Notes under the pieces: generated by a model
The model's input: the letters and a program-made list of their open reading frames with translations, nothing else
Database searches by the model: none
Told to the model about the DNA's origin: nothing
Made by a program: the position numbers and the translations under genes
In this document: positions 1 to 64,000 of the stretch, piece by piece
How the letters are laid out: each line of letters begins with the position of its first letter
Position numbering within the stretch: position 1 is the first letter of the stretch
Assembly: GCF_000420325.1 (NCBI RefSeq)
Contig: NZ_ATUS01000005.1
Location: 124,001 to 188,000, forward strand
Origin: Spongiibacter tropicus DSM 19543
GTDB taxonomy: Bacteria; Pseudomonadota; Gammaproteobacteria; Pseudomonadales; Spongiibacteraceae
Direction of reading: 5' to 3'
Length of the DNA stretch: 64,000 nucleotides

Positions 1-617
1 TAGGGGCGCGCTTCATCGACGCAGCGCTCAACACTTGGTCTCGTCAGAAGCCGTGTTCTGTAACGGCGTAAATGTGTATGTTCTTGGCCTATCTCATGCA
101 CCCAGTCGGCGTAGAACAATGAGGGCGCGGCGGCGCAATCGGCAAGAGTGAACGCATCTCCGCAGGCGTATTGGGTATTTTGGAGGTGCTTGTTCAGCCA
201 GCCATAGGTTTGTTGCAGCATCGCCTTTGCTGAATTCACCGTCAGCGTATCCCTATAAGAGGGGATACGCATAAAATCGTTAACGATGTGTTGGGTTGGC
301 GTCATCACATAATTGTCGAAGAATCGGTCAAACATACGTACTGTTATCGCTTGCTCTTTATCTGGGGGTAATAGCGCTACCTGTCCGGGATAATAATGCT
401 GTAAGTACTCGATAATCATTGAGGATTCACATATTTCACGCTCGCCGTCGATAAGCACGGGAAATTTCCCCTGGGGTGACAGCGTAAGAATACGTTGAAC
501 ATTTTCCTGATGATCGGGGTCGATCATTTGAAAGGTAAAAGGGGTATCGTTTTCATACAGCGCGATCAGCGCTTTCCACGTATAGGATGAAAATGGATGA
601 CCAAACAGCTCGGGCAT
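1..617 (-). CDS. Glutathione S-transferase family protein (3' end cut by window)
   Basis: The reading frame is open from an ATG at 617-615 to the window edge, giving 205 codons, close to the family's usual 200-220. The start MPELFGHPFSSYTWKALI and a later NFPVLIDGE...ESSMIIEYL stretch match the thioredoxin-like N-terminal GST domain, with the Ser-Ser near residues 10-11 where the catalytic Ser/Cys normally sits. An all-helical C-terminal half with TLADCAAAPSLF follows. It is presumably a cytosolic glutathione conjugating or reducing enzyme; the substrate is unknown. It is the last visible gene of the minus-strand run that begins with the sigma factor at 3736. The final codon or two may lie outside the window. 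Confidence 0.85.
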   Translation of the reverse strand, partial: MPELFGHPFSSYTWKALIALYENDTPFTFQMIDPDHQENVQRILTLSPQGKFPVLIDGEREICESSMIIEYLQHYYPGQVALLPPDKEQAITVRMFDRFFDNYVMTPTQHIVNDFMRIPSYRDTLTVNSAKAMLQQTYGWLNKHLQNTQYACGDAFTLADCAAAPSLFYADWVHEIGQEHTHLRRYRTRLLTRPSVERCVDEARP

Positions 618-665
618 AGTGTGCTCTCCTTTTCTTAGGTTCACTTCCTAGGCTTGGTTACTTAA

Positions 666-1463
666 CTACGCTCGCCTAGAGCCGACGAGAGCAAAGCGTG
701 CCCCCTGTGGGTCGATACCTGCGACGGTGAAATCTCCGCCGGGAATTTCATCGGGGCCGTGCAGAATTTGCCCTTTGTTTTGAAGGATAGTCTCGCAAGC
801 ATCATCGATATCTGCGCAGCGAAAATAGTATTGCCACATGGGCATGGGCATTTCTTCAGGCGCAGGCATCAGGGCACCGATTACGCCGTTGTGACGGATA
901 AATTCGTAGCGACCCATCGGCCCCATATCCAGCTCGCCATCTTTACTCCAGCCAAACTCCGAGAAGTAGAAGGTTTTCGCTGCTTCGGGGTCAGGGGTGA
1001 CTAGTTCATTCCACGCGCAGTGGCCGACGCGGGGCTTGTCGAAGGCAAAGGCCAAGCTGGCCTCATCACTAAGGCCTCGCATTACATAAAATGGTGCACC
1101 ATCAGGGTCGGTCACCATGGCGATACGCCCGACCTGCGGAATATTCGTCGCCGGCATTTGCAGTTGTCCGCCATTGGCAAGAATGCGGGTAAGGCATTGA
1201 TCGACATCGTCCACGCATATATAGCCCAACCATACGGGCCTGACACCGCCCCGTTTCATGTCGTCGGACAACGCCATAAGACCGGCGATATCGTGAGATT
1301 CTCCACTGTCTTCATCGTGGGCGCGGAGAATTCGGTAGCCCATCCCCGGCTGAATGCTATCGCTTGTCTGCCAGCCGAGTATCGCACGGTAAAAAGAAAG
1401 TGCCGCATCACAGTTGTCGGTTAATAATTCGTACCAAATAAACTGGCCGTGTTGGTTGCGCAT
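666..1463 (-). CDS. Two-domain VOC (glyoxalase/bleomycin resistance) family protein
   Basis: A 265-residue protein made of two vicinal oxygen chelate modules, about residues 5-130 and 142-262. Each opens with a W-(Y/N)-E-L motif and an FY...GW segment and closes with a DPQG/DPDG-type strand (FYVMRG, FALVGS). Fused VOC pairs form one metal-site barrel in a single chain. The family includes glyoxalase I, dioxygenases and drug-binding proteins, and I cannot assign a substrate. The gene is 36 bp downstream of the DUF1428 gene and upstream of the GST, so it is probably part of the same sigma-factor-linked transcript. Confidence 0.85.
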   Translation of the reverse strand: MRNQHGQFIWYELLTDNCDAALSFYRAILGWQTSDSIQPGMGYRILRAHDEDSGESHDIAGLMALSDDMKRGGVRPVWLGYICVDDVDQCLTRILANGGQLQMPATNIPQVGRIAMVTDPDGAPFYVMRGLSDEASLAFAFDKPRVGHCAWNELVTPDPEAAKTFYFSEFGWSKDGELDMGPMGRYEFIRHNGVIGALMPAPEEMPMPMWQYYFRCADIDDACETILQNKGQILHGPDEIPGGDFTVAGIDPQGARFALVGSRRA

Positions 1464-1499
1464 AGGGTTCTCCAGCGAGTACCAGTGAATGAGCGATGA

Positions 1500-1871
1500 C
1501 TATTTTTCGAGTGTGACCACCGGTGTAAAGCCACCGAAAATCAGACGCATACCATCAAAAGGCATGGGGTTGCTCTCCGGGTTAACGCGCGGGTCGGTAT
1601 CCATCGCTGCCATCATTTTTTCCATCCCCGCATCGCGGGTGGCTTTATCTGGCCATTCGATCCAGGAAAATACGACAGCCTCGCCCTCTGCTACCTGTAC
1701 CGCTCGCCGAAAGTCAGTAACTTTGCCGTCGGGCACGTCGTCTTCCCAGCATTCGAGAACACGGGTGGCGCCCCATTCCAAGAAAATGGGGTCGGCGGTT
1801 TCAGCGTGGTGAATAAATTTCTCTTTATTGGCCTCGGGAACAGCCAAAAGAAATCCATCGATATAGCTCAT
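1500..1871 (-). CDS. DUF1428 family protein (YbaA-like)
   Basis: A 123-residue protein matching DUF1428, the family of E. coli YbaA (117 aa), a ferredoxin-like alpha/beta-barrel fold of unknown function. Recognisable segments are MSYIDGFLLAVP at the start, VLECWEDDVPDGKVTDF around residues 38-54 and FDGMRLIFGGF near the C-terminus. A GGAGA ribosome-binding site sits 7 bases before the ATG. Genes of this family often accompany VOC and YCII-related (DGPF) genes beside ECF42 sigma factors, as here. The promoter-like element at 1922-1950 lies about 50 bp upstream. Confidence 0.85.
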   Translation of the reverse strand: MSYIDGFLLAVPEANKEKFIHHAETADPIFLEWGATRVLECWEDDVPDGKVTDFRRAVQVAEGEAVVFSWIEWPDKATRDAGMEKMMAAMDTDPRVNPESNPMPFDGMRLIFGGFTPVVTLEK

Positions 1872-1921
1872 GATTCATCTCCTCGAGTTGTCGGTGGCAC
1901 TCCGTGCCAGTAAGTCCTAAG

Positions 1922-1950
1922 TAGTCGTTGATGTGCCCTTGTAATCGACA
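1922..1950 (-). promoter_or_regulatory. Putative ECF-sigma promoter upstream of the DUF1428 gene
   Basis: On the minus strand this reads TGTCGA, 17 bases, CGACTA. The same two hexamers with the same 17-base spacer occur at 2435-2463 in front of the next gene up. The element lies about 50 bp before the DUF1428 ATG, a suitable distance for a promoter. The match between two gaps of one sigma-linked cluster is seen directly; assignment to the local sigma factor is inference. Confidence 0.5.
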
Positions 1951-1966
1951 GGTCAGGACGAATTTA

Positions 1967-2386
1967 TTAAGAATTTTTTTCCTCAGAGTTGATTGCCTCA
2001 GGGGCCATCCAAATGGCTTCCCATATATGGCCGTCTGGATCGGAGAAGGCGCGGCTATACATAAATCCATGGTCTTGTGTGGGATTGATGTCCGCTGTCC
2101 CGCCCTGGGCTGCCGCAGCTTCATTCATGTTGTCGACGGCCTCGCGACTGCTGAGTGACACGCAGAGCATTACTTCGCTGCTAGTGGAGGGTGGGATTGG
2201 GCGGCTGGTGAACTCGCGCCATTTATTGTGGGTGAGCAACATGACGTTAATCGTGTCGCTCCATATCATGCAGGCGGCCGTGTCATCGGTGAATTGCGGA
2301 TTGTTGTCAAAGCCGAGGGCCTGATAGAAAGCGATTGACGCTTTCAGGTCGATAGTGGGTAGATTGACGAAAATCATTCCGCTCAT
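1967..2386 (-). CDS. Single-domain VOC family protein
   Basis: A 139-residue protein with the glyoxalase/bleomycin resistance (VOC) fold. The N-terminus has FVNLPTIDLKASIAFYQALGF, with the usual strand-helix plus AFYQALGF signature; the C-terminus has AFSDPDGHIWEAIW, with the DPDGH...WE segment common in VOC metal sites. The type resembles small proteins called 'VOC family / lactoylglutathione lyase-like', but no substrate can be given. It is the first gene downstream of the ECF sigma factor, 99 bp away, and that gap holds the promoter-like element at 2435-2463. Confidence 0.85.
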   Translation of the reverse strand: MSGMIFVNLPTIDLKASIAFYQALGFDNNPQFTDDTAACMIWSDTINVMLLTHNKWREFTSRPIPPSTSSEVMLCVSLSSREAVDNMNEAAAAQGGTADINPTQDHGFMYSRAFSDPDGHIWEAIWMAPEAINSEEKNS

Positions 2387-2434
2387 TGCAGGAATCTCCT
2401 TGGCTATGGGTTGTTATTAACAGTTGCTACCCAG

Positions 2435-2463
2435 TAGTCGTCGGTTGACCCGCCGTTTCGACA
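2435..2463 (-). promoter_or_regulatory. Putative ECF-sigma promoter upstream of the VOC gene
   Basis: The minus strand reads TGTCGA, 17 bases, CGACTA between the sigma gene stop and the VOC start, about 50 bp before the ATG. It is identical in both hexamers and in spacing to 1922-1950. No such pair is visible in front of the sigma gene itself, so the sigma factor may not be autoregulated. Confidence 0.5.
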
Positions 2464-2485
2464 ACGTCGAGAAATTTTTTTTTAA

Positions 2486-3736
2486 TTATTTATGTAGCAG
2501 TTTGCTCAGGCGCTGTTGCAGAAAGCGTCGCTCCGGTTCCTGCTGGGTGAGGTCTAGTGCCTGCTGATAGCAGCGGATCGCATCCTGCGGCTGTCCCAGT
2601 CGGCGAAACAGGTCCGCCCGGGCAGCGTGTAACAGGTAATAGCGCTTTAAGTCTTTGAGTTTCATTATGTTATCGATGGCTTGAAGGCCGGCCTCAGGCC
2701 CATCGCGCATGGCTAGCGCGGCGGCGCGGTTAAGTTCCACGACTGGTGAAGGATTGATGCGCAACAGAACATCGTAGAGTCCGGTGATTTCCGCCCAGTC
2801 GGTATCTGCTGCCGTGGGCGCCTCGGCGTGCACGGCGGCGATAGCGGCCTGCAAGCTATACACACCATGCGCCCCTGTTCTGAGCGCCTGTTCCACCAGA
2901 TCACAGCCTTCGCGGATCTGTTCTCTGTTCCACAGTGTGCGATCCTGCTCTTCTAGCGGAATTAAGTCGCCACTAACATTGGTGCGACCGGCTCTACGGG
3001 CATCGTGTAGCAACATCAGGGAAAGCAGACCGATCACTTCGGTGTGGGGAAGCAAGTCGTACAGCAGCCTGCCCAGACGTATTGCTTCGGCGGTTAAATC
3101 CCGCCGGATTAACGCGGCCCCACTGGAGGCGGAATAGCCTTCGTTGAAGACGAGATAAATGACCGCCAGTACCGTCTCCAGCCGCGCAGCCAGCTCTTCG
3201 GGTTCAGGAACTTCGTAGGGGATCGCTGCATCGCGGATTTTGTTCTTTGCCCGCACAATTCTTTGGGCCAGTGTCGGTACCGGTACCAGGAAGGCAGCGG
3301 CAATGGCCTCCGTTGGTATGCCGCATACTTCCCTAAGCGTCAGGCCGATCCGGGCCTCTACTGCCAACGCGGGGTGACAGCAGGTAAAAATCAATCGCAG
3401 GCGGTCATCCTCAATAGTGTCGTCGTCGACCAGTAGTTCGGTTGGAGATTCGGCCTCTAGGGTGTAGGCGAACTCTTGCAGGTGATGATCCTGACGATTG
3501 CTTTTTCGTATCCGGTCGATAGCTTTGAAACGCCCGGTAGAGATTAGCCAGGCCCGGGGGTTGTCGGGAATGCCATCGCGTTGCCACTGTGCAAGGGCCG
3601 CGACAAACGCGTCTTGCATGGCTTCCTCTGCAAGGTCAAAATTTCCTTGCAATAGACGGATTAAGGTGGCCAACACCCGCCGCGATTCCTCGCGGTAGAT
3701 TGTTGTAATACCTTGTTCAACAGAACGGAGTGTCAT
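2486..3736 (-). CDS. ECF-type RNA polymerase sigma factor with TPR-like C-terminal extension (ECF42-like)
   Basis: A 416-residue protein. Residues 1-180 are sigma-70 regions 2 and 4: region 2 includes NFDLAEEAMQDAFVAAL and NPRAWLISTGRFKAIDRIRK, and region 4 includes LTLREVCGIPTEAIAAAFLVPVPT. A long C-terminal part (about 185-416, DUF6596 followed by TPR-like helices such as YYLLHAARADLFRRLGQ) replaces the anti-sigma control of ordinary ECF factors. This architecture defines the ECF42 group, usually encoded next to YCII/DGPF, VOC and DUF1428 proteins. The last two kinds are present immediately downstream; a DGPF gene is not seen here and could lie beyond base 1. It probably directs transcription of the downstream detoxification-type genes. 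Confidence 0.88.
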   Translation of the reverse strand: MTLRSVEQGITTIYREESRRVLATLIRLLQGNFDLAEEAMQDAFVAALAQWQRDGIPDNPRAWLISTGRFKAIDRIRKSNRQDHHLQEFAYTLEAESPTELLVDDDTIEDDRLRLIFTCCHPALAVEARIGLTLREVCGIPTEAIAAAFLVPVPTLAQRIVRAKNKIRDAAIPYEVPEPEELAARLETVLAVIYLVFNEGYSASSGAALIRRDLTAEAIRLGRLLYDLLPHTEVIGLLSLMLLHDARRAGRTNVSGDLIPLEEQDRTLWNREQIREGCDLVEQALRTGAHGVYSLQAAIAAVHAEAPTAADTDWAEITGLYDVLLRINPSPVVELNRAAALAMRDGPEAGLQAIDNIMKLKDLKRYYLLHAARADLFRRLGQPQDAIRCYQQALDLTQQEPERRFLQQRLSKLLHK

Positions 3737-4220
3737 ACGGCAGTCTATAGCTCGTGATAAGCATCGTCTAGGAAGGGGCGTTGAGGTGTCGTGTCTGCAC
3801 CGATAGCGTCATAATCTATGTCTGCATCGTGGAAGAAAGCCGGAAATGCGAAGCTAATCATGGCGAAGGCGTGCCGGGGTGGCAACTGATGAGACCTTTT
3901 CTTTCTTCAGACGTTGGTAGAGAGGGGAATTTTTAGCACGGTACTTTTCATGGTACTACTTAGTCATGGTACTAATTAATCATGGTACTAATTAGTCATG
4001 ATAGTACTTAGGTATTGATCGCCGAACGCTAGCCAAATGTCGTGATGCCAATTACGGTTGGCGTACGAACGGAAAAATTCGCCCATGGCCAACCTGTTGC
4101 CAGCCTCGCAATGAAACCGCCGTGACGACAGTCACTCCTCGTAGAGAGGCCCCACGGAAGCAAAACCCGCAATGTAGATAACCATTATAAAATGGGTTTG
4201 GAAGCGTCTTAAGGAGAATC
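3737..4220. other. Divergent intergenic region between sigma factor and CHAT gene
   Basis: This 484-base gap holds no convincing gene. It contains the four 16-bp tandem repeats at 3948-4011, and an inverted repeat GTGAC-GACA-GTCAC at 4122-4135 whose TGAC-N4-GTCA core resembles CRP/FNR-family sites. The strong ribosome-binding site AAGGAG precedes the CHAT ATG. It must carry promoters for both divergent genes, but I cannot place them with confidence. Confidence 0.6.
3948..4011. repeat. Four 16-bp tandem repeats upstream of the CHAT gene
   Basis: Four contiguous units: TCATGGTACTACTTAG (3948), TCATGGTACTAATTAA (3964), TCATGGTACTAATTAG (3980) and TCATGATAGTACTTAG (3996). A decayed fifth copy (CACGGTACTTT) precedes them. 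The unit is AT-richer than its surroundings and contains GTAC and TAATTA palindromic cores. The block lies 210 bp before the CHAT start. An iteron-like operator is one reading; slippage repeats without function is another. Confidence 0.85.
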
Positions 4221-6662
4221 ATGTTGAAATTACAACGCCATCTGAAACTGGCTGGATTGGTCGCAACTGCGCTGTTTGTTTCGGCTTGCAATCCCTACCA
4301 GATAAAATCCGCGCAGAATGATTTTTCGACGTCAACCTACACCTACCGAATGGCGAGTTTGCACGGCGAAAATGCCAAGTTGCGAGAGCTGTGGCTGGAG
4401 GACAGTCAGGGAAGCATTGAGGCGATGTCCTCCAAAAATCTCCGCTATGCCTGTGATGCCCTGATGGAGATTGGTGATTTTCGAGAGGCGAGGACATGTC
4501 TGGCGGCTTTGCGCGAGCAAGAGCCATATGACTGGATGTCAGAGGAGTTTGACGAAACGACCCACCGCTATTTCAGCGATGCTTTACTGGCTCGTTACCA
4601 CTTTTTGATTGGCGATTATCGTCAGGCTATCGCGCTGGCTGACGAGGTCATAGAAAACTTACATTTGAAGCAGGATACCTGGTACAAGCGCAGAGACCCT
4701 AATTTCTGGTACGGCCAGATGACAGCGGGTTATGCGGCTGGCATGTCGCAGATTGCTCTCGGTAAATCAGCTATCAGCGAACGATACTATCGGGCTCTCG
4801 ACAATCACTACAACGAGGGGCATTGGCAGGATCAGGATAGAAAACTCTACGTGACGCGTCGCGCCGAAATGCTGTTTGTTGAGCGCCGCTACTCAGAGGC
4901 ACTTGCTCTGCTGACCGGTGAAGAAAGCGAAAACACGACCTCCGAAAAAGTGGCTTCGGTTCTCCAGCACATACAGGCACTGGGTATCGCGGCACTGGTT
5001 AACAAGGCATCAACGGGGGACGCTAACCTAACAGGCGCAAATCGCTTCGCCGGCAACCGCCATCTTCATTTGTATATGGTTGCCAAAGCCAGACTCGAAC
5101 TGGGTCAGCGCGAAGACGCCAAGGCAATCTACGATTCGCTGTTGGAGAAGCTAAAAGATGCCAGTTACAACACGTTCTACTGGAAGGCCGCTCACGATCG
5201 TGCGCTGATTGCTCAGCAGGAAGGGGACAACGAGCTGGCCGACCGCTTGTTCAGTATGGCAATCGACGCTCTTGAAGAGCAGCGCAGTACGCTGACGACG
5301 GACGGCAACAAAATTTCCTTTGTGGGTGACAAACAGCGGTTATATCAGGACTACGTCGCTTTTCTCGTCGACGAACAACGCTATGCCGCAGCCTTTGAAT
5401 ACTCGGATAAAGCCAAGGCCCGCGCATTGGTGGATATGCTGGCCAATCGTGAATTCAAGTCCGAAGGACAATCTGAGGCGCAACAGCTATACCGGGAACT
5501 GCGCGATCTTCAGGCTGATTCCAGCGTGGTGGCCGGTATTGGCACTGAGCAGCAGAAAGCCGAGAAGACCAGAGCGCTCAAGCGAGTATATAAAAAAATA
5601 GAAACCAGTAACGCGCAGTTGAGTTCACTGGTTAGTGCTGAGACGCCCAGTGTCTCTGAGGTCCAACAGCGGCTCGGCGACGACGAAGCCCTGATCCAGT
5701 ATTACAAACTCAAGGATCACTATCATGCCTTCCTGTTAACGCACGAAGGTGTCAGAAGTTACCCACTGCCTCAAGCTTCCGTCGACGAGGTTGATCAGGC
5801 GGTGGGTGATTTTCGTCAGGCGCTTATGGCCGTCGATAACGAGAGCTATCAGCTTGAGGCACAAGCCCTTTACGACCGCTTACTGCGCCCAATGCAGAGT
5901 CAGCTACAGCAGCGCAAGTTGATCCTTGTCGCGGATGGCGCCTTGCATTATTTGCCTTTTGCAGCGCTGCATGATGGACGCCAGTTTGTTTTGCAGCGTC
6001 ACCAACTGCGTGCTCTCAGTGCCGCCAGTGTCCTGACCTTATTGGAACAGCGGGATGTAAGAGGTCAGCGTCTGATTGCGTTGGGCAATCCTGACTTGGG
6101 TAACCCAGATCTTGATTTGCCCGGCGCAGAGCAGGAGGTCAAGGCGCTGCGGCAATTGCTCAGCCAAGCTGAGGTCGTAACGCGTCAGCAGGCGACGGAA
6201 ACACGGATCAAGCAATTGGGTGAGGGCTATTCCGTGTTGCATATTGCCTCTCATGGTCAGTTCGATGCCAGCCAGCCCCTGGCCTCGCGTTTGTTGTTGT
6301 CCGCCGACGGCAGTAATGACGGTGTGCTCACCGTGGGAGAGCTGTACGACTTGAGCCTGCCGGCTAAGCTGGTTGTGCTGTCTGCTTGCGAGACCGGATT
6401 AGGGGATGTGAAAAACGGGGGGGACGTGATTGGCCTGACCCGCGGATTCCTTTACGCCGGTGCCAGCTCTGTTGTCTCTACACTGTGGATGGTGGCGGAT
6501 GAAACGACTAAGCAACTGATGCTGGATTTCTATCGCCAGTTGCAACAGCAATCGCAGCAGGACATTGGTGAAGCCTTGACTACCGCGCAGCGTCGAATCT
6601 TCCGCCAGGTGAATCCTCATCCCTATTATTGGGCGGCGTTTCAACTGACTGGCAGCATTTGA
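4221..6662 (+). CDS. CHAT-domain (caspase-like) lipoprotein with TPR repeats
   Basis: An 813-residue protein. Residues 1-23 form a lipoprotein signal with lipobox FVSAC (Cys23; Asn at +2 suggests the outer membrane). Residues about 70-420 are helical TPR-type repeats, followed by a coiled-coil-like stretch and then a CHAT domain (about 520-813). The presumed catalytic dyad of clan CD peptidases is visible: His678 in HIASHG and Cys723 in VLSACETGLG. The C-terminus has the usual GASSVVSTLWMV and YYWAAFQLTG segments. Most known CHAT proteases (separase-like, or TPR-CHAT in type III-E CRISPR) are cytosolic, so a lipidated, exported one is unusual. No partner gene is obvious apart from the small ORF at 6799-6963. 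AAGGAG precedes the ATG. Substrate unknown. Confidence 0.88.
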   Translation: MLKLQRHLKLAGLVATALFVSACNPYQIKSAQNDFSTSTYTYRMASLHGENAKLRELWLEDSQGSIEAMSSKNLRYACDALMEIGDFREARTCLAALREQEPYDWMSEEFDETTHRYFSDALLARYHFLIGDYRQAIALADEVIENLHLKQDTWYKRRDPNFWYGQMTAGYAAGMSQIALGKSAISERYYRALDNHYNEGHWQDQDRKLYVTRRAEMLFVERRYSEALALLTGEESENTTSEKVASVLQHIQALGIAALVNKASTGDANLTGANRFAGNRHLHLYMVAKARLELGQREDAKAIYDSLLEKLKDASYNTFYWKAAHDRALIAQQEGDNELADRLFSMAIDALEEQRSTLTTDGNKISFVGDKQRLYQDYVAFLVDEQRYAAAFEYSDKAKARALVDMLANREFKSEGQSEAQQLYRELRDLQADSSVVAGIGTEQQKAEKTRALKRVYKKIETSNAQLSSLVSAETPSVSEVQQRLGDDEALIQYYKLKDHYHAFLLTHEGVRSYPLPQASVDEVDQAVGDFRQALMAVDNESYQLEAQALYDRLLRPMQSQLQQRKLILVADGALHYLPFAALHDGRQFVLQRHQLRALSAASVLTLLEQRDVRGQRLIALGNPDLGNPDLDLPGAEQEVKALRQLLSQAEVVTRQQATETRIKQLGEGYSVLHIASHGQFDASQPLASRLLLSADGSNDGVLTVGELYDLSLPAKLVVLSACETGLGDVKNGGDVIGLTRGFLYAGASSVVSTLWMVADETTKQLMLDFYRQLQQQSQQDIGEALTTAQRRIFRQVNPHPYYWAAFQLTGSI

Positions 6663-6798
6663 TGCTGTTTATGAGGCGTGACTGTCGTGAGCGAAGGATC
6701 ATGGCAAGACGATAGCCGGAACGCATGTATTCAGATGCCCGGTGACATCGGCGACAGGAGAGGGGGGCGTTTCCCGATCCGTCTCGCCATCACTGCCT

Positions 6799-6963
6799 TT
6801 AATGAATATTCCACCACCACGGTTGATCGGGGCGCGGAAGCTTATTGGCGTCGGCGACAATAGCGGTGACAAGCAGCAGGAATGCCAGCAGAAAAGGCAG
6901 CCACTGGGTCGCAGCTTTGATGGGGTATCTGGGTTGTCGTTTTGGACTGCGCTCGCGTTTCAT
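6799..6963 (-). CDS. Small predicted single-span membrane protein (54 aa)
   Basis: This short ORF begins at an ATG with AGGAAA seven bases upstream and encodes 54 residues. A strongly basic N-terminus (MKRERSPKRQPRYPIK) is followed by one hydrophobic helix at about residues 21-37 (WLPFLLAFLLLVTAIVA), then a short proline- and tryptophan-rich tail ending PWWWNIH. The charge pattern predicts N-in, C-out topology in the inner membrane. It lies 152 bp downstream of the MocR gene on the same strand and converges on the CHAT gene. The overlapping plus-strand frames look non-coding. Conservation would be needed to call it real. Confidence 0.4.
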   Translation of the reverse strand: MKRERSPKRQPRYPIKAATQWLPFLLAFLLLVTAIVADANKLPRPDQPWWWNIH

Positions 6964-7115
6964 TTCCGTTTCCTGCGATAGATCATCAGGGGAAATTCTG
7001 CGTGCTTGCCAGCCGGCTAAACAGGCGCAGTTATCGACTATTGTGTCGGTACAGTGGCGAAGGCTTGCTTACTGTTATGCATCACAGTTGCCGACGCAAA
7101 TCTGAATGAATGCCT

Positions 7116-8573
7116 CTATGCTGTCTCAGTTTCAAGTCGGCTGAGCAATGCCGTCAAGGTCGACAGGGCCTTCATGGTGTTGTCATCCCAGCGGCAGGCG
7201 CAGGAGAGGCGGATGCAGTTCCGGTACTTCTGGCTGGCCGAAAAGATGGGGCCGGGGGCGATGCTGATGCCGTGGTTCATGGACCGCTTCGCCAGTTCCA
7301 GACTGTCGATGTTGCCAGGCAGTTCTACCCAGATCACGAATCCGCCTTCGGGGCGCGTAATGCGTGTGCCCTCGGGAAACAGCGCCATGACCTTAGATGA
7401 CATGCGGCTAACGGCGAGGGCGTAGTCGCGTTTTACCTTACGCAGATGGCGTTCGTACTGACCGCCTTCCAGCAGCGCAGCGACCGCCAGCTGGGGAATG
7501 GTGGGGGTGGCGAGGTTGAGCACGTACTTCATGTATTCCACCTGTGGCTGATGGCGCCCGGGTACAATCCAGCCAATGCGCAGTCCCGGTGCCAGCGTTT
7601 TGGAAAAAGATCCGCAGTAGAGAATGTCACCGCTCGGGGAGAGGGATTTGCAGCTGCCGGGTCGAGCACTGCCAAAGCCGAGATCGCCGTAGACGTCGTC
7701 TTCCACCAAGCTGATGCCGTGTTTATCCAGCAATGCGACCAGCCCCGCTTTATTTTCGTCGGGCATGCAGCTGCCCAGCGGGTTGCTGAAATTGGGGGTA
7801 ACCACGCAGGCTTTGATAGGCCACTGTTCCACGGTGAGTTCAAGGGCTTCGAGGGAGATGCCCGTGCGCGGGTGAGTGGGGATTTCCAGCGCCTTTAGCC
7901 CGAGGTTATCGATCACCTGCAGCAGGCCGTAGAAGGTGGGGGACTCCACGGCGACGACATCGCCGGGTCGGGTAACGGCGCGCAAGGCCAGAGAGAGGGC
8001 TTCTTGGCAGCCATTGGTAATGACGATTTCGTCCGGGTGGACTCGGCATCCGGCTTCGGCCATACGGCGGGCGATCTGTCTGCGCAGTTCCGGCAGGCCG
8101 GGCGGAAATTCGTAGGCTGCTACGGTGTTCTTGTGATATCTCGCCGACTGGGTAATGGCGCGCTCAATCGCGCGGATCGGCAAAAATGAGGCGTCGGGGA
8201 CAGCCGCGCCGAGCTGGATGACCGATGGGTCGTGGGAGGCCTTGCCCATATTCAGTACCACTGCCTGCCCGGTCACGAGCATGGGCTGGTTGGGGGGCGC
8301 GGTCGGCAGGGGTTCCTTCGCCAACGGCTGGGGTCTGTCGCGGAGATAATAGCCGGAGCGGTTGCGTGCTTCGATCAGGCCGAGGTTTTCGAGGTGGCGA
8401 TAGGCGGTAATCACGGTCGCAATGCTGACACTGCGTTGCTTACTGAGCCTGCGCACGCCGGGCAGTCGATCACCCGGCTGGTAGATACCCCGCTCAATAC
8501 TTTGCTGCAGCTCGTCGGCGACTTGTTGGTATAGCGTTTCCATTGTCGGGGTATCCAGTACAGTTGTGGCCAT
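7116..8573 (-). CDS. MocR/GabR-type transcriptional regulator (GntR HTH fused to aminotransferase fold)
   Basis: A 485-residue protein from ATG 8573. Residues 10-80 are a GntR winged helix (QVADELQQSIERGIYQPGDRLPGVRRL, then SIATVITAYRHLE). Residues about 115-485 are a fold-type I PLP aminotransferase domain with the TNGCQEALSLALR segment and the PLP lysine in GSFSKTLAPGLRIGW. MocR proteins sense PLP or an amino compound and regulate a divergent gene. The frame stays open upstream to 9206, but that part runs antisense through the phzF gene and is rejected; the ATG chosen precedes a normal GntR N-terminus. The target is likely the divergent PhzF gene. Confidence 0.9.
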   Translation of the reverse strand: MATTVLDTPTMETLYQQVADELQQSIERGIYQPGDRLPGVRRLSKQRSVSIATVITAYRHLENLGLIEARNRSGYYLRDRPQPLAKEPLPTAPPNQPMLVTGQAVVLNMGKASHDPSVIQLGAAVPDASFLPIRAIERAITQSARYHKNTVAAYEFPPGLPELRRQIARRMAEAGCRVHPDEIVITNGCQEALSLALRAVTRPGDVVAVESPTFYGLLQVIDNLGLKALEIPTHPRTGISLEALELTVEQWPIKACVVTPNFSNPLGSCMPDENKAGLVALLDKHGISLVEDDVYGDLGFGSARPGSCKSLSPSGDILYCGSFSKTLAPGLRIGWIVPGRHQPQVEYMKYVLNLATPTIPQLAVAALLEGGQYERHLRKVKRDYALAVSRMSSKVMALFPEGTRITRPEGGFVIWVELPGNIDSLELAKRSMNHGISIAPGPIFSASQKYRNCIRLSCACRWDDNTMKALSTLTALLSRLETETA

Positions 8574-8580
8574 GTTATAT

Positions 8581-8644
8581 CGGTACAGATTTATATAGAT
8601 TGGAATCTGTATCGTAACAATATTCGATTTTTGAATCTGTATCG
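8581..8644. promoter_or_regulatory. Putative MocR operator: two direct repeats and one inverted copy
   Basis: GAATCTGTATCG occurs at 8603-8614 and again at 8633-8644, exactly 30 bp (about three helical turns) apart. An inverted, imperfect copy (CGGTACAGATTT) lies at 8581-8592. All sit between the MocR and PhzF starts. MocR-type regulators such as GabR and PdxR are known to bind spaced direct repeats in divergent promoters, so an operator role fits; it is not proven by sequence. Confidence 0.6.
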
Positions 8645-8717
8645 ATTTCTTGGGCGACATTATTCTTGTTCTTTCGGTGACGCACATTGTGGCGTCGTGA
8701 CACAGCAGGAGAGAGTC

Positions 8718-9512
8718 GTGCCCCATCCTATATACATCGTTGACGCCTTCGTTTGCGGACCCTTTACCGGCAACCCCGCTGCAGTGTGTCTCATCAGTGG
8801 TAAAGAGTCTGCGCAATGGATGCAGCGGGTGGCGGCGGAAATGAATCTGTCGGAGACGGCATTCATCTGGCACTTGCAAGGCAATGAATGGGTGCTGCGT
8901 TGGTTCACACCCCGCTGTGAGGTGGATTTGTGCGGACACGCCACCCTTGCGGCCGCTCACACGCTCTGGCAGCGGGGCAGTGATCACGACAGCATCGAGT
9001 TCCATACGCGCAGCGGCGTACTCACTGCCAAGCGGGATGGCCAAGGTATCAAGCTGGATTTTCCCGCGGACCGTCCCGAGCCGCTTTCTCCGGAAGCTGC
9101 TGCGAGTGTTCAACAGCTCGTGAAGGACAAGGCACAGTGGCTGGGGCGCGGGCGCGACGATGCCTTGGTGGTGTTTGCCAGCGCCGAAGAAGTCCGGCAA
9201 TTTCAACCCGATTTTGCGCAGATACAGGCCTTGCCGTATCGCGGACTGCTTATCACGGCGCGTGGTGACGAAGAGGGGCTGGACCTTGTCTCACGCTTTT
9301 TTGCGCCGACCTTGGGAATCCCCGAAGACCCGGTTACTGGCGCCGCACATTGTCTGTTAGCCCCGTATTGGTGTGAGCGTCTTGGGCGCAAAACCTTGCG
9401 CGGATTGCAGGCATCGCCCCGTACCGGGCTGGTTGAGATGGTGCTATCGGGCCAGAGGGTGACATTGCGCGGCGCAGCGAACACCGTTCTGGTGGGAGAA
9501 TTTCTCGGGTGA
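8718..9512 (+). CDS. PhzF family phenazine biosynthesis-like protein (isomerase/epimerase fold)
   Basis: A 264-residue protein taken from GTG 8718, which has AGGAGA just upstream; the in-frame TTG at 8631 would place the start inside the operator repeats. PhzF hallmarks are IVDAFVCGPFTGNPAAV at the start, MNLSETAFI with the conserved Glu, FTPRCEVDLCGHATLAAAH, and EDPVTGAAHCLLAPYW in the second half. The family has a diaminopimelate-epimerase-like fold and performs isomerisations; most members have no known substrate. It is divergent from the MocR regulator and probably controlled by it. No other phenazine genes are present. Confidence 0.9.
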   Translation: MPHPIYIVDAFVCGPFTGNPAAVCLISGKESAQWMQRVAAEMNLSETAFIWHLQGNEWVLRWFTPRCEVDLCGHATLAAAHTLWQRGSDHDSIEFHTRSGVLTAKRDGQGIKLDFPADRPEPLSPEAAASVQQLVKDKAQWLGRGRDDALVVFASAEEVRQFQPDFAQIQALPYRGLLITARGDEEGLDLVSRFFAPTLGIPEDPVTGAAHCLLAPYWCERLGRKTLRGLQASPRTGLVEMVLSGQRVTLRGAANTVLVGEFLG

Positions 9513-9519
9513 TGGACTG

Positions 9520-9552
9520 GGCAGCTACAGCGTATTGAGCGCTGTCGCTGCC
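9520..9552. terminator. Stem-loop between convergent genes
   Basis: GGCAGCTACAGCG pairs with CGCTGTCGCTGCC, a 13-bp stem with a single internal mismatch around a 7-base loop. It lies between the PhzF stop and the stop of the TonB receptor gene on the other strand. There is no U-tract on either side, so it is only a possible transcript-end hairpin. Confidence 0.4.
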
Positions 9553-9582
9553 TGCCCGTGTTCGGTGTTTAGCCTGTGAGGA

Positions 9583-11862
9583 TCAGAAACGGTAGGCGAG
9601 CTCCAGACCGTAACTCCGTGGATCAGCCCATTGGTTGATGGTAAATGCCGTCAGATTGATCGCGGTGTTCCAGTATTCCTCGTCGCTGAGGTTTTTCCCC
9701 CATGCCGAGATGCGCAGTTCTCCCGAGCCCACGGGAATATCGCTGAGGTCGATACGGGCGTTAATCAGGCTGTAAGCGTCGACATTGGTGGTGGGGTCGT
9801 CGATGATCGTAATGTAGTAATCGTCTGTCCAGTAGTAGTCCAGACGCGCCGACAGGCTGCCGAAACTGAAGGGATCAAAGCTGTACTTAATGGACGCGAA
9901 GACCGTATTTTCAGGCGCGTAGGCGAATTGACGTTGCCTGGAGACGTCGACACCGCCATCACCAATAAACTCGTCATAACTTGCATCCAGCAGCGAGTAG
10001 TTCAGCGTGATATCCAGGTTCGCTGTCGGGCGTGCGACCAGTTCAAGCTCCATCCCCTGTAAGCTTGCGCTACCCGCGTTGACGATAAGGGTGCCGACCA
10101 CTTCCTGAACAAAGCGGTCGCCCTGGAAATCGTCGTAGTCATTGTAAAAGACCGACATGTTTAGCTGCAGGCGTTGGTCCAGAAGGCGCGATTTCAGGCC
10201 AACTTCGTAGCCGGTCATGGTCTCTGGCGAGAAGGGGGTGGTGAACGCCGCATTGCTGGTGGCGACCCCGTTGAAGCCACCGCTCTTGAAGCCGGTGGAC
10301 ACTTTTGCGTAGCCGTGAACATCGTCGTTAAAACGCCAGGTAACGTTTGCCATGGGGGTGAACTCACGCCACTGGTCATCAGCATTGATCGGAATCAAGT
10401 CGCCGGACGCCGTCAGTACGGGGTTACCTGCCGGGTCTCGAACGAAGACGCCCGCGTTGGGGTCAGACGGGTCCTGATTGTAGATGCTGATATCTTTGGC
10501 AAGGTTCGTCGCGTCTTTGGTTTCTTCCGTCCAGCGTCCGCCGAGGGTCAGATCCATGCGGTCATCAAACATATCGGGCGTCCAGGTCAGTTGTCCGAAG
10601 ACCGCCGTGGAGACATTTTCTGCACCGCGTTGGCTGACATCAAAGTCGTTGCCACCCAGTTGGAACAGCCAGCGTGGATTGTCGGTGTACCAGTCGTCTT
10701 CGTAGTAAAAAAGACCGACGACATACTGTGTGCGTTCAGTGCTGCCGACCAACTGGAATTCCTGCGTGAGTTGATCAAAATCGTTCTCGATTTTGAAGCG
10801 AAACAGGTCCAGCGCAGTGCCGTCAAAATCACTCATGCTCAGTGTATGAAGATCGCGATAGCCGGTAATCGATTTGAAGCTCAGATCACCGATGGCCGTG
10901 CCGGGCATATCGTAGTGGAGCGTCAGCGTGTGTCCGCTCACGGTTGACTGGCTGGTGATTGCGCTGTCGTTGCTGATGGCGTCGGGGCGGCGGGTCTGTG
11001 TGGCGGCGGCAACAAAGGGATTGAGTTGCGGCGAGACGAACGCGAAGGCGTCTGAATTGGTCAGTGCCAGCATGGGCGGTGTTTGGTCAGCATTGAACCT
11101 GTCGTAGCCATAGTCGACGCTGAAACGCTCGGTGAGCAGCAAGCTCGCATCGAAACGCAGCCCCCACTGATCGCGGTTGTCGAAGTCATCACTCGACGGA
11201 CCGTCGTTCTTGTAGAAACCGTCACGCTTGCGATAGAACCCCGAGCCACGCATGCTGAATTCGCCAAGCCCCTCACCAACTGTGCCCGCAGAGGGCAGGT
11301 CCACCGATGCGCGGGTTTCACGCAGCCGTTTGTTGCCGATGCCTGCGCGTAACTGTCCGCCCCATTCGCCACTGGGTTTTTGCGTGATGAGGTTGATAGC
11401 GCCGCCGATGGTGTTTTTTCCATAGAGCGTTCCCTGTGGGCCGCGAAGCACCTCAATACGCTCAAGGTCGACCGCATCAAAAATGGCGCCCGAGGTCTTC
11501 GAGATGGGAACGCCATTCAGGTACATGCCTACCGCATTGTCTCGGCTCAGATTGTTGCTGAAGTTGCCGGCACCGCGAATAGTAATGCCGGCGTTCACCG
11601 AGCCGCCAATAGTGGGGGTAATCACCAGACCGGGCGTGTAGTCAGAGACGCCACTGACGTCTGTCGCACCGATTTCAGTCAGTGTATCGCTGCTGATCGC
11701 CGTTACCGATATCGGCGTTTCCTGCATACTTTCTTCCCGTCGCTGTGCTGTGACAAGCACTTCCTCAAGCGTTGTCGACAGCGGGGCTGCTTGCGGCATG
11801 CTTGCGGGAAAAGCGGCCGTCGCGGCAAATAGCCAGCATAGTGAGGACTTGTGTTTTGGCAT
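9583..11862 (-). CDS. TonB-dependent outer membrane receptor
   Basis: A 759-residue protein with a signal peptide (cleavage near AAP at residues 25-27), a TonB-box/plug start (LEEVLVTAQRREESMQETPISV), plug motifs (RGAGNFSNNLSRDNAVGMYLNG and VLRGPQGTLYGKNTIGGAINLIT), and a 22-strand barrel ending in LAYRF with the terminal aromatic residue. The plug type (AQRREE, GVSDYTPGL) is the kind abundant in sphingomonads and marine gammaproteobacteria, where many take up carbohydrates, terpenoids or other organics. The substrate cannot be deduced. It is a single gene with GGAAG six bases before the ATG; it faces away from cydA and no partner gene lies beside it. Confidence 0.9.
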   Translation of the reverse strand: MPKHKSSLCWLFAATAAFPASMPQAAPLSTTLEEVLVTAQRREESMQETPISVTAISSDTLTEIGATDVSGVSDYTPGLVITPTIGGSVNAGITIRGAGNFSNNLSRDNAVGMYLNGVPISKTSGAIFDAVDLERIEVLRGPQGTLYGKNTIGGAINLITQKPSGEWGGQLRAGIGNKRLRETRASVDLPSAGTVGEGLGEFSMRGSGFYRKRDGFYKNDGPSSDDFDNRDQWGLRFDASLLLTERFSVDYGYDRFNADQTPPMLALTNSDAFAFVSPQLNPFVAAATQTRRPDAISNDSAITSQSTVSGHTLTLHYDMPGTAIGDLSFKSITGYRDLHTLSMSDFDGTALDLFRFKIENDFDQLTQEFQLVGSTERTQYVVGLFYYEDDWYTDNPRWLFQLGGNDFDVSQRGAENVSTAVFGQLTWTPDMFDDRMDLTLGGRWTEETKDATNLAKDISIYNQDPSDPNAGVFVRDPAGNPVLTASGDLIPINADDQWREFTPMANVTWRFNDDVHGYAKVSTGFKSGGFNGVATSNAAFTTPFSPETMTGYEVGLKSRLLDQRLQLNMSVFYNDYDDFQGDRFVQEVVGTLIVNAGSASLQGMELELVARPTANLDITLNYSLLDASYDEFIGDGGVDVSRQRQFAYAPENTVFASIKYSFDPFSFGSLSARLDYYWTDDYYITIIDDPTTNVDAYSLINARIDLSDIPVGSGELRISAWGKNLSDEEYWNTAINLTAFTINQWADPRSYGLELAYRF

Positions 11863-12375
11863 CGAAGCTTCCTTTCTTTTATTAGATTTATAAACGGAAT
11901 GGATGGTCTTGCCGGTGTGGGCATATCAAGAATTGCGGCGACAATTCCTGCGGTGGTTTCTCCGTGTTTTCCTATCAGGTAGCGAGTCTAAGCGAGGCAC
12001 AGCGATCGAATCTATCAATGGGGAGAGTTAGTGAGTTTCCAATGACGTGGTAATGCGGAGGGGCACCCCTGTATGAGATGGCATTCGTTTTCGGCGAGCT
12101 GCGTGCCTGTTTCTGTTGTTTGCAGAACCTGCTGCTGCGACACATTGTCGCGCTGCTTCGTCTGAAGCCCCCGTGTTCCTTGACGTAAGTCAACGGCAAT
12201 AAATTCGACATGGAATAAGGGTCGAACTTTATTGCATAAAGACTCTATACTCGTCACGACAACAGTATTTAGGTCGTTGGCCTGAACACTGAGCCTTCTG
12301 GGTAAAGCTGCTACGCCGTTAGCCTCCCTGGTTAGCGGTTGCGACCACCCGCACCACGGCAGAGAGAGCTGAGCA
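11863..12375. other. Divergent intergenic region upstream of cydA
   Basis: These 513 bases lie between the TonB receptor and cydA start codons. They contain the FNR/ANR-like palindrome at 12180-12193 and a TATACT -10-like hexamer at 12246-12251. The ORFs that can be drawn through it are antisense or low-quality frames and are not accepted as genes. I see no riboswitch or repeat. Confidence 0.5.
12180..12193. promoter_or_regulatory. FNR/ANR-like palindrome upstream of cydA
   Basis: TTGACGTAAGTCAA is a perfect inverted repeat of TTGAC around GTAA, one base per half-site from the FNR/ANR consensus TTGAT-N4-ATCAA. It lies about 190 bp before the cydA ATG and its centre is about 70 bp upstream of the start expected from TATACT at 12246-12251, a spacing used by class I activators. 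Oxygen-dependent control of cydAB by FNR-type proteins is well known; here it is predicted only. Confidence 0.5.
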
Positions 12376-13935
12376 ATGAATGAAACCCTGATCGAGCTAT
12401 CGCGCCTGCAGTTTGCAGTCACCGCGATGTACCATTTCATTTTTGTTCCCCTGACCCTCGGTCTGACTTTCCTGTTGGCCATCATGGAGTCCGTCTATGT
12501 GATGACGGGACGCGAGGTCTATAAGGAAATGACCAAGTTCTGGGGCAAGCTGTTTGGCATTAACTTTGCCATCGGTGTTGCCACGGGGATTACCATGGAA
12601 TTCCAGTTCGGAATGAACTGGTCTTACTACTCCCATTATGTCGGCGATATTTTCGGTGCGCCGCTGGCGATCGAGGGCCTGATGGCCTTCTTCCTCGAGT
12701 CGACGTTCATCGGTCTGTTCTTTTTCGGCTGGGATCGCTTGTCCAAGGTCAAGCATTTGATGGTGACCTGGCTGGTAGCCCTTGGCAGTAACTTCTCTGC
12801 GCTGTGGATTCTGATCGCCAACGGCTGGATGCAGAACCCGGAAGGCTCGGTTTTCAATCCGGAAACCATGCGGATGGAGATGCAGAGCTTTGCCGATTTG
12901 GTGATGAACCCGGTAGCCCAGGTGAAGTTTGTTCATACCGTATCTGCGGGCTACGTGACCGGCTCCATGTTTGTGCTGGCCATTTCTTCTTATTACTTGC
13001 TGCGCAACCGCCACATGGCATTTGCTCGCCGCTCTTTCGCGATTGCGGCAAGTTTCGGTCTGGCTTCAGCCCTGTCGGTGATTGTTCTTGGCGATGAGAG
13101 CGGTTACGAGCTGGGCGATGTGCAGCAGGTGAAACTGGCTGCGGTGGAAGCCGAGTGGGAAACCCATGAGCCTCCAGCGGCGTTCACGCTGTTCGGGATG
13201 CCTAACGAAGAGACACAGCATACCGACTACGCGATTCGCATTCCCTATGTGATGGGGCTGATCGCCACGCGCTCGCTGGATGAGCCGGTGATTGGTCTGG
13301 CAGACCTTAAGGAACAGCACCGAGAGAAAATTTATCAGGGCGCGCAGGCCAGTATCCTGCTGCAAAAAATGCGCAGCGAAGGTCTCAGCGAAGAGGAAAA
13401 CGCGCAGTTTGATTCGGTGAAGAGCAGTCTGGGCTATGGCCTGCTGCTGGATGCCTATGCCGAAGACCTGAGTGCACCGACCGATGCCGAGGTGCAGGCT
13501 GCCGTTGATGCCAGCATCCCCAAAATCGCGCCCCTGTTCTGGGCCTTCCGTCTGATGGTGGCGTGTGGCTTCTTCATGCTGCTGGTCTTCGCGCTGGCGT
13601 TTTTCTACAGCGCTCGCCACGGGCAAGAGAAGCCCCGTTGGTTGCTGAAGCTCGCCCTGTTCAGTCTGCCCTTGCCGTGGATTGCCAGTGAGGCGGGGTG
13701 GTTTGTTGCCGAGTATGGCCGCCAGCCCTGGGCGATTGCCGAGATTCTGCCCATCCACACGGCGGTTTCCAATCTGGCGGTGAGTGATGTGGTGATCTCG
13801 CTGATCGCCGTCACCGTGTTCTACACCGTGATGTTCATTATTGGCCTGTCCCTGATGATCAAGTTTGCACGCAAAGGGCCGGGCGTTATCGCACCCGCTG
13901 CGTCGGCTGAGCGCCTGCAAGGAGTGGAGTCATGA
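12376..13935 (+). CDS. cydA: Cytochrome bd ubiquinol oxidase subunit I
   Basis: A 519-residue, multi-span inner membrane protein of the long Q-loop (E. coli-like, 522 aa) class. Heme ligands fit His20 (AMYHF), His187 (KFVHTV) and Met394 (FRLMVACG); Glu100 and Glu108 correspond to the conserved acidic pair. The quinol loop contains the DVQQVKLAAVEAEWET segment near residues 248-263. It oxidises quinol and reduces oxygen to water without pumping protons, with high oxygen affinity. The stop overlaps the cydB start by four bases (ATGA), and cydX, cydD and cydC follow. Confidence 0.98.
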   Translation: MNETLIELSRLQFAVTAMYHFIFVPLTLGLTFLLAIMESVYVMTGREVYKEMTKFWGKLFGINFAIGVATGITMEFQFGMNWSYYSHYVGDIFGAPLAIEGLMAFFLESTFIGLFFFGWDRLSKVKHLMVTWLVALGSNFSALWILIANGWMQNPEGSVFNPETMRMEMQSFADLVMNPVAQVKFVHTVSAGYVTGSMFVLAISSYYLLRNRHMAFARRSFAIAASFGLASALSVIVLGDESGYELGDVQQVKLAAVEAEWETHEPPAAFTLFGMPNEETQHTDYAIRIPYVMGLIATRSLDEPVIGLADLKEQHREKIYQGAQASILLQKMRSEGLSEEENAQFDSVKSSLGYGLLLDAYAEDLSAPTDAEVQAAVDASIPKIAPLFWAFRLMVACGFFMLLVFALAFFYSARHGQEKPRWLLKLALFSLPLPWIASEAGWFVAEYGRQPWAIAEILPIHTAVSNLAVSDVVISLIAVTVFYTVMFIIGLSLMIKFARKGPGVIAPAASAERLQGVES

Positions 13936-15071
13936 TTGATTACGAAACCCTGAGAATTATCTGGTGGCTGTTGGTCGGTGTGCTGCTGATTGGCTTCGCC
14001 ATCACCGACGGCTTCGATCTCGGCGTCGGAGCACTGCTCACCTTGGTGGGGCGCAATGACGACGAACGCCGGGTGCTGATTAACACGATCGGGCCTCACT
14101 GGGACGGCAACCAGGTGTGGTTTATTACGGCGGGTGGCGCGATCTTTGCCGCTTGGCCGCTGATTTACGCAACGGCATTTTCCGGCTTCTATCTGGCTTT
14201 GATGCTCACCCTGGTGGCCCTGTGGATGCGTCCGCTGGGCTTTGATTACCGCAGCAAGCTGGAAGATCCGCGCTGGCGCGCGAGTTGGGACTGGGCGCTG
14301 TTCTGTGGCGGCCTGGTTCCCGCGCTGATTTTCGGCGTGGCCTTCGGCAATCTGTTGCTGGGCGTTCCGTTTGAGTTCGATGGCAACTTGAAAGCGACCT
14401 ACACTGGGTCCTTCTTCGGCCTGCTTACGCCGTTTGCACTTTTGTCCGGCTTGATCAGCGTCAGTATGCTGATGATGCACGGGGCCACCTGGCTGCAAAT
14501 GAAAACTGCCGATACCCTGCGTGGTCGCGCCGAACTGGTGGCCCAGCGTCTGGGAATCGTCACGCCGGTGCTGTTTATTCTCGCCGGTGTGTGGGTGGCC
14601 TTTGGACTTGATGGGTATGTGATTACCTCACCGGTCGATGGGAATGCGGCGTCCAATCCGGTACTCAAGTCGGTGGACACCGTGCCCGGTGGCTGGCTGG
14701 ATAATTACGCCCGGTACCCGTGGATGCTGATTGCGCCGGTTCTGGGGATTGTCGGTCCGATTCTGGTGAGCCTGCAGTCGCGCTCACACCGGGCTGGTTG
14801 GGCCTTTGTCGCCAGTTGTATCAGTCTGGCAGGCATCATTCTGACTGCGGGCTTCTCCATGTTCCCGTTCCTGATGCCCAGTACCACCATGCCGAGTGCT
14901 TCGCTGACAGTGTGGGATGCCACCTCCAGCCACTTCACACTCTCGGTGATGTTCTGGGTCGCCGTTGTACTGGTGCCGATTGTGCTGTCTTACACCGCCT
15001 GGACCTTCTACGTCATGCGCGGGCGGATTCGCGAATCGCATATTGCTGAAAATGGCCATTCACTGTACTGA
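13932..15071 (+). CDS. cydB: Cytochrome bd ubiquinol oxidase subunit II
   Basis: A 379-residue membrane subunit, the usual length for CydB. It opens with MIDYETLRIIWWLLVGVLLIGFAITDGFDLGVG (written here across two helices), and the conserved NTIGPHWDGNQVWFI segment lies at about residues 52-66. A late DATSSHFTLSVMFWVA helix is also typical. It pairs with CydA in the bd oxidase. Its start overlaps the cydA stop, indicating translational coupling; cydX begins 20 bp after its stop. Confidence 0.98.
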   Translation: MIDYETLRIIWWLLVGVLLIGFAITDGFDLGVGALLTLVGRNDDERRVLINTIGPHWDGNQVWFITAGGAIFAAWPLIYATAFSGFYLALMLTLVALWMRPLGFDYRSKLEDPRWRASWDWALFCGGLVPALIFGVAFGNLLLGVPFEFDGNLKATYTGSFFGLLTPFALLSGLISVSMLMMHGATWLQMKTADTLRGRAELVAQRLGIVTPVLFILAGVWVAFGLDGYVITSPVDGNAASNPVLKSVDTVPGGWLDNYARYPWMLIAPVLGIVGPILVSLQSRSHRAGWAFVASCISLAGIILTAGFSMFPFLMPSTTMPSASLTVWDATSSHFTLSVMFWVAVVLVPIVLSYTAWTFYVMRGRIRESHIAENGHSLY

Positions 15072-15091
15072 CAGGCAAGGAGAGACGAACG

Positions 15092-15205
15092 ATGTGGTAT
15101 TTCACTTGGATTCTCGGTGTATTGCTGGCCTGCTCATTCGGCATTATCAATGCCATGTGGCTGGAGAGCGTTGAAAACCTCGACCGCGAGGTGGACGATC
15201 AGTAG
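15092..15205 (+). CDS. cydX: Cytochrome bd oxidase small subunit CydX
   Basis: A 37-residue ORF with AGGAGA upstream. The sequence begins MWYFTWILGVLLACSFGI, continues with INAMWLE and ends in an acidic tail (REVDDQ). The WYF-W-LG pattern, single membrane helix and position right after cydB are characteristic of CydX/YbgT, a small subunit that stabilises the heme b595/d site. It is too short for many gene finders and easily missed. Confidence 0.95.
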   Translation: MWYFTWILGVLLACSFGIINAMWLESVENLDREVDDQ

Positions 15206-15234
15206 GGCCGTGATGCGAAGCCGGTGGTCATGGT

Positions 15235-16920
15235 ATGGCGGCTGAGCTCGCGCGCGACAAGTGCGAGTTAGCCGCTTGGTTACGCACGGAAGGCAAGCGG
15301 TTTCGCCGCCGTGTATCGGGCGTCGTTGGCCTGTCGATGGTGGCAACCATCGCTCAGGTCGCGGCGCTTTTTCTGTTGGCAACGCTCGCTCAACAGTGGG
15401 TGATTGATGGGCGGCGCGCCAGCCCCGGACTGCTGCTGGGGCTGGGCAGCGCGCTCGTCGTGCAGTTGCTGTTTCAACGCCTGCGGGAGCGGTTTCGCGG
15501 AGGTCTGGCTGACTGTGTTCAAACCCACTATCAGAGTGCTTTGCGCCGGCGTCTTGACGAGCGCAGTCTGGCGCTGATTCGCGATTACAGTGTGGCGAGC
15601 TGGCAATCCTTTCTTACCCGGCGCGTGTCGGCGCTCCAGCTTTACTTCTGTGATTACGTTCCCCAGACACTGCTGGCGGTGCTGGTCCCGCTGCTGGTCT
15701 TGGTGACTGTATTGCCCTTCAGTTGGCTGGTAGCCCTGACGTTATTGGTAACCGCACCGCTGGTGCCGCTGTTTATGTGGTTGGTCGGTATGGGCGCGGC
15801 AGTCGCGCATCGCGAGCACTTTGTCGCCATCGAGCGGCTGACGGGCCTGTTTCTCGACCGGCTGCGGGCACGGCAACTGCTGCAGGTATTTAATCGGGTA
15901 GGGGCGGAGCGGGCGTTCTTTAACGACGCCTCGACGGATCTGAAACAGCGCACTCTGAACGTTGTCAGCCTGGCGTTTCTGTCGTCCTCGGTGCTCGATT
16001 TTTTCACCACGCTGTCCATCGCGCTGGTTGCGGTATTCGTCGGTTTTTCATTGCTGGGTGAAATCAGCTTCGGTCACTGGTCCAGTGGTCTCAGTTTGCG
16101 GGATGGCCTGTTCATGCTGTTACTGGCGCCGCTGTTTTTCAGTGAGTTGCGCCTGCTCGGGCGTCACTACCACAGCAAAGCCGAAGCCCTTGGTGCGGCC
16201 GATGAATTGCAGTCCATTCTCGATCTGCCGCCGCTGGCCGTGACGCCTCGGGGTCTTCCTCTGACACTGTCGCCGTTCAAGGTGCTGGCATCAGATGCGG
16301 AACACAGCATTCTTAGTGTGCCCGGATTGACTCTCGGCAACGGCGCGCGGATTTTGCTCAGCGGCGCTTCCGGCAGCGGCAAAACCAGTTTGCTTGAGGC
16401 GCTACTGGGGCAGCGCCCGGTGCGCAGCGACACGCGCATGTCTTGCCTTGAGCGCGGCGATGTCGCGTGGCTGGATCAGTCGCCGCCCGTGTTGCCGGGC
16501 AGCATTCGCGAGAATCTCACACTGGGTCAGCCTCTGGACGATGCGCGATTGCTGGCGGCATTGGACGATGTCGGTCTCGGCGAGTGGCTGGCGCAACAGT
16601 CTCAGGGCCTGGACACGCTAATGGGCGACTATCCGCCCCTGTCTGGCGGTCAGCGTCAGCGCCTGGCGATTGCCCGGCTGGTGTTGCAGCAGGCCAGTGT
16701 GGCGTTTCTCGACGAGCCGACGGCACATTTGGCACCAGAGCAGCGCGAGGCCATTACGGCTTTACTGCAGCGGCAGCTAGCGGATCGCACGGTGGTCTGG
16801 ATCGCCCACGGCCAGACAATGAACGATTTCTTCACTGAGCAATGGCAGATTATTGATGGCGGCCTTGTCCTGGGCAAGCCGCCAGTCTTGGATGCACAGC
16901 GAGGTTACGATGCGCACTGA
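15235..16920 (+). CDS. cydD: Thiol reductant ABC exporter subunit CydD
   Basis: A 561-residue fused permease-ATPase. Residues about 20-300 hold six membrane helices. The ATPase domain has Walker A ASGSGKTS (about 378-385), signature LSGGQRQRLAIARL and Walker B VAFLDEPTAHL. CydDC is a heterodimeric exporter of glutathione and cysteine to the periplasm, needed for cytochrome bd assembly, which fits its place after cydABX. The start is ATG 15235 with only a weak GGTGG ribosome site. Confidence 0.93.
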   Translation: MAAELARDKCELAAWLRTEGKRFRRRVSGVVGLSMVATIAQVAALFLLATLAQQWVIDGRRASPGLLLGLGSALVVQLLFQRLRERFRGGLADCVQTHYQSALRRRLDERSLALIRDYSVASWQSFLTRRVSALQLYFCDYVPQTLLAVLVPLLVLVTVLPFSWLVALTLLVTAPLVPLFMWLVGMGAAVAHREHFVAIERLTGLFLDRLRARQLLQVFNRVGAERAFFNDASTDLKQRTLNVVSLAFLSSSVLDFFTTLSIALVAVFVGFSLLGEISFGHWSSGLSLRDGLFMLLLAPLFFSELRLLGRHYHSKAEALGAADELQSILDLPPLAVTPRGLPLTLSPFKVLASDAEHSILSVPGLTLGNGARILLSGASGSGKTSLLEALLGQRPVRSDTRMSCLERGDVAWLDQSPPVLPGSIRENLTLGQPLDDARLLAALDDVGLGEWLAQQSQGLDTLMGDYPPLSGGQRQRLAIARLVLQQASVAFLDEPTAHLAPEQREAITALLQRQLADRTVVWIAHGQTMNDFFTEQWQIIDGGLVLGKPPVLDAQRGYDAH

Positions 16921-18466
16921 GCGTTATGCGGCCATGGCGCTGTCTACCACGCACTTGATGGCGGGGGTGGTATTACTGCTGTTGTCCGGCTGGTTTATTG
17001 CCGCCAGCGCTGTGGCTGGCTTGGCGCCCCTCGCTGCCACGTTTAACTATGTGATTCCCGCGGCGATGATTCGCTTTCTGGCGCTGCTGCGGATTCTCGC
17101 GGGCTATGGCGAGAAATACTTCGGTCATGCGGCATTGTTGGATAAGGTCAGTCAGCTTCGGCTGTCGGTATTCGATGGCGTGATGAATGGCCGTGCCGAC
17201 GAGAGTCGTGCCGAAGAACTGGAGCGATTGGGTCAACACACGGACGCGCTGGCCAGCCGGGATATCGCCGCGTTGTTCCCGCTGATTTCCGCAGCCGTAC
17301 TGGCGCTGCTGCTGAGTATTTTTGGCCTGCTGGTTTTCCCTCCGCTGTTGCTGTTGCTCGCCATCACGGTGCCTGCGGCGCTGTTGATCGCGCTGTGGCA
17401 GTGGCGTGGCCTGCACCGTCAGCGGAGTCAGCTGTCAAAAGGACAAACAGCGTATACGGCGGCTATCGAGCACTACCTGACATCGGCTTCGCTCTGGCAT
17501 CACGGCATGTCAAACCGGACGTTGGAGGCCAGCCAGACGGATTGGCAGTCTGCGCGTCACCGCTTGCGCGAAACGGAAAACTGGGGCGATTGGCGAATGA
17601 CTGCCTTTGCGATGTCGCTGCTCCTGTTTGCGGCCGCTGCGCCCCCGCAGGAGTGGCTGGGCAGTCCGTATTTAATGCTGGGTCTGTTTTTCTGTCTGTC
17701 GTTACCGGACTGGTTGGGGCCGGCAATCCGTGCCATGTCGCCCTTGGCCGAAGCCCAGCTCGCCGAGGCAGAACTGCACAAGCTGATGGCGGTGAGCGAT
17801 CGCGTTGCCGTCGACGGAGAGGAGGGCGTCGCGCGACTGCCGATTGATACGCTGAGCTTGTCGTCGCTGTGCCCGCAGCGAGGACAGTTCCACGAATCGG
17901 GTCTGGATTTGACGCTGCGACGCGGCGAGCTGGCGCTGGTGCAGGGCAGTTCCGGCAGCGGCAAAAGCTCACTGCTGCTGGCAATTGCCGGGCTGTTGCC
18001 AATGAGCGGGAAGCTGCTCATCAATGGCGGTGACGTGTCGACGATATCACCGGCCCAGCGCCGGAGAAACCTGCTGTACATCGAGCAGTTTCCGGTCGTG
18101 CTGGCCGATACACTGCGGCAAAACCTGCTGTTGGCCGCGCCCGGTGCCAGCGACGATGCACTGCGCGATGCCCTCGTGGCGACCGGCCTGGAAGCCGTGC
18201 TGAATGACGGTCTGGACCAGTGGCTGGGTGAAACCGGCCGCCTGCTATCCGGGGGCGAGAAAAAGCGCCTCGGCATCGCCCGGGCACTGCTCAGTGATGC
18301 GCCGGTCTGGCTGATGGACGAGCCTTTTGAGGGGCTGGATCAAGCGGTTATAGAACGCTTGTCGGTCTTGCTGAGCCGCGAGCGGGAATCGCGAATTCTG
18401 ATCGTGGTATCGCACCGCGAGCTGGAGGGTTTGCAGCCCGATGTCTGCTTGTCTCTCGATGTCTGA
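16910..18466 (+). CDS. cydC: Thiol reductant ABC exporter subunit CydC
   Basis: A 518-residue partner of CydD from ATG 16910, overlapping the cydD stop by 11 bases; the 19 extra codons in front of it lie wholly inside cydD and are not needed. The membrane domain begins AAMALSTTHLMAGVVLLLLSG and is followed by an ATPase with Walker A GSSGSGKSS (about 360-368), LSGGEKKRLGIARAL and Walker B VWLMDEPFEGLD. Together with CydD it exports thiols that set periplasmic redox conditions for cytochromes. It ends the cyd cluster. Confidence 0.93.
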   Translation: MRTERYAAMALSTTHLMAGVVLLLLSGWFIAASAVAGLAPLAATFNYVIPAAMIRFLALLRILAGYGEKYFGHAALLDKVSQLRLSVFDGVMNGRADESRAEELERLGQHTDALASRDIAALFPLISAAVLALLLSIFGLLVFPPLLLLLAITVPAALLIALWQWRGLHRQRSQLSKGQTAYTAAIEHYLTSASLWHHGMSNRTLEASQTDWQSARHRLRETENWGDWRMTAFAMSLLLFAAAAPPQEWLGSPYLMLGLFFCLSLPDWLGPAIRAMSPLAEAQLAEAELHKLMAVSDRVAVDGEEGVARLPIDTLSLSSLCPQRGQFHESGLDLTLRRGELALVQGSSGSGKSSLLLAIAGLLPMSGKLLINGGDVSTISPAQRRRNLLYIEQFPVVLADTLRQNLLLAAPGASDDALRDALVATGLEAVLNDGLDQWLGETGRLLSGGEKKRLGIARALLSDAPVWLMDEPFEGLDQAVIERLSVLLSRERESRILIVVSHRELEGLQPDVCLSLDV

Positions 18467-18599
18467 TGGCGTTTAGCCTGCTAACAAGATACTGCCCCCC
18501 GTCTGCGCGTTGGCGCTCAAGGCCGTTTCCCGGCAGCTTGGTCCATATCATTCGTCCACGGTTTTGTTAGCGTAGGCCTCTTTCATGGCGTGAGTTTCC

Positions 18600-18642
18600 C
18601 CAAGGGCATTCAAGTGTATTGCTGACTGAATGCGTCCCTTGG
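18600..18642. repeat. Imperfect inverted repeat upstream of the DUF4334 gene
   Basis: CCAAGGGCATTCA at 18600-18612 is mirrored by TGAATG-CGT-CCCTTGG at 18627-18642; the arms are perfect apart from a three-base insertion. It lies 36 bp before the DUF4334 ATG and could be an operator or a 5'-leader hairpin. Confidence 0.55.
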
Positions 18643-18678
18643 TGAAACCGCAGCCACATCATCAAAGAGGAACACACC

Positions 18679-19125
18679 ATGCCACGCTCTCCCGTATTGG
18701 CGTCACTGCTGGATAACCCCGGCCTTCTACCGATTGATACCTTGCACGAGCTGTTCGACAGTCTCCCCGCTGTGGAATGTCAGGATATGTTGGGCGACTG
18801 GCGCGGAGGCTGTTTCAACACGGGGCATCGCGGTGAGGCGATGCTCGAGAAACTGGGCTGGGCCGGTAAGCGCTTTACCGCTGTGAATGACGTCAATCCT
18901 ATTATGAGCGCCGATGCGGATGATCAGTTGGTGGTCAATGATGTGATGGGCACAGCGTCGCTGAGACGAGTGGAGTATCGGGGCGTTGTTACGGCGACTA
19001 TGGTCTATGACCAGCACCCCATCTTTGATCACTTTCGCCGAGTGAGTGATACCGAGCTGCTTGGTGTGATGGACAGCAAAGGCGATGAGATGCCCCTCTA
19101 CTTTTATCTGATGCGTGCTGGTTGA
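18679..19125 (+). CDS. GXWXG / DUF4334 domain protein
   Basis: A 148-residue protein. The N-terminal half has the GXWXG-type stretch (MLGDWRGGCF near residues 36-45, then MLEKLGWAGKRF). The C-terminal half matches DUF4334 (VYDQHPIFDHFRRVSDTELLGVMD). These two small domains usually occur together in proteins of unknown function found with oxidoreductases of lipid or aromatic metabolism. The stop is immediately followed by the alcohol dehydrogenase start (1 base between), so the two are probably cotranscribed. AGAGGA precedes the ATG. Confidence 0.75.
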   Translation: MPRSPVLASLLDNPGLLPIDTLHELFDSLPAVECQDMLGDWRGGCFNTGHRGEAMLEKLGWAGKRFTAVNDVNPIMSADADDQLVVNDVMGTASLRRVEYRGVVTATMVYDQHPIFDHFRRVSDTELLGVMDSKGDEMPLYFYLMRAG

Positions 19126-19126
19126 T

Positions 19127-20230
19127 ATGCGTATCACGGCAGCCGTTGCCCGAACAGCGGGGCAGCCTCTCGAGCTGGAGAGCTGCGAACTGGATGCGCC
19201 CCAACGGGGTGAAGTGCGTGTGCGCGTAGAAGCCTGTGGCATCTGCCATACAGACCTCGTTGCCAGAGACCAATATTGGCCGGTGCCGCTGCCTGCCGTG
19301 CTGGGGCACGAGGGTGTCGGCATCGTCGAGGCGCTGGGAGAGGGCGTTACCCAGTTCGCGGTGGGGGACCGTGTGCTGATGAGCTTCGGTGCCTGCGGCC
19401 ACTGCGGGTCGTGTCGCGAAGGGCAGCTCGGCTACTGTCAGCAGGCGCCGGTCTTTCAGGTGCTGGCGCAGAGGGAAGACGGTTCGTCGCCGATTAGCTG
19501 TCGTGGCGAGCGTGTCAGCGGCCATTTTTTCAGACAGTCGTCCTTTGCCAGCCATGCGATTGCGTCCACCGTTAATCTGGTCAAACTTGAGGCTGATTTG
19601 CCGCCGCAGTTAATGGCACCGCTGGCTTGCGGTGCGCTTACCGGCGCCGGGGCAGTGCTGGAATCCTTGCAGGCCAAGAAGGGCTGTGCGATTGCCGTAG
19701 TAGGCTGCGGGGCGGTTGGGCTGTCGGCGATTATGGCAGCGAAAATCGCCGGGTGTGAGCCGATTGTGGCAGTGGATGTTAATCCTCAGCGGCTGGCCTT
19801 GGCGGAGGAGCTGGGGGCGTCGGTGACGCTGAACTCGGCAGAGCAGCCGCTGAAGAAAGCCCTCAAAAAATTGGGGGGTATGCACTATGTCGTGGATACC
19901 ACGGGTATTACCGATGTGATGCGCGAGGCCTTTTCCGGTCTGCGCTCCCGTGGCACTTTGCTGTGTGTCGGCGTCTCCAAACCGGGCAGTGAACTGTCGC
20001 TGGATATGGCCAGTCTGCTGATGCAGGGCAAGACGGTTCGCGGCTGTATCGAAGGCGATGCGCTGCCTGCCGACTTTGTTCCAAGACTCATACAACACTA
20101 TCGACAGGGAGAGTTACCCCTGGAGAAGTTGGTGACGTCCTATCCTTTTTCCGCGATCAATCAGGCGATTGAAGATGCCAAACGCGGACGTGTTGTGAAA
20201 GCGGTACTATCGATGCAGCAATCAATGTAA
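19127..20230 (+). CDS. Zinc-dependent alcohol dehydrogenase (aryl/benzyl alcohol dehydrogenase type)
   Basis: A 367-residue medium-chain dehydrogenase from ATG 19127 (a GTG four codons earlier overlaps the previous gene). Catalytic zinc ligands appear in CGICHTDL and GHEGVG. The structural zinc cysteines are in CGHCGSCREGQLGYC. The Rossmann motif is VVGCGAVGLSAI, followed by DVNPQRLALAEELGA. The overall type is like XylB/AreB benzyl alcohol dehydrogenases, oxidising alcohols with NAD; the exact substrate is open. It is the second gene of a pair with the DUF4334 gene. Beyond its stop there is a weak AGCCAG/CTGGCT hairpin without a T-tract. Confidence 0.88.
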   Translation: MRITAAVARTAGQPLELESCELDAPQRGEVRVRVEACGICHTDLVARDQYWPVPLPAVLGHEGVGIVEALGEGVTQFAVGDRVLMSFGACGHCGSCREGQLGYCQQAPVFQVLAQREDGSSPISCRGERVSGHFFRQSSFASHAIASTVNLVKLEADLPPQLMAPLACGALTGAGAVLESLQAKKGCAIAVVGCGAVGLSAIMAAKIAGCEPIVAVDVNPQRLALAEELGASVTLNSAEQPLKKALKKLGGMHYVVDTTGITDVMREAFSGLRSRGTLLCVGVSKPGSELSLDMASLLMQGKTVRGCIEGDALPADFVPRLIQHYRQGELPLEKLVTSYPFSAINQAIEDAKRGRVVKAVLSMQQSM

Positions 20231-20432
20231 TAGCCAGTTCGCAAATTAGCGCGAAAATCGTTATTTGATGAGCTGGCTCAAGCAGTATTGCGTAGCAAGT
20301 CATGCCAACAGGGCTGTGGTGGCGCTAGCTGTTTAGTGCCCATCGACTATGCTTGGGTGATTCGGCTTTTACATTTTCAGGGTCATGTTATCGTCGACAG
20401 ATACAGGCCTTTGCAGCATCACAACACAATGA

Positions 20433-22631
<2,199 letters not shown>

Positions 22632-22651
22632 GGCGATTGGCAAGGCCACAA

Positions 22652-22679
22652 GGCGCCGCTCACACGCGGCGCCTTTTTT
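22652..22679 (+). terminator. Rho-independent terminator after katG
   Basis: GGCGCCGC, loop TCACAC, GCGGCGCC, then six Ts: a perfect 8-bp GC stem 20 bases after the katG stop. Confidence 0.92.
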
Positions 22680-22714
22680 GTGTCTAGCTGACGTGGTCGC
22701 TAGGGTAGTGGCGG

Positions 22715-23962
22715 CTAGTTGTTGAGCTGCTGGTGAAGTGCCTGACGGTAGGCACTGATACCGGGAATCAGTGCAATCAGCAAACTGCATCCCAGGACAG
22801 CGAGCAGGTAGCTGATGGCCGTGGGCGACAGCAGCGTGCCATCGAGAAACAGGCTGAAGCGTTCAGCCAGCAGCTCACCCGCGACGCTCGTGCTCAACCA
22901 TAGCAAGGCGACGGCGAGCAGTGACGCGCCCAGACTGATTATCAGTGCCTCCATTTCAATCAGCGCCAGCAGGAACCACGGCGAGGCACCGATGGCGCGC
23001 AGCACGGCCATTTCCCGCTGGCGTTCGCGGATCGATGTCAGCAGCATCGCCGCCAGTCCCAGCAGCGCGGCCAGCAGGACCAGCGCGGAAATCAGCCGCA
23101 GGCTTGTCTCCATGACTGACATCATGTCCCAAAGCTGGCTCAGCGTAACACCGGGCAGAATGGCTTGCAGGGGCTCGCCGCGATAGTTGTTGATCTGACG
23201 CTGCAGTCCGAAGGTGGCCATTTTGGATTTAAGGCCCACCATAAACGCGGTGATATTGTCGGGGGTTTCGCTGTGGTGCTGGTTCGCCTGATTGCCGAGG
23301 TGGCCCGGCAGTTTCACGCCGTGCTGCCATCCCTCGTGAATGGCTTCAATGGCGCCGAGACTGACATACAGGGCCCGGTCTACCGGCGTCCCCGTGGGCT
23401 TGAGAACGCCGCTGACGCTGAAGGGTTTGTCGTCGTGTTTGCTGAAACTGGTCGTGCCCATGCCGTGGGCCAGCACCAGTTGGTCGCCCAGATGGTAATT
23501 CAAGTCGCGGGCCACATCGCTGCCCAGCACCACATCGAGGGTCTTGCTGAAGGCTTCACCGCTGCCGAAGCGCAGTGATTCTCCTTGAGCGTAGCGAAAG
23601 TGCTGGAAATACGCTGCCGTGGTGCCGACCACGCGGTAGCCTTTGTGGGAATCACCCAGTGAGAGGGGAATGGTCCAGTCTACCGCCGGGTTGTCGGCAA
23701 TCGACTGGTAACTCTGCCAGCGAACATTATTGGTGGCATTGCCCAGGTGGAACACTGAGTACAGCAGCAGGTTCACGTCGCCGGTGCGAGCTCCCACAAT
23801 CAGGTCGACGCCGGACACGGTATTGCCAAAGCTGTTTCGGGCCTGGTGGCGGAGCTGTTCCACGCCCAGCAGCACGAAGACGCTGACGGTAATGGCGAAG
23901 AGAGTGAGCAGTGCCGATCCTTTGCGGCTGAGCAGGCTTTGCCAGGCGAGGCGCAAAAACAT
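22715..23962 (-). CDS. ABC transporter permease, FtsX/MacB type (ZrgABCDE-like zinc locus)
   Basis: A 415-residue permease with one N-terminal helix (LLTLFAITVSVFVLLGVEQL), a large periplasmic domain (about 45-265) and three C-terminal helices. These include an AALLGLAAMLLTSIRERQREMAVLRAIGA FtsX signature spanning about residues 300-330. Its ATG overlaps the stop of the ATPase gene (ATGA), so the two form one transporter. FtsX-type pairs usually move lipoproteins or drive periplasmic events. A pair like this, together with DUF3299 and DUF2796 genes, resembles the Vibrio cholerae ZrgABCDE zinc-acquisition locus, which is the basis for the role proposed. The substrate route is not known. Confidence 0.85.
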   Translation of the reverse strand: MFLRLAWQSLLSRKGSALLTLFAITVSVFVLLGVEQLRHQARNSFGNTVSGVDLIVGARTGDVNLLLYSVFHLGNATNNVRWQSYQSIADNPAVDWTIPLSLGDSHKGYRVVGTTAAYFQHFRYAQGESLRFGSGEAFSKTLDVVLGSDVARDLNYHLGDQLVLAHGMGTTSFSKHDDKPFSVSGVLKPTGTPVDRALYVSLGAIEAIHEGWQHGVKLPGHLGNQANQHHSETPDNITAFMVGLKSKMATFGLQRQINNYRGEPLQAILPGVTLSQLWDMMSVMETSLRLISALVLLAALLGLAAMLLTSIRERQREMAVLRAIGASPWFLLALIEMEALIISLGASLLAVALLWLSTSVAGELLAERFSLFLDGTLLSPTAISYLLAVLGCSLLIALIPGISAYRQALHQQLNN

Positions 23963-24627
23963 CAGGACTGCCCTCCGGCACAGTTGAGCTGTTCGAGATT
24001 ATCCGCCCGTGAAAAGTGTCGGGCGAGTTCGGCGTCGTGACTGACAAAAATCAGCGCGCTGTTCTGCTGCTTAACCTGCTCCAGAAGCAGATTCATAAAG
24101 CGGTCGCGGTTGCGCGCATCCAGCGATGAGGTGGGTTCATCCACGATCAGCAGCTCGGGCTGATGAATCATGGCCCGCGCAATCGCGACCCGCTGTTGTT
24201 GACCAATGCTGAGATGTGAGGCCCGCTGCTTGAGTGCTATCTCCAAATCCAGTGCACTCAGCATGGCCTTAATCTGGTCAATGCTGCAGGGGCGATGGGC
24301 GAAATGTGGGGCCAGCCGGATGTTATCGATGACGCTCAGATAGGGAATCAGGTTGAACTGTTGAAAAACCACACCCATATGCCGGGCACGAAAGGCATCG
24401 CGCCGACGTGAGGAAAGGGTGTTCAGTGCGGTGTCGAGCACCCTTAGCGAACCGCTGCTGGGCAAGAGGATGCCACTCAGCAGATTCAACAGGGTCGATT
24501 TACCGCTACCCGAGGCGCCGTGCAGAAACACTGTCTCGCCAGCATCCACCGACCAGTGGGGAATATTCAGTACCGACTGGTCACTGCCGGGGTAGTGAAA
24601 GCGCAGACGGTCGAGGTGAACAAGCAA
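23962..24627 (-). CDS. ABC transporter ATP-binding protein (LolD/MacB type) of the zinc locus
   Basis: A 221-residue ATPase. Walker A is GASGSGKST (about 38-46), the Q-loop is in GVVFQQFNLIPYLSV, the signature is SHLSIGQQQRVAIARA, and Walker B is LLIVDEPTSSLD. The start is a TTG at 24627 (LVHLDRLRFHYPG), with AGGAA seven bases upstream; no better ATG exists at the right place. The gene is the first of a two-gene unit with the permease and is divergent from the DUF3299 gene. The Zur-box-like palindrome at 24678-24695 lies 50 bp upstream, so zinc starvation should induce it. Confidence 0.88.
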   Translation of the reverse strand: MLVHLDRLRFHYPGSDQSVLNIPHWSVDAGETVFLHGASGSGKSTLLNLLSGILLPSSGSLRVLDTALNTLSSRRRDAFRARHMGVVFQQFNLIPYLSVIDNIRLAPHFAHRPCSIDQIKAMLSALDLEIALKQRASHLSIGQQQRVAIARAMIHQPELLIVDEPTSSLDARNRDRFMNLLLEQVKQQNSALIFVSHDAELARHFSRADNLEQLNCAGGQS

Positions 24628-24677
24628 GGCACAATTCCTATGCAGCGGTGTCAGAGAATCGGTATCGGCGATGGTCG

Positions 24678-24695
24678 ATCATGATATAACATATC
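24678..24695. promoter_or_regulatory. Zur-box-like palindrome between ATPase and DUF3299 genes
   Basis: The 18-mer ATCATGATATAACATATC differs by four bases from the palindrome GATATGTTATAACATATC; three mismatches are in the first three bases, so the core ATGATATAACATATC differs by only one. A second such site is at 32233-32250. It lies between two divergent genes of a zinc-type locus, and zur is nearby. Confidence 0.65.
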
Positions 24696-24760
24696 GCGCT
24701 TCAAGGATCACCGGGTGTCAGCAAGGACACCTGAAAATCGGCATAAAACAGGGGAAAGGC

Positions 24761-25333
24761 GTGTCGCAACTGAAAATGCTGTGGGTACCGCTGCTGCTCG
24801 CTGCCAGTTTGATGGCAGCGAGCGCGCAGGCTGCAGACTATCGAACGATTGAGTGGATTGAGCTGATGCCCGCCGACGATCTGGAGGCGTTTCTGAATCC
24901 GCCCGAATCGCTTAACGACATTGAGGACGGTACCGAGGCTGACCAGATTGCCGGGCAACTCGACAATCGCAGCGCGGTCGACGTTGACGATACGCGCTAC
25001 AAGCAAGCCTTGGTTTCGACCCGTGTGATTGATGCCTTTGACGGTCAGGCGATCAGGGTGCCGGGGTTTATCGTGCCGCTGGAGCATGACGCGCAGCAGC
25101 GAGTAACCCGCTTTTTTCTGGTTCCCTATTACGGCGCCTGTATTCACGTGCCACCGCCACCGCCGAACCAGATTATTTATGCCGAATACCCCAAAGGCTT
25201 TAAGCTTGAATCGCTGTATGAGCCGTTTTGGATGTCGGGCACCATGCGCACCTCGCTGACAGAGAATGAAATGGCCACCTCGGCCTATGCCATGACGGTA
25301 GATCGTCTTGATCCCTACGAGGACGAAGAGTGA
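24761..25333 (+). CDS. DUF3299 periplasmic protein (zinc locus)
   Basis: A 190-residue exported protein starting at GTG 24761, which has AGGGGA five bases upstream; the frame is open earlier but runs through the Zur box. A signal peptide (LWVPLLLAASLMAASAQAAD) is followed by a DUF3299 domain. Typical stretches are TIEWIELMPADDL, IRVPGFIVPLEHD, and FFLVPYYGACIHVPPPPPNQ with a conserved Cys-His near residues 126-128. The family is of unknown function and is recurrently linked to FtsX-type ABC transporters and zinc genes. It is convergent with the COG0523 gene, with only two bases between stops. Confidence 0.8.
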   Translation: MSQLKMLWVPLLLAASLMAASAQAADYRTIEWIELMPADDLEAFLNPPESLNDIEDGTEADQIAGQLDNRSAVDVDDTRYKQALVSTRVIDAFDGQAIRVPGFIVPLEHDAQQRVTRFFLVPYYGACIHVPPPPPNQIIYAEYPKGFKLESLYEPFWMSGTMRTSLTENEMATSAYAMTVDRLDPYEDEE

Positions 25334-25335
25334 TG

Positions 25336-26337
25336 TCAGCGGCTGACGACACAGTCCAGTAGCGCCGCTTCCAGACCTTCGAAGGCGGCAGTGTCGCTGC
25401 TGATGCATTCAATGCGGCTGTCTAGCGTGTCATCCAACTCAAATTCGCTGAGCACCTCGTCGGCCTTGTTATAGGCCACGATGCCGCGCGCGGTAATGAA
25501 GACGCCCTTGATCCGCTCGGCCCTGATCCCGAGTAACAGCTGGTAAAGCCTGTCGGCGTCAAAGGTCCAGGCGGGATCAAAAACCCAGCCCCGGCTGAAG
25601 AAACTTTCGCCCTGATTGTCGACGCTCACATAGCCCTGTTCCGGCAGGGCGTGGGTGTCGAGTGTCGCGGGGCTCTCGCCGTGGTGGTGATGCTGAGCCG
25701 TGTCGCCGGCCGCTGTCGCCGCGCCATTCAGCCAATCTGTGTCCACCTGACCGTGCGCCACGGGGTAGACCGCTTTTTCATTTAGATCAACGATCTGTTC
25801 CAGAAAGGCCATCAGTGCGGGCAGGTCCCCATCGCTGTAGAGATCGGCTTTGTTCGCGATGATCACATCGGCAATGGCCAGCTGCTGGCGAAAGCTGGCG
25901 TGCTGGGTATAGCGTTCGTCGTGGACTTTGCGGGCGTCGACCAGTGCCAGTGTGCTCTTGAGGTCGAGCACCTCGCGATAGTGCTCCGCACTCAGTGACT
26001 CCAGGATCTCGCGGGGGTGGCCAAGTCCGGTGGGCTCAATCAGCAGGCGGTGAGGGCGGGCGGCGGTGAGCAGGCGGTTGAGCGCAATCTGCATGGGCAA
26101 GCCCGCGGTACAACACATACAGCCGCCCGGGACTTCGCGAACAAATAAACCATTGGCCTCCGACTCGCTGCCGTTGTACAGACTCCCATCGATACCCACT
26201 TCGCCAAACTCATTCACCAGTACGGCCCAGCGCTCATCGGTGGGCTTCTGTTTAAGCAGCTCTAGAATCGCGGTAGTTTTACCCGCGCCGAGAAAGCCGG
26301 TAATGACATTGCAGGGAATGGCGTGAAGTGCAGACAT
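25336..26337 (-). CDS. COG0523 (CobW/ZNG1-type) metal-chaperone GTPase
   Basis: A 333-residue G3E GTPase. The P-loop is GFLGAGKTT (about 14-22), the CxCC metal motif is GGCMCC (Cys73, Cys75, Cys76), the switch/G3 region is LLIEPTGLGHP, and NKAD is the base-recognition motif. A histidine run (HHHHGE) near residue 217 and a CobW C-terminal domain follow. Such GTPases deliver zinc to client proteins when zinc is scarce. It is last in the minus-strand zinc operon, after zur. A perfect hairpin at 26351-26374 abuts its ribosome-binding site. This is one of two COG0523 proteins here; the other (30608-31816) is of the ZigA type. Confidence 0.9.
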   Translation of the reverse strand: MSALHAIPCNVITGFLGAGKTTAILELLKQKPTDERWAVLVNEFGEVGIDGSLYNGSESEANGLFVREVPGGCMCCTAGLPMQIALNRLLTAARPHRLLIEPTGLGHPREILESLSAEHYREVLDLKSTLALVDARKVHDERYTQHASFRQQLAIADVIIANKADLYSDGDLPALMAFLEQIVDLNEKAVYPVAHGQVDTDWLNGAATAAGDTAQHHHHGESPATLDTHALPEQGYVSVDNQGESFFSRGWVFDPAWTFDADRLYQLLLGIRAERIKGVFITARGIVAYNKADEVLSEFELDDTLDSRIECISSDTAAFEGLEAALLDCVVSR

Positions 26338-26350
26338 AAGCAGGGTCCTT

Positions 26351-26374
26351 GCCGTCGGGTTACTGCCCGACGGC
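26351..26374. other. Perfect intercistronic hairpin between zur and the COG0523 gene
   Basis: GCCGTCGGG and CCCGACGGC form a 9-bp perfect stem with a 6-base loop. It lies 13 bases upstream of the COG0523 ATG and close to its AGGA site. There is no U-tract, so it is more likely an mRNA processing, stability or translation element than a terminator. Confidence 0.6.
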
Positions 26375-26419
26375 GATTGGCGGTGTTGTCATAGCTATAG
26401 GTGTATTAGCTGGGAGTAT

Positions 26420-26881
26420 TCAGGCGGCCAGGTTGGCGCAATCCTGACAGAGGCAATGCAGTTCCAGTTGCGGACTTTTCAGCACATAGCCCGCCTGACT
26501 GACATTGTCCTTCAGTGTATTGATCAAATCTTTTTTAATGCCGATTTCCTTCACCGTGCCGCATTCATCGCAGATCAAAAACTGCGGGACTTCGTGTCGG
26601 TGATCGCAACTGATATGTGAGCAGGCCACATATTTGTTGGCAAGGTGAAGCTTATGGACCAGATTTTCACCTTCCAGAAAATCCAGAATACGGTACACGG
26701 ACATGGGGGGAATCGGCTCGTCGAAGGTTTTGCCGCAGTAGTCGGCCAGCTCGTAGGCCGACATCGCCTTGTTGCTTTCCAGTAATCCCGACAGCACCCG
26801 CTTGCGCTTTTCCGTCAGCCGGGCACCGTGAGCACGGCAGTTGGCTTCGGCGCGATCGAGAATTTGGGCGGTGGTGTGCAT
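26420..26881 (-). CDS. zur: Zur, zinc-responsive Fur-family repressor
   Basis: A 153-residue Fur-family protein from ATG 26881 (an upstream ATG at 26905 would overlap the preceding gene and gives eight extra residues). The N-terminal winged helix (RLTEKRKRVLSGLLESNKAMSAYELAD, MSVYRILDFLEGENLVHKL) is followed by the dimerisation domain. That domain has two Cys pairs, FLICDECG and LHCLCQDC, for the structural zinc, and His residues (CSHISCDHRHE) for regulatory zinc. The neighbours are all zinc-starvation genes and Zur-like boxes occur at 24678 and 32233, so Zur rather than Fur is the right call. It probably represses its own operon when zinc is plentiful. Confidence 0.9.
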   Translation of the reverse strand: MHTTAQILDRAEANCRAHGARLTEKRKRVLSGLLESNKAMSAYELADYCGKTFDEPIPPMSVYRILDFLEGENLVHKLHLANKYVACSHISCDHRHEVPQFLICDECGTVKEIGIKKDLINTLKDNVSQAGYVLKSPQLELHCLCQDCANLAA

Positions 26882-26888
26882 GATGGGC

Positions 26889-27419
26889 TTACCTGAAGGA
26901 AACATTGTCCCGGCTATTATCCAGTGTTAACGCGCCCTGTCGACCTCCAACAAGCCATTGCACCGACAGTAAGTTCAGCGCAGGGTATTTGCTCAGCAGA
27001 TCAGTTTGCAGACCGCGCAGTGTTGATGGGCGTTCACAATGGAAGCGGTAGCGCGCCTCAATATCCCTGTGAGCAACATCGCGGTGCTCGTCCGAGCCGG
27101 GCTCGAATCGCTCGTCGATATTGGTCCACTGCTCACGCAGTTGGCACTGGCCGCCTTGCAGTTGCAGGCGCTGCTGGACATCGCCCAGTTCTTTGCGCAG
27201 CGCAGTGAGCCGACGTTTCTCCGCCTGGCTGTTTGCGCGGTGCTCGAAGCCAAGCAGATTCATGGCCGCCGAGTCGAGATGGATCTCGAGTGCTTTTCCT
27301 TCCACCGCCACGGTCAGTGTGGCCTGACCGTGAACATGTGCACTCGGCAAGGCCGGCTCATCAGCGTGTGTCGCCAGAACTAGCGTCAACAGGCCAATCA
27401 GCCCGCTGGTCTTGAGCAA
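26889..27419 (-). CDS. DUF2796 periplasmic zinc-binding protein (ZrgA-like)
   Basis: About 176 residues from a TTG at 27419. The signal peptide reads LLKTSGLIGLLTLVLATHAD, and mature DUF2796 starts with SAHVHGQATLTVAVEGKALEIHLD, containing the conserved HVHG. The rest has a coiled helix (AEKRRLTALRKELGDVQQRL) and histidines in DEHRDVAHRDIEARYRFHC. In Vibrio cholerae the DUF2796 protein ZrgA is the periplasmic part of a zinc uptake system. The frame stays open upstream to 27566, but that part overlaps the receptor gene. The start codon is therefore uncertain; the TTG was chosen because it gives a clean signal peptide. Confidence 0.82.
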   Translation of the reverse strand: MLKTSGLIGLLTLVLATHADEPALPSAHVHGQATLTVAVEGKALEIHLDSAAMNLLGFEHRANSQAEKRRLTALRKELGDVQQRLQLQGGQCQLREQWTNIDERFEPGSDEHRDVAHRDIEARYRFHCERPSTLRGLQTDLLSKYPALNLLSVQWLVGGRQGALTLDNSRDNVSFR

Positions 27420-27434
27420 GCGCTGACGCCGCCA

Positions 27435-27452
27435 CGGGGAGTCGAATCCCCG
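27435..27452. other. Intercistronic hairpin between receptor and DUF2796 genes
   Basis: CGGGGA, loop GTCGAA, TCCCCG: a perfect 6-bp stem in the 52-base gap. On the minus strand the loop TTCGAC resembles a tRNA T-loop, but no cloverleaf can be built around it. It may be a processing or stability element. Confidence 0.45.
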
Positions 27453-27471
27453 CTGCCGCGTCGTGCAGGGC

Positions 27472-29892
27472 TTAGAAGCTGCCACGCAGACCAATGCTGA
27501 TATTCCGGCCAGGAAGGGGAGCCAGGTCTTTGAGGAATGAAGAGTGGACTCGCGCTTCTTCATCACTCAGGTTGCTGCCCTTGACGTAGACGGTCACATC
27601 GCCGTTGCGCGTGTCGCCGAGCCCGGCGAAGGTGTACGCCAGCTCTGCATCCATCAGCGTGTAGGCGCCGGTGGTGGTTTCGAGTTCGGCTACGCGATCC
27701 TGCTCAAAGTAGCGGCTCATGCCAAACGCGGCATTCCAGCCGTTAAGCGCATAGCGCAGTTCGCCACCCAGACGCGCGGGGGGAATACGAGGCAGGTTGC
27801 CACCGTCTTTAAGCTTGCCGCGAGTGGTGTCGGCCATCAGTGTCAGTTTCAGCGGGCTGGCGAGTTGCCAGGCCAGTTGAGCCTCTACACCGTAAAGGGT
27901 GGCGTCGGCCTGCTGGAAGACGTAGACCGGGAAGTCGTCATGGCCGTGTTCGTGCTCCTCTTCGCCGCCAGCTTCCTCTTCGTGATCGTGACCACTGATA
28001 TCGCCACTGCTGTACCCAGTGCTTTGCTGATAGTAGAAATCATCAATTTCGTTGTAGAAGAAGTTGAGTACCCAGGCGATGTTGCCGGAGTGTTTGCGCA
28101 GGCTCAGGTCGATATTGTTGGACACTTCCTCAGTGACATCGTCGTGGTAGTGGAAGTGGGGGTGGTCACCCGCATGCAGATCGAAGACCGCACCCACTTC
28201 AAACGCGCCACTGCCAATGTGCGGGCCATAGGAGAACAGCTCGGCAGCACTCGGTGCGCGCTGGGCGTGGGTCAATGAGATGCCGGCGTTATAGCCTGGT
28301 GTGAATTCCCAGACCAGTCCGGCGGACAGACTGATGGGGGTGAACTCCATATCGTCGAAGTGTTGCAGGGTGTGGCTGTCAGCCTCGTCTTCGGCGTGGT
28401 GATCTTCCCATTCAATCGGGTCGGCTTTGATGTTGACTTGCTCCACACGCGCGCCCAGTTGCACCAGCACATCGCCAATATGCTTCTCTTCCATCAGGGC
28501 GATGGCGTAGCTTTCCGTTTTCGCCGGTGGGGTAAAGGCTTCCTCGCCAATGGCTTCAAAGTCGGAATGCGTCACTTCCACAGACACCGCGCCTCGCCAG
28601 CCTGCCATCTCCTGCATCAACAGGTCTACGCGGGCCTGCAGGGTTTCATTGCGGAAAATGGTGCCGACTTCACCGCCCTCAATCTCCTTGTGTTCGTAAT
28701 CGGTATAGCCGATGCGGGTGTTAATGCCGCTCAGCAGGGGCGTATCCAGCGACAGTTCGCTGATCAGCTGCCAGCGGTCCTGCACCAGATCGGATTGCAC
28801 GGCCACGTCTTCTTCATGCTCTTCGTGTTCTTCCTCGCCCTCGTGTTCTTCTTCCTCGTGAGCGTGGCTGTGGCCGGGAATACCGTTCAAGCGCTCCAGG
28901 CGACCGTAGGACAGGCCCACATAGCCGTTATCCAGCAACCAGCTACCGCCAATATTGAAGCCCTTGCTTTCCGAGGCGCTGTTTTCCAGCACACCGTCGC
29001 GGCCTTCCTCATGCTCCTCTTCGTGCTCGTCTTCATGGTCATGCTCTTCCTCAAGCGCTGCAGCGCCGGGAATTTCGTAGTTATTGCCGTCGCGTTTGAA
29101 GCCGTCTATGTGGACGGCAAACTGCTCGGTGCCGCCGGTGTAGGCGAAGGACGCCTCGTTTTCGTCGGCAACGCTGTTGTGGCCGATGGCGAAGGCGCCG
29201 CGCTCTTCACTGGAAGACGGCACGCGGTCGTCGACAATATTGATCACACCACCAATAGCACCAGAGCCGTAGAACAGCGTGGCGGGGCCGCGCAGAATTT
29301 CAATTTGCTCGGCAGTGCTGGCCTCAGTGGATACCACGTGGTCGGGGCCGACCCGCGAGGCGTCGCTGACGTCCAGGCCATTCTGGGTAATCAACACGCG
29401 AGGGCCGTTAAGGCCGCGAATAATGGGGCTGCTGGCAACCGGACCAAAATAACTGGAGTGCACGCCCACTTCATTTTTCAAGGTTTCGCCCAGCGTTGAG
29501 GCCTGCTTGCGGCGCAGGTCTTCGCCGGAAACGACCGTCACCGGCTGAGCGGACTCCATCACAGAGATATGCAGCGGCACGGCGGTCACGTCGACTTGCT
29601 CAATTACCGAGCGGTAGAGTTTTACCGTCAGTGTGCCGCGGTGTTCACCGTGCAGGTGAAGCGTTTCGTGACTGTAGCCGGGCGCGTTGATATGCACCTC
29701 GTCAACCTGGCTGTCGTCCACGTTGAGTTTGAAATTACCGAGGCTGTCGGTCGTTGCGGTTTGCTGGCTGCCCAGCAGCTCGATGGTGGCGCCGGCGACC
29801 GGTTTACCGTTGGCATCCTGCACCTGCCCAGACAGGGCATGTCCCAGGCTGGAGAGCGTTAGCAGTGCGAGAAAGCTCGCAGAACGTTTCAT
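27472..29892 (-). CDS. znuD: ZnuD-like TonB-dependent receptor for zinc, with His/Glu-rich loops
   Basis: An 806-residue receptor. A signal peptide is followed by a carboxypeptidase-regulatory-like (CarbopepD) domain at about 20-90 (SGQVQDANGKPVAGATIELLG), then the plug (IIRGLNGPRVLITQNGLDVSD, ILRGPATLFYGSGAIGGVINI) and a barrel ending ISIGLRGSF. Three loops are remarkably rich in His and Glu (for example EEEHDHEDEHEEEHEE, HSHAHEEEEHEGEEEHEEHE and EEEAGGEEEHEHGHDD), as in Neisseria ZnuD, where such loops capture zinc. Position inside a Zur/ZigA/DksA2 operon supports zinc import across the outer membrane. The gene symbol is by resemblance. It lies 50 bp after the DUF1826 gene. Confidence 0.88.
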   Translation of the reverse strand: MKRSASFLALLTLSSLGHALSGQVQDANGKPVAGATIELLGSQQTATTDSLGNFKLNVDDSQVDEVHINAPGYSHETLHLHGEHRGTLTVKLYRSVIEQVDVTAVPLHISVMESAQPVTVVSGEDLRRKQASTLGETLKNEVGVHSSYFGPVASSPIIRGLNGPRVLITQNGLDVSDASRVGPDHVVSTEASTAEQIEILRGPATLFYGSGAIGGVINIVDDRVPSSSEERGAFAIGHNSVADENEASFAYTGGTEQFAVHIDGFKRDGNNYEIPGAAALEEEHDHEDEHEEEHEEGRDGVLENSASESKGFNIGGSWLLDNGYVGLSYGRLERLNGIPGHSHAHEEEEHEGEEEHEEHEEDVAVQSDLVQDRWQLISELSLDTPLLSGINTRIGYTDYEHKEIEGGEVGTIFRNETLQARVDLLMQEMAGWRGAVSVEVTHSDFEAIGEEAFTPPAKTESYAIALMEEKHIGDVLVQLGARVEQVNIKADPIEWEDHHAEDEADSHTLQHFDDMEFTPISLSAGLVWEFTPGYNAGISLTHAQRAPSAAELFSYGPHIGSGAFEVGAVFDLHAGDHPHFHYHDDVTEEVSNNIDLSLRKHSGNIAWVLNFFYNEIDDFYYQQSTGYSSGDISGHDHEEEAGGEEEHEHGHDDFPVYVFQQADATLYGVEAQLAWQLASPLKLTLMADTTRGKLKDGGNLPRIPPARLGGELRYALNGWNAAFGMSRYFEQDRVAELETTTGAYTLMDAELAYTFAGLGDTRNGDVTVYVKGSNLSDEEARVHSSFLKDLAPLPGRNISIGLRGSF

Positions 29893-29942
29893 ACAAAAAC
29901 TCCTAGTTGAATCATTAATCCGGCAGCGCTGAGCGCGACCAT

Positions 29943-30611
29943 TTAAGCAAAATCCAGGGTGAGTAACAGTCGTGTTTCACCATTCGGCACGCAGGGAGAG
30001 CGGTGCACCAGTCCCGCGCCCTCATTGCCCGCCCATTGTTCGCCCTTCAGCAGCGCCACATCGCCCGCGGCTAACTGGCAGATAGCTGCTGGTGACGGAT
30101 ATAAGCCGCTGTCGGCATCGCTAAGTCCCTGGCTACCCGCGCCAAGCTTGCGGCGATCCACTACCTCGTGGGGTAGCCACTCGGTTGCGGGGCCGGTGTA
30201 GGTACAAATCAGGCGACAGGGTACGTGGTCAATGTGAAACTTTGGGCACATCTCTGATCGCAGGGCATTCATCCTGAGTCCACAGCTGCGCAGATCGAAC
30301 AGGCAGCAGAACATCTCGGTGAGTAGGAGAAGATCCGCGGCCAGATGCGGATAGGCAGCGATGCCCGGCAGGGCGCGGTCGACATCGCTGGCCGCTCTCA
30401 GTACCACCCGGTGGTCACTCAGCCCCCCGGCGCGCAGCAGCGCACGGGCGTCTTCCTGCAGGAGCGGTGGCGACTGCTGGCGCCGCCACACGGCCATATT
30501 CACGTCGTCCTGATAAATTTCGGTCAGGCGTTCCGGCGAGTGGCCCAGTACGGCGTGCCGGAAGCTTGCTGTTGCCGTCGTGACAGGGCTTGTGTGCTGA
30601 GCGGCAATCAT
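29943..30611 (-). CDS. DUF1826 domain protein of the zinc regulon
   Basis: About 222 residues from ATG 30611, which overlaps the zigA stop in an ATGA. The diagnostic stretch is [27 protein letters not shown] around residues 125-152, given here in part: [13 protein letters not shown] and [11 protein letters not shown]. The His-x-Asp-His/Cys arrangement looks like a metal site. The function is unknown. The family is recurrently encoded next to COG0523 GTPases and under predicted Zur control, as here. It is soluble, without signal peptide or membrane helix. Confidence 0.82.
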
Positions 30612-31816
30612 GCTCCGTCTCCCCAACGTGGAAACGGATCGGGCAGTTGCTGCCAGTAAGCCCGTCCGGCCAGCAGTTCTTCCTCGCTGAGCAGGCAGTT
30701 GTCCAGTGCTTCCGTAATCGTTCGAGCGTCCAGGTTCTGTCCGATAAATACCAGCTCCTGACGCATATCGCCGAAAGGTTCCTGCCAGTTTTTATGGATC
30801 GAGGCGAGATAGTCCTCATCTTCAGGCCAGCGGTCTCTGGGGACGGCTTTCCAGAACAGTCCTGCGAAACCATAGCGCGCCATGCCGCCAGCCTGACTCC
30901 ATTGCCCGGCGAACTCGGGGCGGCTGGCCAGCCAGAAGTAGCCCTTGGAACGTATCAGCTTTCCCTGGATGTCTTTGCTGTGCAGAAAGTCGTAAAACTT
31001 TTGCGGATGAAAGGGGCGGCGCGCGGTGTAACTGAAACTGCTGATGCCGTATTCCTCGGTTTCCGGTACATGCTCACCGCGCATTTCTTTCAGCCAGCCC
31101 GGCGCCTGCTGAGCGCGTTCGAAGCTGAATTTGCCCGTGCCCAGAATGCGTCCAGCGGGAATGTCACCGTTGCTTACCGGCAGGATGTCCGCTTCTGTAT
31201 TGAGCGTTTTGATCACCGCAATAAGGCGTTGCAGAGTGGCTTGGTCCACCAGATCCGTCTTGCTGATCAGAATAATATCGGCGAACTCCACCTGGTCCAC
31301 CAGCAAGTCAGCCACACTGCGCTCGTCAGCCTCACCCAGATGTTCATCCGTTTCCTGCAGGAATTTCGCCTCGTCGTAATCGCGCAGAAAATTCACGGCA
31401 TCAACGACGGTCACCATGGTGTCCAGGCGGGCGACATCGGACAGGCTCACGCCTTGTTCATCGGCAAAGGTAAAGGTTTCCGCAACGGGGAGAGGCTCTG
31501 AAATGCCCGTGGACTCGATCAACAGGTAGTCAAAACGTCCTTCATCGGCCAGTCGGCGCACTTCCAACAGCAGGTCTTCGCGCAGGGTGCAGCAAATACA
31601 GCCGTTGCTCATTTCCACCAGTTTTTCTTCGCTGCGGTTGAGGGCAACGTCATTCTGCACGGCGCTGGCGTCGATATTGATCTCGCTCATATCGTTGACA
31701 ATCACCGCGACCCTGCGGCCTTCCCGGTTATTCAGTACATGACTGAGAACGGTGGTTTTCCCTGCGCCGAGAAAACCGGAAAGTACCGTTACGGGCAGGC
31801 GTTCAGCGTTTGCCAT
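30608..31816 (-). CDS. zigA: ZigA-type COG0523 GTPase
   Basis: A 402-residue GTPase from ATG 31816; the frame extends upstream through dksA2 but that part is a shadow. The P-loop is GFLGAGKTT (14-22), the CxCC motif is NGCICC (Cys73, Cys75, Cys76), and [15 protein letters not shown] is the G3/switch region. SKTDLV is the base-recognition motif and a CobW_C domain runs over about 270-375 ([23 protein letters not shown]). This matches the larger ZigA/YeiR-like branch induced by zinc limitation in Acinetobacter and Pseudomonas. It overlaps dksA2 by 14 bases upstream and DUF1826 by four downstream, so the three are tightly coupled. Confidence 0.92.
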
Positions 31817-32165
31817 AATGCTTTTCCTTCTCTTCCATTTGCACTTTAACTTCCGCGCAGTACTCGGCTGTGGGGCGCGCGCGAAGTCGCTCGAGGCCGA
31901 TCTCTTCACCGCTCTCCAAGCAGTAGCCGTACTCGCCATCGCGGATGCGCCGAAGTGCTGCGTCGATTTTGCGCAGCAGGCGGGTTTCCCGCTCCACGGT
32001 GCGCAATGCCAGCCGCGTGTCTTCCTCGTGCTGTGCCCGATCGGCTTCGTCGCCGGGTTCAGCGCGTTCGCCCAGTGTGTTTTGTGCCTGCCGGATCGTT
32101 GCCAGGGTGTTTTCGCGCAGGGCATTGAGCTGGCGAGAAAACGCCGCGAGGTGGTCTGGGTTCAT
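31803..32165 (-). CDS. dksA2: DksA2-type zinc-independent DksA paralogue
   Basis: A 120-residue DksA/TraR-family protein from ATG 32165, which has GGGAG just upstream (16 further in-frame codons have no ribosome site). The N-terminus is a coiled coil. The C-terminal zinc-finger region keeps only two of four cysteines: Cys82-x2-Ser85 and Cys103-x2-Val106. In Pseudomonas aeruginosa DksA2, the same loss makes the protein fold without zinc, letting it replace zinc-containing DksA during starvation. It acts with ppGpp on RNA polymerase. It is the first gene of the operon, 68 bp downstream of the Zur-like box at 32233-32250. Confidence 0.9.
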
Positions 32166-32232
32166 ATAGCTCCCGTCGCGATCTCGGTGTTGTCTGGCAA
32201 AGGTTTCGGGCATCGGTCCGGTAGTCGACTCA

Positions 32233-32250
32233 GATATGATACAACATATC
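32233..32250. promoter_or_regulatory. Zur-box-like palindrome upstream of dksA2
   Basis: GATATGATACAACATATC, two mismatches from the palindrome GATATGTTATAACATATC, inside the larger inverted repeat TATGATA-N5-TATCATA (32235-32253). It lies 68 bp before the dksA2 ATG and shares most of its core with 24678-24695. It probably controls the whole operon from dksA2 to the COG0523 gene. Confidence 0.75.
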
Positions 32251-32368
32251 ATAATTCGCCAAAGATGGATTGTGCAATGGTTTTGTCGAAGGAATTCAGT
32301 GGCAGGAAAGGGAGGTCGGCAAAGGCGTGCAGTTACGACCACCCTACAAATAAGAATCATTAGTATTT

Positions 32369-32387
32369 GATAATGACAACCATTGCT
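32369..32387. promoter_or_regulatory. Fur-box-like site upstream of the TonB receptor at 32467
   Basis: GATAATGACAACCATTGCT matches 14 of 19 bases of the classical Fur box (GATAATGATAATCATTATC), with a further GAATCATTAGTATTTG stretch just upstream. It lies 80 bp before the receptor start and suggests iron control, in contrast to the Zur box on the dksA2 side of the same gap. Confidence 0.5.
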
Positions 32388-32466
32388 GATAGTGTGATCT
32401 AGCGTTGGGTGATCGTCCCTCGCAACCCCCGGTTTCCGCTATTCATAAAAGTGAATCAACTTGCCC

Positions 32467-34443
32467 ATGGCATCGACCAGTCAGAATCGTTTTCGTCGAG
32501 GCGTGTTTTGTGCGCCCGTATTTTTCGGCATCTATTGCTTAGCAAGCTCGACCGGCGCTCTGGGCGACAGCGCGTCCTCCTCAGCGGACACGCGGCCAAG
32601 GCTGCTGGAAACCGTTGTCGTGACGGGGACGCGCACCCCGTACTCGTTGGCCGATGCGCCGGTAGAGGTTCAACTGATCGGCCCGGAGGATATCGAGGCT
32701 TCCGGCGCGAGGGATGTCGCGGAGTTGCTGGAGCGCGAAGGAGGTGTGTATGCCAGTCGCGAATCCGGGCGCGGGACCTCCATTCAGATTCAGGGTTTGT
32801 CTTCCGAGCATGTGCTGGTACTGGTTAACGGGCGGCGGATGATCGGTCGCATTAATGGTGCGATTGATCTCAGCCGTTTTCATATTGCCGATATCGAGCG
32901 CGTGGAGATTGTAAAAGGACCGTCCTCGGCGCTGTATGGCGGCGATGCGCTGGGTGGGGTGGTGAACATCATTACCCGCCGAGGTGCGGATGGCGAGCCG
33001 GGCGGCGTCGTCACCCTGAGAGGTGATAGTGAGGGCAACGGCGATGCCTTTGCGCGTGCCGACCTCGTCGCCGATTCGGTCTCGGCCTCGGTCTCGGCGG
33101 GCCACAGCCGTCTGGCGGGGTTCGATCTGGATGACTCGACCTTCGCTGAAGATGGTGTAAGCGGAGAGTCCAGCTTTGGCAGCCTCAGTGGACGCTGGCA
33201 GGCCAGTGAGGGTTTTGATCTGGGCTTTGATGCGTCCTATTCGCTGGACGATACCGAGCGGCGTGATGGTGGCACTGGCGGTAAGCAATACGCCACCTAC
33301 AAGCAAATTGAAGAAGTGAGGGTGGGGGTTCAGCCGCGTATTCACTTTGACGACAGCAGTCTGACACTGGATATGTATTACAACCGCTACGCTGACCAGT
33401 TCCTGCAGGACCAGTTGGGCAGTACAGAAAATACGATTGACGAAGAAACCATCAACGAACTGCTGTTTGGCGGCGGGCAGTGGGATGTCTCTCCCGGCTG
33501 GCTGAATACCCTGCCGGGCCAGCACACGCTGTCACTGGGGGCCGAGTTTCAGTTGGAGCGCCTGGACGCTGACCGGCTGGGGCAATCCGCCGAGCGGGAT
33601 CGGCAGTCATTGTATGTACAGGACGATATTCTGCTCGGCAATGAGCGACTTCATCTGATTCCCGGTGTGCGCTTTGATCGCGACTCCCAGTTTGGTCAGC
33701 AGGTTTCGCCCAAGCTGTCACTGCGCTATGACATCAGTGACAGCCTGTTTACCCGGCTCGGTTTCGGGCGGGGTTATCGGCCCCCCAGTTTCCGCGAGCT
33801 GTTGCTGCGCTTTGATAACCCGGCCGTGGGTTACCGGGTAGAGGGCGAGCTGGATCTCGAACCCGAGAAAAGCACCGGCTTTAACGCTGGTCTCACCTGG
33901 CTGGCAGGTGAACAACATAGCGTGTCGATTTCGGCCTTCCACAATGATGTGGACGAGCTGATTGAAATTATTCAGGTCGAGAGCACGCCCACCATTCTGT
34001 TCAGTTACCGCAATGTGGCGCATGCCACGGTCTCCGGTGTCGATGTGCAATGGACCTGGCAGGGGCAGACATGGCCGCTGCGGCTGGAGCTGGGTTATGG
34101 CCACCTGTGGAGTGAGGACGAAGCTACCGGCGACGAGTTGTCGGGGCGTCCCGAACAGCGCGTCAATCTTGCCGTGTCGCTGGACAAACCACGCTACTCA
34201 TTGGGATTGCGTGGCACCTGGACCGGTGAGCGCGTATTTGCGGTTGAGCTGGACAGTGGCGGCGCACCCACCAGTGCCGGCGACGCAGAGGCCTATGCGC
34301 TGGTCGATGCGCGAGCCAGTTGGAAAGGCTTTGCATCGCTGCTGTTATCGCTGGGGGTGGACAATATGACCGACGCTGGTGACCCCCAGTACCTGCCCAT
34401 CCAACCCCGTAGTTATTACCTGGAAGTCAGTTGGAGTTTGTAA
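32467..34443 (+). CDS. TonB-dependent receptor, heme/siderophore type, paired with HmuY-like lipoprotein
   Basis: A 658-residue receptor from ATG 32467 (a TTG two codons earlier is possible). A signal peptide precedes a TonB box/plug start LETVVVTGTRTPYSLADAPV. The plug has IQIQGLSSEHVLVLVNGRRMIGR (in two halves, IQIQGLSSEHVL and VLVNGRRM) and VEIVKGPSSALYGGDALGGVVNI. The barrel contains YRPPSFRELLLRFDNPAVGY and ends YYLEVSWSL. The plug type is that of the HmuR/BtuB/FecA branch. Its stop overlaps the start of the HmuY-like gene (TAATG), so the two form a unit, most likely for heme or a related iron chelate. A Fur-like site precedes it. Confidence 0.9.
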   Translation: MASTSQNRFRRGVFCAPVFFGIYCLASSTGALGDSASSSADTRPRLLETVVVTGTRTPYSLADAPVEVQLIGPEDIEASGARDVAELLEREGGVYASRESGRGTSIQIQGLSSEHVLVLVNGRRMIGRINGAIDLSRFHIADIERVEIVKGPSSALYGGDALGGVVNIITRRGADGEPGGVVTLRGDSEGNGDAFARADLVADSVSASVSAGHSRLAGFDLDDSTFAEDGVSGESSFGSLSGRWQASEGFDLGFDASYSLDDTERRDGGTGGKQYATYKQIEEVRVGVQPRIHFDDSSLTLDMYYNRYADQFLQDQLGSTENTIDEETINELLFGGGQWDVSPGWLNTLPGQHTLSLGAEFQLERLDADRLGQSAERDRQSLYVQDDILLGNERLHLIPGVRFDRDSQFGQQVSPKLSLRYDISDSLFTRLGFGRGYRPPSFRELLLRFDNPAVGYRVEGELDLEPEKSTGFNAGLTWLAGEQHSVSISAFHNDVDELIEIIQVESTPTILFSYRNVAHATVSGVDVQWTWQGQTWPLRLELGYGHLWSEDEATGDELSGRPEQRVNLAVSLDKPRYSLGLRGTWTGERVFAVELDSGGAPTSAGDAEAYALVDARASWKGFASLLLSLGVDNMTDAGDPQYLPIQPRSYYLEVSWSL

Positions 34444-35756
34444 TGAGAAGCTTGCATTGGAGCCATGTCGTGGCCTTGAGCCTGTTACTGGCATTGAGCG
34501 CCTGCTCGGAGGATATTTCTTCTAAAAGTGATGATACCGAGCTGGACGACGGCGGCGGCGACAGTACCCCACCGCCTGCCACTGAGCCCGGCCCCGGCGG
34601 CCAACAGCTCAGCTTCAGTATGACCGATAGCGCTACGTTCATCGCCAGTGTGGATGCCAGCGAGGACGCCTGGATATATGTCGATATTATCAATCAGCAG
34701 CAGGTGAACCCGGCCAATCCCGAAGTGAGCGATGCCTGGCATCTGGCGCACCGGGGCACGGAAATCAAGTTGAATGGCGGCGATTCTGGTGCACCCAGTA
34801 CCGGTGTCAGCAATGCCATATACGGCCAGAAGGTGGAGAAGGGCGAGGCCTTTCCTTTCGAGACTGTCGTCGGCGCGCCGCCGGAAAATTCCGTGACGTA
34901 TCGCACTGATGTGGTGGGTGACCACGATGGGCTGGCAATCACGCCAGACCAGTTGATCTATGCAATGACCACCTATCCTGAGGCCGACCAGAACTATGTC
35001 GCGCTGATTGGTGGCGACAAGGGCTGGTATCACGAATCGGCCTTTGCGGTGAACATTACGCCCCGCGAAAACGTCGGCTATGTGCTGCGCACTCACGAGT
35101 GCCGCTACTTCAAGTTTCGCATGCTCGATTACAGCAATGACGACGGCGACAAGGGCTATCCTCAATACGAGTTTCTGGAGATTCCCGGCAGCAGTTGTTC
35201 GGAAGATCCGCTGGGCGAACAGCGAGCGACCTTCTCCACTGAAAATAATGTGACGGCGGCGGAAGTGGATGCCTCCGGCGAAGAAGAGTGGGTGTATGTG
35301 GATCTGCAGAGTATCAGTCAGGTCTTCCCCTCTGCGCCCGCCAGTGAGCCGGATAGCTGGGACGTCGCCTTCCAGCGCTCCGATATTAAGATCAACAGCG
35401 GTGCCTCGGGAACCGGCGCGGTCGGTATTCACGATATCTTGCAAGGGGACTGGGAGGCGATTACCACGGTTCCCGACGATGCGGACTACCACAGCGATGA
35501 CAGCGATGCGCTGGCCTTTGTGACGTACCCTGAAGGTGATGGCTCATGTCAGGGCGTGGATACCGACTACGGCTGGTATCACTATTCTTACTTCTGCAAC
35601 GAGGGGGATGGTATCCACCATATTTCCCCCCGCGATGTGGTGTATATCGTTAAGGATGGCGATCAATTCTGGAAGTTGCGCATGCTGGATTACTACAGCG
35701 ACGCCGGTGACTCGGGACACCTCTCTCTCGAATTCGCGCCGATTGCCGCTGACTGA
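34443..35756 (+). CDS. Lipoprotein with two tandem HmuY-like domains
   Basis: A 437-residue lipoprotein from ATG 34443. The signal ends in LSAC (Cys21), followed by an acidic, Gly/Pro-rich linker to about residue 52. Two homologous HmuY-family units follow, about 55-250 and 262-437. Matching landmarks are WIYVDI (77) with WVYVDL (283), WHLAHRGTEIKLNGG (99) with WDVAFQRSDIKINSG (306), GWYHES (194) with GWYHYS (377), and FRMLDYSNDDGD with LRMLDYYSDAGD. HmuY of Porphyromonas is a single-domain hemophore handing heme to HmuR. A tandem version beside a HmuR-type receptor suggests a two-site surface hemophore. Heme ligands cannot be assigned. Confidence 0.82.
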   Translation: MRSLHWSHVVALSLLLALSACSEDISSKSDDTELDDGGGDSTPPPATEPGPGGQQLSFSMTDSATFIASVDASEDAWIYVDIINQQQVNPANPEVSDAWHLAHRGTEIKLNGGDSGAPSTGVSNAIYGQKVEKGEAFPFETVVGAPPENSVTYRTDVVGDHDGLAITPDQLIYAMTTYPEADQNYVALIGGDKGWYHESAFAVNITPRENVGYVLRTHECRYFKFRMLDYSNDDGDKGYPQYEFLEIPGSSCSEDPLGEQRATFSTENNVTAAEVDASGEEEWVYVDLQSISQVFPSAPASEPDSWDVAFQRSDIKINSGASGTGAVGIHDILQGDWEAITTVPDDADYHSDDSDALAFVTYPEGDGSCQGVDTDYGWYHYSYFCNEGDGIHHISPRDVVYIVKDGDQFWKLRMLDYYSDAGDSGHLSLEFAPIAAD

Positions 35757-35816
35757 TCGCGCCCAATCAGGTCGGGCAGCGGACATGCGGCCACGACTGC
35801 GGTTTATAGTCTTTGG

Positions 35817-37241
35817 TCAGACGGTGTCATCCGCTCGGTAGGGCACCGCCGCCTGTAACTGGTCGTTGATATCCAGTGGCCGACCGGCCTGCGGAAACGC
35901 CCGCTGCGTGCAATCGTTCCGAGGGCAGACGCGACAGCCGGGGCCGATCGGCGTGACCAGTGCTTTGCTGTTCAAGTCCAGGCCATCGGCGTAAACCAGC
36001 CGGTGTGCATGCTGTAATTCGCAGCCCAGCCCAATGGCAAAGCGTCGCACTCGGGCATGATAGCTGCCGCCGCCCTGAGTCACTTCCCGCGCAATGCAGA
36101 AAAACTGCTGGCCATCGGGCATCTGTGCAATCTGCGTTAACACCCGGCGGTCGGTGCCGAAGGCTTCGTGGACATTCCACAGGGGGCAGGCGCCGCCGGT
36201 TCGGGCAAAGTGAAAACTGGTTGCGCTTTGTCGCTTGGAAATATTGCCCGCCTGATCCACCCGCACAAAATAGAAGGGAATGCCTTTTTGTCCGCTGCGC
36301 TGCAAGGTGCTCAAGCGGTGGCAGACCTGCTCGGTAGAAACGCGAAAGTGCTGACATAGCGCGTCGATATCGTAGCGCTGTTGTTCGGCCACCTGCATGA
36401 ATGCGCCGTAGGGCATCAGCAGAGCGCCAGCAAAGTAGTTAGCCAGGCCAATGCGCGCCAGACGTTGTGTCTGCTCACTGCTGAAGTCGGCGTCGGCACA
36501 CAGTAGGCTGATCTGCTTGTCCTGATCGAGCAACGCAATCTGGCTGGCCATCTGGAAGCACTGCTGAAAACGCTGGAGCTGGCTGCTGAGAAAAAGCTGG
36601 CGAGTGTTTGAGTCGTAGTGCCGCAGCGCGCCGTTGTGGGGAGGCTGATCGATATTGACGGTGACGTCGAAAGCGGTGCGCAAATAGTCCTGCAGTTGCT
36701 GATGGAGTGTCAGCCTGTCGAAGTCCTGCTGCCGGTAAAGCTGTTCGGCGGCCTGATCCAACAGGTCGATGTAGTTATTGTGCCGGTAAAAATAATCCCG
36801 CACTTCCTCGTGGGGCAACGGCGACAGGTGCGCTGTGTGCTGCTCACCGTAGAAGCGGCTGACCAACTGCTGGTATTCCTCCTGTAAGCGTGAGAAACGC
36901 TGATACAGCCGGGTAAAGCTGGTGGCGAGCTCCGGCTGCTGTTGAGTGAAGGCCTCTACCTCCTGCCACTGAATCTGGCTGTCGGCCAGAAACGGGTCTT
37001 TCAGCGCCAGATTGATATCGGCGGCCAGTTGCGCATCGCTGTTGTCTGCAAACTGCGCCACGTCGATATTGAAAACATTGCTGAGTTTGATCAGCACGGA
37101 GGCGCTGACCGGGCGCTGATTGTTTTCGATCTGGTTCAGGTAGCTGGGCGACAGGCCCAGCTTGCTCGCGCATTGCATTTGGTTGAGCTGGTGCTGCTCG
37201 CGCAGGCGTCGGATTCTCGGCCCGACAAACAGTTTCTTCAT
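35817..37241 (-). CDS. Short-chain fatty acyl-CoA regulator (ScfR/PrpR/RamB-type) transcription factor
   Basis: A 474-residue regulator from ATG 37241 (the upstream in-frame extension is intergenic DNA). Residues 1-65 are an XRE helix-turn-helix (IRRLREQHQLNQMQCASKLGLSPSYLNQIENNQRPVS in parts). An IrrE/ImmA-like domain follows at about 150-290, then a DUF2083-type C-terminus with a cysteine cluster (CRVCPRNDCTQRAFP). Family members RamB of Corynebacterium and PrpR of Mycobacterium bind TTTGCAAA sites and control propionate, methylcitrate and glyoxylate genes, sensing acyl-CoA. The same motif lies upstream of this gene (37268-37380) and of prpC (60681-60883), so autoregulation and control of prpC-acnD are likely. 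Confidence 0.9.
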   Translation of the reverse strand: MKKLFVGPRIRRLREQHQLNQMQCASKLGLSPSYLNQIENNQRPVSASVLIKLSNVFNIDVAQFADNSDAQLAADINLALKDPFLADSQIQWQEVEAFTQQQPELATSFTRLYQRFSRLQEEYQQLVSRFYGEQHTAHLSPLPHEEVRDYFYRHNNYIDLLDQAAEQLYRQQDFDRLTLHQQLQDYLRTAFDVTVNIDQPPHNGALRHYDSNTRQLFLSSQLQRFQQCFQMASQIALLDQDKQISLLCADADFSSEQTQRLARIGLANYFAGALLMPYGAFMQVAEQQRYDIDALCQHFRVSTEQVCHRLSTLQRSGQKGIPFYFVRVDQAGNISKRQSATSFHFARTGGACPLWNVHEAFGTDRRVLTQIAQMPDGQQFFCIAREVTQGGGSYHARVRRFAIGLGCELQHAHRLVYADGLDLNSKALVTPIGPGCRVCPRNDCTQRAFPQAGRPLDINDQLQAAVPYRADDTV

Positions 37242-37267
37242 GGCGCTCTCGCTACAAGGACATCGGC

Positions 37268-37380
37268 TTGCAAATACTTCGCTTTTTTGCATACTGATTT
37301 GCGAAGAATTTCCTATTAAACCCTTTAACAACAATAGCTTATGTGATTTTGCAATGTTTGCAAATACTATGATTGCGAAC
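37268..37380. promoter_or_regulatory. Cluster of TTTGCAA/TTGCGAA motifs upstream of the ScfR-type gene
   Basis: Four stretches: TTGCAAATACTTCGC at 37268-37282, ATTTGCGAAGAATT at 37297-37310, TTTTGCAA at 37347-37354, and TTTGCAA-N9-TTGCGAA from 37357 to 37379. They sit between the regulator and the divergent thioesterase and match the TTTGCAAA-type sites bound by RamB/PrpR. The same words occur before prpC. Confidence 0.65.
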
Positions 37381-37455
37381 TTTGCTGCGGCACTTGTCTG
37401 CCTAAAGCGGGTTTTGAACCGGGTCGTGTATCGAATTCGACAGGCTGTCAGTGTT

Positions 37456-37479
37456 GCCCGGCGTTTGCCGGGCTTTTTT
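37456..37479 (+). terminator. Intrinsic terminator just upstream of the thioesterase gene
   Basis: GCCCGGC, loop GTTT, GCCGGGC, then TTTTTT. It is oriented to end plus-strand transcription 21 bases before the thioesterase ATG, yet no plus-strand gene precedes it; the gene upstream is divergent. It may end a short leader RNA or act as an attenuator. Confidence 0.8.
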
Positions 37480-37499
37480 CTTTGATTTCGGAGGGGATC

Positions 37500-37967
37500 A
37501 TGAACGGTCAACAGCAGCAGCGTTTGCAGGCGTTTTCTCAGCAGGCCATCACGGCTATTCCCTTGCTGCAGTCTATGGATGTTCGCTTCACGGCGTTTAG
37601 CGATTACAGCTTGCGCGTCGATATGCCGCTGGCGCCGAACATCAATGACAAAAACACCGGTTTTGGCGGCAGTATCGTCGCGCTGGCAACCACGGCAGGT
37701 TGGGCCATGCTGCAGCTGCTGATGCAGGGCTTGTCACGGGATTATCAGGTTCTGATTGTCGAGAGCCATATCCGTTATCTGGCGCCAGTAACCGCGAATT
37801 GCTATGCCTTGGCATCTGTTACCGAGTCGGCGATGTGTGCGTTCTACAAAATGCTCAATCAGCGCGGCTCCGGGCGAATGACCATTCAGACGGGGATTGA
37901 GCAGGACGGCAGACAACTCGCTGTTTTTACGGGGACTTACAAAGTGACGCAGCGCTTACCCGGATAA
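37500..37967 (+). CDS. YiiD_C-type hotdog thioesterase
   Basis: A 155-residue protein from ATG 37500 with the strong ribosome site GGAGGGGA. It matches the putative thioesterase domain found at the C-terminus of E. coli YiiD (PF09500). Landmarks are IPLLQSMDVRF, MPLAPNINDKNTGFGGS with the conserved Asn/Asp-Lys segment, and ESHIRYLAPVT. It probably hydrolyses an acyl-CoA or acyl-ACP in the cytosol. Divergence from an acyl-CoA-sensing regulator and the shared motifs at 37268-37380 suggest it belongs to that regulon. Confidence 0.8.
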   Translation: MNGQQQQRLQAFSQQAITAIPLLQSMDVRFTAFSDYSLRVDMPLAPNINDKNTGFGGSIVALATTAGWAMLQLLMQGLSRDYQVLIVESHIRYLAPVTANCYALASVTESAMCAFYKMLNQRGSGRMTIQTGIEQDGRQLAVFTGTYKVTQRLPG

Positions 37968-38060
37968 GAACTGTCTAGCGGCAATGTTGGCGGACTCGAT
38001 CCCGCTCCCTCGTTCCTCCGCCATGCCTGTGAGGGGTGGGGGCATTTTTTGGGCTGCGAA

Positions 38061-39041
38061 TCAGGAGGTTTTACCCAGCCGTGCCATCAGTGCATCGCTC
38101 GCCTCCGGTGCTATTGCGCGGGCGAGCAGGGCGGTTGGCGCATGAAATACCCGTTCATAGTACTGCGCCCGTTCTGCCTGACGCTCTCTCCTGAACTCAT
38201 CAAAACTTGACGCGGCATCGCGAAATGTCTGCCGCAGTGCTTCTTTGCTGATTCCCATATAAAACGCCAGTTCAGAAAAATCACAGCTGGCGAACCGCAG
38301 GCGTTGATCCAGCAGCAGACGGGCGCGACCGAGCGGTGCCTGTTCGCCTAACAGCTCTGCTTGAAAGGCGCTGATCTGGTTTTCAAGGCTTTTCAGTGCG
38401 CCGGGGTCCGCGGTGCTCAGATCGGTATCGAGGTATTCCTCCGCAAAGTGAATGGCGTCACTGGGCTGGGAAAAACGCAGTTCGCAGCGAAAGAATGCCC
38501 GGAAGGTATCAGTAAATTTTCCACCGGGGTCCGGAAAACTGAAACTGAGCTGGCTGGCTTGCCAGAAGCCGCCGGTAATCTGTCTCAGCAACAGAAACAA
38601 TTGCGCGGTGCCCAACAGGTTGCGCTGATGATTGTATTCACTGGCAAAGGGCGATGGCTGCTTGCTGAGGGTGACCAGGCCATTGTCTGTGTGCTGTTGC
38701 CAGTAGCCGGTATCCTGATAGTACACCGCGTAGTGCTCGGCCTTGTTCAGTCCGCTGCGCAGATCGAGAGAGTAGGCTATCAGGCGGCCGGGCAAGCCCA
38801 GTCGTGGTGCACCCAGATGTTGCGCGACGCGCAGCGCCAGGTCGTGGCAGTGGTAGAGTCGGGCCACTTCTTCGAGCAACTGATTGAACAGGTGGCTGGG
38901 AACCAGCTTTTCCGGTGAGGCGAGCAGCGAGGGCGCGAGATCAAGGCTTTTCAGGGCATCCTTGGCATCAATGCCGAGTTCGTTACAGGCTTTGAGGAAA
39001 GCATTCAGGACATCTTCTTCATCAGAAAGGAAGGGTCTCAT
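38061..39041 (-). CDS. AraC-family transcriptional regulator (OruR/arabinose_bd-type N-terminus)
   Basis: A 326-residue protein from ATG 39041, which has AGGTGA upstream; a GTG three codons earlier has none. The N-terminal domain (about 10-190) is the 'Arabinose_bd' type of Pseudomonas OruR-like regulators (LARLYHCHDLALRVAQHLG-type stretch, LPGRLIAYSLDLRSGLNKA, QLSFSFPDP). The C-terminal AraC DNA-binding region (about 235-315) is recognisable but weak: FSELAFYMGISKEALRQTFRDAASSFDEFRRERQ in two pieces. It is a single gene between the thioesterase and metE. No target is visible; such regulators often control lipid or amino acid catabolism. Confidence 0.75.
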   Translation of the reverse strand: MRPFLSDEEDVLNAFLKACNELGIDAKDALKSLDLAPSLLASPEKLVPSHLFNQLLEEVARLYHCHDLALRVAQHLGAPRLGLPGRLIAYSLDLRSGLNKAEHYAVYYQDTGYWQQHTDNGLVTLSKQPSPFASEYNHQRNLLGTAQLFLLLRQITGGFWQASQLSFSFPDPGGKFTDTFRAFFRCELRFSQPSDAIHFAEEYLDTDLSTADPGALKSLENQISAFQAELLGEQAPLGRARLLLDQRLRFASCDFSELAFYMGISKEALRQTFRDAASSFDEFRRERQAERAQYYERVFHAPTALLARAIAPEASDALMARLGKTS

Positions 39042-39187
39042 GGCACTCACCTTGTGCTGGCTGTTGATAAGACATTTCTATGGAAACATCTGTTGGACAT
39101 CTGGGAGCAATTTCTGTGCCCAAATCACGGTGCCATGAGAACTAAGGGGGCCATGAGCATTAACCGCTGTACGACAGTGCGCCTCTG

Positions 39188-41467
39188 TCAGCCTGCGCGG
39201 AGCTGATGGGCGGCGCTGACCATGTTTTGCAAGGCCGCCAGGACTTCCTTCCAGCCGCGGGTTTTGAGGCCGCAGTCGGGGTTGATCCACAGCCTTTCCG
39301 CGGGCAGCTTTTCGGCGGCCTTGCGCATCAGGCTGACAATCGCCTCGCTGCTGGGCACATTGGGGGAGTGAATGTCGTACACGCCCGGACCGATGTCATT
39401 GGGATAGTTAAAATCGTCAAAGGCATCGAGCAGCTCCAGTTCCGAGCGCGAGGTTTCGATGGTGATGACGTCGGCGTCCATTCGGGCGATGCTGTCGATA
39501 ATGTCATTGAACTCGGAATAGCACATATGGGTGTGAATCTGGGTGTCATCGCGCACGCCGTTGGCGGCAATCCGAAAGGATTCCACCGCCCAGTCCAGAT
39601 ACTCCTGCCGCTGGGCGCGACGCAGTGGCAGGCCCTCGCGCAGCGCCGCTTCGTCGATTTGAATGATGCGGATGCCGGCGGCTTCCAGATCCAGTACCTC
39701 TTGGCGGATGGCCAGTGCAAGCTGATAGCAACTGTCGCGGCGCGGCTGGTCGTCGCGGACAAAGGACCAGTTCAGAATGGTTACCGGGCCGGTCAGCATG
39801 CCTTTCATCGGCTTGTCTGTCAGGCTCTGGGCAAAGCAGCTCCACTCCACTGTCATGGCGCTGGGGCGACTGATATCGCCGAACAGAATTGGCGGTTTGA
39901 CACAGCGGGAGCCATAGGACTGAACCCAGCCATACTGGCTGAAGGCGTAACCGTCCAGCTGTTGGCCAAAATACTCGACCATGTCATTGCGCTCGGCTTC
40001 TCCGTGAACCAGCACATCCAGCCCCAGGGCCTCCTGCTCAGCGATGCAATAGGCAATTTCCTGCTGCATATACTGACGGTATTGCTGTTCACTGAGTTCA
40101 CCGCGTTTGTAGCGCAGCCGGAACTGGCGAATATCGGCGGTCTGTGGGAAGGAGCCGATGGTAGTGGTGGGGAAGCGCGGCAGTTGCAACAGGCGTCGCT
40201 GCTGCTCGGCGCGATCTGCAAAGGGACTTTGGCGATTGCCCAGTCCACGGTGAATGCCGTTCACGGCAGCCTGTACCTCGGATTTGTGCACCCGGCTGGA
40301 GTGGCGTCGACGGGCGAGTGCTTCGGTGTTTGACTGCAGAGCGTGGCTGATACTGCTTCGCCCTCGGTTCAATGCGGCGCCGACGGTTTGCAGTTCAGCG
40401 AGCTTCTCTACGGCAAACGCCAGCCAGGATTTCAGCTCTCCGTCGAGCTGAGTTTCCTCTTCCAGCGAGTAAGGCACATGCAGCAGCGAGCAGGAGGGGG
40501 CCAGCCACAGGCGGTCGCCGAGCTGTTGCGACAGAGGTTCCAGCCAGTCGAGCAGGGGCAGCAGGTCGGTTTTCCAGATATTTCGCCCGTTGATCACGCC
40601 CAGTGAAAGAATGCGCTCGGGGGGCAGGGCGGTCGCCAGGGCGACGGCCTCTCTGCGGCCTTCTTCGGGCTGGCTGACGCAGTCGATGTGCAGGCCGTCG
40701 ACGGGCAGCTCTGCCGCCAGCGTGAAATTCTCCAGCAGCGGCCCGAAATAGCTGCACAGCAATTTTTTGGGGCCGTGCTTTTCAAGTGCCCGATAGCTGT
40801 CGACGAATGCTTGTTGCCAGTCCTCATCCAGATCGCAGGCCAGAGCGGGTTCATCTATTTGCAGCCACTCCAGCGACGTGGCGGCAAGGCGGTCGAGCAG
40901 TTGCTGGTAAACCGGCAGCAGGCGGGGAAGCAGGTCCAGCGCATCGCTGCCGTCCTTGGTTTTGCTCAGGTACAAATAGGTGATGGGGCCAATAATCACC
41001 GCTTTGGGTCTGGCGCCCTGCAACTTGGCTTCCCCCAATTCGCCGAGCAGCCGAGCGGGGTACAGCGCGAACTGGCTGTTGGCGTCCAGCTCCGGCACGA
41101 GATAGTGGTAGTTGGTATCGAACCACTTGGTCATTTCTGCTGCGTGCTTGCACTGACAGTCGCTGTCGTCGGGCGCACGGCCCCGTGCTGCGCGGAAGTA
41201 GCTGTCCAGATCCTTGCCGCCCAGTGCACGCGGGGGGAGATTGCCGAGGGTGACGCTCATATCCAGCATCTGGTCGTATAGCGAGAAGTCGCCGACCGGC
41301 TGCCAGTCCAGCGCGGACTGCAACTGCCAGTGTCGCTCACGCAGTTTGGCGGCGGTGGCGAGCAGGTCGTCGCTGCCGGTCTGTCCCTGCCAGTAAGATT
41401 CCAGTGCAAATTTTAATTCCCGCGAAGCGCCAATTCGGGGGAAGCCCAGGTTGTGAAGAATGGCCAT
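39188..41467 (-). CDS. metE: Cobalamin-independent methionine synthase MetE
   Basis: A 759-residue enzyme of typical length (E. coli 753). It transfers the methyl group of methyltetrahydropteroyltriglutamate to homocysteine. The N-terminal half begins [20 protein letters not shown]. The C-terminal catalytic domain has [16 protein letters not shown], the zinc/substrate region [11 protein letters not shown], and [13 protein letters not shown] with the last zinc cysteine. It is divergent from metR, the activator that normally controls it. MetE is zinc-dependent and oxidation-sensitive, which is of interest next to a zinc-limitation island and a cobinamide-salvage gene. Confidence 0.98.
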
Positions 41468-41562
41468 GGCCGCACTCCTGCTTGTTTCAGTAAAGGTTTT
41501 GGATGCGGGCTATGGTAGTGAGAGCCTTATATGAATAATAATGGTGTTTTTGCATCTATCTA

Positions 41563-41575
41563 TGAGGTTTGTTCA
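41563..41575. promoter_or_regulatory. Possible MetR-like site at the metR start
   Basis: TGAGGTTTGTTCA is one base from the MetR half-palindrome TGAA-N5-TTCA and overlaps the metR start codon. The fit is weak by chance standards, but the position between metE and metR is the expected one. Confidence 0.3.
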
Positions 41576-42465
41576 TGATTGAGCGCAGTCATCTGGCCAT
41601 TATTCGTGAGGTGGATCGGCAGGGCAGCCTCACGGCGGCGGCCGATACGCTCTGTTTGACCCAGTCGGCACTCAGTCATGCGATGCGCAAGCTGGAACAG
41701 CTCCTCGATACGCCGCTGTGGCGCAGGGAGGGGCGGCGTTTGCAATTGACCCCCGCCGGTCAGCAGATGCTGACGCTGGCCAATCGCTTGCTGCCACAGT
41801 TTGAACATGCCGAGGCGCAGATCGCGCAAATGGCGAAAGGGCTGCGCGGCGAGCTGCGCATTGGTATGGAGTGCCACCCCTGTTATCAATGGCTGCTAAC
41901 GGTGGTGTCGCCGTTTCTGGAGGCCTGGCCCGACGTGGATGTTGATGTCAAACAGGCCTTTCAGTTCGGTGGCATAGCGGCCCTGTTCAACCACGATATC
42001 GATCTGCTGGTGACCCCCGATCCGCTTTATAAGCCGGGATTGCGGTTTACGCCGGTATTTGATTATGAGCAGGTGCTGGTGTTGCCCGCCGAGCATCGTC
42101 TGGCCGACTCACCCTGGCTTTCGGCGAAGCAGGTCGACAGTGAGGTGCTGTTCAGCTATCCGGTCGATATCGAGCGCCTGGACGTGTTCAGTGAGTTTTT
42201 CCTGCCCGCCGCCTGTAGCCCACGCAAGCATAAGACCGTTGAAACCACCGATATCATGCTGCAGATGGTCGCTGCCGGGCGAGGCATTGCTGCGCTGCCC
42301 GACTGGCTGGTGGCAGAGTACGCCCGGCGCTTACCCATTCGCGCTGTGCGGATGGGCAAACACGGTGTGAAAAAGCAGATTTTTCTTGGGATGCGCGAAG
42401 CCGATGCTGAGCAGTCCTATCTCGCGGCATTCGTCGAGATGGCCGCGGAGAGTGAGAGCGCATAG
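41575..42465 (+). CDS. metR: LysR-type activator MetR
   Basis: A 296-residue LysR protein from ATG 41575. The helix-turn-helix (LTAAADTLCLTQSALSHAMRKLE) is at about 20-42. The effector domain contains GELRIGMECHPCYQWLLTVV and DVDVKQAFQFGG; the ECHPCYQWL segment is diagnostic of MetR, which senses homocysteine. It is divergent from metE with a 107-base gap. Homology and arrangement both support activation of metE. Confidence 0.95.
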   Translation: MIERSHLAIIREVDRQGSLTAAADTLCLTQSALSHAMRKLEQLLDTPLWRREGRRLQLTPAGQQMLTLANRLLPQFEHAEAQIAQMAKGLRGELRIGMECHPCYQWLLTVVSPFLEAWPDVDVDVKQAFQFGGIAALFNHDIDLLVTPDPLYKPGLRFTPVFDYEQVLVLPAEHRLADSPWLSAKQVDSEVLFSYPVDIERLDVFSEFFLPAACSPRKHKTVETTDIMLQMVAAGRGIAALPDWLVAEYARRLPIRAVRMGKHGVKKQIFLGMREADAEQSYLAAFVEMAAESESA

Positions 42466-42537
42466 TCAGCATACAGAGGCATCGCGTAAACTGACTCCCA
42501 GCCATAGAGAGTGAGTGACTGTTCTCGGGAAGTGATT

Positions 42538-43035
42538 GTGGAAAACGATGAATACTGGATGCAGCGCGCCATTGCGCTGGCCGAGCAGGCAGATACCTTC
42601 AACGAGGTGCCGGTGGGGGCGGTTATCGTGCGCGATGGCGCACTGTTGGGCGAGGGCTTTAATCAGCCGATTTCGTCCTGCGACCCCAGCGCGCACGCTG
42701 AAATACTGGCCTTGCGTCAGGCTGCGCTGGCCGCCGACAATTACCGGCTACCCGGTGCAACGCTGTACGTAACGATCGAGCCCTGCGCCATGTGCGCCGG
42801 GGCGATTATCCACAGCCGGATTGAGCGCGTGGTCTTTGCTGCGACTGAACCCAAGGCGGGCGCGGTATGCAGCCACTTACAATTATTTGATCAGGCGCAG
42901 ATGAATCATCGGGTGCAGTGGCAGGGTGGGATACTGGCCGACGAGGCCACCACAGTCATGCAGGCCTTTTTCAATCGTCGTCGCGCTGAGAAGAAGCAGC
43001 TTAGGGCCGCGAAAAAAGACGCTGAGTCGGGCTGA
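42538..43035 (+). CDS. tadA: tRNA adenosine(34) deaminase TadA
   Basis: A 165-residue enzyme from GTG 42538 (GGGAAG upstream); a GTG at 42511 would add nine residues. Zinc and catalytic motifs are His53-Ala-Glu55 and Pro-Cys83-Ala-Met-Cys86. It converts A34 to inosine in tRNA-Arg(ACG) and is normally essential. A basic C-terminal tail (RRRAEKKQLRAAKK) contacts tRNA. It is convergent with the cbiZ gene, one base between stops. Confidence 0.93.
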   Translation: MENDEYWMQRAIALAEQADTFNEVPVGAVIVRDGALLGEGFNQPISSCDPSAHAEILALRQAALAADNYRLPGATLYVTIEPCAMCAGAIIHSRIERVVFAATEPKAGAVCSHLQLFDQAQMNHRVQWQGGILADEATTVMQAFFNRRRAEKKQLRAAKKDAESG

Positions 43036-43036
43036 G

Positions 43037-43690
43037 TCAGTCCTCGCGAATACTGCTGCACAGCGCATCCATATATAGCTGCGCGATAATTTCCCCTAGC
43101 TTTGTGTGTTTCCCGCACCAGCGCTCCGCACGGCCGTGGCCGCCGATAATGACCGAGGCATCGGTGCCCGTGCCCGTCGCCGGTTTTCCCGACAGTGGGC
43201 TGCGGATGCCCATCTCCTGAAGTGCGGCGGCCTTGGCTTCTGCCAGCAGTGCCAGCAGCTCGGCCTGACTGGCCGTGCTCCATTGCAGGTCGCTGATCAA
43301 TACGCTGTTAATGGTGCCGAGCGGGGTCGGGCTATCGCCCAGCCAGTCGGCCGGGTCACCGGCGCGGCGGGCGTTTCCCAATCCGCAGGTGAGAAATATC
43401 GCAATGGCGTGATCGGCGTATTCTGTCTGGCGGTAGCGGAAAGAAGCCATCAAGGCGCTGGTCATCAGGCCGATGGTGGGCCCCGGCAGGTCGAGGCGAT
43501 TCGCGGCCTGATGCAGGCTTTGTTCCGGCGTGAGCAGAGGGGAGACGGGATCGCCACTGACGCGCAGATTTAGTACCGAGCGTGCCTTGCAGAGGCCACC
43601 GTTGAAGACGGCTGAACTCAGGCAGGGGCGAGGCTGTGACCATTGCAGACTGAAACAGTCGCTGCTGTGTTGCCAATGCCAGTCTGTCAC
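43037..43690 (-). CDS. cbiZ: CbiZ-family adenosylcobinamide amidohydrolase
   Basis: A 217-residue protein starting at GTG 43690 with GGAGG upstream. It matches the CbiZ family (PF01955): LSSAVFNGGLCKARSVLNLRV, then GLMTSALMASFRY, NSVLISDLQW, and GTGTDASVIIGGHGRAERWCGKHTKLGEIIAQ (in parts: GTGTDASVIIGG, GKHTKLGEIIAQ). CbiZ cleaves the side chain of adenosylcobinamides so that foreign corrinoids can be rebuilt into cobalamin. It is a lone gene with no cobalamin riboswitch or transporter beside it. The host also has MetE, so cobalamin use may be facultative. Confidence 0.88.
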   Translation of the reverse strand: MTDWHWQHSSDCFSLQWSQPRPCLSSAVFNGGLCKARSVLNLRVSGDPVSPLLTPEQSLHQAANRLDLPGPTIGLMTSALMASFRYRQTEYADHAIAIFLTCGLGNARRAGDPADWLGDSPTPLGTINSVLISDLQWSTASQAELLALLAEAKAAALQEMGIRSPLSGKPATGTGTDASVIIGGHGRAERWCGKHTKLGEIIAQLYMDALCSSIRED

Positions 43691-43793
43691 GCCTTGCCTC
43701 CGGGTTGCAGTCGACTATTGTACGCGATGTGGGAGTGAATGCGCTGAGACAATTTATGGGGGGTGATGAAATATGGCCATCAACGCACGGCCA

Positions 43794-43820
43794 TAAAAAA
43801 AGGGCCGCCGAGGCGACCCT
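43794..43820 (-). terminator. Rho-independent terminator after the acyl-CoA dehydrogenase gene
   Basis: On the minus strand AGGGTCGCC and GGCGGCCCT pair (one G-T) and are followed by seven Ts, 23 bases after the acyl-CoA dehydrogenase stop. Confidence 0.8.
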
Positions 43821-43842
43821 TTACAGACGGCGGTGGCTTGGC

Positions 43843-44991
43843 TTATTTCACCAGGTCACGGCCGATGATCAGTTTCATGATCTCGTTGGTCCCTGCGTAA
43901 ATACGCTGTACGCGAGCATCGGCAAAGGCGCGCGCGACAGGATATTCCCACATGAAGCCATATCCACCGTGTAATTGCAGGCACTCATCAATGACTTTGC
44001 ACTGCAGGTCGGTCGACATCAGTTTGCACTTGGCCGCCGCCACGGAATCAAACTTCTCTTCGACATGCAGCTGCAGGCAGCGATCCATATAGGCTTCGGC
44101 AACGGTCAGGTCGGTATCCATTTCCGCCAGTTTGAACTGGGTGTTCTGGAAGGTGGCAACGGACTTGCCGAAGGCCTTGCGCTCTTTCACATAGTCAATG
44201 GTCTGGTCGAGAATCGAGCGGGCATTGGCAATGGCATTGATCGCCACGCTCAAACGCTCCTGGGGCAGGTCCTGCATCAGGTACACAAAGCCCATGCCTT
44301 CTTCGCCCAGCAGTTGTTCTTTGGAAATGCGCACGTCCTGGAAGAACAGCTCAGAGGTGTCCTGCGCCTTCATGCCGACTTTTTCCAGGTTGCGGCCCTT
44401 GGTAAAGCCGGGGGTGCCGGTTTCTACCAAAAACAGGCTGGTGCCCTTGGCGCCCGCCGCGGGGTCGGTTTTGGCGACCACAATCACCAGGTCCGACAGC
44501 TGACCGTTGGTGATGAAGGTTTTGGATCCATTCAGAATGTAGTCGTCGCCATCTTTCACGGCGGTGGTTTTGATGCCCTGCAAGTCGGAGCCTGCGCCGG
44601 GTTCAGTCATGGCGATAGCGGTGATGATTTCACCGGTCACACACTTGGGCAGGTACTTCTCTTTCTGGGCCTCATTGCCGTAGCGCACGATGTAGGGAAC
44701 CGCGATATCAGAGTGCAGACCCCAGCCGATGCCGGTCAGGCCGCTGCGGCCGATCTCTTCATCGACGATAGCGTTGTAGCGGAAGTCGGCGCCGACGCCG
44801 CCGTACTCTTCACCGACGGTCGGCGAGAGAAAGCCCTGTTCGCCGGCTTTGATCCAGAGCTGGCGGTCGACATGGCCGTCTTTCTCCCACTGCGCGTGGT
44901 AGGGGGCTGCTTCGGTTTCCAGAAACTTGCGCACTGACGTGCGAAACATCTCGTGTTCTTCTTCGTAGACAAAGCGTGGCATGCCGCTCAT
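43843..44991 (-). CDS. Acyl-CoA dehydrogenase
   Basis: A 382-residue flavoenzyme of normal length. The three-domain layout is clear: helical N-terminus (EEHEMFRTSVRKFLETEAAPY), the FAD-binding middle with AMTEPGAGSDLQGIKTTA and FITNGQLSDLVIVVAKT, and the C-terminal helices ending QRIYAGTNEIMKLIIGRDL. It oxidises an acyl-CoA to the 2-enoyl-CoA and passes electrons to ETF. Chain length cannot be told. It is monocistronic, with a terminator following, and divergent from a hotdog thioesterase that may act on related CoA esters. Confidence 0.93.
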   Translation of the reverse strand: MSGMPRFVYEEEHEMFRTSVRKFLETEAAPYHAQWEKDGHVDRQLWIKAGEQGFLSPTVGEEYGGVGADFRYNAIVDEEIGRSGLTGIGWGLHSDIAVPYIVRYGNEAQKEKYLPKCVTGEIITAIAMTEPGAGSDLQGIKTTAVKDGDDYILNGSKTFITNGQLSDLVIVVAKTDPAAGAKGTSLFLVETGTPGFTKGRNLEKVGMKAQDTSELFFQDVRISKEQLLGEEGMGFVYLMQDLPQERLSVAINAIANARSILDQTIDYVKERKAFGKSVATFQNTQFKLAEMDTDLTVAEAYMDRCLQLHVEEKFDSVAAAKCKLMSTDLQCKVIDECLQLHGGYGFMWEYPVARAFADARVQRIYAGTNEIMKLIIGRDLVK

Positions 44992-45141
44992 TGCTGCTTC
45001 TCCTCTGTGTTAGAGTGCTGTGTTATTTTCACCTATGTTAACAGGGAAAACTTTTAAATCCAGCGCACAGCTATCTCCTGTGAATTAGCGGTTTAATCGT
45101 GTCCCGGCCATCTATATAAGTTTGCTGTTGAGGAATAGATC

Positions 45142-45567
45142 ATGAGCTTATGGAAGCAAGCGCGCAGCGTGGATGAAATGAATGCATTAATGCGCAATAC
45201 GCTGGCGGAAACGCTGGATATTCGGGTCGAAGCCATTGATGACGAGTCAGTGACGGCCAGCATGCCGGTCGACGCGCGCACGCACCAGCCAATGGGCATC
45301 CTGCATGGCGGTGCATCAGTGGCCCTGGCTGAAACGGTCGGCAGCATGTCGGCGGCGATGGCGGCAGAGGTAGGAACCGTCTGCGTGGGTCTGGATATCA
45401 ACGCCAATCATCTGCGAAAGGTGACGAGTGGCCGGGTGACCGGCGTCGCCAAGCCGATCCATATAGGTCGAACCACGCAGGTGTGGGAGATCCGCATTCG
45501 CGATGAGGCTGACCGTGACGTCTGTATTTCGCGTTTGACGATGGCGGTCATCCCCGGTTCGCTATAA
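45142..45567 (+). CDS. PaaI/EntH-type hotdog thioesterase
   Basis: A 141-residue single hotdog domain. The catalytic and CoA-binding region is QPMGILHGGASVALAETVGS (about 50-69), as in the PaaI, EntH and MenI group; GLDINANHLRKVTSGRVTG follows. It hydrolyses aromatic or other acyl-CoA or acyl-carrier thioesters in the cytosol. GAGGAA lies just before the ATG. The next gene, trmH, starts 25 bp later, so they may share a transcript, though the functions are unrelated. Confidence 0.88.
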   Translation: MSLWKQARSVDEMNALMRNTLAETLDIRVEAIDDESVTASMPVDARTHQPMGILHGGASVALAETVGSMSAAMAAEVGTVCVGLDINANHLRKVTSGRVTGVAKPIHIGRTTQVWEIRIRDEADRDVCISRLTMAVIPGSL

Positions 45568-45592
45568 TCGCCGGCTTTTATTGAGCACTATC

Positions 45593-46273
45593 ATGACTCC
45601 TGAGCGTTACCTGCGGCTGCGTGCGGTATTGGACCGCCGTCAGCCAGACCTGACCCTGATTACCGACAATGTCCATAAGGGACGCAATCTGTCTGCGATT
45701 GTGCGTACTGCCGATGCCGCGGGTATCGCCGAAATGCACGCGGTCATTGATGACAAGGATTACAAGGCATTTCGCGGGACTGCGATGGGCAGCCACAGTT
45801 GGGTAGAGGTCAAACGGCATCGCGATATTGGCGGGCTGATTACCGGCTTGCAGGCGCAAGGTGTGCAAGTGCTGGCCGCGCACCTGGACGAGTCATCGGT
45901 AGACTACCGCGAACCGGACTATACACGTCCGACCGCGGTGCTGCTCGGCGCGGAAAAGCGCGGCGTCAGCGCCGAAGCCTGTGCCCTGGCTGACGCGCAT
46001 ATCACTATCCCCATGATGGGTATGGTGCAGTCCTACAATGTGTCGGTTGCGGCGGGCATTATTCTTTCCGAAGCCCAGTACCAGCGCCAGCGTGCGGGGA
46101 TGTACGCCCAGCCGCGGCTGGATGCAGAAACCTACCAGCGCCTGTTGTTTGAATGGGCACACCCTGAGGTTCGAGACTTCTGCCGCCAGCGGAATCTGGA
46201 CTATCCGCCCCTGCGTGACGACGGAGAAATTGATGATCCCGCCGCCTGGTATCGGCGAATTCGCGAGGGCTGA
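45593..46273 (+). CDS. trmH: tRNA (guanosine(18)-2'-O)-methyltransferase TrmH
   Basis: A 226-residue SPOUT methyltransferase from ATG 45593, matching the E. coli start (MNPxRY... against MTPERYLRLR); a TTG four codons earlier is less likely. Motifs are RRQPDLTLITDNVHKGRNLSAIVRTADA (in parts: HKGRNLSAIVRTADA), VLLGAEKRGVS and the knot motif QSYNVSVAAGIILSEA. It methylates G18 in the tRNA D-loop. The C-terminal extension (LFEWAHPEV...PPLRDDGEI) is the usual TrmH tail. Confidence 0.95.
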   Translation: MTPERYLRLRAVLDRRQPDLTLITDNVHKGRNLSAIVRTADAAGIAEMHAVIDDKDYKAFRGTAMGSHSWVEVKRHRDIGGLITGLQAQGVQVLAAHLDESSVDYREPDYTRPTAVLLGAEKRGVSAEACALADAHITIPMMGMVQSYNVSVAAGIILSEAQYQRQRAGMYAQPRLDAETYQRLLFEWAHPEVRDFCRQRNLDYPPLRDDGEIDDPAAWYRRIREG

Positions 46274-46350
46274 TGACGCGTTCACCCCTCTGGGTGATGC
46301 CGCCTGCTTGCGGCTGGGCCATAGTGTTAAACAATAAAAAGGAGAGCACT

Positions 46351-47484
46351 ATGCCTGAATCAATGTCCCCCAATCCTGCTGCCGATGAGGCGCTGTCTGC
46401 TGTGATGAGCGGCGAGCTGTGGTCTGAATTCTGTGATCAGCTCAAAGCCGCCGGTCAGCAGATTTTGCGAGAAGAAGCCCCCGGTGACCCGCTACATCGC
46501 GCAGAAGGTTGGCGTTATCTCACCCGACTGACACGCATTGCCTTGGACATGTTTGTGGAATGCGCTGACGGCGATTTCCCGAGCTTTTATCGTCCTTCTC
46601 ACGAGACCGCCAAGATCGGGGCTGATAACCCGGACAATTATTACCAGAGAGCCGAGATCAACGGTGCCTACGATTACCGCATCACCGGTACGCGCGGCTC
46701 GGTCGCCTACCTCGGCTTTATCGCCATTGCCGGGGGGTATGAAGAAGAGGATGGCAATATGCGCTCGGTGGGTGCTCTGGATACCCACAGCGGCCTGGAA
46801 GTCGATGCCAACGGCAATATCGAAATTATCCTGTCTCGACAGCCTCACGAGGGGAACTGGCTGCCGATCACCGAAAATACGGTGGCGGTGCTGGTGCGCC
46901 AGACCTATCTCGATCGCAAAACCGAGCGAGCGGCGGAATTGAAAATTGAGCGCCTGCACCGCAACGGCGCCAAACCCGCGCCGCTGGACCCGGTTACCTT
47001 CGCTCGCCAGCTGCGCAGCACCGCGGCCTTCGTAAAAGGCACTGCCACCTTGTTTGCAGATTGGGCCGAGGGTTTTAAACAACACCCCAACACCCTGCCT
47101 GCGGCAGACCAGGAGTACTGCCAGAAGCTGGGCGGCGATCCGAATATTTATTACTACCATGGCTATTTCAATCTGGCTGATGACGAGGCCCTGGTGATCG
47201 AAGCGGATGAGATTCCCGATTGCGACAACTGGAATTTCCAGCTCAATAACTACTGGATGGAGTCGCTGGAATACCGCTACGTCGATATTCATGTGAACAA
47301 GCACACCGCTAAATACCGCCCCGATGGGGGTGTACGCATCGTCGTGTCGGCGCGTGATCCCGGCTGTGATAACTGGCTGGATACCACTGGACACCGCGAG
47401 GGCACCATGGCCTTCCGCTGGATTGGCGCCGACCGCATCGTCGACCCGCGTTGTCGCGTGGTCAAGCTTAGCGAACTTTCATAA
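46351..47484 (+). CDS. DUF1214 domain protein
   Basis: A 377-residue protein from ATG 46351 (AGGAGA upstream); a longer frame back to 46273 is not supported. The C-terminal half matches DUF1214 (NWNFQLNNYWMESLEYRYVD, GVRIVVSARDPGCDNWLDT, MAFRWIGAD), and the middle has YDYRITGTRGSVAYLGFIA. There is no signal peptide. The family's role is unknown; in marine and soil bacteria it often neighbours sulfotransferase-like and acyl-CoA genes, as here. It is 28 bp upstream of the sulfotransferase gene and probably cotranscribed. Confidence 0.82.
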   Translation: MPESMSPNPAADEALSAVMSGELWSEFCDQLKAAGQQILREEAPGDPLHRAEGWRYLTRLTRIALDMFVECADGDFPSFYRPSHETAKIGADNPDNYYQRAEINGAYDYRITGTRGSVAYLGFIAIAGGYEEEDGNMRSVGALDTHSGLEVDANGNIEIILSRQPHEGNWLPITENTVAVLVRQTYLDRKTERAAELKIERLHRNGAKPAPLDPVTFARQLRSTAAFVKGTATLFADWAEGFKQHPNTLPAADQEYCQKLGGDPNIYYYHGYFNLADDEALVIEADEIPDCDNWNFQLNNYWMESLEYRYVDIHVNKHTAKYRPDGGVRIVVSARDPGCDNWLDTTGHREGTMAFRWIGADRIVDPRCRVVKLSELS

Positions 47485-47512
47485 CAACAACTCAGTAGTA
47501 AGGATTTTGAAC

Positions 47513-48685
47513 ATGACAGAACAGGCCATTCCCGAGGTCGAGCTGAGTGTAGACGCGCTGCTGGCCGCCGCCAGTGAGGCCACCGGGCTGAGTGATTTTG
47601 GCGACGACAGCTTTCGCGAGCCCATGGCCGTGCTGGTCAAGGCGCTGAACGAAGAAGCGAACCTGAATGCGGCAGGTCGCTACGGGCAATACGAACGTAT
47701 TCTCAATATTTTGATCAACCGTCTGCGGGTAGAGGCGTGGATAGCCAAACACCCGGAAATTCTCGACGAGAAGGTGTTGGCGCCGGTGGTCATTATTGGC
47801 CTGCAGCGCACCGGTTCTACCTATACCCACCGCATTCTAGCCAGCGACCAGCGCTTTTTCGCGCCGCTGTGGTACGAGGTGCGTAATCCGGCACCCGCGT
47901 TGGATTGGGACTTCAAGAGCAAGGATGCGCGCATTACCTCCGCGGAGGCCGAAGTGGCGGCGATGCTGGAAGCGAACCCGGAGTTGGCCGCGATTCACCC
48001 GATGGACCCGGTGGCGGCAGATGAAGACATCATGCTGCTGGAGCACAGCTTCTACAGCACCATTCCCGATGCCTTTTGTAATGTGCCCAGCTATGGCCAG
48101 TGGAACGACAGCCACGACAACACGCCGGGCTACGAGTATCTGAAGCGTTTGCTGCAATGTTTGCAGTGGCAGAAAAAACGCAGTGGTCAGCAGGCGCAGC
48201 GCTGGCTGCTGAAAACCCCGCACCATCTTCACCATGTGGCGACGCTGTTAAAGGTGTTTCCCGACGCGAAAATCGTACAGACCCATCGCGATCCGCTGCA
48301 AACTATTCCATCCGCGGCCAGTATGAACTACAACCTGTGGATTATGTGCAGCGATGAGGTTGACCCGAAAGTCGTCGGCGCTCAGTGGGCTGAAAAATAC
48401 GCGCGGGGAACACGCCACACCATGGCGACCCGGCGGGCGCATCCCGAAGCATTTCTGGATGTGTGGTACAAGGACACCATCGACGATCCGCTGAAAACTG
48501 TCGAAAGGGTGTATGACTTTATCGGTATGCCGCTGACCGATGCCGCCCGCGATGCCATGGAGCGTTATCGCGAAGATAACAAGCGCGATGCACGGCCCTC
48601 CCACGACTACACGCTGGAGCAATTTGGCTTCAGCGAAGACCAGCTCAAGGCGATGTTTGCGGAGTATCGCGAGGCGTATCTGTAA
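47513..48685 (+). CDS. Sulfotransferase family protein
   Basis: A 390-residue protein from ATG 47513; the 63 codons open before it run inside the DUF1214 gene. The 5'-phosphosulfate loop is VVIIGLQRTGSTYTHRIL (Arg99-Thr-Gly-Ser-Thr103), and the 3'-phosphate region is LKVFPDAKIVQTHRDPLQTI. It belongs to the PF13469 group, which transfers sulfate from PAPS to an unknown acceptor. cysC and sat, which make PAPS, lie about 1 kb downstream, but a LysR gene on the opposite strand separates them. Its last 41 bases overlap the 3' end of that LysR gene tail to tail. Confidence 0.88.
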   Translation: MTEQAIPEVELSVDALLAAASEATGLSDFGDDSFREPMAVLVKALNEEANLNAAGRYGQYERILNILINRLRVEAWIAKHPEILDEKVLAPVVIIGLQRTGSTYTHRILASDQRFFAPLWYEVRNPAPALDWDFKSKDARITSAEAEVAAMLEANPELAAIHPMDPVAADEDIMLLEHSFYSTIPDAFCNVPSYGQWNDSHDNTPGYEYLKRLLQCLQWQKKRSGQQAQRWLLKTPHHLHHVATLLKVFPDAKIVQTHRDPLQTIPSAASMNYNLWIMCSDEVDPKVVGAQWAEKYARGTRHTMATRRAHPEAFLDVWYKDTIDDPLKTVERVYDFIGMPLTDAARDAMERYREDNKRDARPSHDYTLEQFGFSEDQLKAMFAEYREAYL

Positions 48686-49565
48686 GGGCCTGGCGGCGGC
48701 AGAGGTCGATCCAGTCTCTGACCGCCGCCTTGTCGTGACGCTTGCGCGGCAGGGCGAAATAGAATCGCCGCCGCATATCCCGTCGACTCAGTTTCAGCGG
48801 CACCAAGGTGCCGTTCTGAAAGTCCTTCTGTAATACCACCTGTGACAGACAACCGATGCCCAGCCCGGATTCCACGGCGCTTTTGATCGCTTCGTTGTGG
48901 CGGAATTCCCGGTAGATATTAATTTCCGGCAGCAGGCCTGCCAACGCTCGGTCGAAGGTGTGACGAGCACCGGAGTCGGGTTCGCGCAGCACCCAGCGTG
49001 CGCTCTTGATATCGCGATCGCTGAGGGATTGCTTCTCGGCCAGCGGGTGGCTCGCACTGCAGAACACAATCAGCTCGTCTTCCATCCAGGGAATCAGCTC
49101 CAGGTCGCGGTGCTGGACTTCACGCTCAATCATGCCGACATCCACTTCGTAGTTAAGCACCTTGCTGACCACCTCCGGGGTGTTGGCAGTGGTCAACTGC
49201 ACATCGGCTTCCGGGTAAAGACTCAAGTAATCGGCCAGATAACGCACCACAAGGTGGTTGCCGATGGTAAAGCTGGCGCCCACCTTGAGATGGCCCAGTT
49301 CGCCGTGGCTGCGCAGGCGCTGGTCAAACTCCTGGCAGTGCGCATAGAGCACCTCGGCGTCGCGACGCAGGCTGCGGCCCACGGCATTGAGGGACAGCTT
49401 GTTGCCCTGACGCTCGAACAGCGACACGCCGTAATTGTTCTCAAGAGCCTGAAGGGCTGCACTGGCGGCCGACTGGGACAGCTTGAGATCGGCGGCGGCA
49501 CGGGACACGTTTTCGTGGCGTGCCACGGCTAAAAAAATGCTCAACTGGCGAAGGGTGTAGTTCAT
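48645..49565 (-). CDS. LysR-family regulator (YeiE/CysB-like)
   Basis: A 306-residue regulator from ATG 49565. The N-terminal helix-turn-helix (LRQLSIFLAVARHENVSRAAADLKLSQSAASAALQALE in two parts) is followed by an effector domain (HLKVGASFTIGNHLVVRYLADY, NTPEVVSKVLNYEVDVGMIE, SGLGIGCLSQVVL). It resembles E. coli YeiE, linked to sulfite stress, more than CysB. It is divergent from cysC-sat with a 162-base gap holding a perfect 21-base palindrome (49595-49615), which suggests control of sulfate activation. Its 3' end overlaps the sulfotransferase gene. Confidence 0.85.
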   Translation of the reverse strand: MNYTLRQLSIFLAVARHENVSRAAADLKLSQSAASAALQALENNYGVSLFERQGNKLSLNAVGRSLRRDAEVLYAHCQEFDQRLRSHGELGHLKVGASFTIGNHLVVRYLADYLSLYPEADVQLTTANTPEVVSKVLNYEVDVGMIEREVQHRDLELIPWMEDELIVFCSASHPLAEKQSLSDRDIKSARWVLREPDSGARHTFDRALAGLLPEINIYREFRHNEAIKSAVESGLGIGCLSQVVLQKDFQNGTLVPLKLSRRDMRRRFYFALPRKRHDKAAVRDWIDLCRRQALTDTPRDTPQTSP

Positions 49566-49594
49566 GATGTTTGCCGTCGCATTGCTGGAAATTA

Positions 49595-49615
49595 AGTATC
49601 GATGAAATCGATACT
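49595..49615. promoter_or_regulatory. Perfect palindrome between LysR gene and cysC
   Basis: AGTATCGAT, three bases, ATCGATACT: a 9-3-9 perfect inverted repeat 30 bp upstream of the LysR start and 113 bp before the cysC ATG. LysR operators are often such dyads with T-N11-A cores. A role in cysC-sat control is inferred. Confidence 0.6.
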
Positions 49616-49727
49616 GAGTATAGCAACAAGTCGTTTTACTTGTAGTAGTCGGAGGCCTATGATGCCGCACTATCTCAGTGGCAGATCACTGCCCTTTGCA
49701 TACAGCCATTCCTATTCGGAGATCAGC

Positions 49728-50339
49728 ATGACAGAAGTGAAAGCGACGAATGTTCACTGGCACGACGGCGAAGTCAGCCGTGAAGATCGCAACGCCCTGC
49801 TTAAGCAGAAGGGTGTAACCCTGTGGTTTACCGGCCTGTCTGGCAGCGGTAAAAGCACCGTAGCCGTGGCGCTGGAGAAAGCGCTGATGGAGCAGGGCCA
49901 CCTTTGCTACCGTCTGGATGGCGACAATATCCGCATGGGTATTAACAAAAACCTGGGTTTCAGCGCTGAAGACCGCGCCGAAAACATCCGCCGTATCGGC
50001 GAAGTAGCCAAGCTGTTCGTCGATACCGGCGTAATCGTATTGAGCAGCTTCGTTAGCCCCTACCGCGCTGACCGCGACGCTGTGCGCGCTCTGCACGATG
50101 AAAGCGGCATGGATTTCGTGGAAGTTTACGTGAACGTGCCGCTGGAAGTGGCCGAAGAGCGCGACCCGAAAGGTCTGTACAAAAAAGCGCGTGCGGGTGA
50201 AATCAAAAACTTCACCGGCATCGACGATCCCTATGAAGCTCCAGAGAAGCCCGAGCTGGTGCTGAACAGCCATGAGCTGAGCCTGGAAGAAGAAGTGAAC
50301 GTACTGCTGGCCATGCTCAAAGAGCGCGGCGTTATCTGA
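49728..50339 (+). CDS. cysC: Adenylyl-sulfate kinase
   Basis: A 203-residue kinase from ATG 49728, which has GGAGA upstream; the frame opens earlier at 49602 but those codons cross the promoter region. The P-loop is GLSGSGKST (36-44), and [27 protein letters not shown] (in parts: [17 protein letters not shown]) is the APS-binding stretch. It phosphorylates adenylyl sulfate to PAPS. It precedes sat by 35 bp, forming a complete sulfate activation pair. PAPS could serve assimilation and the sulfotransferase. Confidence 0.96.
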
Positions 50340-50374
50340 ACCCGAATCGACCGATGTATTAAGGGAGTTACTTT

Positions 50375-51562
50375 ATGATTAAGCCTCATGGCGCCGACGA
50401 ACTGAAGCCATTGTTCGTCTATGACACCGAGCAACACCATGCCCTGAACAAAGAAGCTGAAAGTCTGCCGTCTATCGTCGTCAGCTCTGCCGCCGCGGCC
50501 AACGCGGTGATGTTGGGTGGCGGTTACTTCACCCCGCTGACCGGCTATATGAATCTGGCTGATTCACTGAGTGTGGCTGAAAATCTGCACACCGCTGATG
50601 GCCTGTTCTGGCCTGTGCCCATTATCAACCTGATGCCCAGCGCTGAAGGCGTTGAAGCGGGCAGCCGTATCGCCCTGCGCGACCCTAACGTTGAGGGCAA
50701 CCCCGTTCTCGCCATCATGGATGTGGAGGCGGTTGAGAGCGTGAGCGACGAGCAGATCGACTTCATGGCCGAAAACATCTTCGGCACCCTGGACATGGAC
50801 CACCCCGGTGTGAAGACCTTCAAAAGTCAGGGCAATGTACTGCTGTCCGGTCCGATTCAGGTGCTGAACTTCTCCTACTTCCAAGACGACTTCCCCGACA
50901 CCTTCCGCACCGCTGTTGAAATTCGCAACGAAATGGCTGAGCGCGGCTGGGAAAAAGTCGTGGCTTTCCAAACCCGTAACCCCATGCACCGTGCGCACGA
51001 AGAGCTGTGCCGTATGGCGATGGAAGACCTGGGCACCGATGGTATTCTGATTCACATGCTGCTGGGCAAGCTGAAGGCTGGCGATATTCCTGCTCATGTG
51101 CGCGACGCGGCGATCCGTAAGATGGTGGAAGTGTACTTCCCCAAAAACACCGTAATGATCACTGGCTACGGTTTCGACATGCTGTATGCCGGTCCTCGCG
51201 AAGCAGTACTGCACGCGGTATTCCGTCAGAACTGTGGCTGTACTCACCTGATTGTGGGTCGCGATCACGCCGGTGTGGGCGACTACTACGGCGGTTTTGA
51301 CGCGCAGACCATCTTCGATGAGAAAGTGCCCGCCGGTGCCCTGGAAATCGATATCTATCGTGCAGACCACACGGCGTACTCCAAGAAGCTGAACAAGGTG
51401 GTGATGATGCGCGATGCGCCAGATCACGAGAAAGAAGACTTTGTTCTGCTGTCAGGCACCAAGGTTCGTGAAATGCTGGGCAACGGTATTGCGCCGCCGC
51501 CTGAGTTCTCTCGTCCTGAAGTGGCTCAGATTCTGATGGATTACTATCAGATTGAAGGCTGA
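50375..51562 (+). CDS. sat: Sulfate adenylyltransferase (single-chain ATP sulfurylase)
   Basis: A 395-residue ATP sulfurylase of the homo-oligomeric type rather than CysDN. Active-site motifs are Gln199-Thr-Arg-Asn-Pro...His-Arg-Ala-His (QTRNPMHRAHEE), the HLIVGRDHAGVG loop at about 290, and LSGTKVREML near the C-terminus. It makes adenylyl sulfate from ATP and sulfate. This form is used for assimilation in some marine gammaproteobacteria and, reversed, by sulfur oxidisers; no other sulfur-oxidation genes are present, and cysC beside it points to assimilation. A bidirectional terminator follows. Confidence 0.96.
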   Translation: MIKPHGADELKPLFVYDTEQHHALNKEAESLPSIVVSSAAAANAVMLGGGYFTPLTGYMNLADSLSVAENLHTADGLFWPVPIINLMPSAEGVEAGSRIALRDPNVEGNPVLAIMDVEAVESVSDEQIDFMAENIFGTLDMDHPGVKTFKSQGNVLLSGPIQVLNFSYFQDDFPDTFRTAVEIRNEMAERGWEKVVAFQTRNPMHRAHEELCRMAMEDLGTDGILIHMLLGKLKAGDIPAHVRDAAIRKMVEVYFPKNTVMITGYGFDMLYAGPREAVLHAVFRQNCGCTHLIVGRDHAGVGDYYGGFDAQTIFDEKVPAGALEIDIYRADHTAYSKKLNKVVMMRDAPDHEKEDFVLLSGTKVREMLGNGIAPPPEFSRPEVAQILMDYYQIEG

Positions 51563-51587
51563 TTTGCGGCGCTGAGCGCAAGCAAAT

Positions 51588-51623
51588 AAAAAGCCCTGCC
51601 GCGCGAGCGACAGGGCTTTTTTT
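51588..51623. terminator. Bidirectional terminator between sat and the porin gene
   Basis: AAAAAGCCCTG and CAGGGCTTTTTTT flank a 12-base loop, with A-run and T-run on opposite sides. It can end both the plus-strand sat and the minus-strand porin transcripts. Confidence 0.9.
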
Positions 51624-51642
51624 ATGGGCGGTGCGTGTAAGA

Positions 51643-52767
51643 TTAGAAGTAAAAGCCAAAGTTGATATTGAAGCGGGTATTCGCATTGCCGGCGTTTTCG
51701 CCCATGCTGCCGCCGATAAACGGCTGGTTTTCACCGTGTATCAGGTCGACATAGGTAAACAGGCTGCCTTTGCTGATCGACGCCCCGAGGACATGCATCT
51801 GGGTGTCGTCGAGTTGCCCCGATTTATTGCTGATCAGGCTGTTGTCCAAATAGAACGTCATCGTATCCAGCCCGGCCAGGGGCTTATCCCAGCGGTAGGC
51901 GATGTTGGCACTGTGAATATCCGCCTCGGCGGCAATACTGTCGAAGAAGGAATAGGCGCCCACTACCATACGCTCCGCGCCGTCGTCGCTGTTGTACTCG
52001 TAATGCCCGGTGGTAAGTTGCAGGTTCCAGTTGCCCAGATTGGCGTCCATATGGAGTGCATACGCGCCGTAATCGCCAGCGGACTGTTCCTGGTCATTGT
52101 GCAATTGTCCGTGCAACAGGGATACGCCCAACTGAACCTTGCGGTTTTCATCTTGCAGAACATTGCCCGCTAACCGCCAGGCCAAGGTATTACTCTCTGC
52201 CAGCGCACTCCCCGGTGCATCAAAGGTGCCTTCTCCGGCTTGTCGGCTGCCGACGACATCGTAGGAGTAGCGGTCGCTACGATTGTCGACATAGCCGTCA
52301 ATACCACCCTGTTCATCGTTCTTGAAAAGGGCGATCTGGCTTTCGATACGCTCGCCCTGATAGAGAAACTTCAGGCCGAAGTCGTAGTCATCTTCCAGTC
52401 CGACATAGTAATTGCTGCTGAAAAAGAAGCTGTGGGAGTTATAGCTGAGGTTGCCGAAGGGCACCTGGGTGATCCCCAGTTGTGCCTGCCATTCGGGATT
52501 GATCTGGTAGCCCAGCCAGGCGTGGTGCACCACTTCCATATACTGGTAGTAGCGCAGCTCCGCCGACAGCAGAATATTGTCCACAGTGCCATCAAAGTTC
52601 AGGCGGACCGTATCCAGGTCGAGGTCGCCGACCCGCTCGCGATTGCCGTTGTCGTAATCCTCGAAGGTATACTGAAATCGCACGGCGCCACCGACCGTAA
52701 TGTCGGTGGCTGCCGAAGCCGTCAATGGCAGCAGTGTAGCGGCCAGGCAGACGAGAGGCTTTTTCAT
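51643..52767 (-). CDS. Outer membrane porin-like protein
   Basis: A 374-residue protein with a signal peptide (LVCLAATLLPLTASAATD, cleavage after ASA) and a beta-barrel pattern of alternating residues throughout: GGAVRFQYTFEDYDNG near the start, FGNLSYNSHSFFFSS and WLGYQINPEWQAQLG in the middle. The C-terminus ends in FNINFGFYF with the terminal Phe needed for barrel assembly. It is a porin of the phosphate-selective/Gram-negative type. It follows the BetT gene with a four-base overlap, so it may provide outer membrane entry for the same substrate (choline or a betaine). That link is by context only. Confidence 0.82.
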   Translation of the reverse strand: MKKPLVCLAATLLPLTASAATDITVGGAVRFQYTFEDYDNGNRERVGDLDLDTVRLNFDGTVDNILLSAELRYYQYMEVVHHAWLGYQINPEWQAQLGITQVPFGNLSYNSHSFFFSSNYYVGLEDDYDFGLKFLYQGERIESQIALFKNDEQGGIDGYVDNRSDRYSYDVVGSRQAGEGTFDAPGSALAESNTLAWRLAGNVLQDENRKVQLGVSLLHGQLHNDQEQSAGDYGAYALHMDANLGNWNLQLTTGHYEYNSDDGAERMVVGAYSFFDSIAAEADIHSANIAYRWDKPLAGLDTMTFYLDNSLISNKSGQLDDTQMHVLGASISKGSLFTYVDLIHGENQPFIGGSMGENAGNANTRFNINFGFYF

Positions 52768-54788
52768 GCGTTGGCCTCCTCAGTCAGTGAGTCGCTGGGG
52801 GCGATGGTTGCTCGCGTCATGTCCAGATACAGCAGATGTTTGTTGTATTGGGACAGGATGTCACTGATGATCTGCTCGCGCGGATAATCCATGATGTCGT
52901 AATGCTGGGCGCCATCGCTAAGGTGTACGTCCAGGCGGTAGACATGATGCTGCCGGGCGGCGTCCATGTGCAGGTCAGACACGACAAAGCTGGGCGCAAT
53001 ATGGCTGCTCAGAAAGACGCCGTAGCGGAAGTTCTCCTCGTCGCCATGGAAGACTTTGAGCACAATATTGTCGTCACCGCGCTGCACTTCACAGTGCAGA
53101 TCGTGCTTGGCAAACTCCTTGCGCACCGCCGTAAAGGCATCCAGCACTTCCGAATTCAAAAACGCGGTGGCACGCTCCCGGCCAGGGAAGGTCACCATGC
53201 GCTTCAGACGAACCTGCCAGGGAACCTCGCTGGCCGTAATGCTGTGGTCGTCCTGGCTGCGTGCTTCCAGTCGCAGGCTTTCGCGTCTCAAGCCTTTGTG
53301 CAGGCCGTAGCAGATCACCAGCATGATGAAGGTGAAGGGCAGGGCACTGGCGATGGCAGCGCTTTGCAGGGCCGCCAGACCACCGGCAAGCAGCAAGGCG
53401 ATGGCAACAACACCTTCGGTGACCGCCCAGAATACACGCTGCCATGTGGGTGGCTCGTGGTTGCCGCCGGAAGTGATAATGTCGATGACCAGCGAGCCTG
53501 AATCGGAGGAAGTCACAAAAAAAGTGATGACCAACAGGGTCGCCAGCATCGATGCAATATTCCCCATGGGCAGGTAATCAAACACTTTAAAAATAGCGGT
53601 GGAGACATCGCTGTTTACTGCCGCGGCAATCGCGCCATCGGCAATACCAAAGTCTAAGGCTATCGCGGTATTGCCGAACAGCGTCATCCACACGAAGGTG
53701 AAGCCCACTGGCACAAAGAGAACGCCCATCACAAATTCACGAATGGTGCGGCCCCTCGAGACGCGGGCGATGAACATGCCGACGAAAGGCGACCAGGCAA
53801 TCCACCAGCCCCAGTAGAAGAGCGTCCACGCGCCCATCCATTCGGTGGGTTCGTAGGCGTAAAGATTGAAGGTTTTTTCCATCAGGCCATCGAGGTAGTG
53901 GCCGGTGTTTTGAACGACCGCCTGCAGCAGGTGCTGAGTGGGGCCGCTGACGAGCATGTAGACCATCAAGGCGCCGGCCAGTATCAGATTGAGAATACTG
54001 AGTCGACGGATACCGGCATCAAGGCCCGCAACGACCGAGGTCGTGGCAAAGGCGGTAATGATGGCGATCAATATAATTTGAACGGTCGTCGATACCTGAA
54101 TATCAAACAGGTAGCTCAATCCCGCGTTCACCTGCATCACCCCGAGGCCCAGTGATGTGGCTACGCCAAACATGGTGCCCAGTACCGCGAAGATGTCTAC
54201 CGCATGACCGATCCAGCCGTGCATACGCTCGCCAATGATGGGATAGAGGGCTGAGCGGAGGGTGAGTGGCAGCCCGTGGCGAAAACCGAAATAGGCCAGT
54301 GACAGGCCCACCACGGCATAGATAGACCAGGCGTGCAGACCCCAGTGGAAGAAAGTGGTGGCCATGGCCTCCCTTGCGGCTTCCACGCTATGACCTTCTC
54401 CTTGGGGAGGGCTGCTCATATGAATCACGGGTTCGGCGACGCCATAGAAGATCAAGCCGATACCCATGCCAGCGGAGAACAGCATGGCGAACCATGAGCT
54501 GTAGCTGAAGTCGGGCTGTGAATGCTCGGGGCCCAGGCGAATGCTGCCGTACTGGCTGAGTGCCAGATAAAGCGAGAACAGCAGGAAGACCGCGACAGCC
54601 AGTAGATAAAACCAGCCGAAGCTGTCGACGATCCAGCTTTGAGTTTGGCTGAAGACGCTGCCCGCCAAGTCCGGGCTACTGACCGCGAAGAGAACGACGG
54701 CGAAAATGAGAATGACAGAGCCGAAAAAAACCGGCGGATTGATGTGTTTCAAACTGAAACCGGGGGAAGAGTTAGGCATGTTGCGCAT
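52764..54788 (-). CDS. BCCT family transporter (BetT-like, with long C-terminal cytoplasmic domain)
   Basis: A 674-residue inner membrane protein, close to E. coli BetT (677). Twelve helices run from about residue 15 to 515. The core has SAGMGIGLIFYGVAEPVIH and GWWIAWSPFVGMFIARVSRG, the BCCT substrate/sodium signature, and the long acidic/His C-terminal tail (about 520-674) typical of osmosensing choline carriers follows. It imports choline or a related trimethylammonium compound with H+ or Na+. It overlaps the porin gene. No betI, betA or betB gene is nearby. Confidence 0.92.
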   Translation of the reverse strand: MRNMPNSSPGFSLKHINPPVFFGSVILIFAVVLFAVSSPDLAGSVFSQTQSWIVDSFGWFYLLAVAVFLLFSLYLALSQYGSIRLGPEHSQPDFSYSSWFAMLFSAGMGIGLIFYGVAEPVIHMSSPPQGEGHSVEAAREAMATTFFHWGLHAWSIYAVVGLSLAYFGFRHGLPLTLRSALYPIIGERMHGWIGHAVDIFAVLGTMFGVATSLGLGVMQVNAGLSYLFDIQVSTTVQIILIAIITAFATTSVVAGLDAGIRRLSILNLILAGALMVYMLVSGPTQHLLQAVVQNTGHYLDGLMEKTFNLYAYEPTEWMGAWTLFYWGWWIAWSPFVGMFIARVSRGRTIREFVMGVLFVPVGFTFVWMTLFGNTAIALDFGIADGAIAAAVNSDVSTAIFKVFDYLPMGNIASMLATLLVITFFVTSSDSGSLVIDIITSGGNHEPPTWQRVFWAVTEGVVAIALLLAGGLAALQSAAIASALPFTFIMLVICYGLHKGLRRESLRLEARSQDDHSITASEVPWQVRLKRMVTFPGRERATAFLNSEVLDAFTAVRKEFAKHDLHCEVQRGDDNIVLKVFHGDEENFRYGVFLSSHIAPSFVVSDLHMDAARQHHVYRLDVHLSDGAQHYDIMDYPREQIISDILSQYNKHLLYLDMTRATIAPSDSLTEEANA

Positions 54789-54937
54789 GCTCCGATTAAC
54801 GGTGTGTGACCTCGCAAGGATGAGTGGAATAGTGTTAGTTAAGTCGCCAGAACTGCTGAATACAAGTAAAGCGCTAAAAAAGGCGGGAATTTGTAGAGTC
54901 GTTCAGGGGAGATAGCAATGTTACGCGATGAATCAAT

Positions 54938-54964
54938 AAAAAAAGGGGCGGAAATCCGCCCCTT
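54938..54964 (-). terminator. Terminator after the OmpA-family gene
   Basis: On the minus strand a 9-bp stem AAGGGGCGG / CCGCCCCTT with a 4-base loop, followed by seven Ts, 22 bases downstream of the OmpA-family stop. Confidence 0.85.
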
Positions 54965-54985
54965 GTCGATATTGCCTGTGTTGGC

Positions 54986-56281
54986 TTAGCTTTCCGAGCT
55001 GATTACCTGCAGCTCTACGCGGCGGTTACGCTCGCGTCCTTCTTCCGTGCCGTTGTCGGCAACCGGCTTACTTTCACCATAACCCACAGCACGCAGGCGG
55101 CTGCTATCGATGCCCTGACTGATCAGGAAATCAACCACGGCTTGAGCACGCTCTTGTGACAGGCGTTTGTTGTAAGCATCGCTGCCCATCGAATCGGTGT
55201 GACCGGCGATGATGATGCGTACATCAGGCTCGTTGGTCAGTGACTTGGCGACATTACTCATGACCGTTTTCGAATCCAGCATCAAGCGCGCTTTGTCGAA
55301 TTCGAAGTGAACACCGCTCAGCTCAACGGTTTGCGAAATGACGCAGCCACGTGAATTAACCTTCATGCCGGGCAGGGTGCCAGGACACTGGTCAATCTTG
55401 TTGGGCACGCCGTCGTTATCGGTATCCAGCGGACAGCCACGGGTGTCAACGGGGACGCCGTATGGTGTGCCTGGGCACTGGTCGATATCGTTGGGTACAC
55501 CGTCGCGGTCGTCGTCGATGGAACAGCCGTTTACGTTAACCTTCGCGCCAGCGGGAGTGTTCGGGCACTGGTCGCGGAAGTTGGGTACGCCGTCGCCGTC
55601 ACTGTCCAGCGGACAGCCGCTGGAATCAACGGGTGTGCCGCGAGGGGTGTTCGGACATTTGTCGATCCGATCCGGCACACCGTCGCCATCGCTGTCGTAG
55701 TTATACGGCAGGGGCTTGTCACCGAACGGTACCGATACACCGAGCATGAAGGCATAGGTGTAGAAGTAATCGTCAACCAGCACGTCTTTTTCGTGGATCT
55801 TATCGATCTGGTAGCGGGCTTCAGCGCGAAGCGAGGCATGATCCAGTTCGTAAGTCAGACCGAGAATGGCGTCGTTACCGTAGTTGGACTCGATGTCGCC
55901 AACAAACTCGATTTCGTGATAAGTCAGACCCAGACCGAAGTAGGGCTGCAATGCGCTGGCATCCAGATAAAAGGCGCCGAAAGGGAAGAACAGAATATCC
56001 AGACCGACAGCTGCACGCTCGTACACATCATCTTTGCTGGTCTTCAACTCGCCGTAGTTGATGTGGCTGTCCAGCATAATGTAAGGGCTGATGGGCTTAC
56101 CGAAACCGATTTTGCCCTGTGCACCGTTGTCGAGGTCGTCGTCATCGGCAACCTGCGCGCCGATCATGCCGTGCACACGCCAGCGATCGTCGAATACCTT
56201 TTCCTCATCGCTGCTCTGGGCAACCGCAGTGAGCGCCAGGCCCATCGCGGCAACACCTAGCGCAAAATTACGCAGTTTCAT
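54986..56281 (-). CDS. OmpA-family outer membrane protein with thrombospondin type 3 repeats
   Basis: A 431-residue protein. A signal peptide (ending TAVAQS) precedes an eight-strand OmpA-like barrel at about 25-205. Four calcium-binding thrombospondin-3 type repeats follow at about 207-310 (DSDGDGVPDRIDKCPNTPRG, DSDGDGVPNFRDQCPNTPAG and relatives). The C-terminal peptidoglycan-binding OmpA domain covers about 320-431 (FEFDKARL, IIAGHTDSMGSDAYNKRLSQ, ERNRRVEL). It anchors the outer membrane to the wall; the Asp/Cys-rich linker is a calcium-binding stalk. The gene is monocistronic, with its own terminator. Confidence 0.93.
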   Translation of the reverse strand: MKLRNFALGVAAMGLALTAVAQSSDEEKVFDDRWRVHGMIGAQVADDDDLDNGAQGKIGFGKPISPYIMLDSHINYGELKTSKDDVYERAAVGLDILFFPFGAFYLDASALQPYFGLGLTYHEIEFVGDIESNYGNDAILGLTYELDHASLRAEARYQIDKIHEKDVLVDDYFYTYAFMLGVSVPFGDKPLPYNYDSDGDGVPDRIDKCPNTPRGTPVDSSGCPLDSDGDGVPNFRDQCPNTPAGAKVNVNGCSIDDDRDGVPNDIDQCPGTPYGVPVDTRGCPLDTDNDGVPNKIDQCPGTLPGMKVNSRGCVISQTVELSGVHFEFDKARLMLDSKTVMSNVAKSLTNEPDVRIIIAGHTDSMGSDAYNKRLSQERAQAVVDFLISQGIDSSRLRAVGYGESKPVADNGTEEGRERNRRVELQVISSES

Positions 56282-56310
56282 TGGGAGTCTCCTAGTAGCT
56301 ATCCAATGGC

Positions 56311-56332
56311 AAAACGCGGCCCGAAGGCCGCG
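56311..56332 (-). terminator. Hairpin terminator after the 893-residue lipoprotein gene
   Basis: On the minus strand CGCGGCC, loop TTCG, GGCCGCG, then TTTT, 18 bases after the stop at 56350. The short T-tract makes it a moderate terminator. Confidence 0.7.
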
Positions 56333-56349
56333 CTGGTATTGTTGTTGTA

Positions 56350-59031
56350 TTACAGGCCGCCTTCAAAAATGGCTGCGCAGTTATCAAAGTTGATATCAGC
56401 AATATCCTCAAAGGCGCCAGCGTCAAAGGTAAGGATGCCTGTGAGAAGGTTGCCTAAGAAGTCAAGCGTTTGGGACAGGACGCATGAGTCGAGGAAGTCG
56501 ACTAGCAAGCCCAGTCCCGGTACTTGTTCTATGCCATTGATCAAGCCATCAGTGATGGTTGCCAAGCCAAAGCCGAGGTCTGGTGCATCTGCGCTCAGGC
56601 CAGTGAAGTCACCGTAGAGCAGGCCGTCGAGGATTTCCTCCACGGGCAGTGCGCCACCGTCGTCATTGGCAACCAGGCTGGCCAGCAGCGGGTCTGCAAC
56701 CAGGCTTACGCCGTAGATGACAGGCAGAAGAATGCCCGGGCCGTCGCCGTCAACGAATGACAGTGAGCCGCCGAGCGTCAGTACGGGCTCCAGTGTTTCG
56801 CAGAGTTCGTTAGACGAGGCAAGCAGTGTGTCGTCCGCGGCAGGCAGAACCAGAACGGTGGTGCCGTCAACCGTACGGATGTCCTCAGGGATTTGCTTGC
56901 TTTCGTCTTTCAGCGCAAAGCCTGTTACGCACACCGTGTTAAGGCGCAGTAAGCCATCGGACTTCAGGCGACCTTTCTTGTTCGGGTCGAAGCTGGCCGC
57001 CGGTGAGTTAACAATAACGCCACCGGTTTCCTCGCCGAGGTCGGGGATTTCACCGAGGTTGGAAATGCTCTGACACATGGCAGGATCTGCCCAGCTGCCA
57101 CTCCAGTAGCCCGATTCCGCGCTGAACTGGATTTCAGTCTCAGGGGTGACGTAGACGAGGCCGGAGTCCGGTCCATTGGGGTCGTCCAGGTTGGGGTCTG
57201 CAGAGCCCGGGATGTTGGAGAATACAGCGTAAATCTCGAACTGCTGGCCGTTCTCTACAAAGTTTTCGTCATTGCTGACTGACGATACGAGGTCCGAGCG
57301 GCCCACACAGGCGAACTGGTCGATTTCCACTTCATCCGGGTTGGACTTGTTCGGCACCATAAACAGACGCAGCGCCTGCAGTTCGCCGGGGTCGCGCGCT
57401 TCAATGTTGCGGCTGCCGCTGATGTCCTCATCGCTGCCGATGTAAGTCACAGTCAGTGTGAACGGGAAGGGCTCTTGCGCCAACTGAACACCGGTTTTGG
57501 GTTCGAGAGTGATAACAGGTGTTGCTTCTGCGCTGGGTTCTGCAACATCAGGTGCGGAAGAGGTCCAGCGAATCAGGCCGTTGGGGCAGGTCTCGAACTC
57601 TTGCTCAGTACCAGACAGGTCGCTGAACTGACACAGAGCGCGGTACTCAATGCCATCCAGGAAGCTGTTGACGTAGATGGTATCCGGGCTCTGTTGGGGA
57701 TCGTCCGCGTTGAGGCCGTCAGTGCGCTCAATCTTGATAGCGTCTACGCGCGCATCGACCAGATTCAGTGTCAGGCTGTCTTGCAGCTCGGGAACGCCTT
57801 CGCCGAAGTTACCGGTAACAACCGCATTGGGGTTGGCAACAACTTCAACAAGTTGTGCGTAGGCGAGGCGGTCGATAGTGGCCGCTGTACCCTGATCAGG
57901 GTCAACAGCCGGATCGCTGGAGAAGATATCGGGCTCGTCGACACTCCACGTCGGTGCAGTAGCATTTTCGCGTTCTTCGCTACACAAGTATTCGGTGAGT
58001 GTTTGCGTGGTATCAGTGGTCGAGTTGAAGGTTTTGCGGGCTACGAACTGAAGATTTTGCGCGGCGGGTACAAAGATACTGTCAGTATCCAGTCCGCGGC
58101 AATCCGCAATGTAGTCCTCATTGAATGCTCCACCTGCACTACAGGCATCGCCAGCGGGGTTGATCACCGCGCAGATATCAACGCTGGAGAAGGTTGCCGG
58201 GCGAAGTGTGACTTTTAGCTGACGCTCGCCGTTTGGCTCGGCGCCCACGCAAGCGTCGTTGCTGTCGCCGTCAACAGCGAACAGGATGACTTCCTTGGCT
58301 TCATTGTTGCCATCGGGAGTGAAGGGGTTGGTATACGTGACATCCACAACACCATCGCCGGGGCTGACGGGCTGGCCGGCTTCCACGGTGGCAAACTCGC
58401 TGCTTGAACAGATCACCACGGTATGCGTGCGGTTCTCCGGCACCGAGGTGTTGGTGAAGTATTGCAGGAGGCGGTAACCATTGGTCTCGCTGTCACCGGG
58501 AATCGTCGGGTCAAGCAGGATGAGGTCTTTGCCCACCAATTGCTCGGCGCCACTCGGGGTTGGCGGAACAATGGTGAAGTCGCCCACTCGAGAGGTCCCT
58601 TGGAAGGTGCCGGTGATTGACGCGCTGACCACGGCCGCGTCGATCTCCATTTGCTGGGTGCTCTCGATATCGATAACAGTACCAATACCATTGCGGGTGA
58701 CCGTCCGGAAAGACAGGTCGCCATCTTCATCTGAAGACAGTGCCGCAAGAGGGGTGTTGGTGAGCGTCCAGTTAACGCGGGAGGTAATGTTTTGGGCCGG
58801 GCCGACATTTTTGTTAATGCCGTCAGACTGCAGAGCCATCATTCTTACGGAAATACGGTTGTTACCCGTTCCCGGTAGAGTGGTAATGCCGTCGACGAAT
58901 TCCAATTGCATGGTCGACGGGTCGATGCTTAGGCCGGGACGGTCAGGGCTTCGGGCATCTCCGCCACCACCACAGGCCGCAAGTAAGCTGGATGTGATCA
59001 AGAGCCACACCGCGAGTCTGAGACTTTTCAT
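56350..59031 (-). CDS. Large exported lipoprotein of unknown function (Ig-like repeats)
   Basis: An 893-residue protein. The signal ends in LLAAC (Cys20), followed by GGGGDARSPDRPG, a flexible anchor. The body is low in Lys and rich in Asp, Thr, Ser and Pro, with strand-rich stretches that resemble bacterial Ig-like (BIG) modules (for example ISVRMMALQSDGI and ITSRVNWTLTNTPLAAL near residues 60-95, LRWTSSAPDVAEPSAE-like stretches at about 500). Many cysteines are spread over the middle. The C-terminal 140 residues turn hydrophobic (GILLPVIYGVSLVADPLLASL). I do not recognise a named family. It is a probable surface or outer membrane lipoprotein, monocistronic, next to the OmpA gene. Confidence 0.75.
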   Translation of the reverse strand: MKSLRLAVWLLITSSLLAACGGGGDARSPDRPGLSIDPSTMQLEFVDGITTLPGTGNNRISVRMMALQSDGINKNVGPAQNITSRVNWTLTNTPLAALSSDEDGDLSFRTVTRNGIGTVIDIESTQQMEIDAAVVSASITGTFQGTSRVGDFTIVPPTPSGAEQLVGKDLILLDPTIPGDSETNGYRLLQYFTNTSVPENRTHTVVICSSSEFATVEAGQPVSPGDGVVDVTYTNPFTPDGNNEAKEVILFAVDGDSNDACVGAEPNGERQLKVTLRPATFSSVDICAVINPAGDACSAGGAFNEDYIADCRGLDTDSIFVPAAQNLQFVARKTFNSTTDTTQTLTEYLCSEERENATAPTWSVDEPDIFSSDPAVDPDQGTAATIDRLAYAQLVEVVANPNAVVTGNFGEGVPELQDSLTLNLVDARVDAIKIERTDGLNADDPQQSPDTIYVNSFLDGIEYRALCQFSDLSGTEQEFETCPNGLIRWTSSAPDVAEPSAEATPVITLEPKTGVQLAQEPFPFTLTVTYIGSDEDISGSRNIEARDPGELQALRLFMVPNKSNPDEVEIDQFACVGRSDLVSSVSNDENFVENGQQFEIYAVFSNIPGSADPNLDDPNGPDSGLVYVTPETEIQFSAESGYWSGSWADPAMCQSISNLGEIPDLGEETGGVIVNSPAASFDPNKKGRLKSDGLLRLNTVCVTGFALKDESKQIPEDIRTVDGTTVLVLPAADDTLLASSNELCETLEPVLTLGGSLSFVDGDGPGILLPVIYGVSLVADPLLASLVANDDGGALPVEEILDGLLYGDFTGLSADAPDLGFGLATITDGLINGIEQVPGLGLLVDFLDSCVLSQTLDFLGNLLTGILTFDAGAFEDIADINFDNCAAIFEGGL

Positions 59032-59390
59032 TTATCCCCCTCCAGGAGAGTCGAGCAGGTGTTACAGGGCGTTATTAAATACGTTCGTCTAGAAACTTAA
59101 GTAGTTTCACGGATGTAGCAGGTAAAAACAACTATTGCCGCATCTAAGCTTAGATGTTAGAGCAGGGGTGGCGGGCATTTCTGTGATCTATGCACGGGCT
59201 CAGGGTAAAAAACTGTGCATTTTTACGCAGAATTTCCAAGTGGGTGACATTTTCACCTTTCGACATGCCCGAGCTGTAAAGCCAAAGCCGCACAAACAAA
59301 TGCGCAGCGGTTTTTGACCGCGAATGACATTGTCATTGCCCGCCGCCAGACGCAAGCTCCTGAACATGAACAATAAGTAAGGAGTTTCTA
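59032..59390. other. Intergenic region between lipoprotein and DUF3047 genes
   Basis: These 359 bases separate divergent genes. They hold an inverted repeat GAAACT-N5-AGTTTC at 59092-59108, about 60 bp before the lipoprotein start, and the palindrome at 59323-59337 before the DUF3047 gene. A 60-codon frame at 59135-59317 is not convincing. Confidence 0.5.
59323..59337. promoter_or_regulatory. Perfect short palindrome upstream of the DUF3047 gene
   Basis: AATGACATTGTCATT, a 7-1-7 inverted repeat 53 bp before the ATG. It is a possible operator. Confidence 0.4.
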
Positions 59391-60605
59391 ATGGCGCGCT
59401 ACCGGCTTCACTCACTTTATCAACGTATGGGGCTTATCGGGGCGCCAGGTGCCGTGACTGCGCAAGGCATGCCATCTCCGCTGTCAGTTCTTTTGCGTTT
59501 TGTGGCGAGTCGGTTGAGGCGCGGTAAGTCGGTAGCGTCCAATGACTTCAGTACACGAGTCATGCGCCTGGCCGCTGAATTGGAGATTGATGTCCCAGAG
59601 CCGATGACGCTTGTTGGGGGCGAGCTGCGTTGGCATTCCACCGGAGTGCAGTGTCAGGCCGGTGACCGCGTCATGCTGCTCGCCTGCGGACATCTGTATC
59701 TTTCCAGGGCGCTCGACGTAGGTCTGGGACCGAATTCCGCGCTTTGGTATCGCTTCGGTGAGGGCAAGGTGCAGAAGGCCTTGAGCGAGGCCACGATCCT
59801 TACTGCGGACTGTGATGGTGAATTACAGCTTATTGCTGTCGCTCCAGGCGATTTTGCGACGACCACTGGTGATATTGATGAAGTGGCGCAGCCACCTTTG
59901 CCGCTGACTGGAACGATGGCGGTGATTCCTGTTCCAGCGCTTGCGGATGCCGAGTTGCTGGCTAGAGCTCGGCAGTCCGCGCCCGAGCTATTTACCGATG
60001 TTGCCGAAGTGCAGCCGTTGCCCGAGGGCTGGAAGGATTTGTGGCGGATGGGCCAGGGGCGCATTTTCTCGACGAACGGCTGCGGCGAAATAAGCTGTCG
60101 TACCTGTGGCGATGTGGGGATTGTTCAATACCCGGTTGACCTTCCTCTCGACGACGCACTGACGCTGAACTGGTCATGGATGGCCGAGTCGCTGCCGTCC
60201 AATCTGCCAGAAAATATTCAGGCAACGCACGACTACCTATCTATCGCCGTCGAGTTTGATAACGGCCTGGATTTAACCTACATGTGGAGTGCCGAGCTCG
60301 CAGAGGACACGATTTTTCAGTGTCCACTTCCCTGGTGGGATCAACGTGAAACGCATTGGGTGCTGCGCAATGATCCCGAAAAATTAGGGCATTGGCTGCA
60401 GGAGCGGCGCTCCCTGCTTGCCGATTACCGGCGGGCGATTGGGGGGGAGCCGCCGGAGCGTGTTGTCGCCGTATGGCTAATCGCCAACTCTGTTTTTCAG
60501 CGCGGAGAGGGGCGCTGCCGCTATCGGGATATCGGCTTTGACAATGCTGATGGCCATCACCCCGTTTGGACGGTGGCGCAAGGCGCAGCAGAAAGTGCCA
60601 GTTGA
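59391..60605 (+). CDS. DUF3047 protein with a lectin-like N-terminal domain
   Basis: A 404-residue protein with AAGGAG before the ATG and no signal peptide. Residues about 80-165 (VQCQAGDRVMLLACGHLYLS, GPNSALWYRFGEG, LQLIAVAPGDF) recall the PA-IL (LecA)-like fold; this is a tentative match. Residues about 220-395 are DUF3047 (LNWSWMAESLPSNLPENIQ, YDYLSIAVEFDNGLDLTYMW-type strand, WVLRNDPEKLGHWLQERRSL, VVAVWLIANSVFQRGEG), a family of unknown function. A Cys cluster (CGEISCRTCG) near residue 235 links the two. Its gene stands alone, divergent from the lipoprotein gene. Confidence 0.6.
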   Translation: MARYRLHSLYQRMGLIGAPGAVTAQGMPSPLSVLLRFVASRLRRGKSVASNDFSTRVMRLAAELEIDVPEPMTLVGGELRWHSTGVQCQAGDRVMLLACGHLYLSRALDVGLGPNSALWYRFGEGKVQKALSEATILTADCDGELQLIAVAPGDFATTTGDIDEVAQPPLPLTGTMAVIPVPALADAELLARARQSAPELFTDVAEVQPLPEGWKDLWRMGQGRIFSTNGCGEISCRTCGDVGIVQYPVDLPLDDALTLNWSWMAESLPSNLPENIQATHDYLSIAVEFDNGLDLTYMWSAELAEDTIFQCPLPWWDQRETHWVLRNDPEKLGHWLQERRSLLADYRRAIGGEPPERVVAVWLIANSVFQRGEGRCRYRDIGFDNADGHHPVWTVAQGAAESAS

Positions 60606-60942
60606 GCGCCGTGCGGTGATCACTGCCGGCCGACATGGCGACGAGCCTGCGGCTGGCCTTCTTTTTCCTGTCTTTAAATATTTGCAAGCTTCGCAAATTC
60701 GCAAATTTTCTTCGCAATAACCCGCTTTTTTAGCCCTTGTTACACGATGTTTGCCGCGCAACTATGGCGGCCGTGCAGCGCTGTGGGCCGAGTTCCCGCT
60801 GTACGTGAACACGCAGTAATTGCCATTGCCAATGGGCCAGTAGAGATCATGGTCTGGCCGATCCGCTTTGCAAGTATTGCGAATATCTTGAAGTTACTAA
60901 CTGGCTGTCCATTGCTGGGGTCAGCGGTTGCGGAGAACGATC
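60606..60942. other. Intergenic region upstream of prpC
   Basis: This 337-base gap contains the ScfR-type motif cluster described for 60681-60883. Frames that can be read through it, for example 60747-61127, lie over the prpC leader and are not accepted. No prpB or prpR gene is present. Confidence 0.55.
60681..60883. promoter_or_regulatory. ScfR/PrpR-type motifs upstream of prpC
   Basis: TTTGCAA at 60681-60687 is followed by TTCGCAAA (60690), TTCGCAAA (60698) and TTCGCAA (60711). A near-perfect dyad TTTGCAA-GTA-TTGCGAA lies at 60867-60883, 60 bp before the prpC ATG. The same words occur upstream of the ScfR-type gene at 37268-37380. Confidence 0.65.
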
Positions 60943-62127
60943 ATGAGCGAAGCCTTCATCTCAAAAGAAGCCTCAACGGGCGCGGCGCCGGTTGGCAAAA
61001 AGCCCAAGAAGTCGGTCGCCCTGTCCGGGGTCGTGGCCGGCAATACCGCGATTTGCACGGTGGGGCGCACGGGCAACGATCTGCACTATCGCGGTTACGA
61101 CATTCTCGATCTGGCGCAGAACTGTGAATTCGAAGAAGTTGCCCATCTGCTGATACACGACAAGCTGCCAACCGCCGCCGAGCTCCGTGCTTACAAGACG
61201 CGCCTTAAATCGCTGCGCAGTCTACCCGCCAATGTGAAAAGCGCCTTGGAGGCCGTGCCCGCTGCGGCTCACCCGATGGATGTGATGCGCTGTGGCGTCT
61301 CGGCGTTGGGCTGCGTGTTGCCGGAAAAAGAGGATCACAATATTCCGGGCGCCCGCGATATTGCTGACCGGCTGGTGGCATCGCTGGGTTCCATGCTGCT
61401 CTACTGGTATCACTGGTCTACCTCGGGGCGCCGCATCGAGGTGGAAACCGATGATGATTCGGTTGGTGGGCACTTCCTGCACCTGCTGCATGGCGAGACT
61501 CCCAACGAGTCTTGGGTGAAGGCCATGCACGTTTCATTAATTCTGTATGCCGAGCACGAATTTAATGCCTCGACCTTTACCTCGCGGGTTATTGCGGGCA
61601 CTGGCAGCGATATGTACTCGGCCATTGCCGGGGGGATCGGGGCGTTGCGGGGTCCCAAGCACGGTGGGGCCAATGAAGTCGCTTTCGAGGTGCAGAAGCG
61701 CTACGTCTCGCCGGATGAGGCCGAGGCGGATATTCGCCGTCGGGTGGAAAACAAGGAAGTGGTCATCGGTTTTGGTCATCCGGTCTATACCGTGAGCGAC
61801 CCCCGCAACGAGGTAATCAAAAACATCGCCCGGCAGCTTTCAGAAGAAGCGGGCAGCATGAAGATGTTTAACATCGCCGAGCGACTGGAGTCAGTGATGT
61901 GGGAGGTCAAAAAGATGTTTCCCAACCTCGATTGGTTCAGTGCCGTCAGCTACCACATGATGGGCGTGCCCACGGCAATGTTTACGCCGCTGTTCGTAAT
62001 TGCTCGCACGGCGGGCTGGTCGGCGCATGTGATCGAGCAACGTATCGACAACAAAATCATTCGACCCAGTGCCAACTATATCGGTCCCGAAGATATGGCG
62101 TTTACGCCGATGACCCAGCGCGCCTGA
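60943..62127 (+). CDS. prpC: 2-methylcitrate synthase
   Basis: A 394-residue citrate-synthase-family enzyme from ATG 60943 with GGAGA upstream. Characteristic PrpC features are [26 protein letters not shown] (in two parts), the catalytic His region [35 protein letters not shown]-type loop and [14 protein letters not shown]. It condenses propionyl-CoA with oxaloacetate to 2-methylcitrate in the methylcitrate cycle. acnD follows 70 bp later. prpB, often first in the operon, is absent upstream. Confidence 0.96.
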
Positions 62128-62197
62128 GGCTTTTTCCCATTTGTTGTTGCGGCAGCAACGCAAGTCTGCCGCTGTTGTGATGTTATGAGGTTCCACA

Positions 62198-64000
62198 TTG
62201 TCATCGTTAAATACTGCCTATCGCATTGCTCTGCCGGGTACCGAACTGGATTATTACGACGCGCGCAGCGCGGTGAACGCCATCCGGCCGGGTGCCTATG
62301 AGGGCTTGCCCTACACCTCGCGGGTGCTCGCCGAACAGTTACTGCGACGCTGTGAGCCGAACGCCCTGACCGAGGCACTCACGCAGTTGGTTGAGCGACG
62401 CCGAGACAGCGATTTTCCCTGGTATCCCGCCAGAGTGGTTTGCCACGATATTCTCGGCCAGACGGCGCTGGTTGATCTTGCTGGCTTGCGCGATGCCATT
62501 GCCGAGCAGGGGGGGGATCCTGCCAAGGTGAATCCGGTGGTGCCTACGCAGTTGGTTGTCGACCACTCTCTGGCGGTGGAAGCGGCGGGTTTTGATCCCG
62601 AAGCTTTCGAGAAAAATCGCGAGATTGAAGATCGCCGCAATGAAGACCGTTTTCACTTTATTGAGTGGACCAAAACCGCTTTTGAGAATGTGGATGTGAT
62701 TCCCGCAGGCAACGGCATCATGCACCAGATTAATCTGGAGAAGATGTCGCCGGTCATTCAGTCTCGCGACGGCGTCGCTTTCCCGGATACCTGCGTAGGC
62801 ACCGACAGCCACACCCCGCATGTGGATGCGTTGGGCGTCATTGCTATTGGCGTAGGTGGCCTGGAAGCCGAAACGGTGATGTTGGGGCGTCCATCGATGA
62901 TGCGTCTGCCGGATATTGTCGGTGTGCAACTGAGCGGCAAGCGTCAGCCCGGTATCACCGCGACCGATATTGTGCTGGCGCTGACCGAGTTCCTGCGTCA
63001 GCAAAAGGTGGTGTCGGCCTATCTGGAGTTCTTTGGCGAGGGCGCTCGCGACCTGACCATCGGCGACCGCGCGACCATTTCCAATATGACGCCGGAGTTT
63101 GGTGCTTCTGCTGGGCTGTTCTATATCGATGAGCAGACGCTGGATTACCTGACACTAACCGGGCGCGAACCGGAGCAGGTCAAGCTGGTTGAACAGTATG
63201 CTAAAACCGCCGGACTGTGGGCCGACGATCTTGAGGGTGCAGAATACGAGCGGGTGTTGGAGTTCGACCTGTCCCGCGTGGCACGCAATATGGCCGGGCC
63301 ATCCAACCCTCATCGCCGCCTGCCGACCACAGCTCTTCATGAGCGGGGAATAGCGGTGGGTCTGGAAAAAGCGCGTGAAGAGGAGGCTCAGGGAAAGCTG
63401 CCCGATGGCGCGGTGATTATTGCGGCCATTACGTCCTGCACCAATACCTCGAATCCGCGCAATGTGGTCGCGGCGGGCTTGCTTGCCAAAAAGGCCAATG
63501 CGCTGGGGCTGCTGCGTAAGCCCTGGGTGAAAACCTCGTTTGCGCCGGGTTCCAAGGTGGCTCGTCTGTATTTGGAAGAAGCAGGGCTTCTGCCGGAGCT
63601 GGAAAAGCTGGGCTTTGGGATCGTCGCCTATGCCTGCACCACCTGTAACGGCATGAGCGGGGCGCTGGACCCGGCGATTCAGCAGGAAATTATCGATCGT
63701 GATCTGTATGCCACAGCGGTGCTGTCGGGCAATCGCAACTTCGATGGCCGCATTCATCCCCATGCCAAGCAGGCCTTTCTTGCGTCACCACCGCTGGTAG
63801 TGGCCTATGCCATTGCCGGTACAGTGCGCTTCGATATTGAAAAAGACGTGCTGGGCTACGATGACAAGGGCATGCCGATTACCTTGAAAACGCTGTGGCC
63901 CTCCGACGAGGAGATCGATGCCATTGTTCGTGACCATGTTCATCCGGCGCAATTCAGACAGGTGTACATCCCCATGTTTGATCTGGATCGTGGCGCCCGG
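62198..64000 (+). CDS. acnD: Fe/S-dependent 2-methylisocitrate dehydratase AcnD (3' end cut by window)
   Basis: 601 codons are visible of about 865 expected. The start is a TTG at 62198 with GAGG eight bases upstream (LSSLNTAYRIALPGTELDYYDA); no ATG fits. Aconitase motifs are VVPTQLVVDHS, GNGIMHQINLEK, VGTDSHTPHVDALG, and the 4Fe-4S ligands Cys414 (TSCTNTS) with Cys480 and Cys483 (ACTTCNG). AcnD dehydrates 2-methylcitrate to 2-methylaconitate, working with PrpF, which may lie just past the window. Order prpC-acnD matches the prpF-acnD variant of the methylcitrate cycle. Confidence 0.95.
   Translation, partial: MSSLNTAYRIALPGTELDYYDARSAVNAIRPGAYEGLPYTSRVLAEQLLRRCEPNALTEALTQLVERRRDSDFPWYPARVVCHDILGQTALVDLAGLRDAIAEQGGDPAKVNPVVPTQLVVDHSLAVEAAGFDPEAFEKNREIEDRRNEDRFHFIEWTKTAFENVDVIPAGNGIMHQINLEKMSPVIQSRDGVAFPDTCVGTDSHTPHVDALGVIAIGVGGLEAETVMLGRPSMMRLPDIVGVQLSGKRQPGITATDIVLALTEFLRQQKVVSAYLEFFGEGARDLTIGDRATISNMTPEFGASAGLFYIDEQTLDYLTLTGREPEQVKLVEQYAKTAGLWADDLEGAEYERVLEFDLSRVARNMAGPSNPHRRLPTTALHERGIAVGLEKAREEEAQGKLPDGAVIIAAITSCTNTSNPRNVVAAGLLAKKANALGLLRKPWVKTSFAPGSKVARLYLEEAGLLPELEKLGFGIVAYACTTCNGMSGALDPAIQQEIIDRDLYATAVLSGNRNFDGRIHPHAKQAFLASPPLVVAYAIAGTVRFDIEKDVLGYDDKGMPITLKTLWPSDEEIDAIVRDHVHPAQFRQVYIPMFDLDRGAR

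Follow-up and report, generated by a model that had tools for sequence, protein, structure and literature searches.

A predicted Fe(II)/2-oxoglutarate oxygenase, DUF1826, next to ZigA in a putative Zur-controlled zinc-starvation island of Spongiibacter tropicus

What would DUF1826 do in zinc starvation, and what is moved by a MacB/FtsX-type ABC pair that accompanies it? Both questions are raised by an island at positions 22715–32250 of the window (the whole 64-kb stretch of S. tropicus DNA that was analysed). The ten zinc-type genes proposed there by a sequence-only reading are all in place and intact, as judged from the list of open reading frames and from Pfam and NCBIfam matches (Table 1). 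Family matches and palindromes also support its assignment as a Zur-type zinc-starvation island with ZigA and DksA2. Most of the island is already known, as the zrg system of Vibrio and Pseudomonas and as the dksA2-zigA-DUF1826 trio of P. aeruginosa; the interpretation of DUF1826 is the new result of this analysis. The explanation that we consider quite probable is a Zur-repressed zinc-starvation locus of two transcription units, in which ZrgBC aids zinc inwards and DUF1826 is an oxygenase working with ZigA.

Table 1. Features of the island, with positions in the window
Feature	Position	Strand	Basis or remark
zrgB-like FtsX/MacB-type permease, 415 aa	22715..23962	-	Pfam FtsX 61.7 bits, MacB_PCD 44.1 bits
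zrgC-like ABC ATPase, TTG start	23962..24627	-	Pfam ABC_tran 111.7 bits
Zur-box-like palindrome, 3 mismatches	24678..24695	.	divergent promoter of zrgCB / zrgE
zrgE-like DUF3299 protein, putative GTG start	24761..25333	+	Pfam 157.7 bits; PDB 4hsp, E 1.7e-31
Second COG0523 GTPase (CobW2)	25336..26337	-	Pfam cobW 151.9 bits
Zur-like FUR-family regulator (ZurI)	26420..26881 or 26905	-	Pfam FUR 48.7 bits
zrgA (formerly DUF2796), putative TTG start	26889..27416 (about)	-	Pfam ZrgA 130.1 bits
ZnuD-like TonB-dependent receptor	27472..29892	-	NF038289 406.7 bits
DUF1826, predicted Fe(II)/2-oxoglutarate oxygenase; H126, D128, H203, R214	29943..30611	-	Pfam 204.8 bits, AF2, Foldseek, conservation
ZigA, COG0523 metallochaperone-type GTPase	30608..31816	-	NF038288 700.5 bits
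dksA2-type paralogue	31803..32165	-	Pfam, NCBIfam, sequence
Zur-box-like palindrome, 1 mismatch	32233..32250	.	68 nt upstream of dksA2

By gene content the island is a member of the zrgABC+E zinc system, as all four genes are present. The earlier label "ZrgABCDE-like" was loose: zrgA, zrgB, zrgC and zrgE stand, and a Pfam scan of the ten island proteins gave no match to zrgD (DUF2607). A search for the gene set in relatives, suggested by the same reading, found all four genes, zrgA, zrgB, zrgC and zrgE, in 37 of the 40 ZrgA regions that were fetched; of the exceptions, L094 and L112 are truncated at a contig end, and the third is L121. Among 281 genomes of the class, DUF3299 scores above the cut-off in 39 and ZrgA in 36, with both present in 32 (Fisher p 6e-31). 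Given that the same gene set is found again in other genomes, a chance assembly is unlikely.

ZrgA exceeds the Pfam cut-off (27.4 bits) and, with 77.6 of 185 bits, stays below that of the NCBI ZrgA equivalog; its PDB matches are 7ahw (PA4063, E 1.5e-16) and 8ezw (E 5.4e-12), and its sequence has no long His-rich loop. In ZrgB, residues H166, H176, H209 and D195 are kept in 41/41 aligned sequences. The AF2 model of this permease, built from four sequences, had a pLDDT of 48.7 and was left out of the fold search. DUF3299, in which C127 and H129 are kept in 40/41 aligned sequences, had been described as lacking a known function and as new to a zinc phenotype. The latter is not supported, since it corresponds to zrgE/PA4066, which has been studied and has a crystal structure, 4hsp, by our own reading that of PA4066. 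The accessible portions of the sources report the solved PA4066 structure (PMC9820375), a 76-fold induction of zrgE in zinc-starved V. parahaemolyticus (PMC9817125) and unaffected growth with chelators of a V. cholerae knockout in zrgE alone (PMC9820375).

Candidate Zur sites had been placed at 24678 and 32233, and the pattern search found palindromes at both. The first lies 51 nt from the zrgC start; GTG 24761, where DUF3299 likely starts, is 66 nt away from it, and the mechanical start of that open reading frame (24671) would cross the box. With up to three mismatches allowed, GATATGWTATAWCATATC has two matches in the 64-kb window versus none in 100 dinucleotide shuffles, and GATATGATATAACATATC occurs at three places genome-wide; the backward-read GATATGATATAACATATC pattern gave no match in the whole genome at the same tolerance. 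The classical Zur consensus is unmatched at the island palindromes. Transcription from the box at 32233 would yield one unit of dksA2, zigA, DUF1826, the gene of the ZnuD-like receptor, zrgA, zur and cobW2, and the divergent box at 24678 would serve zrgCB in one direction and zrgE in the other. As zinc falls, the repressor would release these promoters. Units homologous to those of the island respond to zinc, according to the parts available of PMC9817125, PMC11761036 and PMC9431628, and the island of S. tropicus probably does so as well.

Which repressor would read these boxes? ZurI scores 91.6 bits against NF008646 (Zur), under the curated cut-off of 167, and passes the Pfam cut-off for FUR. 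A second Zur, 30% identical to ZurI, is encoded elsewhere in the genome, in company with znuC and znuB and a gene of the ZnuA type. Two Zur lineages might split the regulon, each reading its own operator, the palindrome of the island for the island-type Zur and the znu box for the znu-linked one: both types, about 30% identical, occur in 7 of 18 selected genomes, a search of 13 znu-linked loci found TGNAATATTATAACA in nine, and the islands carry GATATGWTATAWCATATC-like sites. However, genomes G333 and G409 have kept the island palindromes and no island-type Zur was found in them, where the other Zur may accordingly serve both sites; moreover, in G338 the second Zur and zrgA are on different contigs. 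We regard a split regulon as possible, if somewhat doubtful. Separately, that G333 and G409 keep the island and its boxes despite no island-type Zur being found counts against the overall explanation given above.

We propose a division of labour among several products of the island in zinc starvation. The receptor loops, described earlier as rich in His and Glu, are indeed rich in His, Glu and Asp (42 H and 84 E), and the receptor would carry zinc over the outer membrane. It is ZnuD-like only, its score against NF038289 (ZnuD) being below the curated cut-off of 950 bits. ZrgA and ZrgE would hold zinc in the periplasm. The DksA paralogue has lost two zinc cysteines, as had been noted: C1 and C3 are kept, with S at C2 and V at C4, if the zinc-cysteine positions are those we take for E. 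coli DksA. Such a zinc-free DksA2 would replace DksA. ZigA exceeds the curated cut-off of NF038288 (600 bits); CobW2 has a CMCC motif and an HHHH stretch, and the CobW_C domain has no Pfam match in it. The two GTPases would pass the remaining zinc to priority clients.

The ABC pair had been set apart from ZnuABC, and the FtsX and MacB_PCD domains in the permease agree with this. The question of its transport role, raised as open, is not new: two opposed answers have been published, zinc import in Vibrio and pyochelin-cobalt export in P. aeruginosa. In our interpretation ZrgBC would be a MacB/FtsX-type ABC machine that spends ATP on periplasmic work aiding zinc inwards. Alternatively, it could be off the zinc import path and, in the manner of MacB, export a metal chelate (pyochelin-cobalt), being needed in zinc starvation for a different reason. 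The domains of ZrgB would suit such an exporter, and mutation of PA4065 in a znuA zrmB strain led to a build-up of pyochelin and cobalt without a relevant change in zinc content, as far as the available text of PMC11481552 goes. Against it, zrgA mutants of Vibrio grow poorly in low zinc, those of V. cholerae in a znuA background (PMC9820375 and PMC9817125, in the parts available). The gene neighbourhood also argues against an exporter: among the neighbours up to 4 kb from zrgBC, surveyed in 38 regions, the clusters found in at least four regions comprise only zrgA/B/C/E, COG0523, MerC-like, Zur, ZnuD-like and HisI-like genes, and a MacA-type adaptor is not recurrent. A match to TIGR01803, which we take to be the PchB-type enzyme, is absent from the S. 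tropicus genome; among 195 genomes of the order it exceeds the cut-off in four, of which three belong to the 95 ZrgA genomes, in a search whose control set held no known producer. A broad role of ZrgBC in pyochelin export is not favoured by these counts, which bear on pyochelin and leave room for other chelators; we think the export explanation unlikely.

Zrg as a replacement for ZnuABC was also considered and ruled out as the norm: among the 95 genomes of the order sample with ZrgA above the cut-off, most have ABC-3 permeases, with which Zrg normally coexists. ABC-3 matches are missing in four (G344, G412, G452 and G471, the last judged by its absence from the ABC-3 list of 173) and weak only in G399 and G458 (E 2e-6 and 1e-4); ZIP-family proteins are present in all six. 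Whether ZrgBC can import zinc alone could be asked most naturally in those ZrgA genomes that lack an ABC-3 permease, the ZnuB type.

DUF1826 had been said to lack a known function. None was found in print, and conservation together with a predicted structure now gives a candidate one. By sequence, no related solved protein was found in PDB and no oxygenase family was among the Pfam matches. The best AF2 model (pLDDT 85.6, pTM 0.83; the other four, pLDDT 78.6 to 54.7) gave 209 PDB matches at E≤0.001 in Foldseek, the best with E 2.9e-6 and probability 1.00. The 50 of these that were listed are all enzymes of the Fe(II)/2OG superfamily, by PDB title or, where the title is silent (as for AviO1, anthocyanidin synthase and HalA, among others), by their general classification. 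TM-scores to the query are moderate (0.33–0.54 among the 50 PDB matches listed). A viral structure library returned the same fold class: 15 of the 50 matches listed are named as 2OG-type, PHYH, PKHD, P4H or AlkB, two are otherwise named (oxidoreductase domain protein, endonuclease V), and the rest are unnamed or uncharacterised. DUF1826 likely has the jelly-roll, or double-stranded beta-helix, fold of Fe(II)/2-oxoglutarate oxygenases.

For conservation analysis, sequences were collected by match position and not by motif. Out of 47 places 44 were used; L051 and L053, read off place in loci that a contig end truncates, were dropped, as was L054, a partial match. In the putative HxD...H triad D128 and H203 are kept in all 44 members and H126 in 43, the single exception being N in L048. 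R214, 11 residues past H203, is likewise kept in 44/44, and Arg at such spacing after the distal His is the usual 2OG carboxylate anchor. DUF1826 could instead combine a jelly-roll and a His/Asp site with no oxygenase activity, serving as a holder of zinc or another metal (chaperone, store or sensor). Its place within zinc operons would suit this, as would the description of PA5534 in the available part of PMC13083405 as an annotated metallochaperone of unknown function. A metal holder would, however, have no need of the invariant Arg, and we judge this alternative improbable. We consider DUF1826 most likely to be an Fe(II)/2-oxoglutarate oxygenase of the cytoplasm that would work with ZigA. 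No earlier 2OG assignment was found in a literature search, the scope of which lay mostly outside subscription journals.

The link to ZigA comes from genome content. DUF1826 was found in 26 of 281 genomes (32 places, two without a locus left out) and a ZigA-type protein in 29, with both in 21 (Fisher p 1e-20); five DUF1826 genomes are without ZigA and eight ZigA genomes without DUF1826. By coordinates, the two genes are within 200 bp of each other in 13 of the 21 genomes having both, and a further zinc-type gene lies no more than 6 kb from DUF1826 in 34 of its 37 loci. Clustering of neighbour genes suggested no substrate for DUF1826; MerC-like and HisI-like genes turned up in it. DUF1826 may be a metal client of ZigA, or may hydroxylate a target in the same pathway. 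We give even chances to the fuller proposal of a new Zur-controlled oxygenase family paired with ZigA, metallated by it or serving it in zinc starvation, and hydroxylating a protein, an RNA or a small molecule, so that iron chemistry replaces or spares a zinc function. Few clients of COG0523 GTPases are known. DUF1826, with its iron/2OG-type site and its place in a zinc-responsive unit also in P. aeruginosa (PA5534), is a concrete client candidate that is simply assayed; if true, the oxygenase would tie zinc sparing to iron-dependent oxygenation.

Four known systems bear comparison. DUF1826 shares the predicted jelly-roll, HxD...H and the following Arg with Fe(II)/2-oxoglutarate oxygenases (nearest folds: rice DAO 6kun, AviO1 4xaa, a BesD homologue 7jsd and HygX 4xca), and differs from them in having no detectable sequence relation and in its Zur-operon setting. 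ZnuD of Neisseria and Acinetobacter is the best NCBIfam match of the receptor, which differs from it in its sub-threshold score and an N-terminal CarboxypepD_reg domain. ZrgA, the ABC ATPase, the FtsX/MacB-type permease, DUF3299 and a Zur-type box are common to the island, zrgABCDE of V. cholerae and V. parahaemolyticus and PA4063-PA4066 of P. aeruginosa. Here, in contrast, the layout is split, with zrgA in one unit and zrgCB and zrgE divergent, no zrgD was identified among the ten proteins, and the His-rich loop of ZrgA is almost missing. PA5536-PA5535-PA5534 of P. aeruginosa has the identical order dksA2-zigA-DUF1826 and is zinc-responsive, according to the part of PMC9431628 at hand; in S. 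tropicus this trio is joined, in an apparent single unit, to the ZnuD-like receptor, zrgA, zur and the second COG0523 gene.

All ten zinc-type genes that the sequence-only reading had assigned to the island are present and intact according to ORF calls, Pfam and NCBIfam (genome of 3.95 Mb in 7 contigs). Seven minus-strand genes from dksA2 to cobW2 are separated by intergenic gaps of −14 to 82 bp. The zrgE gene is convergent to this run and is followed by zrgCB, divergent from zrgE. On our reading of the sequence, translation would start at GTG for zrgE and at TTG for zrgA and zrgC.

Features of the island, of its flanks and of related loci in the same genome (window positions unless a contig is given)
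Feature	Position	Remark
katG catalase-peroxidase gene	20448-22631	adjoins the island on the left
First palindrome	24678-24695	51 nt from zrgC, 66 nt from zrgE
Putative zrgE start (GTG)	24761	
Hairpin GGGGATTCGACTCCCC	27416-27471	separates the znuD-like stop from the zrgA start
Second palindrome	32233-32250	68 nt upstream of dksA2
Presumed Fur-box-like stretch	about 32350-32380	resembles the Fur-box motif
Further TonB-dependent receptor gene	32461-34443	right of the second palindrome; nearest models heme and B12 receptors, scores below cut-offs
RamB-resembling regulator (acetate metabolism)	35817-37511	530 bits, below the cut-off of 700
Third match to GATATGATATAACATATC	G000:C1:1145283-1145300 (L023)	upstream of a TonB-dependent receptor gene
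znu-linked zur, znuC and znuB with divergent ZnuA-type gene	G000:C1:1909474-1911482 (L003, L021)	box of more classical type TGTAATATTATAACA

The palindrome resembling GATATGWTATAWCATATC had two matches in the window versus none in 100 shuffles. A genome-wide search for GATATGATATAACATATC with up to 3 mismatches returned three matches, and the backward-read control, none. The receptor downstream of the third match is nearest to the CirA model, with a score below the cut-off (first 474 codons only), and its gene is possibly another member of the island regulon. The classical Zur consensus is absent at both island sites. The island-type and znu-linked Zur proteins of this genome share 30% identity; among 18 chosen genomes, seven encode both types, five the island type alone and six the znu type alone. 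The two proteins may divide the regulon between them.

Among 195 genomes of the order, ZrgA was matched in 98, scoring over the cut-off in 95. Of 40 ZrgA regions retrieved, including five from the same genus, 37 contained zrgA, zrgB, zrgC and zrgE, the latter two being divergent in 18 and on one strand in 19. Accessory genes were associated with the divergent layout: cobW2 was found in 12 of the 40 regions (11 divergent), DUF1826 in 10 (9), island-type zur in 10 (8), the ZnuD-like receptor in 7 (6), zigA in 6 (all divergent) and dksA2 in 5 (4). Therefore the island in the window is an instance of a recurrent extended type and not a one-off.

Relatives' islands also contain genes for a MerC-like membrane protein (PF03203 by representative; 18/52 neighbourhoods), which could be a metal transporter, and for a HisI-like enzyme (PF01502 by representative; cluster in 10/52), two members of which we read as RibA-like; loci with such genes include L086, L088, L104 and L132. 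Neither occurs in the zur–cobW2 interval of the window. Three matches to DUF3299 lie on contig C4 of another genome, G270, in which ZrgA is not matched; two of the three are separated by about 1 kb.

In 44 DUF1826 sequences chosen by match position, D128, H203 and R214 are invariant, as are C122, R133, R204 and S205; H126 is retained in 43 (N in L048) and P206 in 43. Median pairwise identity is 38% in an overlapping set of 43 sequences, which were motif-picked and hence did not enter the count of triad residues. The spacing of the conserved residues (HxD, then H about 75 residues on, then R 11 residues after that), together with the modelled strands 132–139, 185–189, 202–204 and 214–220, is the pattern of Fe(II)/2OG oxygenases. 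Searches of PDB sequences and Pfam with the DUF1826 sequence yielded nothing related, and in a Foldseek search with the model the 50 PDB matches listed belonged to this superfamily (best E-value 2.9e-6). The predicted fold is very probably that of an Fe(II)/2OG oxygenase, and activity as such an enzyme is rather likely; we go no higher because the TM-scores are moderate and four of the five predicted models were weaker.

DUF1826 occurs in 26 of 281 genomes of the class and a ZigA-type match of at least 365 bits, a threshold fixed post hoc from a visible score gap, in 29, including two frame-broken copies (G270, G149). Both occur together in 21 genomes (p = 1e-20, the genomes not being independent), and in 13 of these the coordinates place them within 200 bp. 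With NCBI's own cut-off, ZigA is found in 21 genomes, 15 of which also have DUF1826. At 37 DUF1826 loci (17 nearest-gene loci and 20 fetched regions), a COG0523 gene of the same orientation lies no more than 250 bp away at 20, and another zinc-type gene within 6 kb at 34. At two of the remaining three (L127, L134) the DUF1826 ORF was dropped by the overlap filter; at L143 no other zinc-type gene was found within 6 kb. At L137 (G272), a tandem pair of differing DUF1826 genes adjoins zigA.

The zrg-type cluster of Pseudomonas aeruginosa is interpreted in PMC11481552 as a MacB exporter of pyochelin-cobalt. As a general role of ZrgBC, barring substitute chelators, pyochelin export is unlikely because a PchB-type enzyme exceeds the cut-off in just 3 of 95 ZrgA genomes. 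No MacA-type adaptor recurred in at least 4 of 38 regions among neighbour clusters within 4 kb of zrgBC. Permease residues H166, H176, H209 and D195 are retained in 41/41 sequences, and a weak alignment with LolF showed no matching histidines in the stretches around the conserved ones. ABC-3 permeases were matched in 173 of the 195 genomes; among the ZrgA genomes, four are without such a permease and another two show weak matches only, and all six encode ZIP proteins. On these results we favour ATP-driven handling of periplasmic zinc by ZrgBC, which would aid import.

Several parts of the island are known. In Vibrio cholerae zrgABC and znuABC jointly support growth at low zinc, zrgA being essential to the zrg system (PMC9820375). 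In V. parahaemolyticus, where the DUF3299 gene is zrgE and DUF2607 is zrgD, zinc starvation strongly induces all five zrg genes (PMC9817125). PA5536–PA5534 of P. aeruginosa are dksA2, zigA and DUF1826 (PMC9431628). A proteomic comparison shows PA5534 raised when zinc is depleted, its two data sets giving p = 0.42 and 0.056 against a threshold of p<0.1 chosen by the authors (PMC11761036). A 2009 figure already shows DUF1826 next to Zur-regulated COG0523 genes (PMC2770081). The island is a variant of an already known kind of zinc system, and DUF1826 is the part of it worth a bench test.
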